A stretch of 45,744 nt of DNA from Bacteroidota bacterium (GCA_018266765.1 JAFDZU010000020.1:28153-73896); one strand, 5' to 3'. Positions 1 through 45,744 are shown, counted from the stretch's first letter. Translations and numbers: made by a program. Notes: generated from the sequence alone by a model not told the origin.

Positions 1-870
1 CAAGGTATTTGGAATGTGTATCAATACAAATTGGCACTCTCAAATTTCAAATGGGCTACTCAATTATTTTATGCCGGTATCCGACAAGGTGCGGCTATAT
101 TTTCAGTAGCATGTTTAGCAACGCTTGCCGGAGTACTGTACACTCATAAATTTAAATGGAAAATACTGCTTCTTATTTTTCATATATTCTGTTTTACAGT
201 TTTGATTATTTCATTATCTCGAGCATCTTGGGTTGGTTATGCGTTTGGATTAATCTTGATTGGAATATTTGCTAAAGGTAAATATTTTTATCAATTTATT
301 TTTGGCTTTACTCTGACAGCTGTTTTTGTGATTACTTTTGGATTTTTATTTTTCGAAAAATATGCAGATGTAGCTGTAAACATAGCAGTTGCAAGATTTA
401 GTTCAAGTGCAAGCTACTCAAGCGATCCTTCATATTTGAGTAGAGTTTATGAGAATGAATCGCTTCTACGAGGAATTAAAAGTTACCCAATTGGTGGAGT
501 TGGTCTGCAAAAAGTACATAATAGATATGACGCAATCACTCGTTCAACAGTTATAAATACTTATGCACATAATAATTACATCGGAATGATACAAAAGTTA
601 GGGATACCCATTGCCCTACTTTATTTCTTCATTATTGGTGGATTTGCTTTTCGAAGTATAGTAATTGCCCGACAGGTTCGAGATCCTTTTTATATATTTT
701 TAGCAACGAGCTCCTTTTCAGGTATTGCCTCAATGGCTGTAATCAACTTTGTCGGAAGTGTTTTCGACTTACGAGAAGGAATGTTCTTACTTATAATTGT
801 TTTTGCTTTTTCATTCTTTGCAGAACAAGAATTACAGAAACAAAAAGCAATTCAACCATATAATTACTAA
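1..870 (+). CDS. O-antigen ligase/polymerase family protein, 5'-truncated by window edge
   Basis: The reading frame is open from base 1, so the visible 289 residues are the C-terminal part of a larger polytopic membrane protein. Hydrophobic segments alternate with short loops. One segment contains the SRASWVGY stretch typical of the Wzy_C/WaaL ligase core. It is followed by a large periplasmic loop with GGVGLQKVHNRYD and YAHNNYIGMIQKLGIP, where the His-Asn pair and the Gly-Ile motif before the next membrane segment match the family. Members polymerise or transfer undecaprenyl-linked polysaccharide at the periplasmic face of the inner membrane. Whether this one is a ligase or a polymerase cannot be decided. 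It ends 14 bp before the convergent downstream gene, with no hairpin between them. Confidence 0.8.
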   Translation, partial: QGIWNVYQYKLALSNFKWATQLFYAGIRQGAAIFSVACLATLAGVLYTHKFKWKILLLIFHIFCFTVLIISLSRASWVGYAFGLILIGIFAKGKYFYQFIFGFTLTAVFVITFGFLFFEKYADVAVNIAVARFSSSASYSSDPSYLSRVYENESLLRGIKSYPIGGVGLQKVHNRYDAITRSTVINTYAHNNYIGMIQKLGIPIALLYFFIIGGFAFRSIVIARQVRDPFYIFLATSSFSGIASMAVINFVGSVFDLREGMFLLIIVFAFSFFAEQELQKQKAIQPYNY

Positions 871-884
871 CTATAATCGATTGT

Positions 885-3800
885 TTATTTCACCACGGTC
901 ATTGTCCTCGAATCAAAAAACAATCCTGCTTGAAGTACGTAATAATAAACACCGGCATTCAATTCTTCTGCTGATAAATCAATACTATATGTTCCACCAA
1001 TAAGTGTTTGTGAGCCATCTAAAACTGTTCTCACAAGTGAACCTGTCATCGAATAAACTTTAAGTGTTACAGGAGTAGTTTCTTGTGTTGTAAATTCAAT
1101 TGAAGTCGAATTATTAAACGGATTTGGTCTATTTTGAGATAAAGATGGATTAGCTGTTGAATATTTAAGAGTTGTAATTGTACATTTACCACTTGCTATA
1201 AATGGAGATCGTCCTGCAAGCGGAATAATATCAATAAATTGCAATGAATCCGTATGAAAATTACTTGCTACAACCCTCATCGGAGAAATGAGTGTATCAG
1301 GCACCGTAACTAAGAATTTGAGTGATGCAATCTCTCCTGCTTTTACATCGTCCATATTCGTATAATTCAACTGAACAGATCCAAGTGTTGGAGCAACTCC
1401 AAGATTTTGAGTAATTGGAGAGCTTGCAGATAAAAATTTTAGCATTCGTGCATTATAATTGATATTTACATCAAAATTCATAGCTTTCAGCCAATACGTA
1501 GTTCCTTTATATGTAGCTGAAAAATCTTTTTCAATGAAAACCGGGATTGTTACCGTGTCACCAAGAGTCCCGGCAAGGGAATCCGGGAAAATAAAGTTTT
1601 TAGAAAACGCTAAACCCATAGGAACATCAGGAGCATATCCCATACCTGCAACCGAAGTAGAGTCAAACACAGTACATGGAACAATTGAACGAGCTTTCAA
1701 TTGAGGAGGAGCTGGTAATTCACGTGATGGGCAGAAACGAACTGTAAACACAATCGAATCTCCAACATTCAACGGCTGATTGCTTGGAGGAACACTACCG
1801 ACTATTGACATGTCTTTTCCAAGTCCGGGCAGTGAGTCAACAACTACTGGAACATCTCCCGTGTTTTTTACTGTAATTGTTCTATCAGCACAATCTAAAA
1901 CACGAACACTATCAAAATTAACAGTATCAATAATAGTAATTTCAGTTTTCTGGACTATCACTCTTCCTTCATCCGCACCGGCGAGAATCTGAAACAAAAT
2001 CGTTTGTTCAGTGTCAAATGAGATACTATCAACTGTAATTTTTTTGTCGGCTCGCTGTCCTGTAATTGATATGAATTTTGCAATTAAAAATGGTTGTAAA
2101 GAATCAACAGCACAGAAATTTTTGAGAATAAATTCAGTTCCTACTGTTGGAGAAGATTTTGCAATTATAGAGGGTGTGTACTGCGGGAAACATTTTGTAT
2201 TCAAATAGTTGGATGTAGCACCTACATAACGAAATTCGGTAGTATCATACCCCAAACGGCAGAAAATATCAACTAAATTTGCAGGAATTTGCCGAGTACT
2301 AAATATAGGAACAAACAAAGTATCGCACGTAGTAATTTTAAAAGTATCAATCTCAATTCGTTTATTATCAAAATTGAAATCTAAGCCAAAAGCCGGTGCA
2401 AAACCATTTCCGGAAACCAAAACCGTTGTATCAATATCTTTGCAGGGATTACTTACATACAATAACATTTTTGCTGAATATGTTCTATGGGCACGAGGTT
2501 TGAAATCAACCCTAATTCTAAGAGTATCTCCCGGATTCAACGTAATTGGGAACGGTCTTCCCTTTGTGTCAGAATACGTAAATACTCGTTCGTCCGGCTT
2601 GAAACTAACTGAATCAATTATAACAGGATATTGGTCAGGGTTTGTCAAAATCGAAGGAATTATTACAGTAATAATTCGAGGTGTACTAATTGTATCCACA
2701 CGAGCGGGAACAAACACATTCGCTGGAGGTGACGGTTTATAAAGCAATGAACGTTTTCCTAATAAATATACTTCATACGCTGCGTTCCAACCACTTCCAC
2801 TTGCATTTAAGTGCATTCGAGCTGCACAATCAACATATTTATCCTCGGCAGGTGTTCTAGGGCAGAACGTTATTCTTACTGTATCTCGAGTATCAGGTGG
2901 TATTGAAAACGGGAATGTTCCTTTAGGAGAAAATGCAGAAGTCCATGTCCAAAATTGAGGTGTTCCTCCGGGTATATTCAGACTGTCAATCCATAATGAA
3001 TCTACACTCATTGGATGAACAAGTGATTGATTCACAAGTGGTAGTTCACGGGTAATACAATCACAAGGTTTTACAAAACCCCAGTTTATGAGAGAAAGTG
3101 GAGCTTCAAGTTTTAAAATAATTCCTCGCGCTTTTAAATTTCCGGTTGAACTTATCGAAGGGCAAGGCGATTCAGAGAAAACTTTAACTTGACCATCATA
3201 TGTCTGAGCAGCAGTTGGAGCAAACTCTAACACAACTTGAATAGAATCACGTGGTTGAAGTATAGTTTTCATCGGACGACTTGCAGAAATCATTGTAAAC
3301 CCCGGGGGTATATACAAACTGTCCACTCGTACTGGTAATATCGAAATATTCTCAATAGTTATGGAATCTCTTTTTTTATCACCGACTTCTAATGTACCAA
3401 ATACAGTTAGTGTAGTAATACTTAATTTGGGTGTGGCTGATGTGCCAAATAAAGGAGCTGCCCACTGTACATTTTGTGATATATATTTTAAATATGCTCG
3501 GTCAGCTCGGTCTTGAGTTACATCATTCGGAGTATATCGGAAAATAAAACGAGCGGACTTCCCTACCGGAACGGTTATAGAAGCCGGGATTGATATAGGA
3601 TCTATAATAGTATATCTTCCTGATGGATCGCTTAATTGAATTTGAGATAGAATTTGATCTGTATTCACGATATTAATAATATCGAGAGTATCAAGTGCTG
3701 ATTGACAACCTACTACGTTTTCAGTTCGCATTACAATAGGGTCATATCTAAACGTTTCGATAACCCCGCGTCCTTGAATTGGAATACAAGCCGAAGTAAA

Positions 3801-5906
3801 ACACCTCTGCTCAAACAAACAAAGCTGATCTACATACAATGAATCTGTTATAGGACGGAAAGTAATTGGAATTGAAACCGTTTCGCCAGTTTTAATTGTA
3901 ACAGATTTAGCTCCTGTCAGAAAAAATACTTCTCCTGATTTTGGATAAAACGAAACTCGTAAATCATCGGGTGCAGAGTTTTTGCACGTTACTGTCATAG
4001 TTTTTTCTTGTCCTACTATTACATTTCCAAAATCTGCAAGTTTAGTTGACCATTCTACTTTTGCTTCATACCCTCGCCCGCTCACATAAATTTTACGGAT
4101 AATTGAACAATTCGAACCTTGAATCCTAGCAATAATAGTTATTGAATCTTTAAATAATCCTGAACGATTAGGGAAAAATCTGATAACATTTTGTTGATAT
4201 CCTGTATTGGGTAATAACGAAAATGGAAATCGTAAACTCCTTCCTGTGAATCCGTTTGGAATAATTATAGTATCAACAGTAACGGGTCGTGACGTTAAAT
4301 TTTTCCAAGTCCAAAGAATTGGATTACTTAATTGTCCTATGCACTCAGTTCCAAATTTTGCTGAATCAAGACGTTTCGTTCCACCGGCATCAAAAACACC
4401 CACTACATCCCTAACAACTCCTCGCAATGGGATAACGACAATGCCCGGACATTTATCATCCGATAACGTTTTGAGTGTATCATAATACAATCCTGATGTG
4501 TCTTTGGAATAAAATCGTACAGTAATATCAATACATTTTCCAATGCCAATTGTTTGCGGAAATGTTGCTGGACTAACTACTTGAAAAAGCTGAGGATATC
4601 GAACAGTAAAACCATTGAGGGTGAGTGGTCGAGCCGCCCCTACACTATCGCTTTGATTACAAATTCTAAATGTAGTGTCTTTATATAACTGTTCCTTACA
4701 CCCGGCAAAGAGAGTGTCAAAATTAATGGTATTAATAGTATACCGTAGTTCTGTAAGTCGAGTTAATCTAATTGGAATAAGAATTTGAGTACCGCATGAA
4801 TTGGTTGGTATAATTTTTAAATCTGCAATTATATTTCCAATGAGTGAAGAGTTGAATCGAACTTGAAAAGTGAAGGGCACTTGAGGATTTAGTGTTGCTG
4901 AATTTTGAGATAAACTAAAAGCCGAGGCATCTCGATTATCAATTCTCATTGTAACAGAACTTCCACAAATTGAAGTATCCATTATTGTTATGTTGTAAAC
5001 ATCTGTATTTACACATTTAATAGTTCCTGAAATACTCGTTGGAGAAGCCACTACTGTTTGGGGAACTGTCCGAGTAGATTTTTGGCAACTTGCACCCGAT
5101 TTCATTTCTCCTACATATCCCTTACCAGTTGCATCGCAGAGATTTATAACTCCTGCCGCTTCATTACAACGGTAATATACCAACAGTCCGGCTTCGTTGC
5201 CATTTAATTCTTTATCTTTTTGACAAATGATTTCTGTAGGTGTAAGTACGCGAGTCCATATTCTGATTTCATCCATTTGACCTTTGAAATTCTGAAACTG
5301 TGATTTATTATCTGAAAGTCCATTACAACTACCAATTTGTAACGGTACTTTTGACTGTTGTTTTTCATCAGTTGGACGAAGATAACTTGTAGGATATAGA
5401 GGATTATTTGCAGCAGCTACTTGAATTCCGTTAATGTATAAATAGCATGTTTTTCCAGCCCCATCAAAAACAGCCGAAAAATGTGTCCATTTACCGAAAT
5501 ATGCTCCAAAAGGATACCGAACGATGGTATTATCGGTACTTTTAAGTTTAGTTCCATCTCCATTAACTTCAAAAACAAGCTCATCATTCGGAGAAATATA
5601 CACTACCCAAACATCATTTACATCAAATGAAGGTCCCCACAAACCACCGATAAATTGCTGTTTTCCGGCTACTCGCGTAAGATTTAACCAACCTTCAAAT
5701 GTCAGTGCGGTTTGAGTTTTATCTTTAATTGAATATTTAGTAACATCAACATAATGCGTACCTTTATCACTGAATACTGTCAAAGTAAGTGCCGGTGAAT
5801 TATTGCACGATTTATCTTTATCACAAGATGCAGGAAATTGTGCTTTTAAACCTGTGAATGTAAATAAAAATAAGATAAGAAAGCGCGTAATTGTAGAAAT
5901 TTTCAT
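885..5906 (-). CDS. Secreted LamG / choice-of-anchor-D repeat protein with T9SS sorting domain
   Basis: A 1673-residue exported protein. Residues 1-22 are a Sec signal peptide ending GLKA|Q. Residues about 50-270 form a LamG/concanavalin-like domain (TFEGWLNL, WTHFSAVFDG, GQMDEIRIWTRVLT). About 280-1170 and 1310-1430 are many Ig-like ASPM/SPD-2/HYDIN (choice-of-anchor D) repeats with the recurring pattern of a short 'FG.v..G....v.i.N' strand followed by a P-rich strand. Stretches near 1180-1300 and 1440-1570 look cohesin-like. The last 85 residues (NRPNPFNNSTSIEF ... GVYYYVLQ) are a type A T9SS domain, so the protein should cross the outer membrane and stay on the surface or be released. AAGGA lies about 10 nt before the ATG. 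It follows the DUF1501 gene by 95 bp on the same strand and may share its transcript. Its ligand is unknown. Confidence 0.85.
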   Translation of the reverse strand: MKISTITRFLILFLFTFTGLKAQFPASCDKDKSCNNSPALTLTVFSDKGTHYVDVTKYSIKDKTQTALTFEGWLNLTRVAGKQQFIGGLWGPSFDVNDVWVVYISPNDELVFEVNGDGTKLKSTDNTIVRYPFGAYFGKWTHFSAVFDGAGKTCYLYINGIQVAAANNPLYPTSYLRPTDEKQQSKVPLQIGSCNGLSDNKSQFQNFKGQMDEIRIWTRVLTPTEIICQKDKELNGNEAGLLVYYRCNEAAGVINLCDATGKGYVGEMKSGASCQKSTRTVPQTVVASPTSISGTIKCVNTDVYNITIMDTSICGSSVTMRIDNRDASAFSLSQNSATLNPQVPFTFQVRFNSSLIGNIIADLKIIPTNSCGTQILIPIRLTRLTELRYTINTINFDTLFAGCKEQLYKDTTFRICNQSDSVGAARPLTLNGFTVRYPQLFQVVSPATFPQTIGIGKCIDITVRFYSKDTSGLYYDTLKTLSDDKCPGIVVIPLRGVVRDVVGVFDAGGTKRLDSAKFGTECIGQLSNPILWTWKNLTSRPVTVDTIIIPNGFTGRSLRFPFSLLPNTGYQQNVIRFFPNRSGLFKDSITIIARIQGSNCSIIRKIYVSGRGYEAKVEWSTKLADFGNVIVGQEKTMTVTCKNSAPDDLRVSFYPKSGEVFFLTGAKSVTIKTGETVSIPITFRPITDSLYVDQLCLFEQRCFTSACIPIQGRGVIETFRYDPIVMRTENVVGCQSALDTLDIINIVNTDQILSQIQLSDPSGRYTIIDPISIPASITVPVGKSARFIFRYTPNDVTQDRADRAYLKYISQNVQWAAPLFGTSATPKLSITTLTVFGTLEVGDKKRDSITIENISILPVRVDSLYIPPGFTMISASRPMKTILQPRDSIQVVLEFAPTAAQTYDGQVKVFSESPCPSISSTGNLKARGIILKLEAPLSLINWGFVKPCDCITRELPLVNQSLVHPMSVDSLWIDSLNIPGGTPQFWTWTSAFSPKGTFPFSIPPDTRDTVRITFCPRTPAEDKYVDCAARMHLNASGSGWNAAYEVYLLGKRSLLYKPSPPANVFVPARVDTISTPRIITVIIPSILTNPDQYPVIIDSVSFKPDERVFTYSDTKGRPFPITLNPGDTLRIRVDFKPRAHRTYSAKMLLYVSNPCKDIDTTVLVSGNGFAPAFGLDFNFDNKRIEIDTFKITTCDTLFVPIFSTRQIPANLVDIFCRLGYDTTEFRYVGATSNYLNTKCFPQYTPSIIAKSSPTVGTEFILKNFCAVDSLQPFLIAKFISITGQRADKKITVDSISFDTEQTILFQILAGADEGRVIVQKTEITIIDTVNFDSVRVLDCADRTITVKNTGDVPVVVDSLPGLGKDMSIVGSVPPSNQPLNVGDSIVFTVRFCPSRELPAPPQLKARSIVPCTVFDSTSVAGMGYAPDVPMGLAFSKNFIFPDSLAGTLGDTVTIPVFIEKDFSATYKGTTYWLKAMNFDVNINYNARMLKFLSASSPITQNLGVAPTLGSVQLNYTNMDDVKAGEIASLKFLVTVPDTLISPMRVVASNFHTDSLQFIDIIPLAGRSPFIASGKCTITTLKYSTANPSLSQNRPNPFNNSTSIEFTTQETTPVTLKVYSMTGSLVRTVLDGSQTLIGGTYSIDLSAEELNAGVYYYVLQAGLFFDSRTMTVVK

Positions 5907-6001
5907 AAGAGTAAAATCCTTCCTATCTCGATAAATAAATTCGGCGATACAATTTTGAGTAAAAAATCAAATAGCAATTTAGATAAAGATTTAGATTGTA
6001 A

Positions 6002-7585
6002 TCAACGTTCTATAATAATATTTCCAACTAAATATCTTCCACTTATTTTAACAGTACAAATATAACTTCCATTTGGAGATGTTAGTTCCACCGGAATACG
6101 CTGAGAACCAACTTCTAATAAACCGGTAAATAAAACTTCATTCGTTCTTCCGAGAATATCAGTTATAGAAATTTCTACTTCTGATTGTTTTTTAAGTTCA
6201 AATGAAATTTCAGTTTTACCCGATGTTGGATTGGGAGTTATCAAGAGTTCTTGAGTAGGAAAATCTGGCATTTCTGTTACACCGGTTATCGGAGATTGCA
6301 GTACAGGAAGAGCAACAAGTGAAGGATCATTTAACAAAGATCGAGTCTCTTCTTTGCTTGCTCCAAACCAAGTTTGAAGTACATCAGCGTAGACTTTCCG
6401 ATAATCATATTGATATTGTACATCATTATTATTATTGAGGTCAGATAAATTAGGATTATTTCCAAATACACCACCATTTACACGCGTTCCAAAAACAAAT
6501 TGTACAGAAGCAGCTCCGTGGTCTGTTCCTCTACTTCCATTTTCGCTCGGACGACGACCAAATTCAGAAACTGTAAGTCCAACAACTCGATTGGCAAATC
6601 CTTGTTGCAAGGCATCTCCGATAAATTGGCTAATTCCACTTGACAGTGCATTCAATAAACTTGGATGATTTCCACCTAAACTAACATCTTGTTGCTGAAC
6701 ATGAGTATCAAATCCTCCCATAGAACACATAAATACTTTAGAACGTATTCCACCGGAAATAAGCCGAGCAATCAGTTTCATTTGCTGTGCAAATCCTTGT
6801 GAATAGTTAATGGTGTTCTTTCCTTGATCGAAAGCACTTTTCACTATTTGAGAATATTTATCAGACTGTAATGCTATAGTACGTATATAGTTAAATTCAT
6901 TAGCAAAAGCACTATTCCCATCCATTGCTTGTTCATCGGGAGATAGTCCTTGTCCAAGTTTAAAAAACGAATCGGGGTCAGTCAGGGCAATTCCCATATC
7001 ACCTTTTTGGCTCTGGAATGCTAATGAAAGTGTTCCACCAATTTGAACACACAGAGGATGTTCAGGAATTTCAGTTGGGAAATTAGTAAGACGATTTGAG
7101 AAATATCGTCCAATCCATCCATCAGTTAGTCGAACATTCGGATCAGAATTATTAAAACCTGATAGCCAAATATCCGTTGAACGAAAGTGAGATAGATTTG
7201 GATTCTCATAACCAATACCTTGTATAACAGCAAGCCGGCCTGAATCTAAAAGCCCCATAAATCCATTACCATAAACATTATCAACCAATGCCGGATGCAA
7301 ATAAAAATTTGAATTTGCATATCTTTTAGCTTTGTCTTTCGGAACTGAAATTTCCGGACGAAGTCTGTAATAATTATCATCTTCTGCGGGAATAACTGTA
7401 TTAAGACCGTCATTACCTCCAAAAAGTTGAATAATAATTAAAATTGCATCATTCTCTTCGGCTTGTGCACCTAAAATTCCAACCGGAGATTTAGCATAAA
7501 CAGGCATTCCGCCTAACATTTGAGGAGCAAGTGCGGCACTAGCGGCAATTGCAGCTGATGACTGAATAAAATTTCTACGTTTCAT
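6002..7585 (-). CDS. DUF1501 family protein with Tat signal and T9SS C-terminal domain
   Basis: 527 residues. The N-terminus MKRRNFIQSSAAIAASAAL has the twin-arginine RRxFI motif followed by a mild Ala-rich hydrophobic region, as in a Tat signal peptide. DUF1501 hallmarks follow: IQLFGGNDGLNTVIP, SMGGFDTHVQQQ, VSEFGRRPSENGSRGTDHG. The family is placed near the alkaline phosphatase/sulfatase superfamily, and the Asp-His pairs would fit a metal site, but no activity is established. Residues about 447-527 (ITPNPTSGKTEISFEL ... GSYICTVKI) are a T9SS type A sorting domain. An AAGGA sequence sits about 10 nt upstream of ATG 7585. The gene starts 21 bp after the DUF1800 stop, so the two are almost certainly co-transcribed. 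This pairing recurs across Bacteroidota and Planctomycetota. Confidence 0.9.
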   Translation of the reverse strand: MKRRNFIQSSAAIAASAALAPQMLGGMPVYAKSPVGILGAQAEENDAILIIIQLFGGNDGLNTVIPAEDDNYYRLRPEISVPKDKAKRYANSNFYLHPALVDNVYGNGFMGLLDSGRLAVIQGIGYENPNLSHFRSTDIWLSGFNNSDPNVRLTDGWIGRYFSNRLTNFPTEIPEHPLCVQIGGTLSLAFQSQKGDMGIALTDPDSFFKLGQGLSPDEQAMDGNSAFANEFNYIRTIALQSDKYSQIVKSAFDQGKNTINYSQGFAQQMKLIARLISGGIRSKVFMCSMGGFDTHVQQQDVSLGGNHPSLLNALSSGISQFIGDALQQGFANRVVGLTVSEFGRRPSENGSRGTDHGAASVQFVFGTRVNGGVFGNNPNLSDLNNNNDVQYQYDYRKVYADVLQTWFGASKEETRSLLNDPSLVALPVLQSPITGVTEMPDFPTQELLITPNPTSGKTEISFELKKQSEVEISITDILGRTNEVLFTGLLEVGSQRIPVELTSPNGSYICTVKISGRYLVGNIIIER

Positions 7586-7606
7586 AATTATTGTTCCTTC
7601 AAAATA

Positions 7607-9187
7607 TTAGCATAAATGAAAATCGGGAGCTTTAATAAATGCCATCAATACAGCTTTAATTCCTCGTGCTGCTGATGTTCCGTTTGTTAACATTGCTTGC
7701 CATTCATAGCTTGGCTGTTTTTGCAGAAGTGCTTCTTCGAGATAATACTTGTGTCGCGAACCGGCAACAGATTTTGGCAAGAAAAACATTTCGAGGGCAG
7801 TTGTTAACTTATCTGCATCTGTATAATCGGGAAATCGTTTCGCCAAATCCAATAATTCTTGGTCAGTCATAGCAGATACAATTGCACTTGCAAATTGTCG
7901 ACGATTCGGGTATGTTTTTGTACTGATCCACCTACGATATCCTTCCCATCCGGATACATTTGGTGGATCTATAAGTGTTTGTTCCATTGATGTCATAGAA
8001 CTTCCTGCAGCAGTAATAAATGGCTTGGAAAGTTGACGAGCAAATCCTACGACATATTCGACTGGTGTTTTAATTTGAATACCAATGTTCGCTTCATCAA
8101 AGAAATGAGCACTTTTTAGAAGTATAGCAATCAGTGGTCTTATTTCAAAATTATTTTGCTTGAATACAGTTGCCATTTCTTCGATAACATTTTCATCTGA
8201 AGCAGTAGGACTGCTATACACAAAATATCTATAAACTTTACGAGAAATAAAACGTGCGATAGCATCTCCTCTGATATCAAAAATAATATCAATAAGTTTA
8301 TTGATTTCTTGCGTTTTTACCAAATGTTCAGTATTTGTATCGGCATCTCGGGCTACTATACTCGACCCAAGAACTTGCTTTGAACCTGTATCATGGTCAA
8401 GTGGGCTAAAATACGTTTCATAATCACCATTAGGCCTAGGTTCGTCGTTGAATTGCCCTACGCGCCATCCAGTTAAAACTCGTGCGGCTTCTTTTACATC
8501 ACCTTCAGAGTATTGACCTAAGCCACATGTAAATAGTTCCATTAACTCACGACCATAATTTTCATTCGGTCTTTTTCTTGTATTCAATATTCCACCAAGA
8601 TAAACAAGCATAGCACCGTCTACGGTAATATCTTTTGCAAATTGACGAAAATTACCAAGGCGATGTTCTCGAATTAATTTATTCTGACGATAAAGTAATT
8701 GTGGAGGAATATATCCGCCATCAATAGAAAATTCAGTCGTAAAATGGCTACTCCAGAATTGTGTTAATTTTTCGACGAACGAACCACTTTCAGTTCGCAT
8801 AAGTTCTGCCCACCATTTCACCAAATCGCCATAATATGAACTCCATTGTCCTTCGATAGAATTGCGTGTAAATATATCTGCTCCTTGTGGGTTTTCTGTG
8901 ATTTTATCAACCCAATTGGGTGCAACAGGTGGTATATCATTACCATTACCTAACATAAGTTCCACTGCTTCTTCGGCTGTTTTTCCAACGAGTTGATTAG
9001 CCATAAACACAGTAGGTGCAAATGTTATTCTTCGTAAAAGATGATAGACTTGAGCCAATGTAAGCGGCGTGGTTATTGGTTCTAATCCGGTTGAAAGAGC
9101 AGTTCTTTCTGGATTTGAGTGTTCGGCAGATTGCAACATCTCTTTGTTTTCATTTTTTAAAAAAGAGAAAAAGGAACGTCTGTCCAT
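7607..9187 (-). CDS. DUF1800 family protein, partner of DUF1501
   Basis: 526 residues from ATG 9187. A GTG four codons further upstream is open, but the strong ribosome binding site GGAGGT (9192-9197) lies between it and the ATG, so the ATG is chosen. The body matches DUF1800: YHLLRRITFAPT near the N-terminus, a region LTQFWSSHFTTE, the block NENYGRELMELFTCGLGQYSE, the metal-site-like LDHDTGSKQVLG, and the C-terminal DPPNVSGWEGYRRWIS. Biochemical function is unknown. The N-terminus MDRRSFFSFLKNE resembles a Tat n-region, yet no hydrophobic stretch follows, so it has no convincing export signal of its own. It is the first gene of the likely DUF1800-DUF1501 unit and would need its partner for export if it acts outside the cytoplasm. 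Confidence 0.9.
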   Translation of the reverse strand: MDRRSFFSFLKNENKEMLQSAEHSNPERTALSTGLEPITTPLTLAQVYHLLRRITFAPTVFMANQLVGKTAEEAVELMLGNGNDIPPVAPNWVDKITENPQGADIFTRNSIEGQWSSYYGDLVKWWAELMRTESGSFVEKLTQFWSSHFTTEFSIDGGYIPPQLLYRQNKLIREHRLGNFRQFAKDITVDGAMLVYLGGILNTRKRPNENYGRELMELFTCGLGQYSEGDVKEAARVLTGWRVGQFNDEPRPNGDYETYFSPLDHDTGSKQVLGSSIVARDADTNTEHLVKTQEINKLIDIIFDIRGDAIARFISRKVYRYFVYSSPTASDENVIEEMATVFKQNNFEIRPLIAILLKSAHFFDEANIGIQIKTPVEYVVGFARQLSKPFITAAGSSMTSMEQTLIDPPNVSGWEGYRRWISTKTYPNRRQFASAIVSAMTDQELLDLAKRFPDYTDADKLTTALEMFFLPKSVAGSRHKYYLEEALLQKQPSYEWQAMLTNGTSAARGIKAVLMAFIKAPDFHLC

Positions 9188-9191
9188 AGTG

Positions 9192-9197
9192 ACCTCC
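9192..9197 (-). promoter_or_regulatory. Ribosome binding site of the DUF1800 gene
   Basis: The minus strand reads GGAGGT, followed four bases later by ATG at 9187. It is one of the strongest Shine-Dalgarno matches in the window and decides the start against the in-frame GTG at 9199, which overlaps it. Confidence 0.75.
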
Positions 9198-9293
9198 ACG
9201 ATATTAAAAAAAAGAAAAATACACTTTTCACATTAACAATTCATCATTAAAAGTAACAGTATTTAACTATAAAAAGTTACGAAATGAGTCGTT

Positions 9294-11321
9294 TTATTTA
9301 TTTAAAGGCGTTTTTACTTCAAGTGATACCGTACGGCAATAATAACGCCCTTCAGGTAAGTTATTGTCATACGGTAGCGAAGAAGCACCAAGCCCTACTA
9401 CTGAAGAAATATTTGCTTGCGGTTTTATTGAAAGCAAAAAGTCATTTACACTCTTTGCACGAGCAGTTGAAAGTTGTTGATTATACTCTATTTCGCCTAA
9501 TTTATCGGTTGAACCGGTAATTGAACTAACTGAAGTTGGCTTCATTGCTTCATTTACAAATTTATTCATCATTTCTTTGTTTTGGTCTGAAATATCTGAA
9601 CGATTGAAATCAAATACAATTAGACTTAGTCGGCTTACTTCAAATTGATTACGAGATTTTATTATTGGAAAATAACATTCTGCCGTTACAACCGATCCAT
9701 CGTTCTGTGTAATGGACATTTGTCCATATAATGAATCTTTTACACTGATATCATTTCCAATCTTAGAGGTTTCTTCATTTGTAATTTCTAAAGGCAAAGA
9801 AGTTGGAGGTGCACCGTTTCCGGTTGCTTTTTTGAGAAGTGTCCCTTTGTATGACATCTCCATATTCCAAGAATTTGCATTTTCTGGATGGAGCATACTA
9901 ACAGAAAAAATCTGCTTGTTTTGTACCGGAGCAAATTCTAAAAACCTTGAATGAACAACAGGCGAAAGCATGAATGCATCTTCAGAGGATAATTCAGCAC
10001 GCCTATTTTCTTCATTGCCTTCTTTATATTTTTGATTCGACGGTAATTCAGGAATATCTCGTGTTTGAAGTATAATTTGACTATTTGAGATTCCCCACGT
10101 TTGTGTTAAAAAATTAGCAATTGCTTGAGCGCGTTCTTTTGCAAGTACTGTTCTTTGAGCGGAAGTTGACATTTCTCTACCATCAGTAGTACCTGTAATT
10201 ATTATTTTTCTTTTGGGATTGCTCGTTAGTCGTTTTCCCAATAAATTGAGCATTGTATAATAAGTAGGCAATGTTTCTTTCGGTAAACTACTTTCAGAAA
10301 AAGTTGTTTTATCTTTGATAGTTACAAAATATCGTTCTCGAACTACAGCACTCGCACTATCAAAGAAAATATATGGCAATAATGGAAAAGTTTGAGTTAC
10401 AATGGTTTCCTGAACTTGCAAAGGAACTGTACTCACAGATTGAAGCACTACTTGAGGTGGAAGTGGTTTTGGAATTTCTACGATAACCGGTGGAGGTGGA
10501 GGAGGTGGTTCAGGAGCCGGCGGTGGTGGTAGTTTTACTTTTTCTTCTCCAAATTCATACCGTACACCAACACCAATATTCAGTACATTTACATTCCAAT
10601 CTGATGTTGAAACGATAGAACCAATTCCATATTGAAAACTAATTTCAGGATAAATAAAAATATTGGGTTGCATTTCGAGATTAACACCAATTCCTATTAT
10701 ACCTGAATATGCAGTAGATATTCCCGGTACTGAACCATTAAACAAAGTATGCTTACGTACTCCTTCGGGAAAAAGCACACCAGATGGTGATAATATTTCT
10801 TCAGTTTGTGTATAGTCTTTCCCTACGAGGGCATTTCCTACATTAAATCCAATCCGTGAATAGAATGGAATATCTTCGAGGGGATAAATTTTTGCACCAA
10901 TATCAAGAAGAATATACTGTAAGTTTGCTGTATAAACATGTTGCAGAACTAACGGAACATATTGATTATTCTGGGTATTGAGAACTTGGTACGGTGATGT
11001 TTCAGTGGTAAGCAACGCTGGTCGAGAACTAAATATCAGTCGTCCGGATGCTTCTATAAAATTATGAATTAATTTATAATCAAATGTAATTCCAGCAAAA
11101 TAACCAGAAGATTGTCCTTTAGTAAAAACTCCACAATCTTCCGAACCTAACAATACAGGAAGTGACGTTGAATTCCAGATACGAGAATAACCTCCAATTG
11201 CTCCCACAAAATATTCTCCACGAGCTTTTGGCATCGAATCAGTGAGAATTTCCTTAGAGTAACTGTCAGATATGCTAAGCAGTAATATCAACAAGACAAC
11301 AACTGTATAAAATACTTTCAT
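9294..11321 (-). CDS. Outer-membrane protein with beta-barrel and two tandem OmpA-like domains
   Basis: 675 residues from ATG 11321, chosen because MKVFYTVVVLLILLLSISDSYS is a proper signal peptide and because a longer TTG start at 11360 would lie inside the putative -7 box. After the signal, about 235 residues of alternating strands (FVGAIGGYSRIW, LLDIGAKIYP, IGIGVNLEMQPNIFIYPEISFQYG, VGVRYEF) look like an eight-stranded outer-membrane barrel. A proline-rich hinge at about 265-289 follows. Then come two OmpA-type domains: one at about 315-460 (ITGTTDGREMSTSAQRTVLAKERAQAI) and one at about 570-670 (FDFNRSDIS, ITGSTDKLGEIEYNQQLSTARAKSV). OmpA domains bind peptidoglycan, so the protein probably anchors the outer membrane to the wall. 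Having two is uncommon. It is 175 bp downstream of ligA in the same direction and probably has its own promoter. Confidence 0.85.
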   Translation of the reverse strand: MKVFYTVVVLLILLLSISDSYSKEILTDSMPKARGEYFVGAIGGYSRIWNSTSLPVLLGSEDCGVFTKGQSSGYFAGITFDYKLIHNFIEASGRLIFSSRPALLTTETSPYQVLNTQNNQYVPLVLQHVYTANLQYILLDIGAKIYPLEDIPFYSRIGFNVGNALVGKDYTQTEEILSPSGVLFPEGVRKHTLFNGSVPGISTAYSGIIGIGVNLEMQPNIFIYPEISFQYGIGSIVSTSDWNVNVLNIGVGVRYEFGEEKVKLPPPPAPEPPPPPPPVIVEIPKPLPPQVVLQSVSTVPLQVQETIVTQTFPLLPYIFFDSASAVVRERYFVTIKDKTTFSESSLPKETLPTYYTMLNLLGKRLTSNPKRKIIITGTTDGREMSTSAQRTVLAKERAQAIANFLTQTWGISNSQIILQTRDIPELPSNQKYKEGNEENRRAELSSEDAFMLSPVVHSRFLEFAPVQNKQIFSVSMLHPENANSWNMEMSYKGTLLKKATGNGAPPTSLPLEITNEETSKIGNDISVKDSLYGQMSITQNDGSVVTAECYFPIIKSRNQFEVSRLSLIVFDFNRSDISDQNKEMMNKFVNEAMKPTSVSSITGSTDKLGEIEYNQQLSTARAKSVNDFLLSIKPQANISSVVGLGASSLPYDNNLPEGRYYCRTVSLEVKTPLNK

Positions 11322-11357
11322 AAGCAAATTAGAACGATGAATGAGTCGTATATTGAG

Positions 11358-11365
11358 CAAACATA
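11358..11365 (-). promoter_or_regulatory. Candidate Bacteroidota -7 box upstream of the OmpA-type gene
   Basis: The minus strand reads TATGTTTG, an exact match to TAnnTTTG, 36 nt upstream of the chosen ATG. The -33 element is weak: CTTT instead of TTTG at the expected distance. The position would give a leader of about 30 nt. Confidence 0.4.
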
Positions 11366-11496
11366 ACGAAATTTATGGTAGATAAAAGTATCCGAATTGA
11401 ATAATAATACAATCCTACACTTTATAAACAGAATCTTTGTATTGAGTTACATTAATTATGATAAATTTACTCACTTTTTCAAAGATTTTTGCGATT

Positions 11497-13584
<2,088 letters not shown>

Positions 13585-13725
13585 TTAAGTGGAAATCATG
13601 AAATAAAAAACAGATTTGATGTTCAGTATCAATATTTGAAACATTACTTCCCTTTTGCCATTCGAAAGTAATTTGGTAAGTTGCAGATATTGATACTTTT
13701 CTTACTTTTATTTATAAATTTTCAA

Positions 13726-14493
13726 ATGAATTGCATACTTGAAATCCAAAATCTTGAAAAAATATATCCAAACGGCACTCATGCACTTAAAGGTGTTTCA
13801 TTTTCAGTCCATCAAGGAGAATTTTTGGTGATAATCGGGCTGAGCGGAAGTGGAAAATCAACACTTTTGAGATGCATTAATCGACTTATCGAACCGACAG
13901 CAGGAAAAATTATTTACAACGAGATGGACGTAACCCATATTAAAGGTAAAGAGTTGAGAAATTACAGAAAACGAATCGGAATGATTTTTCAGCACTTTAA
14001 TTTAATTAAAAGACGTTCAGTTTTGGATAATGTACTCGCCGGAAATCTTGGCTCAATTGCAGTTTGGAAATCAATTCTTGGAAAATTTCCAGTTTCAACT
14101 CGAAATGAAGCATTGAAGAATCTTGAAATTGTAGGAATTGAAACGAAAGCAAATCACCGCGCAGATGCTTTAAGCGGTGGACAACAACAACGAGTAGCTA
14201 TTGCTCGGTCTTTGATGCAAAGACCAGAAATACTCCTTGCAGACGAACCGGTTGCAAGTTTAGACCCCGCAACTTCTCATTCTGTAATGCAATATTTAGG
14301 GAGAATAAATAAAGAGCTTGGTACAACAGTAGTTTGTAACCTTCATTTTTTGAGTTTAGTACGGCAATATGCCACAAGTGTTATTGCACTTAAAGCAGGT
14401 GAAATTGTTTTTGAAGGAATGCCAACAGAAATTGATGAAGAATGGTTTAAAAAGATTTATGGTGAAGATGCTGTTGAAGTTGAAATTCGGTAG
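13726..14493 (+). CDS. phnC: Phosphonate/phosphate-type ABC transporter ATPase PhnC
   Basis: 255 residues from ATG 13726. The frame extends upstream to a TTG at 13681, but that extension is hydrophobic and not part of the family. Walker A is GLSGSGKST (residues about 38-46), the Q-loop is IFQHFNLI, the ABC signature is LSGGQQQR, Walker B is ILLADEP, and CNLHFLSLVRQYATSVIALKAGEIVFEG is the PhnC-type H-loop region. It would energise uptake of phosphonate, phosphite or phosphate together with a PhnE permease and a PhnD binding protein. No permease is adjacent. A PhnD-like gene lies 9.4 kb away at 23871. The gene ends in a hairpin shared with the convergent gene. Confidence 0.88.
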   Translation: MNCILEIQNLEKIYPNGTHALKGVSFSVHQGEFLVIIGLSGSGKSTLLRCINRLIEPTAGKIIYNEMDVTHIKGKELRNYRKRIGMIFQHFNLIKRRSVLDNVLAGNLGSIAVWKSILGKFPVSTRNEALKNLEIVGIETKANHRADALSGGQQQRVAIARSLMQRPEILLADEPVASLDPATSHSVMQYLGRINKELGTTVVCNLHFLSLVRQYATSVIALKAGEIVFEGMPTEIDEEWFKKIYGEDAVEVEIR

Positions 14494-14519
14494 ATTTTTC
14501 AATTTTAACAGTAAAAATA

Positions 14520-14552
14520 AACGGGTAATTCTTTTTTCAAGAACTACCCGTT
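14520..14552. terminator. Bidirectional intrinsic terminator between phnC and the downstream convergent gene
   Basis: Arms 14520-14533 (AACGGGTAATTCTT) and 14539-14552 pair over 14 bp with one mismatched or wobble position and a 5-nt loop. T-rich sequence lies on both sides (TTTTAAT on plus, TTTATTTTT on minus). It lies in the 78-bp gap between two convergent genes, so it can serve both. Confidence 0.8.
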
Positions 14553-14571
14553 TTAATAAAATCAAATCGAG

Positions 14572-15231
14572 TTATTCAGAATGAGATAAATTGAAAATAT
14601 AACTAAGTCCAATTGCAAGTGATGCTGCAGATGGATTACTTTCTGATGGAAGTGGACTATAATTACTATATATTGTAGATAAATTATATGCACCCATAAT
14701 CGTAAAATTTAGTTGACCGGTTGCGTCCTTAGCAATTGGTACTAAAGCACCCATTCTAAATTCAAATAATGAAGACAAATTATCGGTATTTGGTGCATCA
14801 ACACTAACACTATTTGACTTATTGCTCGAATTAGCTGAAAGTGGAATTCCATAATTTATACCGATAACAAATCCACCAATATGGAAATTAGGTGCAAAAT
14901 TCAAGTAATGAATACTTGTAATTAAAGTATTATCATCAGTTGCACCGGATTCAGGTTTACTTAATACTGCTTGAGTATTATATCCAACATCAAAAGTAAT
15001 CGCCGCAGATGTTTTTTTTGCATCAAATGGCTGGTATAACGTAATCCCAAAATCAGGAGGCATATTGATGGTCATTCCTGTTTTCGTTCCTGTTTGAATT
15101 TTTGAAGTATTGATACCTGCTTTTCCGGCAACGAATGGACCTATTTTCATTTCTGCGAGAGTTTGTGACATTGCATTAAAATGACTGCTACAAGCAAGAA
15201 CACAAACAGTAAGTAGTGCTTTTTTCAACAT
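14572..15231 (-). CDS. Secreted probable outer-membrane beta-barrel protein, paralogue A
   Basis: 219 residues with a signal peptide (MLKKALLTVCVLACSSHFNAMSQ). The mature part starts with IGPFVAGKAGINTSKIQTG and has alternating strands ending in SLAIGLSYIFNLSHSE, where an aromatic residue near the C-terminus suits a beta-barrel. It is clearly related along its whole length to the next gene upstream (15277-15996): FVAGKAG/FVAGKGS, DFGITLYQP/DFGITGYIP, FRMGALVPIAK/IRVGAMIPIVK and NPSAASLAIG/NPSMFSVSIG correspond. AGGAAA lies about 7 nt before the ATG. The function is not recognised. Confidence 0.75.
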   Translation of the reverse strand: MLKKALLTVCVLACSSHFNAMSQTLAEMKIGPFVAGKAGINTSKIQTGTKTGMTINMPPDFGITLYQPFDAKKTSAAITFDVGYNTQAVLSKPESGATDDNTLITSIHYLNFAPNFHIGGFVIGINYGIPLSANSSNKSNSVSVDAPNTDNLSSLFEFRMGALVPIAKDATGQLNFTIMGAYNLSTIYSNYSPLPSESNPSAASLAIGLSYIFNLSHSE

Positions 15232-15276
15232 AAATCTTTCCTTTAAGGATTAAATAAATAATGTAATAGACTGAAT

Positions 15277-15996
15277 TTAATATTCATCTGTATTTGGCTG
15301 TTGGAGCGTAAAGAGGAAATTCACACCTATCGAAACCGAAAACATACTTGGATTTGTATCACTAAATCCTGCAATTTTATAATATTCAGTTTTTAACATA
15401 CTTGACATCATATATCCTGCTTTTGCAAAGACATTCAAACGACCTAACGTAGTTTTAACAATAGGAATCATTGCACCTACACGTATTTCAAGTGTTGGTT
15501 GCAGATTATCTTTTACATCTGATGGAATTTTTTCATTCACACCATTTTTTACAATAGGAAAAGAATCTATTGTCGAGACTTCCGTTCCGCTTCCATTTTT
15601 TCGAGTTGTAGACATTGGTAAACCAAGATTAAACCCAAAAGTTATATAGCTTGCTGTAAAACTCGGAGCGATTGAAAAATAGTTAAATTTGCTTGTGATT
15701 GTTGTTTCGTCGGTTGGGTTTGTTGTTGGAGTTTCTTTATAAGAATACGATGATAAACCAACATCTAGTAAAACACCCATGTTTTTCCTTTTTGAGACGG
15801 GAATATACCCTGTAATTCCAAAATCTGAGACTGGAGTTACTACAAATCCATTCTCTAAATTTGCTTTTGCTTTTGAAACATTGGAACTTCCTTTACCGGC
15901 TACGAACACTCCAACTGCAATTGGATCAACTTCTTGAGAAAATGACACTGCCATATAACTTAAAAACAATATTGCACAAAGAAACATTTTTTTCAT
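15277..15996 (-). CDS. Secreted probable outer-membrane beta-barrel protein, paralogue B
   Basis: 239 residues from ATG 15996, chosen over the longer open frame (to 16158) because MKKMFLCAILFLSYMAVSFSQ is a standard signal peptide and GGAG lies 8 nt upstream. The mature sequence repeats the pattern of paralogue A: VGVFVAGKGSSNVSK, VSDFGITGYIPVSK, FGFNLGLPMSTT, LEIRVGAMIPIVK and SVSIGVNFLFTL. The 45-bp spacing and same orientation suggest a tandem duplication transcribed together, with this gene first. No known function is visible. An outer-membrane or cell-surface location is inferred from the signal and strand pattern. Confidence 0.75.
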   Translation of the reverse strand: MKKMFLCAILFLSYMAVSFSQEVDPIAVGVFVAGKGSSNVSKAKANLENGFVVTPVSDFGITGYIPVSKRKNMGVLLDVGLSSYSYKETPTTNPTDETTITSKFNYFSIAPSFTASYITFGFNLGLPMSTTRKNGSGTEVSTIDSFPIVKNGVNEKIPSDVKDNLQPTLEIRVGAMIPIVKTTLGRLNVFAKAGYMMSSMLKTEYYKIAGFSDTNPSMFSVSIGVNFLFTLQQPNTDEY

Positions 15997-16278
15997 TATG
16001 AAAACTCCGAATAAATTAAAGATTGAGACATTCTGTACTCCAAGTTTAACAAGTTTTTTTCGATGCACCAAGAAAAAACTAATAAAAAGCAAAAATTGTC
16101 GTTTTTTGATGGAAAATATCAGAAAAATTACAAAAAATAAATAATTTGGTTTGGTCATAAAAAATCCCTTTTGTAAGTTAGTAGTGCAAAATGTGTGTAA
16201 TTATTTTCACAGTTTGCATTCGAGAGCCGTTAGCTTCGATATTTTGCTACGCTTCTTCACTCATAAAAAAAGTATTTT

Positions 16279-16998
16279 ATGTTGTTATCTCTACTAATTG
16301 GTGCTATAGTCGGATTTGTGCTTGCTGTTGCCCCTGGCCCTGTCGGTGTTACGGTTTTAAAAGCCGGACTTCGTGGTGACCGTCGTGGAGGTGCTCTCAT
16401 AAGTCTTGGTGCATCTGTATTAGATTTCATTTACAGTTTGCTTGCAATGCTTACTGCTTCAATATTTTTTAGTTCTTTACAGTCATTATTTATCAATCAC
16501 CCGATTGTGATGTTGATTTTTCAAGTTGTTTGTGGCGGATCAATGATTATTTATGGTGTTTTTCAGTTTAGAAACACCAAACCGGACAAAGATTTTTCAG
16601 ACTCCACTACTTCTACGCTACGGCTATTGATTTCTAATCTTCAAAAAAACGGTCCATTTTTATTTGGGGTAGGAATTGCACTTGCTAATGTAGCAAATCC
16701 TACCTTCCTCCCTTCGCTTACTTCCACAGTATTACTTGTTCAGCACTATTCTCTGGTTGAAACCACCCTCATAGGAAGTGTAATGTATTCAATTGGTTTT
16801 GGGATTGGAAATTTTGGTTGGCTTTATAGTTTGCTACGGGTAGTAATTCACTATAAAGAACGATTTTCTCCTGCATTTACCCAGACTATTCATAGATTTG
16901 CAGGAGCTACTATGATTGGTGCCGGAGCACTCTTGGGTTATCGAGTTCTACTTTTTACCAAATGGACAGAACTTCTTCGAGTTGTATTGGCAATCTGA
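16279..16998 (+). CDS. LysE-family amino-acid exporter-like protein
   Basis: 239 residues with about six membrane segments. The N-terminal IGAIVGFVLAVAPGPVGVTVLKAGLRGDRRGGALISLGASV is the LysE/RhtB signature: a first helix, the conserved APGP, then a Gly-rich amphipathic loop with basic residues, here given as one block of key positions 6-46. Later segments include FGVGIALANVANPTFLPS, the second conserved Asn-Pro loop. Family members export basic amino acids or homoserine-type metabolites by proton antiport. The substrate cannot be told here. It stands alone: divergent from the paralogue pair and followed by a 319-bp gene-free stretch. The start has no strong ribosome binding site. Confidence 0.82.
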   Translation: MLLSLLIGAIVGFVLAVAPGPVGVTVLKAGLRGDRRGGALISLGASVLDFIYSLLAMLTASIFFSSLQSLFINHPIVMLIFQVVCGGSMIIYGVFQFRNTKPDKDFSDSTTSTLRLLISNLQKNGPFLFGVGIALANVANPTFLPSLTSTVLLVQHYSLVETTLIGSVMYSIGFGIGNFGWLYSLLRVVIHYKERFSPAFTQTIHRFAGATMIGAGALLGYRVLLFTKWTELLRVVLAI

Positions 16999-17168
16999 AT
17001 TCCAATTTTACTACTAAAATACTTTGCTAATATATATTCATCAAAGAGGATGAAAATATTGAAATATTAATGGTTTTATTGTGATTAAGTATTTTCAGAA
17101 TAACAATTTCTGTTGCTTCCAAAATACATCAAAATCACTTTAATTACTTTTCATTTTAGCGTTTAAAT

Positions 17169-17216
17169 TAAATTGTTAATATTGATAAATACTAAATTGT
17201 TAATATTGGTAAATAA
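17169..17216. repeat. Two-copy 24-bp tandem repeat upstream of the TRL-like gene
   Basis: Units 17169-17192 and 17193-17216 both begin TAAATTGTTAATATTG and differ at only two of 24 positions. Each contains the palindromic core TTAATATT/ATTAA. They end 25 bp before the -33 box of the predicted promoter, a position that would suit an activator or repressor site. Confidence 0.7.
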
Positions 17217-17241
17217 TAGTATTAAATTGATGTTATTTTTG

Positions 17242-17273
17242 TTTGGCTATAACAACTCTTTTCTGTAATTTTG
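17242..17273 (+). promoter_or_regulatory. Bacteroidota-type promoter of the TRL-like gene
   Basis: TTTG at 17242-17245, a 20-nt spacer, then TAATTTTG at 17266-17273. Both boxes match the Bacteroidota housekeeping consensus (TTTG-N19-21-TAnnTTTG) at all fixed positions. The predicted transcript would start near 17280, about 38 nt before the ATG. Confidence 0.7.
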
Positions 17274-17317
17274 ACCGTCATTTTATTTATTATTTACATT
17301 ATTTTATGAGGTACTTT

Positions 17318-17608
17318 ATGTACAAAATGCGTTTTCTTTCGATTGTTGGTGCAGCAGTAATTATTATTGCTGGGTTGTCGTCTTGTGCTATGACAGTTCC
17401 TGTTTCTGCTACAAGCAATCCATTGGGAAGTAAAGTTGGTACTTCTACCGGAATGGGAATATTGATGGGAATCAGATTATCTCCTGATACCGGAATTCAT
17501 CAAGCTGCGAAAAATGGCGGTATTACCAAAATTTCAACAGTTGATTTTAAAATGACCGATATTTTAGGAATTTATCAGACATATACTTGTACGGTTACTG
17601 GTGAATAA
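17318..17608 (+). CDS. TRL-like family lipoprotein
   Basis: 96 residues from ATG 17318. GAGG at 17308-17311 lies 6 nt upstream and supports this start over earlier in-frame codons. The signal ends in a lipobox, IAGLSSC, with Cys23 as lipidation site. The mature protein carries the TRL (tRNA-associated locus) pattern: a Gly-rich segment GTSTGMGILMGIRLSPDTGI, then AAKNGGITKISTVDFKMTDILGIYQTYTCTVTGE, given here as its key parts, where the 'aA.ngGI.kI..vD' and 'il.iy...t..V.G' features are family-typical. The role of TRL proteins is unknown. The gene is monocistronic: its own promoter lies upstream and a terminator follows. Confidence 0.75.
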   Translation: MYKMRFLSIVGAAVIIIAGLSSCAMTVPVSATSNPLGSKVGTSTGMGILMGIRLSPDTGIHQAAKNGGITKISTVDFKMTDILGIYQTYTCTVTGE

Positions 17609-17630
17609 ACACATTGAGTAGTATAATGAA

Positions 17631-17669
17631 GGGGAATGATATTAAATATATATCATTCTCTTTTTTTTT
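17631..17669 (+). terminator. Intrinsic terminator of the TRL-like gene
   Basis: Arms 17634-17642 (GAATGATAT) and 17650-17658 (ATATCATTC) are perfect complements, extendable by G-C/G-T pairs at the base. A run of nine T follows directly (17661-17669). Confidence 0.85.
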
Positions 17670-17746
17670 AACTTTTTTTCAATATAATGGTCTTTTTTGA
17701 TACGAATTTTTCTGTAATTTACAACTTTTAATAGATTGCTACTATT

Positions 17747-18331
17747 ATGATTTTCTTGATTTCAACGCGATTATTCAAACTATTTTTCAATGATTCAGTT
17801 AATAGAATTTGTATCATAATGGGATTGGTTACTTTACTTATATTAAGCTGTACATCAAAATCTTTACAACATAAAATACACTTTGGACTTAATTCATGTT
17901 TTGAATTAGAATCTGGAGAGAAGGAAGTATATGCTGATCAATATTCAGAAAAATATTACAAAACTAACTTTGAAAGTAAAGGATTACACTTAGCATTTAA
18001 TAAAATTATTCGTAAATCTGACGATGAATACATTTTTATTTGTATAGCAATAGATAAAAATGTAGATGAGGTCAGTTTAATTATAAATTCCGATTCTACA
18101 ATATCTAACAAGTTAAATTTAAACAATGGTTTAAATATTGGTAATGTTAGTGACTATTCAGTTACAATTGGAAGTAGAAACAATTATTGGTTATACTATT
18201 TTGTTTATTTTGATAATCAGTTAAAGCAACCAATTGTTATTATACATTGTTCTAAAGACAAAGATTACATCATAAATTATTTTTCTTCAAACATAAATAT
18301 TTCAAAAAGGTTAAACTGTGAAACAAACTAA
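17747..18331 (+). CDS. Putative lipoprotein of unknown function
   Basis: 194 residues. A hydrophobic stretch (ICIIMGLVTLLILSC) ends in a lipobox-like LILSC, so the mature protein is probably lipid-anchored. An internal ATG at 17819 is an alternative start that would leave a rather short signal. Neither start has a good ribosome binding site. The mature part is polar and strand-rich (FICIAIDKNVDEVSLIINSD, YSVTIGSRNNYWLYYFVYFDNQ) with no family I recognise. It overlaps the next gene by 14 nt in another frame, so the two are probably translated from one message. Confidence 0.6.
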   Translation: MIFLISTRLFKLFFNDSVNRICIIMGLVTLLILSCTSKSLQHKIHFGLNSCFELESGEKEVYADQYSEKYYKTNFESKGLHLAFNKIIRKSDDEYIFICIAIDKNVDEVSLIINSDSTISNKLNLNNGLNIGNVSDYSVTIGSRNNYWLYYFVYFDNQLKQPIVIIHCSKDKDYIINYFSSNINISKRLNCETN

Positions 18332-18851
18332 AATTATACTTTTTTTTACTTTCATTCTAGGTGCTATTGCATTCATTACCTCATGTGGTAGTGGATTAAG
18401 GGCTGTTGAATTAATGTATGCGGGAAAAAATACTACCCAATATTTTATTTCGCCTTTTACTATGAAGGGTTCTGCAGGAGAAGTAGAAATAGATATGACA
18501 TATCGCCACTTTGCTGATATTGATACTACTAAAATTGTTAGTTGTAAATTTACTTTTTATTCTAATAAATCAGGTATTGAAAAAGTATCTCATGCATATT
18601 TTACAACTGACACCGATACTAATAAAATTTTCCTTACCCAATTAGACAGATTTTTCGTAGAACGTGACAATAATAAAGCACGATATGAAGGAAAAATTTT
18701 ATATTCAGATTTAAAGAAAATTTTCGTCGCAAACTCTTGTTTATTTTCAATTGTAATACCCAATACTAAGTTGATTTACGGCCCCGACGGAAGTATAACC
18801 AAAACACGTATTGCAGTCCGAAGAGAAATGATTGAATTGATAGAAGATTAG
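18318..18851 (+). CDS. Putative lipoprotein of unknown function
   Basis: 177 residues starting at GTG 18318, preceded by AAAGG about 8 nt upstream. The start MKQTKIILFFTFILGAIAFITSC is a type II signal with the lipobox FITSC (Cys23). The mature part has alternating strands (AGEVEIDMTYRHFADIDT, CKFTFYSNKSGIEKVSHAYF) and ends TRIAVRREMIELIED. No family is recognised. The start lies within the last codons of the upstream lipoprotein gene, which points to translational coupling and a shared role. The large hairpin at 18924-18960 probably ends the unit. Confidence 0.65.
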   Translation: MKQTKIILFFTFILGAIAFITSCGSGLRAVELMYAGKNTTQYFISPFTMKGSAGEVEIDMTYRHFADIDTTKIVSCKFTFYSNKSGIEKVSHAYFTTDTDTNKIFLTQLDRFFVERDNNKARYEGKILYSDLKKIFVANSCLFSIVIPNTKLIYGPDGSITKTRIAVRREMIELIED

Positions 18852-18923
18852 TTTTAATAAAAGTAAAAGTAAAAGTAAAATTATCTACTTCTATTCTCTG
18901 CGTATTAAACAATTTCTAACACA

Positions 18924-18960
18924 ACAAAGCCCTTATCATTTATCATGATAAGGGCTTTGT
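18924..18960. terminator. Perfect 15-bp hairpin between convergent genes, probable bidirectional terminator
   Basis: Arms 18924-18938 (ACAAAGCCCTTATCA) and 18946-18960 are perfect complements around a 7-nt loop. There is no real T-run on either side, so termination is inferred from the stem strength and from its place in the 136-bp gap between two convergent genes. Confidence 0.6.
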
Positions 18961-18987
18961 ATGTAATTGAGAAATACTAAATGAACT

Positions 18988-21900
18988 TTATTTAGTATCT
19001 GAGATAGTTACAGGAATCGAAAGTACTTTTCCACCTGTTTCTAACTTTATGAAGTACATGCCGGAAGCCATTCCAACTGAATTCCACTGTGATGTATGAC
19101 TACCTGCTTCTAGTATTCCATTAAGTAACTCCAACGTTTCAACACCTAAGAGTGATATAACCGAAACTCTTACATTTGCACGTTGTTTTAAATTTAGTTC
19201 AAGAGTTCCAATTCCGTTATTCATTGGGTTAGGATAGCTTGAAAGTGACAGTCCTAAATCAGGGGATTCAGCTACTCCAACTTCTTTATCAGTCGTAAAA
19301 TTCCACGTTTCAGACCATGCACCATCACCTGCAACATTGGAAGCCATTACTCTCCAGTAATATTCAGTTTCATATTTTAACTTACTAACTGTAAATATAG
19401 GAGCTGTTATCGTTTTATCATCTACAACTTTTGTGCTAAAATCAGATTTTTCTGAAACTTGCACTGTATAGGTTTCTGCATCTTGAACTGCATTCCATTT
19501 AAGGGATAATGCAATTGTTTGATTTTTAGCATTATTAGCAGGAAGCAATAAACTTACGGTAGCAGGAGCGGCGACTATTACTGTGAAACTCCAAGGGTCA
19601 GACCAACCGCTTGCGCCAGAAGTATTAACACTTTGTACACGCCAATAATAGGTTTCTTTAGCCGCTAAACCAGTAGATTTATATGAAGTAGTTGTTAAAC
19701 CGGATTGATTCACAAGTACATTTTTGAAATCTGCAGTCCTTGAAATTTGTAGTTCATAGGTTGCAGCTCCCACAGCATCTTTCCATGTAAATTCAACATC
19801 TGTTGGGACGTTTTTAGCTTTATCTTCGGGTAAACTCAATGCCGGGATAGTAGCTGCTTGAACACCTGTTCCAAAACTCCATACTTCAGACCAATCACCG
19901 GAGCCATTGTCTGTACTTGTTGATTTCATTCTCCAGTAATATCTAGTATCTGTCTCCAAAAATATAGTTTTGGATGTTCCAATTAATCCAACTAGGTCGA
20001 TAACTTTATCAACAAATTTATTATCTCTCGCTACTTGAAGCATATATGAAGATGCACCATCAGTATTTGCCCAAGTAAAATTAATTGCTTTATCAAGATT
20101 ACTTTGTCCATTTTTAGGAGCAATAAGTGTAGTTGCTGACAACATTGTTTTAAACTTCCATGTAGCAGTCCAAGGAATTTCAACACCAGAGATACTAAGC
20201 GGTTGTACTCTCCAATAATATTCAGTATTGTTTTTTAAACCTTTAAACGCACCATATTGGATAGATGAGCCACCCAATTTATCTTCATCTATAACAATTG
20301 ATTTAAAATCAACGTCAGTCGCTATCTGAATACGATATGTTGCTTTAGCTCCTACAGAGTTCCATTGAAGTAATAATGGAATCGGCTGATTTTTTGATTG
20401 GTCAGTAGGGCTAACCAATGTTGTTACAGCATAAATCGTTGTAAATGTTTGAATTTCAGACCATAAGCTCTTTCCAGATGTTGGGCTAACAGCTCGAACT
20501 CTCCAATAATAAAATGTATTGTTCGAGAGACTGCTTGCAAAGACAGAAGTTCCAGAAGCTACGGTACTATCAAATGTTACAGTTCCCGGCAAAAAGACGA
20601 CAGTTGTAGAAATTTGAACTTGATATCCCGGCTGACCGCCGACAGGATTCCAAGAAACAGTTAATTTTGGATTGACATCTCCTGCTCCCGGAGCAGGTAA
20701 CGCTAAAATTGGCGTTGCAATTATAGTTGTAAAGTTCCAAGAAACTGACCAGTCGCTTTCTTCACCACCGGTTCCAATACACTTTACACGCCAATAATAT
20801 TTAGTGTTATTCAATAAATTTGGTACACTAAAAGTAGAAGTTGTTATTGTAGCATTATCATAAGCAATCGTGGAAAAATTTGCAGCAGTTGATAGTTGCA
20901 ATCTATAACCTGTTAATCCTGGAACATTTACCCATGAAAGTGTAGAGGGTATTTGTATCTCCATAGTAGAAGTTACAGGATTTGATAATGCAGTTGATGC
21001 AATTAAGGTGCGGAAATTCCAAACAGTTGAATAAGCACTTGTACCACTAACATTTGTTGCATTGACTCTCCAATAATAAACCGTGTAGTTTTGTAATTTA
21101 GATAAAGTTAAAGATGTACCAGTTAATGAACTATCTACAAGTAATCCAATAAATGATGCATTTGTAGAAACTTGAACATTGTAAGAAGCTGCACCTAGAG
21201 CGGGTAGCCAGTTTAATACAGTAGAAAGTGATTGTGCTGTTGCATTATTTGTGGGTAATGAAAGTACCGGAGGTGGTGGAGGTGGAAACAGTGTTGTAAA
21301 TGTACGGGTTGGTGTCCAATTACTTACTATTGCTCCTCTTGTAGCACGTACTCTCCAATAATGAACAGTACTACCTGCTAAAGGACCAACAGCAACTGAA
21401 GTTCCAACGTTTCCGGCAATATTTGCAACTAGTGTAGTAAATGCAGGGTCAGTTGCTACTTGAACATCATATCCGCTGGCACAAGTTGACGCATTCCAAG
21501 ACAATGTCGGGGAAATTGCTACTCCTATTGCAAAATCAGCCGGGGATACCAATGTAGGTGTTGTAAGAGTTGCACCAGCGAGGTTGATATTTACTAAGTC
21601 AATACCTATACCACCGTATGCTACCGAAGAATCACTTGTTAATCTAATACGAATCATAACACTTGATTTACCTGCCATACCCGTAAGCACATGGCTGGCA
21701 GTTACCCATGCACGATTACCATTCCAACCACTTGCTGTTTGATACCAATTGGTACCACCTGATGATGTTGATCCTAATGTAGTCCAAGTTGTACCGCCAT
21801 CAGTAGATAATTGAACAACCCCATAATCATAATTTGATTCTAAATAATGGGCTATCATAAATGTTAAGGTCGGATCTGCAGTCAAACATGAAAAGTCAAA

Positions 21901-22173
21901 TATAGGAGATGTCATATATGATGTCTCACTATTATTATAATTTCCATTTAAGTTTGTTTTCCAACATTTTGTACCCGAACCGGCTGTAGTAATACTATTC
22001 CCTACGGGAGTACCCCAAGCCCATGTAGAATTTGTTCCGCTTGCAGACCATCCTCCATTTGAAGATTCGAAATCCTCGGTATAAGATGGGAAAACCACTA
22101 TTTGTGCCGTAGCAGAAAATTGCAAGGCAAATATGGCAATTAAAGCCATTGAAAATAAGTAACGCAGTTTCAT
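18988..22173 (-). CDS. Secreted fibronectin type III repeat protein with T9SS sorting domain
   Basis: 1061 residues. A signal peptide (MKLRYLFSMALIAIFALQFSATA) is followed at about 25-200 by a jelly-roll domain of the choice-of-anchor J/MAM type (YTEDFESSNGGWSASGT, TSYMTSPIFDF, MIRIRLTSD). Eight fibronectin-III-like repeats follow, each closing with a YYWRV-type strand (HYWRVRA, YYWRVNA, YYWRVKC, YYWRVRA, YYWRVQP, YYWRMKS, YYWRVQS, YYWRVMA) and a 'WS..W.FtT' strand. The last 85 residues (YPNPMNNGIGTLELNL ... ASGMYFIKLETGG) form a T9SS type A domain. AGGAG lies about 8 nt upstream of the start. It should be a surface-exposed or released adhesin-like or carbohydrate-binding protein. The target is unknown. 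It appears monocistronic. Confidence 0.88.
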   Translation of the reverse strand: MKLRYLFSMALIAIFALQFSATAQIVVFPSYTEDFESSNGGWSASGTNSTWAWGTPVGNSITTAGSGTKCWKTNLNGNYNNSETSYMTSPIFDFSCLTADPTLTFMIAHYLESNYDYGVVQLSTDGGTTWTTLGSTSSGGTNWYQTASGWNGNRAWVTASHVLTGMAGKSSVMIRIRLTSDSSVAYGGIGIDLVNINLAGATLTTPTLVSPADFAIGVAISPTLSWNASTCASGYDVQVATDPAFTTLVANIAGNVGTSVAVGPLAGSTVHYWRVRATRGAIVSNWTPTRTFTTLFPPPPPPVLSLPTNNATAQSLSTVLNWLPALGAASYNVQVSTNASFIGLLVDSSLTGTSLTLSKLQNYTVYYWRVNATNVSGTSAYSTVWNFRTLIASTALSNPVTSTMEIQIPSTLSWVNVPGLTGYRLQLSTAANFSTIAYDNATITTSTFSVPNLLNNTKYYWRVKCIGTGGEESDWSVSWNFTTIIATPILALPAPGAGDVNPKLTVSWNPVGGQPGYQVQISTTVVFLPGTVTFDSTVASGTSVFASSLSNNTFYYWRVRAVSPTSGKSLWSEIQTFTTIYAVTTLVSPTDQSKNQPIPLLLQWNSVGAKATYRIQIATDVDFKSIVIDEDKLGGSSIQYGAFKGLKNNTEYYWRVQPLSISGVEIPWTATWKFKTMLSATTLIAPKNGQSNLDKAINFTWANTDGASSYMLQVARDNKFVDKVIDLVGLIGTSKTIFLETDTRYYWRMKSTSTDNGSGDWSEVWSFGTGVQAATIPALSLPEDKAKNVPTDVEFTWKDAVGAATYELQISRTADFKNVLVNQSGLTTTSYKSTGLAAKETYYWRVQSVNTSGASGWSDPWSFTVIVAAPATVSLLLPANNAKNQTIALSLKWNAVQDAETYTVQVSEKSDFSTKVVDDKTITAPIFTVSKLKYETEYYWRVMASNVAGDGAWSETWNFTTDKEVGVAESPDLGLSLSSYPNPMNNGIGTLELNLKQRANVRVSVISLLGVETLELLNGILEAGSHTSQWNSVGMASGMYFIKLETGGKVLSIPVTISDTK

Positions 22174-22357
22174 ATCCTACTCTCCTTTAAATAAATAATG
22201 AAAATTAATTAAAATATTGAAATCATACATTTGAATTGATTACTTTGCTTGGTTTAAGCTAAAAATTTCAAGTGACTCCTTAGTTTTATTATGTTGCAAA
22301 ATATAGAAGTTTTATATTATATCCAAAAGATAAATTGCAACAATTGGTTTGAACAAA

Positions 22358-22395
22358 AAAAAACACCTTGTTTCAGTTGAAACAAGGTGTTTTTT
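22358..22395 (-). terminator. Intrinsic terminator of sucC
   Basis: A 17-bp perfect stem (22358-22374 with 22379-22395; core ACACCTTGTTTC) has an AGTT loop. On the minus strand it is preceded by the sucC stop 26 bp away and runs into a T-run, the complement of the A-run ending at 22355. Confidence 0.9.
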
Positions 22396-22420
22396 GACAA
22401 TTAAGTATGCTAATAGTTAA

Positions 22421-23671
22421 TTAAACTTTGACTTTTGTAGAAAGTGCTTGTGTAACTTTTTGTGCTGCATCTTGCAAGTTCCCAGCTACTAAAAATTCCA
22501 TACCTGAATTTTGTAGAATTTCTTGAGCTTCTTTAGCATTTGTTCCTTCAAGACGAACAATGACAGGTACATTCACTTCTACTTGTTGCAATGCTTGTAA
22601 TATACCGTTTGCCACTCTATCGCAACGAACAATTCCACCAAAAATATTAACTAACACTGCTTTTACATTTGTGTCGCTCATCATAATTCGAAAAGCATTT
22701 GCAATTCTTTCTACATTTGCTCCACCCCCTACATCCAAAAAGTTAGCAGGAGAACCTCCGGCAATTTGAATAATATCCATAGTTGCCATTGCCAGTCCGG
22801 CACCATTGACCATACAGCCAACATTTCCATCAAGTTTTATATAATTAAGATTATATTTTGATGCTTCTACTTCAAGTGGTGCTTCTTCAGCCAAATCACG
22901 TAAATCATTAAATTCAGAATGGCGATAAAGTGCATTATCATCAAAATCAACTTTTGCATCCAACGCAATTATTTTATTGTCTGTTGTTAATACTAACGGA
23001 TTTACTTCAAGCATACTGCAATCCATATCTTCATACGCAGAGACAAGTTTAGTTATAAACGATAAAAAACTCTTGAAACCATCACCACTTAAACCTAACC
23101 CAAATGCTAATCTTCTTGCTTGAAACTGCTGGAATCCGGTAGTAGGATTAATAATTTCTTTTATAATCTTCTCAGGAGTCTCATCAGCTACTTTTTCAAT
23201 TTCAACTCCACCTTCAGTAGATGCCATAATGATATTTTTACCGGTTTGTCTATCAAGAACTATACTAATATACATTTCAGTTCCTATTGAACAACCTTCC
23301 TCGATAAACATACGATTTACTATTTTACCCTCTGCTCCGGTTTGAATAGTAACAAGTTTGTTGCCAAACGTTGCTTTTGCAAGTTGATACGCTTTATCGG
23401 CTACATTTCCTTCACGGATAACTGTCACTCCATGTACCTGTTTAGCAGCTACTTCTACTGGTTGGTTAGTTGCAGCGTGGACAACAATTCCTTTGCCTCT
23501 TCCACCCGCATGAATTTGAGATTTAAGAACAATTGTAGAAATACCTCTCAATACAAAATCACGGAATGCAACCGTACCTGTCTCTTCAGCACTCATCACT
23601 GCTTTGCCAAAAGGTACCGGTACGCCATATCGGCGTAACAGTTCTTTGGCTTGATACTCATGAATATTCAT
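22421..23671 (-). CDS. sucC: Succinate-CoA ligase (ADP-forming) beta subunit
   Basis: 416 residues, slightly longer than the usual 385-400. It forms the grasp-fold half of succinyl-CoA synthetase, the substrate-level phosphorylation step of the TCA cycle. MNIHEYQAKELLRRYGVPVPFGK is the standard start. HAGGRGKG is the nucleotide-binding loop. SMLEVNPLVLT and ALDAKVDFDDNAL carry the metal-binding Glu/Asn/Asp. VNGAGLAMATMDII and VNIFGGIVRCDRVANGI are the CoA-ligase domain motifs that contact the alpha subunit. sucD is not in the window, so the two subunits are unlinked here. It is divergent from phnD and ends in a strong terminator. Confidence 0.97.
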   Translation of the reverse strand: MNIHEYQAKELLRRYGVPVPFGKAVMSAEETGTVAFRDFVLRGISTIVLKSQIHAGGRGKGIVVHAATNQPVEVAAKQVHGVTVIREGNVADKAYQLAKATFGNKLVTIQTGAEGKIVNRMFIEEGCSIGTEMYISIVLDRQTGKNIIMASTEGGVEIEKVADETPEKIIKEIINPTTGFQQFQARRLAFGLGLSGDGFKSFLSFITKLVSAYEDMDCSMLEVNPLVLTTDNKIIALDAKVDFDDNALYRHSEFNDLRDLAEEAPLEVEASKYNLNYIKLDGNVGCMVNGAGLAMATMDIIQIAGGSPANFLDVGGGANVERIANAFRIMMSDTNVKAVLVNIFGGIVRCDRVANGILQALQQVEVNVPVIVRLEGTNAKEAQEILQNSGMEFLVAGNLQDAAQKVTQALSTKVKV

Positions 23672-23870
23672 TCGACTCTCTTAATTATGAAAAATATGGA
23701 AAGAAATTCTGCAAAAACTTAATTATTATATTGACTAACGAACCCATCGGAAATACTTTTTATTTGATGATTCAAATAGATTACCGTAAATTCGAGTGCA
23801 GTTTGCAGTATTTTTATTTACAAAATTACCGAAACTTGGTGTTACTACCAAAGACAAGGGCTTTTATCTG

Positions 23871-24812
23871 ATGAAGTTTGCTAAATTTTACATTCCTCTC
23901 TTAAGTATAGTACTAATCTATATTTCGGTAAAACCACTTTTTGAAAGTTCTGCTCTTGGCTCGAAAGGTAATCCGATTCGTATTCTACTCACGCCTTCTG
24001 TAGATGCTCAAAAAGTTTCTAATAGTGCTGAACAACTCGTTGATTTTCTTCAAAAAGCAACGGGCTATTCAATAACAGCTTCACTTCCAACGAGCTATAT
24101 CGCAGTAGTTGAAGCATTCGGAAGTGGGAAAGCAGATATTGCAGCTATGAACACATTTAGTTATGTTTTGGCTAATCAAAAATATGGAGTTGAAGCGGTA
24201 TTAAAAGTAGTTAGACGAGACGGAGAAACGTCCTATAAAGGACAGTTTATAACAAGAATTGACAGCGGAATAGACTCACTGTATGAGATAAACGGGCGAA
24301 AAATAGCGTTTGTTGATGCAGCCTCCACTTCAGGTTATATTCTTCCAAAAGCACTTTTAGGTAAAAAAGGAATTAAACCTTCAGAAGAAGTTTTTGCAAT
24401 GAAACATGATAATGTTGTTACGATGGTTTATCAAAAACAAGTAGATGTTGGAGCTACCTATTACTCCCCTCCCGATAAGAATACTGGTGAATTTTTAGAT
24501 GCTCGTGCCAGAGTTTCAAAACAATATCCTGATATATTCCAAAAAGTAAAAATAATTGGGTTTACTGAAAATATCCCGAACGACCCATTCGTTTTCCGAA
24601 AAGATTTGCCGGAAAATATCAAGCAAAAGATGATAAGAGCATTAATTGACTTTCAATCTACTTCTGTTGGAAAGAAAGCATTATATGAAACCTATTCAGT
24701 AGAAGGACTTGCACCAGCGCATGATAGTGATTATGATGGTCTAAGAAAAATGATTCAGGTATTCGGTGGGAATGTGGAAGAAACTATAAAAAAACAAACA
24801 AAAAAGAAGTAA
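23871..24812 (+). CDS. phnD: Phosphate/phosphite/phosphonate ABC transporter substrate-binding protein (PhnD-like)
   Basis: 313 residues from ATG 23871, with AAGGG 10 nt upstream. An upstream extension of the frame to 23796 lacks support. The N-terminal hydrophobic segment MKFAKFYIPLLSIVLIYISV is a signal or anchor. The mature part matches the Phosphonate-bd/PhnD family: IRILLTPSVDAQKV, LVDFLQKATGYSI, EAFGSGKADIAAMNTFSYVLA, KIAFVDAASTSGYILPKALL and NIPNDPFVFRKDLP. It would capture the anion in the periplasm for an ABC importer. The matching ATPase could be phnC at 13726; no permease is seen. It ends 24 bp before pheT with no hairpin, so pheT may be read from the same transcript. Confidence 0.85.
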   Translation: MKFAKFYIPLLSIVLIYISVKPLFESSALGSKGNPIRILLTPSVDAQKVSNSAEQLVDFLQKATGYSITASLPTSYIAVVEAFGSGKADIAAMNTFSYVLANQKYGVEAVLKVVRRDGETSYKGQFITRIDSGIDSLYEINGRKIAFVDAASTSGYILPKALLGKKGIKPSEEVFAMKHDNVVTMVYQKQVDVGATYYSPPDKNTGEFLDARARVSKQYPDIFQKVKIIGFTENIPNDPFVFRKDLPENIKQKMIRALIDFQSTSVGKKALYETYSVEGLAPAHDSDYDGLRKMIQVFGGNVEETIKKQTKKK

Positions 24813-24836
24813 CTATTATAATAACAAAAATTATTT

Positions 24837-27239
24837 ATGAAAATATCGCAAACTTGGCTCAAAGAATTTATTGATTTCCCTCACTCACCCGAAGAACTTT
24901 CGGCCGCACTTACAATGCTTGGTATCGAAGTAGAAGCAATTCATTATGAAGGTAAAAAATTCAAAGGGTTCTATATTGGAAAAGTTCTTTCGAAAGAAAA
25001 ACACCCAAATGCAGATAAGTTATCATTATGCACCGTCACACTCGGAGAAGGTGAACAAACTATCATTTGTGGAGCTCCAAATGTAGAAACAGGACAAACT
25101 GTTGTCGTTGCAACTCAAGGTGCAATAATTCCATCTGCGGGATTTGAAATTGCTCTTCGCAAAATTAGAGGAATTGAATCAAATGGCATGATCTGCAGTA
25201 AAATCGAACTTGGAATCGGTGATGATGATGGAGGAATCTGGGTATTACCTGATTCAGCAAAAGTTGGAACACCACTTTCTGAGTATCTTGGAGTTAATGA
25301 TGTAATTTATGAAATCGGGATTACTCCAAATCGAGCGGACTGTCTTTCTCATATAGGAATTGCTCGTGAAATTGCTTCAATTCTCAATTCTAAACTTAAA
25401 ACTCAATATTCATTGATTGAATCAAATCTTAATCCACTTTCTTCAATTACAATTTCAATCGAAGACACAGAGAAATGTCCACGGTATGCCGCTCGAATAG
25501 TACGTAATATACATATACAAGAGTCGCCTCTTTGGCTCAAAAATAGATTGTTAGCTCTTGGTTTAAGACCTCGAAACGCTGTAGTTGATGTTACAAATTT
25601 GGTATTAATGGAATGCGGTCAACCACTTCATGCATTCGATGCTGACACAATTGAAGGTAATCATATTATCGTTAGAACTGCTGATAACGGCGAAAAATTC
25701 ACGACATTAGACAGTAAAATTAGAACCTTAGACGACCAGATGCTGATGATTTGTGATGCTTACAAGCCAATAGCAATCGGAGGAGTTATGGGAGGTGAAA
25801 ATAGTGAAATAACAGACAAAACGACTTCAGTTCTTATTGAATCTGCTTATTTTAATCCTACTTCCATTCGCAGAACAGGAAAGAAACTCGGCATTTCGAG
25901 CGATGCTTCATATCGATTTGAACGTGGAGTTGATATTGATAATTTGCTTGGTGCTTTAGACCGTGCGGCTACAATGATTGCTGAACTTACAGGTGGAACT
26001 ATCGAAAATGGTGTTACCGATATTTATCCGTATCCTTTTTTGGAGAAACATGTTACGTTGCGATTTGACCATTCTCGGAAAATAATAGGCGTAAATATCT
26101 CAAATGAAGAAATGAGCTTACTATTGTCTCAAATTGGTTGTTCAATTTCTGCTCAAACCTCAGAGGTAATCACTGTAATCCCTCCGAGTTACCGAGTAGA
26201 TATTTCGGAAGAAATTGACCTTATTGAAGAAATTGCTCGCATGTATAATTATGATAATATTTCGCCTGATTTATCTTCAAAATTTCCTTCTAACATTGAT
26301 TTACCAAAAGAATTTACAAAGCCAGAAACAAGAGATAATATTCGTACTTTTTTTGTTCAACGTGGGTTTAATGAAATTCTTACATATTCATTCATGGATA
26401 AACCACGCGCAAAAGTTTTTACTGAGCATCCAATAGAAATTGCAAACCCCTTAGGTGAAGATTTTTCCGTAATGCGCCCTGCAATGTTGCCTGCTATGTT
26501 ACGAACGATTGAGCATAATTTAAGGCATGGACAAACAATGCTTCAACTTTTTGATATTGGTAAAACATTTCATAAAAGTAATAGTTCTCAATTTATCAAA
26601 GGAATTGAAGAGCAAGAGCATTTATGTTTTGCTGTCAGCGGAATCGCACAACCGGAACATTGGAGCAGAAAATCAAAGGAAACTGATTTTTATGATGCAA
26701 AAGGTATAGTGGAAGACTTTTTATCTGTTTTAAATATAACTACAGCGATGCTAAAAGCAAATAATCTAACAAGAATTTTCAGTTCTAATGCTCTTGATTT
26801 GTGGGTTAATGGCAAAGTCATTGGAACAATTGGCGAAATTTTTGAAGATTATCGTTTGTCCTATGGAATAGAATCTTCTGTTTTTGGCGCAGAAATAAAT
26901 CTCACAGAACTCTACAGAACAAAGACAATCGATAAAAAATATAAACAGGCAGCTCAGTTTCCGGCTGTAAAACGGGATGTTGCATTTTTAGTTGATAGTT
27001 CGATCGAAGTAAATACAATTCAAAAATCTTTGAAAAAGGCCGGAGGGATGTTGCTACAATCCATAAGAGTTTTCGATGTTTTTGAAGGGAAATCACTTGG
27101 TGAAGGCAAAAAATCTATAGCTTTCTCACTTACTTTTCAATCTTCAGAAAGAACTCTTATAGAACAAGAGGTTAATGAAGCTGTTGCCGCGATGATTGCT
27201 GAGGTGAAGAGTAAAGTTGGTGGAGAATTGAGAGTGTAA
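24837..27239 (+). CDS. pheT: Phenylalanine-tRNA ligase beta subunit
   Basis: 800 residues, a normal bacterial length. It is the tRNA-binding and editing half of PheRS. MKISQTWLKEFIDF is the canonical start. Residues about 40-150 are the EMAP/tRNA-binding OB domain (KHPNADKLSLCTV, IICGAPNV). About 210-370 is the B3/4 editing region (LGLRPRNAVVDVTNLVLMECGQPLHAFD in key parts, SDASYRFERGVD). About 400-475 is B5. About 480-690 is the pseudo-catalytic core (RDNIRTFFVQRGFNEILTYSF in part, NPLGEDFSVMRPAMLP). The last 95 residues are the FDX-anticodon-binding domain (QFPAVKRDVAFLVD, FDVFEGKSLGEGKKSIAFSL). pheS is not adjacent upstream; phnD is. No clear ribosome binding site is visible. Confidence 0.97.
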   Translation: MKISQTWLKEFIDFPHSPEELSAALTMLGIEVEAIHYEGKKFKGFYIGKVLSKEKHPNADKLSLCTVTLGEGEQTIICGAPNVETGQTVVVATQGAIIPSAGFEIALRKIRGIESNGMICSKIELGIGDDDGGIWVLPDSAKVGTPLSEYLGVNDVIYEIGITPNRADCLSHIGIAREIASILNSKLKTQYSLIESNLNPLSSITISIEDTEKCPRYAARIVRNIHIQESPLWLKNRLLALGLRPRNAVVDVTNLVLMECGQPLHAFDADTIEGNHIIVRTADNGEKFTTLDSKIRTLDDQMLMICDAYKPIAIGGVMGGENSEITDKTTSVLIESAYFNPTSIRRTGKKLGISSDASYRFERGVDIDNLLGALDRAATMIAELTGGTIENGVTDIYPYPFLEKHVTLRFDHSRKIIGVNISNEEMSLLLSQIGCSISAQTSEVITVIPPSYRVDISEEIDLIEEIARMYNYDNISPDLSSKFPSNIDLPKEFTKPETRDNIRTFFVQRGFNEILTYSFMDKPRAKVFTEHPIEIANPLGEDFSVMRPAMLPAMLRTIEHNLRHGQTMLQLFDIGKTFHKSNSSQFIKGIEEQEHLCFAVSGIAQPEHWSRKSKETDFYDAKGIVEDFLSVLNITTAMLKANNLTRIFSSNALDLWVNGKVIGTIGEIFEDYRLSYGIESSVFGAEINLTELYRTKTIDKKYKQAAQFPAVKRDVAFLVDSSIEVNTIQKSLKKAGGMLLQSIRVFDVFEGKSLGEGKKSIAFSLTFQSSERTLIEQEVNEAVAAMIAEVKSKVGGELRV

Positions 27240-27333
27240 TACAAGTATTTTAGGTGATAAATGAGATGTCTCTGATAAAACTATATTGTTTAATTTACAG
27301 ACAGTTGTGACAATGTTGAATAAAAAGTGGTTG

Positions 27334-27407
27334 CGGTCTCGAGAGGACTCGAACCTCCGACACCCAGTTTAGGAAACTGGTGTTCTGTCCAGCTGAACTA
27401 CGAGACC
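27334..27407 (-). tRNA. tRNA-Arg (anticodon CCT)
   Basis: 74 nt on the minus strand. The 7-bp acceptor stem GGTCTCG/CGAGACC pairs 27401-27407 with 27335-27341, and the discriminator G is at 27334. The D stem is GTTC/GAAC. The anticodon stem CCAGT/ACTGG encloses the loop TTCCTAA, giving anticodon CCT at 27371-27373, which reads AGG. The T arm is GGAGG-TTCGAGT-CCTCT. CCA is not encoded. A CTTTTT run follows closely on the minus strand. It begins 13 nt after the smg stop and is probably processed from the same transcript. Confidence 0.95.
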
Positions 27408-27420
27408 TAAGAACAATAAA

Positions 27421-27876
27421 TCAATTGACAGTTTCGTTTCCCGTAAGGAGAATATTACCCAGAAACAAATTATTACCTACATTTGTAAACTGCATTGCAA
27501 TCATACGTTTAAGCGTTTGAGAAGTAAGTTTTCCTATTCCTGATATCATCGTTCGATTGATTATATCTTCAATTTGAGCATTTGAAATTAATCCAAGCGA
27601 TTGATATTCTATTATATCTCCCCAAACATCTTGAGGTATTAATTCATTTTCAATAGAATGCAAAACTCTGTACGATAAAGTTGAAGAATAATCTTCTGTT
27701 AGAGAAACAGTAGGAAAAAGTGCAAATTTATCTGCAATCCAACTAAATGCTGTTGAGATTTCGGCAGTTGTATAACCACGTCGGCTTAATTCTTCAGTAT
27801 CTATAGAATTAAGAGAATTAGTTCGTTTTAATTCTGCAAGCATAAGTGCTATTATTTCTATGATTCGTTCTTGCAT
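27421..27876 (-). CDS. smg: Smg/DUF494 family protein
   Basis: 151 residues, all helical. It matches the DUF494 (Smg) family in pattern: an N-terminal helix IIEIIALMLAELK, then ELSRRGYTTAEISTAFSWIADKF, where a 'GF...DI..AL.WL' core is expected, then SYRVLHSIENELIPQDVWGDIIEYQSLGLISNAQIEDIINR in key parts, resembling the 'R..s..E...L...g...l..l...G.l....rE.vI.r' stretch. The molecular role of Smg is not well defined; in proteobacteria it lies near def-fmt-dprA. Here it follows ybeY by 34 bp and precedes tRNA-Arg, so it sits with translation genes. Confidence 0.65.
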   Translation of the reverse strand: MQERIIEIIALMLAELKRTNSLNSIDTEELSRRGYTTAEISTAFSWIADKFALFPTVSLTEDYSSTLSYRVLHSIENELIPQDVWGDIIEYQSLGLISNAQIEDIINRTMISGIGKLTSQTLKRMIAMQFTNVGNNLFLGNILLTGNETVN

Positions 27877-27910
27877 AATATTCAGGAATTGAAATAAGAA
27901 TCATTTACTT

Positions 27911-28330
27911 TCATGAAGTAATTTTATTGTTTATATAATATGTTTCAAGCTCATTCATCCGTTCTTTATCTATATCTGTACTATCATCATAACCTGTAAG
28001 ATGTAATGCCCCATGGACAGCAAGCCGAGTTAAAACATCAGATAAGGATTCAGCGTATTCAACTGCTTGTATTTTAGCTATATCTACACTTATATAAATC
28101 TCACCTTCTAAAGGACGTTCTTCAAGTGGAAATGTTATGACATCAGTCGTATAATCATGTCCTAGATACTCTCTATTGAGAGTATGAATTACTTCATCGT
28201 TTTCAAAAATAATCCTAACTTCTCCCTCATTACACTTTTCTTCGACAAATACTGCTTGAACAGCTTTTTCTAACTTTTGACGAGGTATCCGCTTTAGATT
28301 AGAATTGTTATATATAAGTATCGTAACCAT
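27911..28330 (-). CDS. ybeY: Endoribonuclease/rRNA maturation factor YbeY
   Basis: 139 residues. YbeY is a zinc-dependent factor for 16S rRNA 3'-end maturation and ribosome quality control. The family motif is present as VHGALHLTGYDD, with the two histidines of HGxLH in place. The usual third metal-ligand histidine after GYD is replaced by Asp, as seen in many Bacteroidota homologues. YLGHDYTTDVITFPL and EGEIYISVDIA are the other conserved strands. The start ATG directly follows the stop codon of the upstream gene (TGAATG), so translation is probably coupled. Confidence 0.92.
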   Translation of the reverse strand: MVTILIYNNSNLKRIPRQKLEKAVQAVFVEEKCNEGEVRIIFENDEVIHTLNREYLGHDYTTDVITFPLEERPLEGEIYISVDIAKIQAVEYAESLSDVLTRLAVHGALHLTGYDDSTDIDKERMNELETYYINNKITS

Positions 28331-28762
28331 TCAGGAAAGTATTGATTCCGTAAGCGAGAGTTGCATAGCTGACATCAGTATTGCTGGGTCAAGTTCTGAA
28401 AAATCAGCTGTCAACATTTCTCGTCGTATCGGCGAAAACATTGAACACGTACACCCGCTTCCAACTACCATGCACGAAATTTTATCATTTGATTCGCTCA
28501 CAAAAATTACTTCATCCGGTTCAAAAACAACATAACCACTGCAATCATGCAATTCAAAATACCCATGTTTAGTTTGAACGACGACTAAAGCTCCTTTGTG
28601 CTCCTCACCAAAATTAACATTATTATGGATTACAACAACTTGAGCTTGGCGAGATTCGAGATTTGCCATATTCCATGTCCAATGTTCTTCTAATTCAATA
28701 GGTTTTGAACCGAAAATCTTTGCAATATTTTTGATGTCTAATGCTTGAAAAGAAAAACTCAT
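28331..28762 (-). CDS. Conserved-looking hypothetical protein upstream of ybeY
   Basis: 143 residues, no signal peptide and no membrane segment, so cytosolic. I recognise no family. It begins MSFSFQALDIKNIAKIFG. A strand-rich middle follows (QAQVVVIHNN, GALVVVQTKHGYFELHDCSGYVVFEPDEVIFVS in key parts). Then comes a Cys cluster, SCMVVGSGCTCSMFS, with four cysteines counting the DCSGY one, and a helical tail LDPAILMSAMQLSLTESIL. The cysteine spacing could bind metal or be redox active, but this is a guess. It is the first gene of the unit that continues with ybeY, smg and tRNA-Arg, and its stop abuts the ybeY ATG. No ribosome binding site is seen. Confidence 0.7.
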   Translation of the reverse strand: MSFSFQALDIKNIAKIFGSKPIELEEHWTWNMANLESRQAQVVVIHNNVNFGEEHKGALVVVQTKHGYFELHDCSGYVVFEPDEVIFVSESNDKISCMVVGSGCTCSMFSPIRREMLTADFSELDPAILMSAMQLSLTESILS

Positions 28763-29086
28763 TTTATTTTTAATGGATTGTTTCTATTATATCAAATACT
28801 TCCGATTTTTCTCGAATTATTTCTTAGTTTTAGACAAAAATACAATAAACTTTGATTTTTTAGTGCCATAAAATTGAAAGTGCAAAGATTGACGAGTAAA
28901 TAATGGAAAAACCACATCAATTATCGTACTTTTACTACGCCATAAAACTATTTTCGGCAATTTCTTCCGGTTACTTAAAAAATATTCTGATAATAAGTTA
29001 TTGTAGTTCAATAAAATCATTTTGGTTACTTGGGAAAATAGCCGTATTTTTGTGTCTTCATTTTTTAGTCTATCAAGAGAAAAGTC
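28763..29086. other. Gene-free divergent region between the ybeY unit and rplS
   Basis: 324 bp. It contains the strong rplS promoter (29021-29052). On the minus strand there is an exact TAnnTTTG box (TATTTTTG, 28835-28842) 73 nt before the hypothetical gene, but without a -33 partner. Two short open frames here overlap these signals and have no coding character. Confidence 0.55.
29021..29052 (+). promoter_or_regulatory. Bacteroidota-type promoter of rplS
   Basis: TTTG at 29021-29024, a 20-nt spacer and TATTTTTG at 29045-29052 match the Bacteroidota consensus at every fixed position. The transcript would begin near 29059, giving a leader of about 28 nt before the rplS ATG. Confidence 0.75.
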
Positions 29087-29467
29087 ATGAATAAGATTGA
29101 TGTTATAGAACAAATACATATTGCACGGGCACTTGAAGTACGTAAAAGCAAAAGTGAGTCTGGTACTTCCGCGATTCCTTCATTTCGTCCGGGCGACACA
29201 GTAGTTGTTGCTGTACGTGTTATTGAAGGTGAAAAAGAACGAGTTCAAAATTATCAAGGAATTGTAATTGCTCGTCGTGGTTCGGGTATTAATGCTACTT
29301 TCCGCGTTCGTAAAGTATCCAATGGTGTAGGTGTAGAGCGTATTTTTCCGCTGTATTCTCCTATTATCCAAAGTATTGAAGTGGTTCGTCAAGGAAATGC
29401 TCGCCGTTCAAAACTTTATTATTTACGTGGAATGTCTGAAAAGAAAATCAGAGCGAAACTCAGCTAA
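29087..29467 (+). CDS. rplS: 50S ribosomal protein L19
   Basis: 126 residues. L19 sits at the interface of the ribosomal subunits. The conserved body is clear: [60 protein letters not shown] in key parts, and the C-terminal [20 protein letters not shown]. In many bacteria rplS follows rpsP-rimM-trmD. Here it stands alone with its own promoter and terminator, divergent from the ybeY unit. Confidence 0.98.
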
Positions 29468-29497
29468 TTTTCTTTCTGTACATAGAATAGATTCTTT

Positions 29498-29530
29498 ACG
29501 GCAGACAAATGTATTTGTTTGCCGTTTTTT
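29498..29530 (+). terminator. Intrinsic terminator of rplS
   Basis: Arms 29498-29509 (ACGGCAGACAAA) and 29514-29525 pair over 12 bp with one G-T, a 4-nt loop and a T-run at 29525-29530. It ends only 12 nt before the start codon of the next gene, so read-through would have to feed the glycosyltransferase genes unless they have a hidden promoter inside rplS. Confidence 0.88.
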
Positions 29531-29542
29531 ATTTTAATTCCA

Positions 29543-30418
29543 ATGAAAATATCCGGTTTTTCATTTGTTCGTAATGCTGAAATTTTTGATTATCCTATAT
29601 TGGAATCAATTACTTCCCTACTTCCAATTTGTGATGAAGTAATTATTGCAGTAGGAGAATCTGAAGATAACACCCTCAAACTCATCCAATCGATACAATC
29701 ACCTAAACTTAAAATAATTGAAACTGTGTGGGATGATACTCTTCGTCAAGGTGGAAAAATTCTTGCTGATCAAACTAATTTAGCGTTACAATATTGTTCG
29801 GGTGATTGGTGTATATATTTACAAGCTGACGAAATTCTCCATGAAGAAGACTACCAGAGTATTCTTGATGAAATAACAACAGCAGATTGTAATTCTATTG
29901 ATTCACTACTCTTTTCATATCTTCATTTTTACGGTAGTTATGATTTTATTGGCGCAGGGCGACAATGGTATCGTCAAGAAATTCGTGCTTTTAGGAACAG
30001 CGGAAAAGTAATATCGTGGGGAGACGCTCAAGGGTTCCGGAAAATCGAACAAACTAATCCGATTAAACTGACTGCTCGTCGAATTCCTGCTCGGATTTTT
30101 CATTATGGTTGGGTAAAACATCCTCGTATCCAGCAACGCAAGCAGATGACTTTTCATAAATTATGGCATTCTGATGAGTGGATGAAAGACAATATTCCTA
30201 ATGTAGATGAATTTGAATATCAATGTTATCAACTTGAAAAGTTTGTTGAATCTCATCCAAAGGTAATGAAAGAAAGAATAAAACGAGCAAAGGAATGGAC
30301 TCAACTTTTTGATAATACTCGTCTTAAACCAAAGCCATTCAACATGAAAATTACAGATTTCATAGAACGCATCTCAGGTTGGAGAATAGGTGAATATAAA
30401 AATTTTATAGAAGTATAG
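29543..30418 (+). CDS. Glycosyltransferase (GT-A, family 2-like)
   Basis: 291 residues from ATG 29543. A TTG further upstream would lie inside the rplS terminator and is rejected. The N-terminal fold is that of a nucleotide-sugar GT-A enzyme: MKISGFSFVRNAEIFDYP, ICDEVIIAVGESEDNT, and DWCIYLQADEILHEED, whose ADE plays the part of the metal-binding DxD. The C-terminal part (HYGWVKHPRIQQRKQMTFHKLW in key parts) is basic and helical. Donor and acceptor are unknown; envelope polysaccharide or lipooligosaccharide synthesis is likely. It is followed after 2 bp by a second glycosyltransferase. Confidence 0.75.
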   Translation: MKISGFSFVRNAEIFDYPILESITSLLPICDEVIIAVGESEDNTLKLIQSIQSPKLKIIETVWDDTLRQGGKILADQTNLALQYCSGDWCIYLQADEILHEEDYQSILDEITTADCNSIDSLLFSYLHFYGSYDFIGAGRQWYRQEIRAFRNSGKVISWGDAQGFRKIEQTNPIKLTARRIPARIFHYGWVKHPRIQQRKQMTFHKLWHSDEWMKDNIPNVDEFEYQCYQLEKFVESHPKVMKERIKRAKEWTQLFDNTRLKPKPFNMKITDFIERISGWRIGEYKNFIEV

Positions 30419-30420
30419 TC

Positions 30421-31182
30421 ATGGCAAAACTTCCAATATCAGTAGCAATCATATCTTTTAATGAAGAAAAGAATATAAGCAGAACATTAGCAAGTGTAGT
30501 TGAACTTGCCTCGGAAATTATCATTGTTGATTCTCATTCAACTGATCAAACACAAGCTATTGCAGAAGAATTTGGAGCAAAAGTATTTACGGAAGATTGG
30601 AAAGGACATATTGCACAGAAAAACTCTGCTATTCAAAAATGTACTCAAGAATGGATTCTTTGTTTAGATTGCGACGAAGTAGTTACCCCTTTACTTTTAA
30701 GGGAACTTACTTCAGCTATTTTAGATTTGGGAACAAAAGGTTGGAAAATCAATAGACGAACTGTTTATCTGAATAAAGTACTGAAATATGCTTGGCAACC
30801 GGATAGAAAACTTCGACTTGTCAGGCGAAATGCTAATCCGACTTGGGGTGGATATAATCCACATGACGTACTTTTTATTGACGGTAAAACTAGTGAATTA
30901 AAAGGCGAACTGCTTCACTATTCATACCGAGATATTCGCCAACATTTTGAGAAAACAATATATTATGCGTATCACACCGCTGTTTCGTACCATGAGAACG
31001 GCAAGAAACCAAGTGTAGGAAAATTACTTTTTAATCCTACTATTTCATTTATTCGCAATTACATTTTTCAGCGTGGATTTCTTGATGGAATTCGCGGATT
31101 TATTGCCGCCATAAGTGCATTTGTGTATGTATTCCTCAAATATGCTTTTTTGTGGGAAATGAAGATTACTAATAAAGAATAG
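30421..31182 (+). CDS. Glycosyltransferase family 2, WaaE/KdtX-like
   Basis: 253 residues. The GT2 core is clear: ISVAIISFNEEKNISRTLASV, ASEIIIVDSHSTDQT, AQKNSAIQKCTQEWILCLDCDEVV in key parts, with DCDE as the metal-binding DxD motif. Then LRLVRRNANPTWGGYNPHDVLF and HYSYRDIRQHFEKTIYYA resemble the beta-1,4-glucosyltransferases that decorate lipopolysaccharide core (WaaE/KdtX). A hydrophobic C-terminal segment (IAAISAFVYVFLKYAFLW) may attach it to the inner membrane. It is translationally close-coupled to the preceding glycosyltransferase and ends 3 bp from the convergent gene. Confidence 0.82.
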   Translation: MAKLPISVAIISFNEEKNISRTLASVVELASEIIIVDSHSTDQTQAIAEEFGAKVFTEDWKGHIAQKNSAIQKCTQEWILCLDCDEVVTPLLLRELTSAILDLGTKGWKINRRTVYLNKVLKYAWQPDRKLRLVRRNANPTWGGYNPHDVLFIDGKTSELKGELLHYSYRDIRQHFEKTIYYAYHTAVSYHENGKKPSVGKLLFNPTISFIRNYIFQRGFLDGIRGFIAAISAFVYVFLKYAFLWEMKITNKE

Positions 31183-31185
31183 AAT

Positions 31186-33231
31186 TTACTCAATTACCGT
31201 AACCATCACATTAACTCGCTTAACACCTTGCTCCGCTGAGAGATAATACACTCCACTCAAAAGCCCACCAAGCGAAATTGAAAAAGATTCTTCGCTCGTA
31301 GTAAATTTCCTAACAATTGAACCTGTAACTGTTGAGATTGTATAATTTACCGGAATTAGATTATTGAACTGCGAGGAAGTTCTGACAATTACGAAGGTGT
31401 TAGAAGCAGGATTTGGATAACAATTCAGACCTGCAACACCCTGTTTTTCATTTACTTCCACACCAGTTGTAAAAGTATGTCTCCAAACTCCTGAACCGAG
31501 GGTACCTGAATATGCAATTGAGTTCGTTGCATCCAAGGACAGAATTGTTTGATTATTTAGTTCTTTCGTAGGAATTTGCCATGAAGTTCCATTAGTAAGA
31601 GTTTCGTACACACCTCCATTTGTTCCTGCAAAAACAGTATTTCCTCCATTAGCAATCGAATAAACCTTTGCACCTGAAATACTTGCTTCTTCCCAAGTAT
31701 CGCCATAATCTGCACTGCGAAAAACAACTCCCGACTTGGTAGCAGTAAATAACATTTTATTATTCACAGCAAGTTTACTTGTTTGGAAATCCGAAAGCCC
31801 TGAGTTAATTTCACTCCAAGTATCGCCATCATTTGTGCTACGAAATACTCCTGAATCTACAGTTGCGGCAATTAATATATAATCATCCAATACTGCAATA
31901 TCGGAAATAATCTTTCCTTTCAAACTCCTATTGGCTTCTGACCAACGTATGTCCTTAACTGAACTTCGATATACACCTCCTGAATCTGTTCCAGCGAATA
32001 TTGTTTCTCCTATTATAGCAAGGGTTAATACCTTTTGGTTTCCCAATCCCCCATTTACTTCTGTCCAGTTTCGTCCATCGTTTATACTTCGAAATACTCC
32101 ACCACCATACGTTGCGACAAATACCCCTTCTGTGCTTTTTACAAAATCTCGTGCATCAATGGATGTTAGTCCAGAATTAACAGAAGTCCAAGTAAAACCG
32201 TTATCCGTAGTACGAAACAAACCACCTTCTGTTCCCAATAATAAAGTACCATTGTTTATAAATACAGTATTTACATCTCTGAATGTAAGTCCGCCATTCA
32301 TTGCCGACCAAGTTTCTCCATTGTTTGAACTGAGAAACATACCACCACCAAAAGTTCCGGCATACAAAATAGAATTTATAACCGTAATACAGTAAACATG
32401 TTGATTATCTAATCCGGTACTAACTTCTGTCCAGCTATCCCCATTATTACTTGTGCGATAAATACCGTTACCACCATCTGTCCCAACATACACAAATGAA
32501 TCTTTTACTGCGAAAGAAAGAATATTATAATTACTCAAGCCGTTATTTATTTGTGTCCAATTGTTGCCGTCATCCTTACTGCGAAACACACCACCTGCTA
32601 ATGTTCCCGCAAAAATTTCAGAATTACTGACCACCATTGCATAAATATACTGGAAAGTCAACCCCATATTTACTTCTGTCCAGCTAACGCCTTTATCAAT
32701 ACTTCTAAATACACCGCCATCTGTACCTGCAAAGAGAATTGAATCTCTGACTGCAAGACTACGAACATTTAGATTCAACAACCCTAAATTTGCTTCTCCC
32801 CATGTAATTCCATTATCTGTAGAACGATAGATTCCATTACCGCGCGTACCTGCAAACAGTATATTACTGCTTAAAACAGCAAAAGAAGAAAAAAACTTGC
32901 TTGACAATCCCGAACCTACTTGATTTAAAGTAACTCCATTGTCTACGCTTCTATATAATCCACTTCCTGTTCCGACTAAAAATATAGAACCATTATCAAA
33001 CATTGCATAAACAGCTTTACCGCTCAATTCAAAATTTATAGCAGTCCATCGTTTACCATAATCTGTGCTTGCAAAAAGTCCGTTGCGTTCTGTCCCGAAA
33101 TAAACATTCGTACCGCTAACAGCACATGACCGAACATACCCTGCAACAGGACTCGTTAATTTTGTCCATTGAGCCGTTGATGTTGAAAGGAAAATAAGAG
33201 TGAAAACGATATAGGTACCAATTATTTTCAT
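31186..33231 (-). CDS. Secreted YCF48/BNR-type beta-propeller protein with T9SS sorting domain
   Basis: 681 residues. A signal peptide (MKIIGTYIVFTLIFLSTSTA) is followed by about thirteen repeats of roughly 43 residues, each with a sialidase-like Asp-box (YRSTDNGITWGEAN, FRSIDKGVSWTEVN, FRSTNDGDTWSEIN, FRTTDNGFTWTSVN) and an 'aGT.gGvfrS' strand. Such repeats build one or two beta-propellers, as in YCF48/HCF136-like and exo-sialidase-like proteins. No sialidase catalytic set is evident, so enzymatic activity is doubtful. The C-terminal 85 residues (CYPNPASNTFVIVRT ... LSGVYYLSAEQG) are a T9SS type A domain, placing it outside the cell. AAGGTG lies 5 nt before the ATG. Strong DNA-level similarity between repeats invites recombination. 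Confidence 0.85.
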   Translation of the reverse strand: MKIIGTYIVFTLIFLSTSTAQWTKLTSPVAGYVRSCAVSGTNVYFGTERNGLFASTDYGKRWTAINFELSGKAVYAMFDNGSIFLVGTGSGLYRSVDNGVTLNQVGSGLSSKFFSSFAVLSSNILFAGTRGNGIYRSTDNGITWGEANLGLLNLNVRSLAVRDSILFAGTDGGVFRSIDKGVSWTEVNMGLTFQYIYAMVVSNSEIFAGTLAGGVFRSKDDGNNWTQINNGLSNYNILSFAVKDSFVYVGTDGGNGIYRTSNNGDSWTEVSTGLDNQHVYCITVINSILYAGTFGGGMFLSSNNGETWSAMNGGLTFRDVNTVFINNGTLLLGTEGGLFRTTDNGFTWTSVNSGLTSIDARDFVKSTEGVFVATYGGGVFRSINDGRNWTEVNGGLGNQKVLTLAIIGETIFAGTDSGGVYRSSVKDIRWSEANRSLKGKIISDIAVLDDYILIAATVDSGVFRSTNDGDTWSEINSGLSDFQTSKLAVNNKMLFTATKSGVVFRSADYGDTWEEASISGAKVYSIANGGNTVFAGTNGGVYETLTNGTSWQIPTKELNNQTILSLDATNSIAYSGTLGSGVWRHTFTTGVEVNEKQGVAGLNCYPNPASNTFVIVRTSSQFNNLIPVNYTISTVTGSIVRKFTTSEESFSISLGGLLSGVYYLSAEQGVKRVNVMVTVIE

Positions 33232-33313
33232 AAAAACACCTTAAGGAAAGTGTGAGAATATATAATAAATATCATTTTAGCGCAAACTACAAATAAACTA
33301 TTTAAACAACAAT

Positions 33314-33345
33314 AAAAAAAGCCACATTCGTATTAAAGTGGCTTT
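33314..33345 (-). terminator. Intrinsic terminator downstream of the PD40-OmpA gene
   Basis: Arms AAAGCCAC (33318-33325) and GTGGCTTT (33338-33345) pair around a 12-nt loop that can form extra A-T pairs. On the minus strand it is followed by a T-run, complementary to the A-run 33314-33320. It lies about 105 nt after the stop of the upstream minus-strand gene. Confidence 0.7.
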
Positions 33346-33450
33346 ATCTAATCTTATTAGCTTTAAAATAAATTACATTATTACTCTTTTTATAGAATAC
33401 TATATATATTGACAATAGCTTAAAGTTTTTGTCAGAGATTCCAATACTTT

Positions 33451-34734
33451 TTACATTATTTCTATCACTACTTTCCGATTCTCTTTGCGTAGTTCATCTG
33501 TTGGAGTAGTATTTTTAAGGAGATTTTCTCCTTCTGCATTCACTTTAATATTTCCAATAGATTTCTTTTTCAGAAACTTACCAACCGAAATTGCTCGTCG
33601 TTTAGAAAGAATCAAATTATAGCTATCTGAACCAATATCATCGGCATATCCTGTTATAATGATTTCTTTTGCATGTTTTAATGATGGAATTATTTTCTCT
33701 AATTGTGCTTGATTTTCTTTTGAAAGTGAGCTTTCATTCGATTCGAAATATAACGTTGGGCTGGGAAAACATTGGTGGGGAGAATCCAAAATTAATTTCT
33801 CCAAATTAACTTTCTGTGGTCGAACTTCGGAAGGCAAACAAACAAAATAAATGCCTTCGAGTTCGTTTACCGAATCACTCGAAACTATACAAGCAGTATC
33901 ACCAGCGGCATTGAGTGAAATAGAGTGTTCGTCTGCTTCGGTATTAATTGCCGAACCAAGGTTTACGGGGAAAGACCAGTTTTGCCATGTATCATCTAAT
34001 CTTCGAGTCATAAATAAATCAGCTTTGCCATAACCACCAAGTCCATCAGACGAATAATACAGCGTCTTTCCATCCAACGCCAAATAAGGAGAAACATCGA
34101 ATCCGGGAGAATTCACAATATTTCCTAAAGTTTTAGGAGGAGACCATGCACCGTTATTATCTTTTAATGAAAAGTATAAATCTAAACTTCCTTTTGTATC
34201 GTCTCGTTCTAACCCCATCAATAAGACATTCCCGTCTGCACTTAGATTTGCATAAAAATAACCGGAACGATTATAAAAATTTGGGATAAATATCTTTTGT
34301 GGCGTACTCCATTCTGTTCCATTCCAATTAGTAATTGAAAACCCGGGACGTTTTACACTATACTCGTATTCACCTCCAACTAAAGCAGTTCGTCCATCCG
34401 GTGAAATTGAAAATAATACATCACAATCGGGAGTATTGAGTGGCGGTCCCACATTAACAGGTTCCCCCCAACTCCCATCTGAATTACGGTCTGAATACCA
34501 AATATCATCACAATCTTTATTCATACCGACATTTAAAGGATGATATTTTCTATCAAAATACAAACGTTTTCCGTCGGGAGTAAGAAGCGGTTGAATGGTT
34601 GGGCGATATGAGTTTATTACTGCGGGCAGTCGAACTTTACAGTTGAATTCAGGAGGAATTATTGCTTGTTTTTTCGTCTGTGCCGAAAGTGAGGAAACAG
34701 ATACAAACAAGAAAAATATCGAATATTTAAGCAT
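33451..34734 (-). CDS. PD40 beta-propeller / OmpA-domain protein, PorE-like
   Basis: 427 residues with a signal peptide (MLKYSIFFLFVSVSSLSA). Residues about 40-290 hold five PD40/WD40-like repeats (LLTPDGKRLYFDR, FSISPDGRTALVGG, ANLSADGNVLLMGL, PYLALDGKTLYYSS, ISLNAAGDTACIVS). Residues about 325-427 are an OmpA-like peptidoglycan-binding domain (LYFESNESSLSKENQ, ITGYADDIGSDSYNLILSKRRA, ENRKVVIEI). This order resembles the T9SS periplasmic anchor PorE, but PorE also has TPR repeats in front, which are absent here. It could therefore be a PorE-like part of the secretion machine or an unrelated envelope anchor. It may share a transcript with the lipoprotein gene 36 bp upstream. Confidence 0.8.
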   Translation of the reverse strand: MLKYSIFFLFVSVSSLSAQTKKQAIIPPEFNCKVRLPAVINSYRPTIQPLLTPDGKRLYFDRKYHPLNVGMNKDCDDIWYSDRNSDGSWGEPVNVGPPLNTPDCDVLFSISPDGRTALVGGEYEYSVKRPGFSITNWNGTEWSTPQKIFIPNFYNRSGYFYANLSADGNVLLMGLERDDTKGSLDLYFSLKDNNGAWSPPKTLGNIVNSPGFDVSPYLALDGKTLYYSSDGLGGYGKADLFMTRRLDDTWQNWSFPVNLGSAINTEADEHSISLNAAGDTACIVSSDSVNELEGIYFVCLPSEVRPQKVNLEKLILDSPHQCFPSPTLYFESNESSLSKENQAQLEKIIPSLKHAKEIIITGYADDIGSDSYNLILSKRRAISVGKFLKKKSIGNIKVNAEGENLLKNTTPTDELRKENRKVVIEIM

Positions 34735-34770
34735 ATTATTTATAAAGTGTTGGGAAGGAATATTTACAAA

Positions 34771-35394
34771 TCAATTACTAAATTTCGCCTTTAATAATGA
34801 CCAAGTTGCATTAATACTGTCCGGTTGAGACGGGCTTGAATCTGTCCATCTGATAATACTCCATAATCCACCAGTTTGGACAGCAATCGAAAGGCGCATA
34901 TACCCTGCAACTGCAGTTGGAACTGTTTGTACTGAATGCCGTACTGTTAGTGTATAATCTGCAACATAAACAGCAGAATCAGGCGTGGTAATATCAAATC
35001 GTGCATTAGTTAGTTGTAGTATCGGATTAACGTCGGTCGGCAACTTTCCAATCAATGAAAGAAACGATTGCCTCTCCGAACTATTATTCCATGTTTGAAA
35101 TAATCCAGCATATTGTGCATTAACAGCCGCACTTGGTTCAAAAATAAAGACTGACTTCCCTCCACGAATTGTATCGGAAAGACAAGAAATGAAGTTCTCT
35201 GTATTTTTTTCGGTAATTGAACTTTTGAAGTTAGAAATAACTATTGAAGGTGAAGTTGGCGGAACAAATGAAGAACGGCTTGAAGTCGGTTCTTCCGGAT
35301 TTCGAGTCGAAAATAAATTACAAGCAAATAATATTGAAGACAAAGTAGCAATAAATATATAATTTACAACATATGTATAATATTTTTTTTTCAT
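34771..35394 (-). CDS. Putative lipoprotein, possibly NTF2-like fold
   Basis: 207 residues. The type II signal peptide ends in SSILFAC with Cys25, followed by a Ser/Pro/Thr-rich linker (TSSRSSFVPPTSPS) that would hold the domain away from the membrane. The mature domain (VISNFKSSITEKNTENFISCLSD, ADYTLTVRHSVQTVPTAVAGYMRLSIAV in key parts, GLWSIIRWTDS) has the helix-then-sheet pattern and the closing 'W.I.rW.D' seen in NTF2-like lipoproteins. This is a fold guess only. It lies between the methyltransferase and the PD40-OmpA gene on the same strand. Confidence 0.62.
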   Translation of the reverse strand: MKKKYYTYVVNYIFIATLSSILFACNLFSTRNPEEPTSSRSSFVPPTSPSIVISNFKSSITEKNTENFISCLSDTIRGGKSVFIFEPSAAVNAQYAGLFQTWNNSSERQSFLSLIGKLPTDVNPILQLTNARFDITTPDSAVYVADYTLTVRHSVQTVPTAVAGYMRLSIAVQTGGLWSIIRWTDSSPSQPDSINATWSLLKAKFSN

Positions 35395-35436
35395 CTATGT
35401 ATTCTTACATTTTTGCAAATTCTTTGTACTTATAAA

Positions 35437-36186
35437 TTAAAGCATTGGTCTTGAAAATAATATCAATCGTGATGAATCAGACGCATTAAATTCTTCTCCG
35501 AGATAATTACCAAAACATTCCTGAATTTGGAGTTTATTTGATTCATGTAAATGTTTCAATTCCTGAAAAGTATAAAGCCGAACTCGTTCTTGAAACACCA
35601 TAACTTCTTTTTTTCCTTCTACTTCTATTTCAATATCTTTAATAACAAATTTATTATCTATTCTTCTTCTCTCTGTTATAATTGCACCTGAAAGTTCTTT
35701 CACACTTATTGGAACTAACGTTTGGCGGACAAATTCTTCATTCAGAAAATCGAGCATAAACCAACCATCTTCAGTGAGTGCTTGCCTGACTCTCAGTAGA
35801 ACAAGTCCATTTTCTTCATCATCATCAAAATAACCAAAACTTGTGAAAAAATTAACAATAGCTTTATAGGGAACAGCTGGATATTCATCGCGCATATCAC
35901 AATGTTCATAATGCAAATTTTCTAATGTGTTTTCTTGGTTTGCCTTATCAATAAAAAAATGAGAATAGTCAATTCCCATTACATCATAGCCAATTTCGGC
36001 AAGTGAGCGAGCGTGGCGGCCTGTACCACAGCATAAATCCAACACCTTAGTGCCTTTATTAATGCGTGTTACTTTCTCAAATAATTCAATTGCTTTTCCG
36101 GCTTCGGCAGATGTGCGGTGACTGTACAATTCTAAATACCAAGGACTTTCAAACCATTCATCGAACCATTCATGTTTTGTAATCAT
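35437..36186 (-). CDS. Class I SAM-dependent methyltransferase
   Basis: 249 residues. Motif I is VLDLCCGTGRHARSL (about 48-62), followed by the motif II acidic residue in MGIDYS (Asp73) and by CDMRDEYPAVPYKAIVNFFTSFGYF, given as its key stretch. The later sheet has WFMLDFLNEEFVRQTLVP. This is the Methyltransf_25/11 type. The substrate is unknown; small-molecule or quinone-type methylation is possible, but nothing points to one. The N-terminal EWFDEWFESPWYLELYSHR is shared with a widespread group of such proteins in Bacteroidota. It starts 5 bp after the recR stop and is surely in the same operon. Confidence 0.85.
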   Translation of the reverse strand: MITKHEWFDEWFESPWYLELYSHRTSAEAGKAIELFEKVTRINKGTKVLDLCCGTGRHARSLAEIGYDVMGIDYSHFFIDKANQENTLENLHYEHCDMRDEYPAVPYKAIVNFFTSFGYFDDDEENGLVLLRVRQALTEDGWFMLDFLNEEFVRQTLVPISVKELSGAIITERRRIDNKFVIKDIEIEVEGKKEVMVFQERVRLYTFQELKHLHESNKLQIQECFGNYLGEEFNASDSSRLILFSRPML

Positions 36187-36191
36187 AGAAT

Positions 36192-36788
36192 TTATAGCGA
36201 TATTCTACCTTCTATTGCACGAGACAAAGTAGCTTCATCGGCAAACTCAAGGTCACTTCCAATTGGTACACCACGGGCGATACGAGTCACTCGAACTCCA
36301 AGTGGTTTTAGGAGCTTACTGAGATACTGAGTTGTTACTTCCCCTTCCACATTGGGGTCGAGAGCCAAAATCACTTCATCGACTTCGTCAGTTATTCTCA
36401 TAATCAGCTCACGAATTTTTAAATCATTCGGGCCAATTCCTTCGAGTGGATTCATTGCTCCGTGTAAAACATGATATTTACCATAGAAATCATTTGTTTT
36501 CTCAATTGCAAGTACATCACTTGGTTCTTCGACTACACAAATTACTTTTCTACTCCGCTTTTCAGATGAGCATATCGGGCAAGGATTTTTCTCGGTAAAA
36601 TTATAACACGTTGAACAAAAACGTATGTTTTTCTTCATAGTTAGCAAAGCTGACGAAAACTTGTCAACAGTTTCAGCTGGTTGTTTAAGAAGATAATATG
36701 TCAAACGCTGTGCTGTTTTTCGTCCAATTGAGGGTAACGAACTGAACAATTCAACGACTGTTTCGATAGATTCTGAAGTGTGTAGCAT
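36192..36788 (-). CDS. recR: Recombination mediator protein RecR
   Basis: 198 residues, normal length. RecR acts with RecO/RecF to load RecA at gaps. The N-terminal helix-hairpin-helix is [21 protein letters not shown]. The C4 zinc finger is [16 protein letters not shown]. The Toprim domain has [21 protein letters not shown] and [20 protein letters not shown]. The C-terminal [23 protein letters not shown] is the conserved tail motif. An exact TAnnTTTG box lies on the minus strand at 36822-36829, though with a poor -33 region. dnaX and the YbaB gene often found next to recR are absent. Confidence 0.97.
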
Positions 36789-36939
36789 GAGCTTTCATAT
36801 TTATTTTGTGAGTATTGAGCACAAATTTACTCAATCTGATTATAAAATTATGATGATTTATTTTGTGAATACAGAATGATATGCTAAATTGCTATTATAA
36901 CTCACGATATTAATTATATACTTCTCTAAGGAAAATACT

Positions 36940-37620
36940 ATGGGAATATTTGATAGAATTTCGGATATATTCAAAGCAAATGTCAATGATACTTTGGATA
37001 AAGCCGAAGACCCCGAAAAAATGCTCAAACAAATGGTAATTGAAATGGAGGAATCCGTCAATAAAACCACACTTGCGGTCGCATCTGCTATTGCAAACGA
37101 AAAAACTCTCGAACGTAAGCTTATTAAAGCAAAGGCAGAATCAACCGATTGGCAACAAAAAGCGATGCAAGCTGTGAACGCAAACCGTGAAGACCTTGCT
37201 AAAGCAGCACTTCAGAAAAAAGCAGTTGTTGAACGTAATATCGCAGACTTAGACCCGATTTATATTTCAGCAAAAGTTACTTCGGATAAAATGCGTAGTC
37301 AGCTCGACGCTCTCAGAAGTAAACTTGATGAAGCACGTAGCCGACAAAGCACTCTTATCGCACGTTCACAAGCCGCAAAAGCCCAAAAACAAATTGCACA
37401 ATCTTTCAGTGGAATTGGCTCTGACGCGTTCAGTAAGTTTGATAAATTCGAAGGAAAAATTGAAAAATTAGAAGGAGAAGCCGAAGCTTTCGAACAATTG
37501 GGTGGTACTAACACTAAATTAGAAGATGAATTTAAAACACTTTCGACTTCTGCAAGTGTTGACGAAGAATTATTACTTCTCAAAGCAAGTATGGGTAAAT
37601 TACCTCCTGCATCTGAATAA
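36940..37620 (+). CDS. pspA: PspA/IM30 family membrane-stress protein
   Basis: 226 residues, almost wholly helical and coiled-coil. The N-terminus MGIFDRISDIFKANVNDTLDKAEDPEKMLKQMVIEMEES, given as key segments, is the amphipathic helix plus 'P.k.l.q.i.eme..l' signature of PspA/Vipp1. Heptad-rich helices follow (VASAIANEKTLERKLIKA, RNIADLDPIYISAKVTSDKM). Such proteins oligomerise into ESCRT-III-like rods and rings that stabilise damaged inner membrane. The start is supported by AAGGA 8 nt upstream. No pspF or pspBC is near. Instead a YbjN-like gene follows by 57 bp and probably belongs to the same operon. Confidence 0.88.
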   Translation: MGIFDRISDIFKANVNDTLDKAEDPEKMLKQMVIEMEESVNKTTLAVASAIANEKTLERKLIKAKAESTDWQQKAMQAVNANREDLAKAALQKKAVVERNIADLDPIYISAKVTSDKMRSQLDALRSKLDEARSRQSTLIARSQAAKAQKQIAQSFSGIGSDAFSKFDKFEGKIEKLEGEAEAFEQLGGTNTKLEDEFKTLSTSASVDEELLLLKASMGKLPPASE

Positions 37621-37677
37621 TTCCCTTATCCATAATTAGGTAACATATTTTTAATTTTTATTTAAAAGGTACAATTA

Positions 37678-38109
37678 ATGGAAACACCCATCGAACTTGT
37701 CAATCAAACAGTTGAAAAAGTACAAAATATTCTAAAAAATTCATTTCCCGATTTTCTTTCTTTTGAAAATGGTTCTTTTACGATTTCTCGTGGTTCTACG
37801 CAGATAATGCTTGTTGTTCGTCCGTTTAACGAAACTGATACATGTATTGAATGTATGGCAACTGTTGTTTCTGGTGCTGAAATAAGTCATGAATTACTTC
37901 ATTATCTTTTACGAAAAAATGCTGAGCTTCATTTTGGAGCTTTCGGATTATTATTCGATGGAACCATTATATTCTCTCATTCAATCACGGGTGCAAATCT
38001 CGATGCAAATGAATTAATTACATCCGTTCATTCTGTAGCAATAATATCAGATTATTACGACGATGAAATTGTTAAAATGGCCGGAGGAAAACGAGCACTG
38101 GATTCTTAA
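37678..38109 (+). CDS. YbjN / CesT-type chaperone-fold protein
   Basis: 143 residues, cytosolic. The sequence TISRGSTQIMLVVRPFNETDTCIECMATVV in part, then ISHELLHYLLRKNAELHFGAFGLLFDGTIIFSHSITGANLDANEL in key parts, matches the YbjN domain, whose fold is that of type III secretion chaperones (CesT/YopN-binding). The conserved tail VAIISDYYDDEIVKMAGGKRAL resembles versions common in cyanobacteria and Bacteroidota. Function is not established; a peptide-binding or chaperone role is inferred from the fold. AAAGG lies about 7 nt upstream. It follows pspA and ends in a strong terminator, so the two genes form a unit. Confidence 0.7.
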   Translation: METPIELVNQTVEKVQNILKNSFPDFLSFENGSFTISRGSTQIMLVVRPFNETDTCIECMATVVSGAEISHELLHYLLRKNAELHFGAFGLLFDGTIIFSHSITGANLDANELITSVHSVAIISDYYDDEIVKMAGGKRALDS

Positions 38110-38147
38110 TTAACATAGAATTTTGTGTTAGTTCACTATAAATAGTT

Positions 38148-38181
38148 AAAGCGTAGAGCACATGTGTTCTACGCTTTTTTT
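38148..38181 (+). terminator. Intrinsic terminator of the pspA-YbjN unit
   Basis: Arms starting AAAGCGTAGAGCA at 38148 and ending at 38177 pair over 13-14 bp with one G-T. The loop lies at CATG, and a seven-T run follows through 38181. Confidence 0.88.
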
Positions 38182-38246
38182 ATGGTTAAAATTGAATTCA
38201 GTTTCTATTTTCTTTTCATTTAGTTAATTCAGATTTTTTTAATCAT

Positions 38247-38272
38247 TTGATTAAAATATTTGCTTAAATCAA
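38247..38272. promoter_or_regulatory. Candidate operator: inverted repeat overlapping the tetR promoter
   Basis: TTGATTAAA at 38247-38255 and TTAAATCAA at 38264-38272 are inverted copies matching at 8 of 9 positions, with an 8-bp spacer. The 26-bp element covers the -33 box of the predicted promoter, where a TetR-family regulator would repress its own operon. Confidence 0.4.
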
Positions 38273-38290
38273 TTTTTTACAGTATTTTTA
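38259..38290 (+). promoter_or_regulatory. Bacteroidota-type promoter of the TetR/efflux operon
   Basis: TTTG at 38259-38262, a 20-nt spacer and TATTTTTA at 38283-38290, one mismatch in the last base of TAnnTTTG. Transcription would begin about 20 nt before the TetR ATG at 38318. Confidence 0.6.
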
Positions 38291-38317
38291 CAAAAAAAAA
38301 CAAACAATAAATTCACT

Positions 38318-38947
38318 ATGAAATCACAAAAAGAATTATCAAAAACCGATCATTCTACTGAAGATAAAATAAAGAATGCAGCTCGGTTAATTTTTCATAA
38401 AAAAGGGTATGCCGCAACTCGAACACGCGACATTGCAGAAGAAGCAGGTATTAATCTTGCACTTTTAAATTATTATTTCCGTAGTAAAGAAAAGCTGTTT
38501 GACATAATTATGTTAGAAAGTTTACAAGGATTTCTTCATTCTATCAAGGAAGTATTTAATAATGAGGAAACTTCACTTGAAAACAAGATTGAAACGCTTG
38601 TAAGTAATTATATAGATTTACTGATAGAGCAACCCGACATACCATTATTTTTGCTTAGTGAATTACGAAACAATCCTAATGAGTTGGTCTCTAAGATAAA
38701 TATCAAACAAGTACTCATGAATTCATATTTTATTAAACAATTTAAACATGCAATGAACGATGGCATCATAGCCACGATGAATCCACTTCATTTTATTATG
38801 AATATCTTAGGAATGACTGTTTTTCCATTTATAGCAAGCCCTATTCTAAAAAGTTTGAGTGATATATCACCTGCTGACTTTGAAGATTTGATGAATCAGA
38901 GGAAAATTCTAATTCCAAATTGGATAAAAGGAATGCTAATTGTATGA
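38318..38947 (+). CDS. TetR/AcrR-family regulator of the efflux operon (CecR-like by position)
   Basis: 209 residues. The N-terminal DNA-binding domain is clear: IKNAARLIFHKKGYAATRTRDIAEEAGINLALLNYYFRSKEKLFDII, given as its key stretch, with the helix-turn-helix at about 33-55. The rest is the helical ligand-binding and dimer domain. It sits 77 bp upstream of the YbhG-like adaptor gene and in the same orientation. In enterobacteria the TetR-type CecR likewise precedes ybhGFSR, so it probably represses the exporter until an exported compound binds it. A candidate operator overlaps its own promoter. Confidence 0.88.
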   Translation: MKSQKELSKTDHSTEDKIKNAARLIFHKKGYAATRTRDIAEEAGINLALLNYYFRSKEKLFDIIMLESLQGFLHSIKEVFNNEETSLENKIETLVSNYIDLLIEQPDIPLFLLSELRNNPNELVSKINIKQVLMNSYFIKQFKHAMNDGIIATMNPLHFIMNILGMTVFPFIASPILKSLSDISPADFEDLMNQRKILIPNWIKGMLIV

Positions 38948-38981
38948 TTCCTTTCAGTCAATTCTAATATAAACTTTCAGA

Positions 38982-39005
38982 TTAATTTTATCAATTATAA
39001 ATTAA
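38982..39005. repeat. AT-rich inverted repeat in front of the YbhG-like gene
   Basis: TTAATTT (38982-38988) and AAATTAA (38999-39005) are perfect inverted copies with a 10-bp spacer, 20 bp before the ATG at 39025. It may be an operator or weak hairpin, but it is not the same sequence as the repeat in front of tetR, and AT-rich DNA produces such matches by chance. Confidence 0.3.
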
Positions 39006-39024
39006 CTAAGCTTCTGTAATTTTT

Positions 39025-39924
39025 ATGAAATACAATACGATTAAAGCACTTGCAATACTATTTATCATTGTATTTGCTTCCTGCAATAATACCAATAATA
39101 ACTTTGATGCTTCCGGTTCATTTGAAGCTGAAGAAACCATTATTTCATCCGAGGCATCAGGTGTTATTAAACAATTTGAAATTAAAGAAGGACAAATCTT
39201 AAAAGCCGGACAACCCATCGGCTATATTGACAGTGTACAGTTATTTCTAAAAAAGAAACAATTAGAAGCACAGATTACTGCTTTACTAAGCAAGAAACCA
39301 AATCTTCCAATACAATTAGCTTCGTTACAACAGCAACTTCAAACCTCAGAGAAAGAAAAAGTTAGAATTAGTAACCTTCTTAAAAGTAATTCTATTTCTA
39401 CGAAACAATTAGATGATATTAACGCACAAATTGAAGTATTAAAAAAACAAATTGAAGCTCAGAAATCTACTCTTTCTATTACTTCACAAGGATTAAATAA
39501 AGATGCCACTCCCCTTCAATTCCAGATTGAACAGTTAAAAGACCAACTCGATAAATGTAATCTAATTAACCCAATTAACGGAACGGTTCTTGTAAAATAT
39601 GCAGAAGAAAATGAAATCACAGCTCCCGGCAAACCACTCTATAAAATCGCCGACCTCAGCACTCTCAACCTTCGAGCTTATATCACCGGCAATCAGTTGC
39701 CACTTGTAAAACTAAATCAGAAAATTAAAGTACTAACTGATGATGGTAAAGGAGGATACAAAGAAACGGAAGGAATCATCACTTGGATTAACGACAAAGC
39801 AGAGTTTACACCTAAAACAATTCAAACCAAAGATGAACGAGCAAATTTAGTGTATGCGATGAAAGTACGAGTAAAAAATGAAGGTTATTTCAAGATTGGA
39901 ATGTATGGAGAAATTAAGTTTTAG
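39025..39924 (+). CDS. YbhG/HlyD-type periplasmic adaptor lipoprotein
   Basis: 299 residues. It begins MKYNTIKALAILFIIVFASC with Cys20 as lipidation site, so it is an inner-membrane-anchored periplasmic adaptor. Residues about 30-62 form the first half of the lipoyl domain (SGVIKQFEIKEGQILKAGQPIGYID). About 70-155 is a coiled-coil hairpin (KKKQLEAQITALL, QLDDINAQIEVLKKQIEAQK). Then the second lipoyl half follows (LINPINGTVLVKYAEENEI) and a beta-barrel. Such adaptors link an ABC exporter to an outer-membrane channel; no TolC-like gene is in the window. The gene is followed by the ATPase genes of the same exporter. Confidence 0.85.
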   Translation: MKYNTIKALAILFIIVFASCNNTNNNFDASGSFEAEETIISSEASGVIKQFEIKEGQILKAGQPIGYIDSVQLFLKKKQLEAQITALLSKKPNLPIQLASLQQQLQTSEKEKVRISNLLKSNSISTKQLDDINAQIEVLKKQIEAQKSTLSITSQGLNKDATPLQFQIEQLKDQLDKCNLINPINGTVLVKYAEENEITAPGKPLYKIADLSTLNLRAYITGNQLPLVKLNQKIKVLTDDGKGGYKETEGIITWINDKAEFTPKTIQTKDERANLVYAMKVRVKNEGYFKIGMYGEIKF

Positions 39925-39975
39925 ACTTTAATATAAATTATAATCTTCAAAAAATCGAATGCATTCCAAAAAATA

Positions 39976-40887
39976 ATGGTAACAATCAGCAACATAACGA
40001 AAACCTATAATAAAAGAACAACTCTTGCTGTAGATGATATTTCATTTACAGTGAACGAAGGAGAGCTTTTCGGCTTAATCGGACCAGATGGAGCGGGTAA
40101 AACTAGTATTTTTCGTATGCTTACAACTCTATTACTACCCGATAAAGGTACTGCTTTTGTTAATGGTTTTGATATTGTAAAAGACTATAGATCCATTCGT
40201 AACTGCGTGGGATATATGCCGGGTAAATTTTCTCTGTATCAAGATTTAACAGTAGAAGAGAATCTTAATTTTTTTGCAACCGTTTTTGATACAACCATCA
40301 AAGAAAACTATGATCTCGTCAAAGATATTTACATTCAAATTGAGCCATTCAAAACACGAAGAGCAGGAAAATTATCCGGTGGAATGAAACAAAAATTAGC
40401 ATTATGTTGTGCTTTAATTCACAAACCTACTGTTCTATTTTTGGATGAACCAACGACCGGAGTTGATGCTGTTTCACGAAAAGAGTTTTGGGAAATGTTG
40501 AAACGATTGAAACAACAAGGAATCACTATTTTGGTTTCAACTCCATATATGGACGAAGCAATGCTTTGTGAGAGAATTGCCTTGATACAAACAGGAAAAA
40601 TACTTTCTATAAATACTCCCGAAATTATCACAAGACAATACCCGGAGAATATATATGCAGTTAAATCAAATTCTATGAGTAAGTTACTGTATAATTTAAG
40701 AGAAAGTGAACTCATTGATAGTTGTAATACTTTTGGTGAATTTCACCACATTACATTCAAAAATGACAACGAATTTTCACAATCTACATTACTTGAATTT
40801 TTGAGATTGAATAATCACCAATCTATTGTTTTAAAACCAATTCAACCCACAATTGAGGATTGTTTTATACGGTTAATGAATAAATAA
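39976..40887 (+). CDS. ABC exporter ATPase, equivalent to the N-terminal half of YbhF
   Basis: 303 residues. Walker A is GPDGAGKTS (about 36-44), the Q-loop region is YMPGKFSLYQDLTVEENL, the signature is LSGGMKQK, and Walker B is VLFLDEPTTGVD. The GPDGAGK loop and the MPxKFxLYxDLTV stretch are the same as in the first nucleotide-binding domain of YbhF. In E. coli YbhF is one protein with two such domains; here each is a separate gene. A C-terminal tail of about 80 residues ends IKPIQPTIEDCFIRLMNK, the usual 'PtleD.F..l' end of this ABC class. The next gene begins one base after the stop. Confidence 0.9.
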   Translation: MVTISNITKTYNKRTTLAVDDISFTVNEGELFGLIGPDGAGKTSIFRMLTTLLLPDKGTAFVNGFDIVKDYRSIRNCVGYMPGKFSLYQDLTVEENLNFFATVFDTTIKENYDLVKDIYIQIEPFKTRRAGKLSGGMKQKLALCCALIHKPTVLFLDEPTTGVDAVSRKEFWEMLKRLKQQGITILVSTPYMDEAMLCERIALIQTGKILSINTPEIITRQYPENIYAVKSNSMSKLLYNLRESELIDSCNTFGEFHHITFKNDNEFSQSTLLEFLRLNNHQSIVLKPIQPTIEDCFIRLMNK

Positions 40888-40888
40888 C

Positions 40889-41632
40889 ATGCAAGAAATA
40901 GTAATTAAAACAAATAAGCTAACCAAAAAATTTGGCAAATTCATTGCCGCAAATGAAATAACATTTGATGTGTATGCAGGTGAAATTTTTGGTTTCCTTG
41001 GTGCAAACGGTGCAGGTAAAACAACTGCTATGCGTATGTTATGTGGACTTTCTACACCGACCTCAGGAACTGCTAATATTGCAGGTTTTAATATTTATAA
41101 AGAAACTGAAAAAATAAAAAAGAACATTGGATATATGAGTCAAAAGTTTTCACTGTATGAAGACTTGACAACACTTGAAAATATTAAATTTTTCGGAGGA
41201 ATTTATGGATTATCAAACAAACAAATTAAAGATAAAAGTGATGAATTGATTGAACTTCTTGGTTTAGCAAAAGAGGCTAAAAAATTAGTCGGTACTTTGC
41301 CATTGGGTTGGAAACAAAAACTCGCATTTTCTGTAGCGATTATTCACGAACCCAAAATAGTTTTTTTAGACGAACCAACCGGAGGAGTTGATCCTGTAAC
41401 ACGCAGACAATTCTGGGATTTAATTTATTCTGCTTCCGACAAAGGGATTACAGTTTTTGTGACAACTCATTATATGGATGAAGCAGAATACTGCAATAGA
41501 ATTTCGATGATGGTAGATGGCGAAATGAAAGCATTAGATACACCAACAAATTTAAAACAACAATACTCAGCAGCATCAATGGATGATGTTTTCTTTGAAT
41601 TGGCAAGAGGTGCTAAAAGAAAAGCAGATTAA
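40889..41632 (+). CDS. ABC exporter ATPase, equivalent to the C-terminal half of YbhF
   Basis: 247 residues. Walker A is GANGAGKTT (about 38-46), followed by YMSQKFSLYEDLTTLENI and Walker B VFLDEPTGGVDPVTRRQFW. The signature motif is LPLGWKQK rather than LSGGxxQ. This matches the second domain of YbhF (LPLGFKQR), so it is a family trait, not decay. It should form an ATPase heterodimer with the preceding gene product and drive the two ABC-2 permeases. Start follows TAA by one base, and the permease gene follows after 3 bp, so the four genes are tightly coupled. Confidence 0.9.
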   Translation: MQEIVIKTNKLTKKFGKFIAANEITFDVYAGEIFGFLGANGAGKTTAMRMLCGLSTPTSGTANIAGFNIYKETEKIKKNIGYMSQKFSLYEDLTTLENIKFFGGIYGLSNKQIKDKSDELIELLGLAKEAKKLVGTLPLGWKQKLAFSVAIIHEPKIVFLDEPTGGVDPVTRRQFWDLIYSASDKGITVFVTTHYMDEAEYCNRISMMVDGEMKALDTPTNLKQQYSAASMDDVFFELARGAKRKAD

Positions 41633-41635
41633 ATT

Positions 41636-42742
41636 ATGAACCAATTTTTCACATTTGTTCGGAAAGAGTTTTATCATGTTTTCCGCGATGGTAAAACAAT
41701 GCTCATGTTATTTGGTATGCCTATAGCACAAATTTTGTTGTTTGGTTTTGCTCTCACAAATGAAGTTAAAAACACTAAAATTGTTATTTGCGATTATGCT
41801 AATGATATTTCTTCTCAACAAATTATAAATAAAATTGAGATTAGTAATAATTTTGAAATACAGAAAATTATTCTAAGCCACAAACAAATAGAAGATGCAT
41901 TTAAAGAAGGTAACATCAAAATTGTAATTGTTTTTCCTGCAAACTTCATTAACGATTTACTGCAGTTTAATACCGCGCAAATACAAATAATTGCAGATGC
42001 TTCCGACCCCAATACTGCAACGACACTTACTAATTATGTCAGTTCAATAATAGCGATTTATCAACAAGGATTAATAAAAAACACTACAATTCCTTATCAA
42101 ATAATCCCCGAAATACGAATGATGTATAATCCTGAATTAAAAGGTGTTACTAATTTTGTACCGGGAGTTATGGCTCTTGTTTTGATGTTGGTTTGTGTAT
42201 TAATGACTTCAGTTTCAATCGTTAGAGAAAAAGAGCGTGGTACGATGGAAGTACTACTTGTATCACCATTTAATCCATTTTTAGTAATTATTTCAAAAGC
42301 AGTTCCTTACTTTTTACTTTCATTAGTGAATCTTAGTGTTATTCTACTCTTGAGTGTATTATTATTGGAAATGCCACTTAATGGTAGCATTCTATTATTA
42401 TACGTCGAAAGCAGCATTTTAATACTTACTGCGCTCTCTCTTGGCTTGTTAATTTCAAATGTAACAGATTCACAGCAATCTGCTATGCTTATTTCACTGA
42501 TGGGAATGCTTTTGCCTACAATGATTTTCACAGGATTTATGTTTCCAATCGAGAATATGCCTTTGCCATTGCAAATTATATCTAATGTGGTTCCTTCTCG
42601 TTGGTATTATATTATTGTTAAATCAATAATGATTAAAGGATTAGGATTTGGTGCTATTTGGAAGGAAACATTAATTCTTTCAGGGATGACTGTATTTTTA
42701 CTTGTTGTAAGTTTTAAGAAGTTTAAAATCAGATTAGAGTAA
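41636..42742 (+). CDS. ABC-2 type exporter permease, YbhS-like
   Basis: 368 residues. Topology is that of the YbhS/YhhJ class: one membrane segment near the N-terminus (MLMLFGMPIAQILLFGFALTN), a periplasmic domain of about 130 residues (VKNTKIVICDYANDISSQQI, VIVFPANFINDLLQ), then five membrane segments from about 170 to the end. VSIVREKERGTMEVLLVSPF is the conserved cytoplasmic coupling loop with the EKE-RGT-E motif, and MFPIENMPLPLQIISNVVPSRWYY is the late conserved loop in key parts. With the next gene it forms the heterodimeric channel of the exporter. Confidence 0.88.
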   Translation: MNQFFTFVRKEFYHVFRDGKTMLMLFGMPIAQILLFGFALTNEVKNTKIVICDYANDISSQQIINKIEISNNFEIQKIILSHKQIEDAFKEGNIKIVIVFPANFINDLLQFNTAQIQIIADASDPNTATTLTNYVSSIIAIYQQGLIKNTTIPYQIIPEIRMMYNPELKGVTNFVPGVMALVLMLVCVLMTSVSIVREKERGTMEVLLVSPFNPFLVIISKAVPYFLLSLVNLSVILLLSVLLLEMPLNGSILLLYVESSILILTALSLGLLISNVTDSQQSAMLISLMGMLLPTMIFTGFMFPIENMPLPLQIISNVVPSRWYYIIVKSIMIKGLGFGAIWKETLILSGMTVFLLVVSFKKFKIRLE

Positions 42743-42772
42743 CGGTTGACTATCTATCTATCTATTAAATAA

Positions 42773-43894
42773 ATGAGAACAATACTATTTTTATTACAAA
42801 AAGAATTCAGGCAGATATTCAGAAATAAATCATTGCTTCCTATGATTTTAGTGTTACCAATTATACAACTTTTGGTAATGCCTCTTGCGGCTGATTACGA
42901 AGTAAAGAATATCAATATTTCAATAGTAGATAATGATCATTCACCTCTATCACAACAATTAATTTCTAAAATTACTGCATCTGGATATTTTAGATTAGCT
43001 GATTATGGTAATTCTTTTAAAAATGCTTTTAAGCAAATAGAAACTGATAAATCCGATTTGATTTTAGAAATCCCACAAAATTTCGAACGAAATCTAGTTC
43101 GTGAAAACCATCAAAAACTTTTTATAGCTGTCAATGCTATTAATGGAACAAAAGCAAACCTGGGAGGTGCCTATTTAACAATGATTATTGCTAATTTCAA
43201 TTCTGACATTCGTTTAGATTGGACAGCACCTCAACGTTTCAACGCTATTCCAACGATACAAATCGTTTCATCAAATTGGTACAATACATTTTTGAACTAC
43301 CAAATTTTTATGGTTCCGGGAATTTTAGCGTTCTTGGTTACAATGGTAGGTGCTTATATGTGCTCGTTGAATATTGTCAAAGAAAAAGAAGTAGGAACAA
43401 TTGAACAAATCAACGTTACTCCTATAAAAAAACATCATTTTATACTTGGGAAGCTCATCCCGTTTTGGCTCATCGGTATGTTTGTTTTTACAATTGGATT
43501 ATTTATAGTCGGTAGGTTAATTTACGGAATTATTCCCTTAGGAAGTATTGCTTTATTATATAGTTACCTTTCTGTCTATTTAATTGCACTATTAGGATTT
43601 GGATTGTTATTGTCCACTTACTCCGAAACACAACAACAAGCAATGTCGGTAGCATTTTTCTTTATGATGATATTCTTGCTGATGAGTGGACTTTTCACCT
43701 CAGTGGATAGTATGCCGGAATGGGCTAATATTATTGCAAGAATTAATCCTGTAACATATTTTATCGAAGTTATGCGAATGCTTGTATTAAAAGGAAGTTC
43801 ATTCAGCGACATTAAGAATCACTTTCTGATTATGATTGCATTTGCAATATTTTTTAACGGCTGGGCTATTTTGAATTACAAAAAAACAAGTTGA
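42773..43894 (+). CDS. ABC-2 type exporter permease, YbhR-like
   Basis: 373 residues, paralogous to the preceding gene: N-terminal segment LLQKEFRQIFRNKSLLPMILVLPIIQLLVMPLAADYEVKN in key parts, periplasmic domain with SIVDNDHSPLSQQLISK and ILEIPQNFERNL, and five C-terminal membrane segments. LNIVKEKEVGTIEQINVTPI is the coupling loop. FTSVDSMPEWANIIARINPVTYFIEVMRM, given as key positions, is the conserved loop before the last helix. It is the last gene of the operon; a 30-bp gap separates it from ybhS. Substrates of YbhFSR in E. coli include antibiotics and cations, but the substrate here is unknown. Confidence 0.88.
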   Translation: MRTILFLLQKEFRQIFRNKSLLPMILVLPIIQLLVMPLAADYEVKNINISIVDNDHSPLSQQLISKITASGYFRLADYGNSFKNAFKQIETDKSDLILEIPQNFERNLVRENHQKLFIAVNAINGTKANLGGAYLTMIIANFNSDIRLDWTAPQRFNAIPTIQIVSSNWYNTFLNYQIFMVPGILAFLVTMVGAYMCSLNIVKEKEVGTIEQINVTPIKKHHFILGKLIPFWLIGMFVFTIGLFIVGRLIYGIIPLGSIALLYSYLSVYLIALLGFGLLLSTYSETQQQAMSVAFFFMMIFLLMSGLFTSVDSMPEWANIIARINPVTYFIEVMRMLVLKGSSFSDIKNHFLIMIAFAIFFNGWAILNYKKTS

Positions 43895-44002
43895 TTTATT
43901 TTAAAACCACTTACAGAACAAATACTCCTAACCTGAAGCCACAGTTCATTACTTAGATTCTCCAAAAACACTTCACCACAAATTCAAATTCTTCACTATT
44001 TC

Positions 44003-44030
44003 ATATTACTTCTAAAAGTAATATATCATT
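44003..44030 (+). terminator. Possible weak terminator of the efflux operon
   Basis: A perfect 9-bp but AT-only-rich stem (44003-44011/44016-44024) with a CTAA loop is followed by ATATCATTTT. The low GC content and the interrupted T-run make it doubtful. Confidence 0.35.
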
Positions 44031-44040
44031 TTAATCATAC

Positions 44041-44096
44041 CCAATTTTATCCTACAAATTGGTGAGTGAATGGTGAGTATCCTACACTAATTTGGT
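44041..44096. repeat. Cluster of direct and inverted repeats
   Basis: ATCCTACA occurs at 44049-44056 and again exactly 30 bp on at 44079-44086. TGGTGAGT occurs at 44060-44067 and 44071-44078, 11 bp apart. CCAATTT (44041-44047) and AAATTGG (44056-44062) form a 7-bp inverted repeat. Spacings of about one and three helical turns suit a protein-binding array, but no binding protein can be named. Confidence 0.45.
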
Positions 44097-44306
44097 AATT
44101 AAATCTGAATAATTTTTTACACAGAAATTATATTTTTTTTTACGTCGGTTCAAATTTTTGTTTGTAACTATAAAAAGCTGAGTTGCTTGTTTTAGTATAA
44201 GAATTCAATTGATACAACAAATAATGTTTTATCAAAGTTCAGGACAATAAGATACTAATTTTTATAATATCAATTACTTAACATCATTTAAAATTTCTAA
44301 AATACT

Positions 44307-45744
44307 ATGAAACGATTCTTTATTTCGTACTTTGTATGTGTATTCAGTATGATAGCTTTGCTTCCAAATACTGACTTTGCACAACAGCCCCGCACACTTT
44401 CGTATCAAGGCATACTCACAGACAGTCAACAAGAACCTATGCCAAATGGAACATATTCCATTACTTTCAATTTGTATTCTACAGCGAACGGTGGTTCACC
44501 ACTTTGGACTGAAACGAACCAAGTACAAACACAAACAGGAGTTTTTGATGTTACACTCGGACAATTTTCCCAAATTAATTTGCCGTTCGACCAGCAATAT
44601 TGGCTTGGGATTACGTTGCAAGGTAAACCTGAAATGACTCCTCGAATTGCACTTGTAGCATCTCCATATTCAATGAATTCTCTCCAATCTTCAATTTCAA
44701 GTGCATTAACACCTGATGCTAAAGGGGCAGTTTTATCATTGAATAATTTATCGGGCAATCTAACTTTGCAAGGTACCGGAGCTACTACTGTTACTCAATC
44801 CGGAACTTCAATAACTATTACGACAAATCTGCCAAACCAAACTATTTTAGCAGATGATAATTCAATAATTGTTGGTAATCCAAATGGATCAACAACTACC
44901 CTAAAAGCAGGTATTATCTCTCTAAAAAACATTGGATCGAGCAATGCTACCACTGATGATATAATAAAATTTGACGGAACAAATTGGAAACCATCAAAAG
45001 AAACATCATATTCAGGAACAAATGGAATCTCTGTTCAAGGACAAAATATTTCACTTGCTTCACAGAATGCTAGTAATGGTCAAGTATTAAAATGGAACGG
45101 ACTTGTTTGGTCTCCTGCAAACGATGATAACTCGGTATATACAGCAGGAGCAGGTATAAGTTTAACTGGTAATCAATTTTCAGCTTTAACTACCGGTGGT
45201 GATTTAAGTGGTCTCCATACAAATGCAACTGTAAACGGATTATTAGGAAAAAAAATACTCGGAACCGGTTTATCAAACGGACAAGTTCTTGTTTATAATC
45301 AATCCGCAAACTCTTGGCAACCTTCATTTGTTGATACAAATCCAAATGATGATATGCTCATCGGTTCAATCGCAGGTGGTGACTTAACAGGTGCTTACCC
45401 TAACCCCGTAGTTGCAAACGGAGCTATCACCAATCTAAAACTAAATTCCGGTGCGGTAACCACAGAAAAAATCGCTGACGGACAAGTTACACTTTCCAAA
45501 CTTGCACCGGGAATCATTCCAACATCATTGCCTCCTTCAGGTACGGCAAGCGGTGATTTATCAGGAAATTACCCAAATCCAACAGTTATCAATATCCAAG
45601 GTAAAGCTATTTCTACAAATAATCCGATAAACGGACAAGTTTTAAGTTGGAACGGTATTACAAGTAAATGGGAGCCGTCAACAGCTGGTACAGGTTCGGT
45701 TACATCAGTCGGACTATCACTGCCTTCATTGTTCTCGGTCTCTG
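44307..45744 (+). CDS. Secreted tail-fibre-like surface protein, 3'-truncated by window edge
   Basis: The frame is open from ATG 44307 to the last base (479 codons seen). A signal peptide (MKRFFISYFVCVFSMIALLPNTDFA) precedes a domain common at the start of secreted proteins in this bacterial group: RTLSYQGILTDSQQEPMPNGTYSITFNLYS in key parts, LWTETNQVQTQTGVFDVTLG, YWLGITLQGKPEMTPRIALVASPYSMN. Then come repeats typical of phage tail fibres and S74-type fibrous proteins: GGDLSGLHTNATVNG, AGGDLTGAYPNPVVANGAIT, SGDLSGNYPNPTV, alternating with NGQVLKWNG..W.P, NGQVLVYNQSANSWQP and NGQVLSWNG...WEP. A trimeric surface fibre is likely. The C-terminus, which would show an S74 autoprotease or T9SS domain, lies outside. 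The signal peptide argues against a prophage gene. Confidence 0.82.
   Translation, partial: MKRFFISYFVCVFSMIALLPNTDFAQQPRTLSYQGILTDSQQEPMPNGTYSITFNLYSTANGGSPLWTETNQVQTQTGVFDVTLGQFSQINLPFDQQYWLGITLQGKPEMTPRIALVASPYSMNSLQSSISSALTPDAKGAVLSLNNLSGNLTLQGTGATTVTQSGTSITITTNLPNQTILADDNSIIVGNPNGSTTTLKAGIISLKNIGSSNATTDDIIKFDGTNWKPSKETSYSGTNGISVQGQNISLASQNASNGQVLKWNGLVWSPANDDNSVYTAGAGISLTGNQFSALTTGGDLSGLHTNATVNGLLGKKILGTGLSNGQVLVYNQSANSWQPSFVDTNPNDDMLIGSIAGGDLTGAYPNPVVANGAITNLKLNSGAVTTEKIADGQVTLSKLAPGIIPTSLPPSGTASGDLSGNYPNPTVINIQGKAISTNNPINGQVLSWNGITSKWEPSTAGTGSVTSVGLSLPSLFSVS

Follow-up and report, generated by a model that had tools for sequence, protein, structure and literature searches.

Several described systems come close to the gene pair reported here. 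Tat hitchhikers (e.g. E. coli HybOC and PaoABC) resemble it in having one complete Tat signal and an adjacent-gene partner without a cleavable signal, and in both cases the complex is expected to be folded. Described T9SS cargo reaches the periplasm by Sec, and T9SS transports it folded (review PMC9251779), so a final export step for a folded pair is possible. The two families themselves, DUF1800 and DUF1501, have been recorded only as uncharacterised partners in an operon, with DUF1501 noted to carry a Tat motif (PMC5122149), and the corresponding pairs of other bacteria (e.g. beside bacterial chitin synthases) have both families in this gene order too.

We analysed a 45,744-nucleotide stretch of DNA (hereafter the window) from a Bacteroidota bacterium (GCA_018266765.1 JAFDZU010000020.1:28153-73896). 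It contains the following features:

9294-11360, minus strand: OmpA-family envelope protein gene, upstream of DUF1800 (PF00691, 80 bits)
7607-9187, minus strand: DUF1800 protein gene, 526 aa, with a Shine-Dalgarno start (PF08811, 311.4 bits, cut-off 26.1)
9167-9187, minus strand: twin-arginine stump MDRRSFF of DUF1800, a Tat n-region without h- or c-region
6002-7585, minus strand: DUF1501 protein gene, 527 aa (PF07394, 78.8 bits, cut-off 27)
7493-7585, minus strand: Tat signal peptide of DUF1501, MKRRNFIQSSAAIAASAALAPQMLGGMPVYA (TIGR01409)
6011-6241, minus strand: T9SS type A C-terminal sorting domain of DUF1501, residues 449-525 (TIGR04183)
885-5906, minus strand: LamG/choice-of-anchor-D protein gene, 1673 aa, with a T9SS tail, downstream of DUF1501 (domain scans)

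The pair displays two marks of a Tat hitchhiker: DUF1501 has a complete Tat signal and DUF1800 is a partner without a complete one. Our preferred reading, to which we give a probability of about two in three, is that the proteins fold together, that DUF1800 hitchhikes through Tat on DUF1501 and that the pair then moves outward by T9SS.

DUF1501 carries both export signals. Its N-terminus (MKRRNFIQSSAAIAASAALAPQMLGGMPVYA followed by K) contains all three Tat regions and scores 14.9 bits against TIGR01409 in the protein scan and 18.8 bits in the genome scan (cut-off 16.7). The C-terminus matches TIGR04183 at 27.2 bits (cut-off 23), while PF18962, the Pfam version of the tail, falls narrowly under its cut-off (26.3 against 27 bits). 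The original prediction of a twin-arginine signal joined to a T9SS type A tail is thus borne out by both profiles, with exact coordinates. The predicted fold of DUF1501 is similar to nucleotide pyrophosphatase/phosphodiesterases (NPP) and the alkaline phosphatase PafA (VIA Z ∼17 over 249-277 residues, at 9-12% identity) and is, in the model, that of the alkaline phosphatase superfamily (NPP, PafA, sulfatases), which DUF1501 also resembles in invariant motifs. Conserved motifs include GGNDGLNT, SHFRSTD, DTH and SEFGRR/GTDHG (invariant alignment columns), and the invariant D, S/H, DTH and TDHG motifs are candidate metal-site ligands. DUF1501 is probably metal-dependent.

DUF1800 carries neither signal in complete form. 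Its N-terminus, MDRRSFFSFLKNENKEM, begins with MDRRSFFSF, but after the RR the highest 12-residue Kyte-Doolittle mean is -0.63, so that there is no hydrophobic region, and the protein has no cleavable signal. The start codon is ATG at 9187 with GGAGG just 5' of it; the sole earlier start (GTG at 9199) is overlapped by this GGAGG, and a stop directly before it closes the frame. A missed 5' start that hides a signal peptide is ruled out by the upstream stop and the Shine-Dalgarno position. The DUF1800 gene lies upstream of DUF1501, with 21 nt from its stop to the DUF1501 start. Start, gap and hydrophobicity all agree with the initial description of a DUF1800 gene 21 bp upstream with an RRSFFSF start and no hydrophobic region. 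A T9SS tail on DUF1800 was considered and rejected: the PF08811 domain reaches the C-terminal end in the window protein and in most leaderless members, and the profile scan gave no TIGR04183 match on the window protein.

The closest named relatives of DUF1800 are 80-86% identical and come from Ignavibacteria MAGs. Among solved structures, profile search found no DUF1800 relative (best E 0.093), Foldseek no structure below E 1, and VIA a best Z of 5.1 over 106 residues, which is under the noise level. AF2 of DUF1800 alone gives a confident, mostly helical model (pLDDT 94.0, pTM 0.91).

Contact between the two proteins was modelled as a read-through fusion: the 21-nt gap is in frame and TAA was read as a residue, a modelling device that makes no biological claim. 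The alignment held 43 naturally paired, in-frame rows, and the fusion comprises 1061 residues. For this tethered chain, AF2 gives a mean pLDDT of 84.3 and a pTM of 0.78. From the ordered lengths we estimate a pTM of ∼0.51 for random placement and of 0.79 at ∼5 A inter-domain error. We read this as a confidently predicted DUF1800-DUF1501 contact within the tethered fusion; structural prediction was one of the checks that the original prediction had named. A mirror-tree correlation between the families (r 0.86) was given no weight, since gene linkage alone makes for a shared history.

Neighbour clustering places OmpA-gene homologues beside the pair in 8 other loci; for the large tailed gene the number is 9. 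The pair therefore belongs to a recurring envelope-protein module. The window thus contains a four-gene module at 885-11360 (OmpA-like, DUF1800, DUF1501 and the giant LamG/choice-of-anchor-D T9SS gene), parts of which recur across families of the order, and one locus (L070) has both flanks. Hitchhiking is supported because the flanking envelope and T9SS-cargo genes are kept in related loci.

The machinery for both steps is encoded in the 3.7 Mb genome assembly, which has one TatC, SprA and PorU and at least 150 T9SS tails. Its DUF1800 genes number exactly three, as do its DUF1501 genes, and each DUF1800 is paired with a DUF1501. All three DUF1800 proteins have an RR start without a hydrophobic stretch (MDRRSFFSFL, MKRRNFLSLG and MNRRSFFKSA), and each is followed by a DUF1501 gene with a Tat signal and a T9SS tail (3/3). 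Just upstream of the second pair lies a gene for a PhoD-type phosphodiesterase-like protein, recognized by eye (L008:3068-4459, contig C11).

We also surveyed 173 DUF1800 genes together with their neighbourhoods; the sources were the order, the phylum, and Proteobacteria and Thermus plasmids. A tail was called from a DUF1501 length above 480 aa, with one exception corrected, and the classes of 11 loci (L015, L019, L020, L055, L059, L078, L084, L132, L176, L190 and L198) were amended by eye or rule; L084, which reads MDRRHFLSATLSATAATTLAGAAAAKA, was shifted by eye from stump to full Tat. Nearly all paired DUF1501 proteins have a Tat signal. Beside a tailed DUF1501, full-length DUF1800 proteins comprise 65 with a stump, 59 bare, five with a full Tat signal (L012, L013, L064, L084 and L136) and none with a Sec signal; beside an untailed one, 13 have a Sec signal and 15 are bare. 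Sec signals on DUF1800 are thus found in 0/129 cases with a tailed partner versus 13/28 with an untailed one. The Fisher p of 3e-12 for this exclusion overstates independence, since the tail corresponds to about one split on the DUF1800 tree, and a tree-aware test of Sec signal against tail offers 3 independent contrasts only and has no power. By profile, TIGR04183 occurs in 88/92 DUF1501 proteins beside leaderless (rarely Tat) DUF1800 proteins and in 0/15 of a set picked for a signal-bearing DUF1800. Natural DUF1800-DUF1501 fusion genes were absent among the 173 DUF1800 genes.

This tabulation of signals and tails, which the original prediction had called for, supports it, with Tat on DUF1501, the tail on DUF1501 only and no Sec-bearing DUF1800 beside a tail. 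Cleavable signals in DUF1800 homologues, which had been named as a point against the prediction, do occur, as full Tat signals in five beside a tailed DUF1501 and as Sec signals often beside an untailed one, and the point therefore holds in part. Hitchhiking is thus not universal in the family. The Sec or full Tat signals of relatives argue for a family that acts outside the cytoplasm.

The survey also yielded several loci of separate interest: (i) at L013:4339-9588, three tandem DUF1800 genes (two with full Tat signals, one without a signal) precede one DUF1501 gene; (ii) on a Thermus thermophilus plasmid (L193:907-3005), an IS982 transposase interrupts DUF1800 and the adjoining DUF1501 is intact; and (iii) GSPEFQRR ends the proteins of a DUF1800 subfamily that is long (650-755 aa) and Sec-exported (L071, L147, L169, L173, L174, L176 and L059/L098), most of them paired with a DUF1501 that has no tail.

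For the window's pair, the hitchhiking reading would run as follows. DUF1800 and DUF1501 would be two subunits of one extracytoplasmic complex, and both would fold and bind in the cytoplasm, where DUF1501 could receive metal. The sole complete Tat signal, on DUF1501, would move the folded pair over the inner membrane with DUF1800 as hitchhiker, the signal would be cleaved after the Tat step and before T9SS, and the sole T9SS tail, also on DUF1501, would then move the pair across the outer membrane to the surface. The gene layout, the signals and their absence, the conservation of the stump and the tail distribution are observed and the contact is predicted, whereas co-export, the T9SS step and any role of the stump are inferences. 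The reading is plausible and well supported comparatively, albeit unproven. Against it count the RR motif, which is needless for a hitchhiker and lacking in many DUF1800 proteins, the full Tat signals of five of them, a composition about halfway between cytoplasmic and exported proteins, the near-single tree split behind the Sec/tail exclusion, and the tether in the modelled fusion.

The conserved RR is indeed a feature that simple hitchhiking does not require. An N-terminal RR-x-[FLMTV] without a hydrophobic stretch after it is present in 68/173 DUF1800 proteins versus 7/666 neighbouring ORFs; by these counts the motif is commoner than chance. The stump consensus M-[NKD]-R-R-x-[FL]-[LF] (from 58 stump proteins whose RR occupies positions 3-4) is that of DUF1501 signals, whereas post-RR hydrophobicity (5-95%) ranges from -0.49 to 0.98 in stumps and from 1.19 to 2.09 in DUF1501 signals. 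In the clade of the window's DUF1800, whose 30 distinct sequences average 46.5% domain identity with 8% of columns invariant, all 30/30 sequences have the RR, while the positions neighbouring it are at 8-14% identity and positions 10-30 after it at 8-9%, which equals chance. The arginine codons of the stump vary (AGACGT, AGAAGA and AGACGA), and selection therefore acts at the protein level. To judge from these alignments, the stump in this clade is a conserved Tat stump and no noise. Outside the clade the DUF1800 tree requires at least 11 gains or losses of it, so the partnership has no strict need of it. The full Tat signals in L012, L013, L064, L084 and L136 suggest that the stump is a reduced Tat signal.

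The stump would accordingly be a remnant of a Tat signal kept by selection, perhaps as a second TatC contact or as a means of verifying that neither subunit is missing. A fuller version of this idea is that a preassembled heterodimer passes folded first through Tat and then through T9SS, with a single signal and a single tail to direct it, while the stump acts as a functional second contact with Tat, a split or proofreading signal through which the translocase senses the presence of both subunits; we regard this as a tentative proposal, with the odds clearly against it. In the TatBC structure, the n-region binds TatC, the h-region is clamped by TatB, and there is probably one signal site per TatBC complex (PMC13323110); the stump by itself should therefore not drive transport. 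No better placed is the possibility that the stump is a decaying relic, in which an ancestral full Tat signal lost its h-region once co-export was possible and the RR goes next, with hitchhiking still in force. The tree suits such decay in that the tailed clade contains all three forms (full Tat, stump and bare), with repeated changes between them, but an RR kept by 30/30 sequences whose mean identity is 46.5%, encoded by varying arginine codons and with neighbours at 8-14%, is conservation that neutral decay should not produce. We consider the relic doubtful to the same degree.

The main rival to hitchhiking is that DUF1800 is a cytoplasmic assembly or proofreading factor, HybE-like, that binds DUF1501 once this has folded and leaves it before export. 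Most DUF1800 members have no signal, the predicted contact suits a chaperone equally, and dedicated Tat chaperones are common (PMC4273604). Composition is intermediate as well: the genome's own DUF1800 copies score 0.44, 0.85 and 0.55, with medians of 0.18 for cytoplasmic and 0.80 for exported proteins, which weakly suggests a protein about halfway between the two and mildly export-like. However, the full Tat signals in the five loci named above and the Sec-bearing relatives are unexpected for a chaperone. Known Tat chaperones are, moreover, small, unlike the 526-aa DUF1800, which is as conserved as its client. We therefore hold this rival to be unlikely, with the signal-bearing relatives as the evidence against it. 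Export of DUF1800 alone by Tat, with the stump as a very short, weakly hydrophobic signal and pairing in the periplasm, is highly improbable: the stump's M-x-RR-x-F-[FL] is identical to the DUF1501 signals in their n-region, is strictly conserved in the clade and is accompanied by full Tat signals in a few relatives, but stump hydrophobicity lies under that of DUF1501 signals, the sequence has no cleavage site, TatBC clamps the h-region besides the n-region (PMC13323110) and RR is missing from 59 homologues that likewise stand beside a tailed DUF1501.

Other proteins of the genome combine the two signals. There are 12 Tat-signal candidates, six of which have a T9SS tail, namely the three DUF1501 proteins and the following:

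L224:863-1879: intradiol-dioxygenase-like protein, Tat signal and T9SS tail
L229:949-1707: Rieske protein, Tat signal and T9SS tail
L225:1177-4497 (contig C35): Mo-hydroxylase large subunit, Tat-like signal and T9SS tail

Two of the Tat scores are under the cut-off of 16.7 (Rieske 16.2, Mo-hydroxylase 15.3), and the Rieske tail score of 23.3 is at the cut-off of 23. The Tat and T9SS route in this genome seems to have cofactor proteins as cargo. The Mo-hydroxylase gene is flanked by an XdhC-type chaperone gene and, beyond one unrelated MGMT gene, by the gene of a leaderless [2Fe-2S] subunit, and the related Mo enzyme PaoABC is a proven Tat hitchhiker whose parts are interdependent for export (PMC4273604). 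The Mo-hydroxylase and its leaderless partner form a second candidate for Tat hitchhiking plus T9SS export; the DUF pair is therefore not alone here in combining a tailed Tat protein and a leaderless partner. Homologues of the Mo-hydroxylase elsewhere in the phylum have Tat-like N-termini and no T9SS tail, and the case is therefore lineage-specific.

If the hitchhiking reading is correct, (i) enzymes of several subunits can be put together and loaded with cofactor in the cytoplasm and still be carried by T9SS; (ii) signal-based predictors overlook part of the surface proteome; and (iii) two widespread families of unknown function can be assigned to a place and to each other as partners. The conserved RR stump would also provide a clean way to test Tat n-region function without an h-region.

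Compared with known systems, the pair departs from each in part. HybOC and PaoABC complexes end at the periplasm or inner membrane, whereas DUF1501 also bears a T9SS tail; and DUF1800 keeps a conserved RR stump, unlike the partners in those complexes. The DUF pairs examined in Proteobacteria and Thermus have no T9SS tail, and in many of them DUF1800 has a Sec signal. DUF1501 resembles T9SS type A cargo in its sorting domain over the curated cut-off, with SprA and PorU in the genome, but described cargo enters by Sec, whereas DUF1501 has a Tat signal and the untailed DUF1800 would ride along. No Tat-to-T9SS relay of a partner that lacks both complete signals is described in the open-licence titles and abstracts searched. 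Both Tat hitchhiking and T9SS secretion are already known and, as far as those titles and abstracts go, the relay that would join them is the new part.
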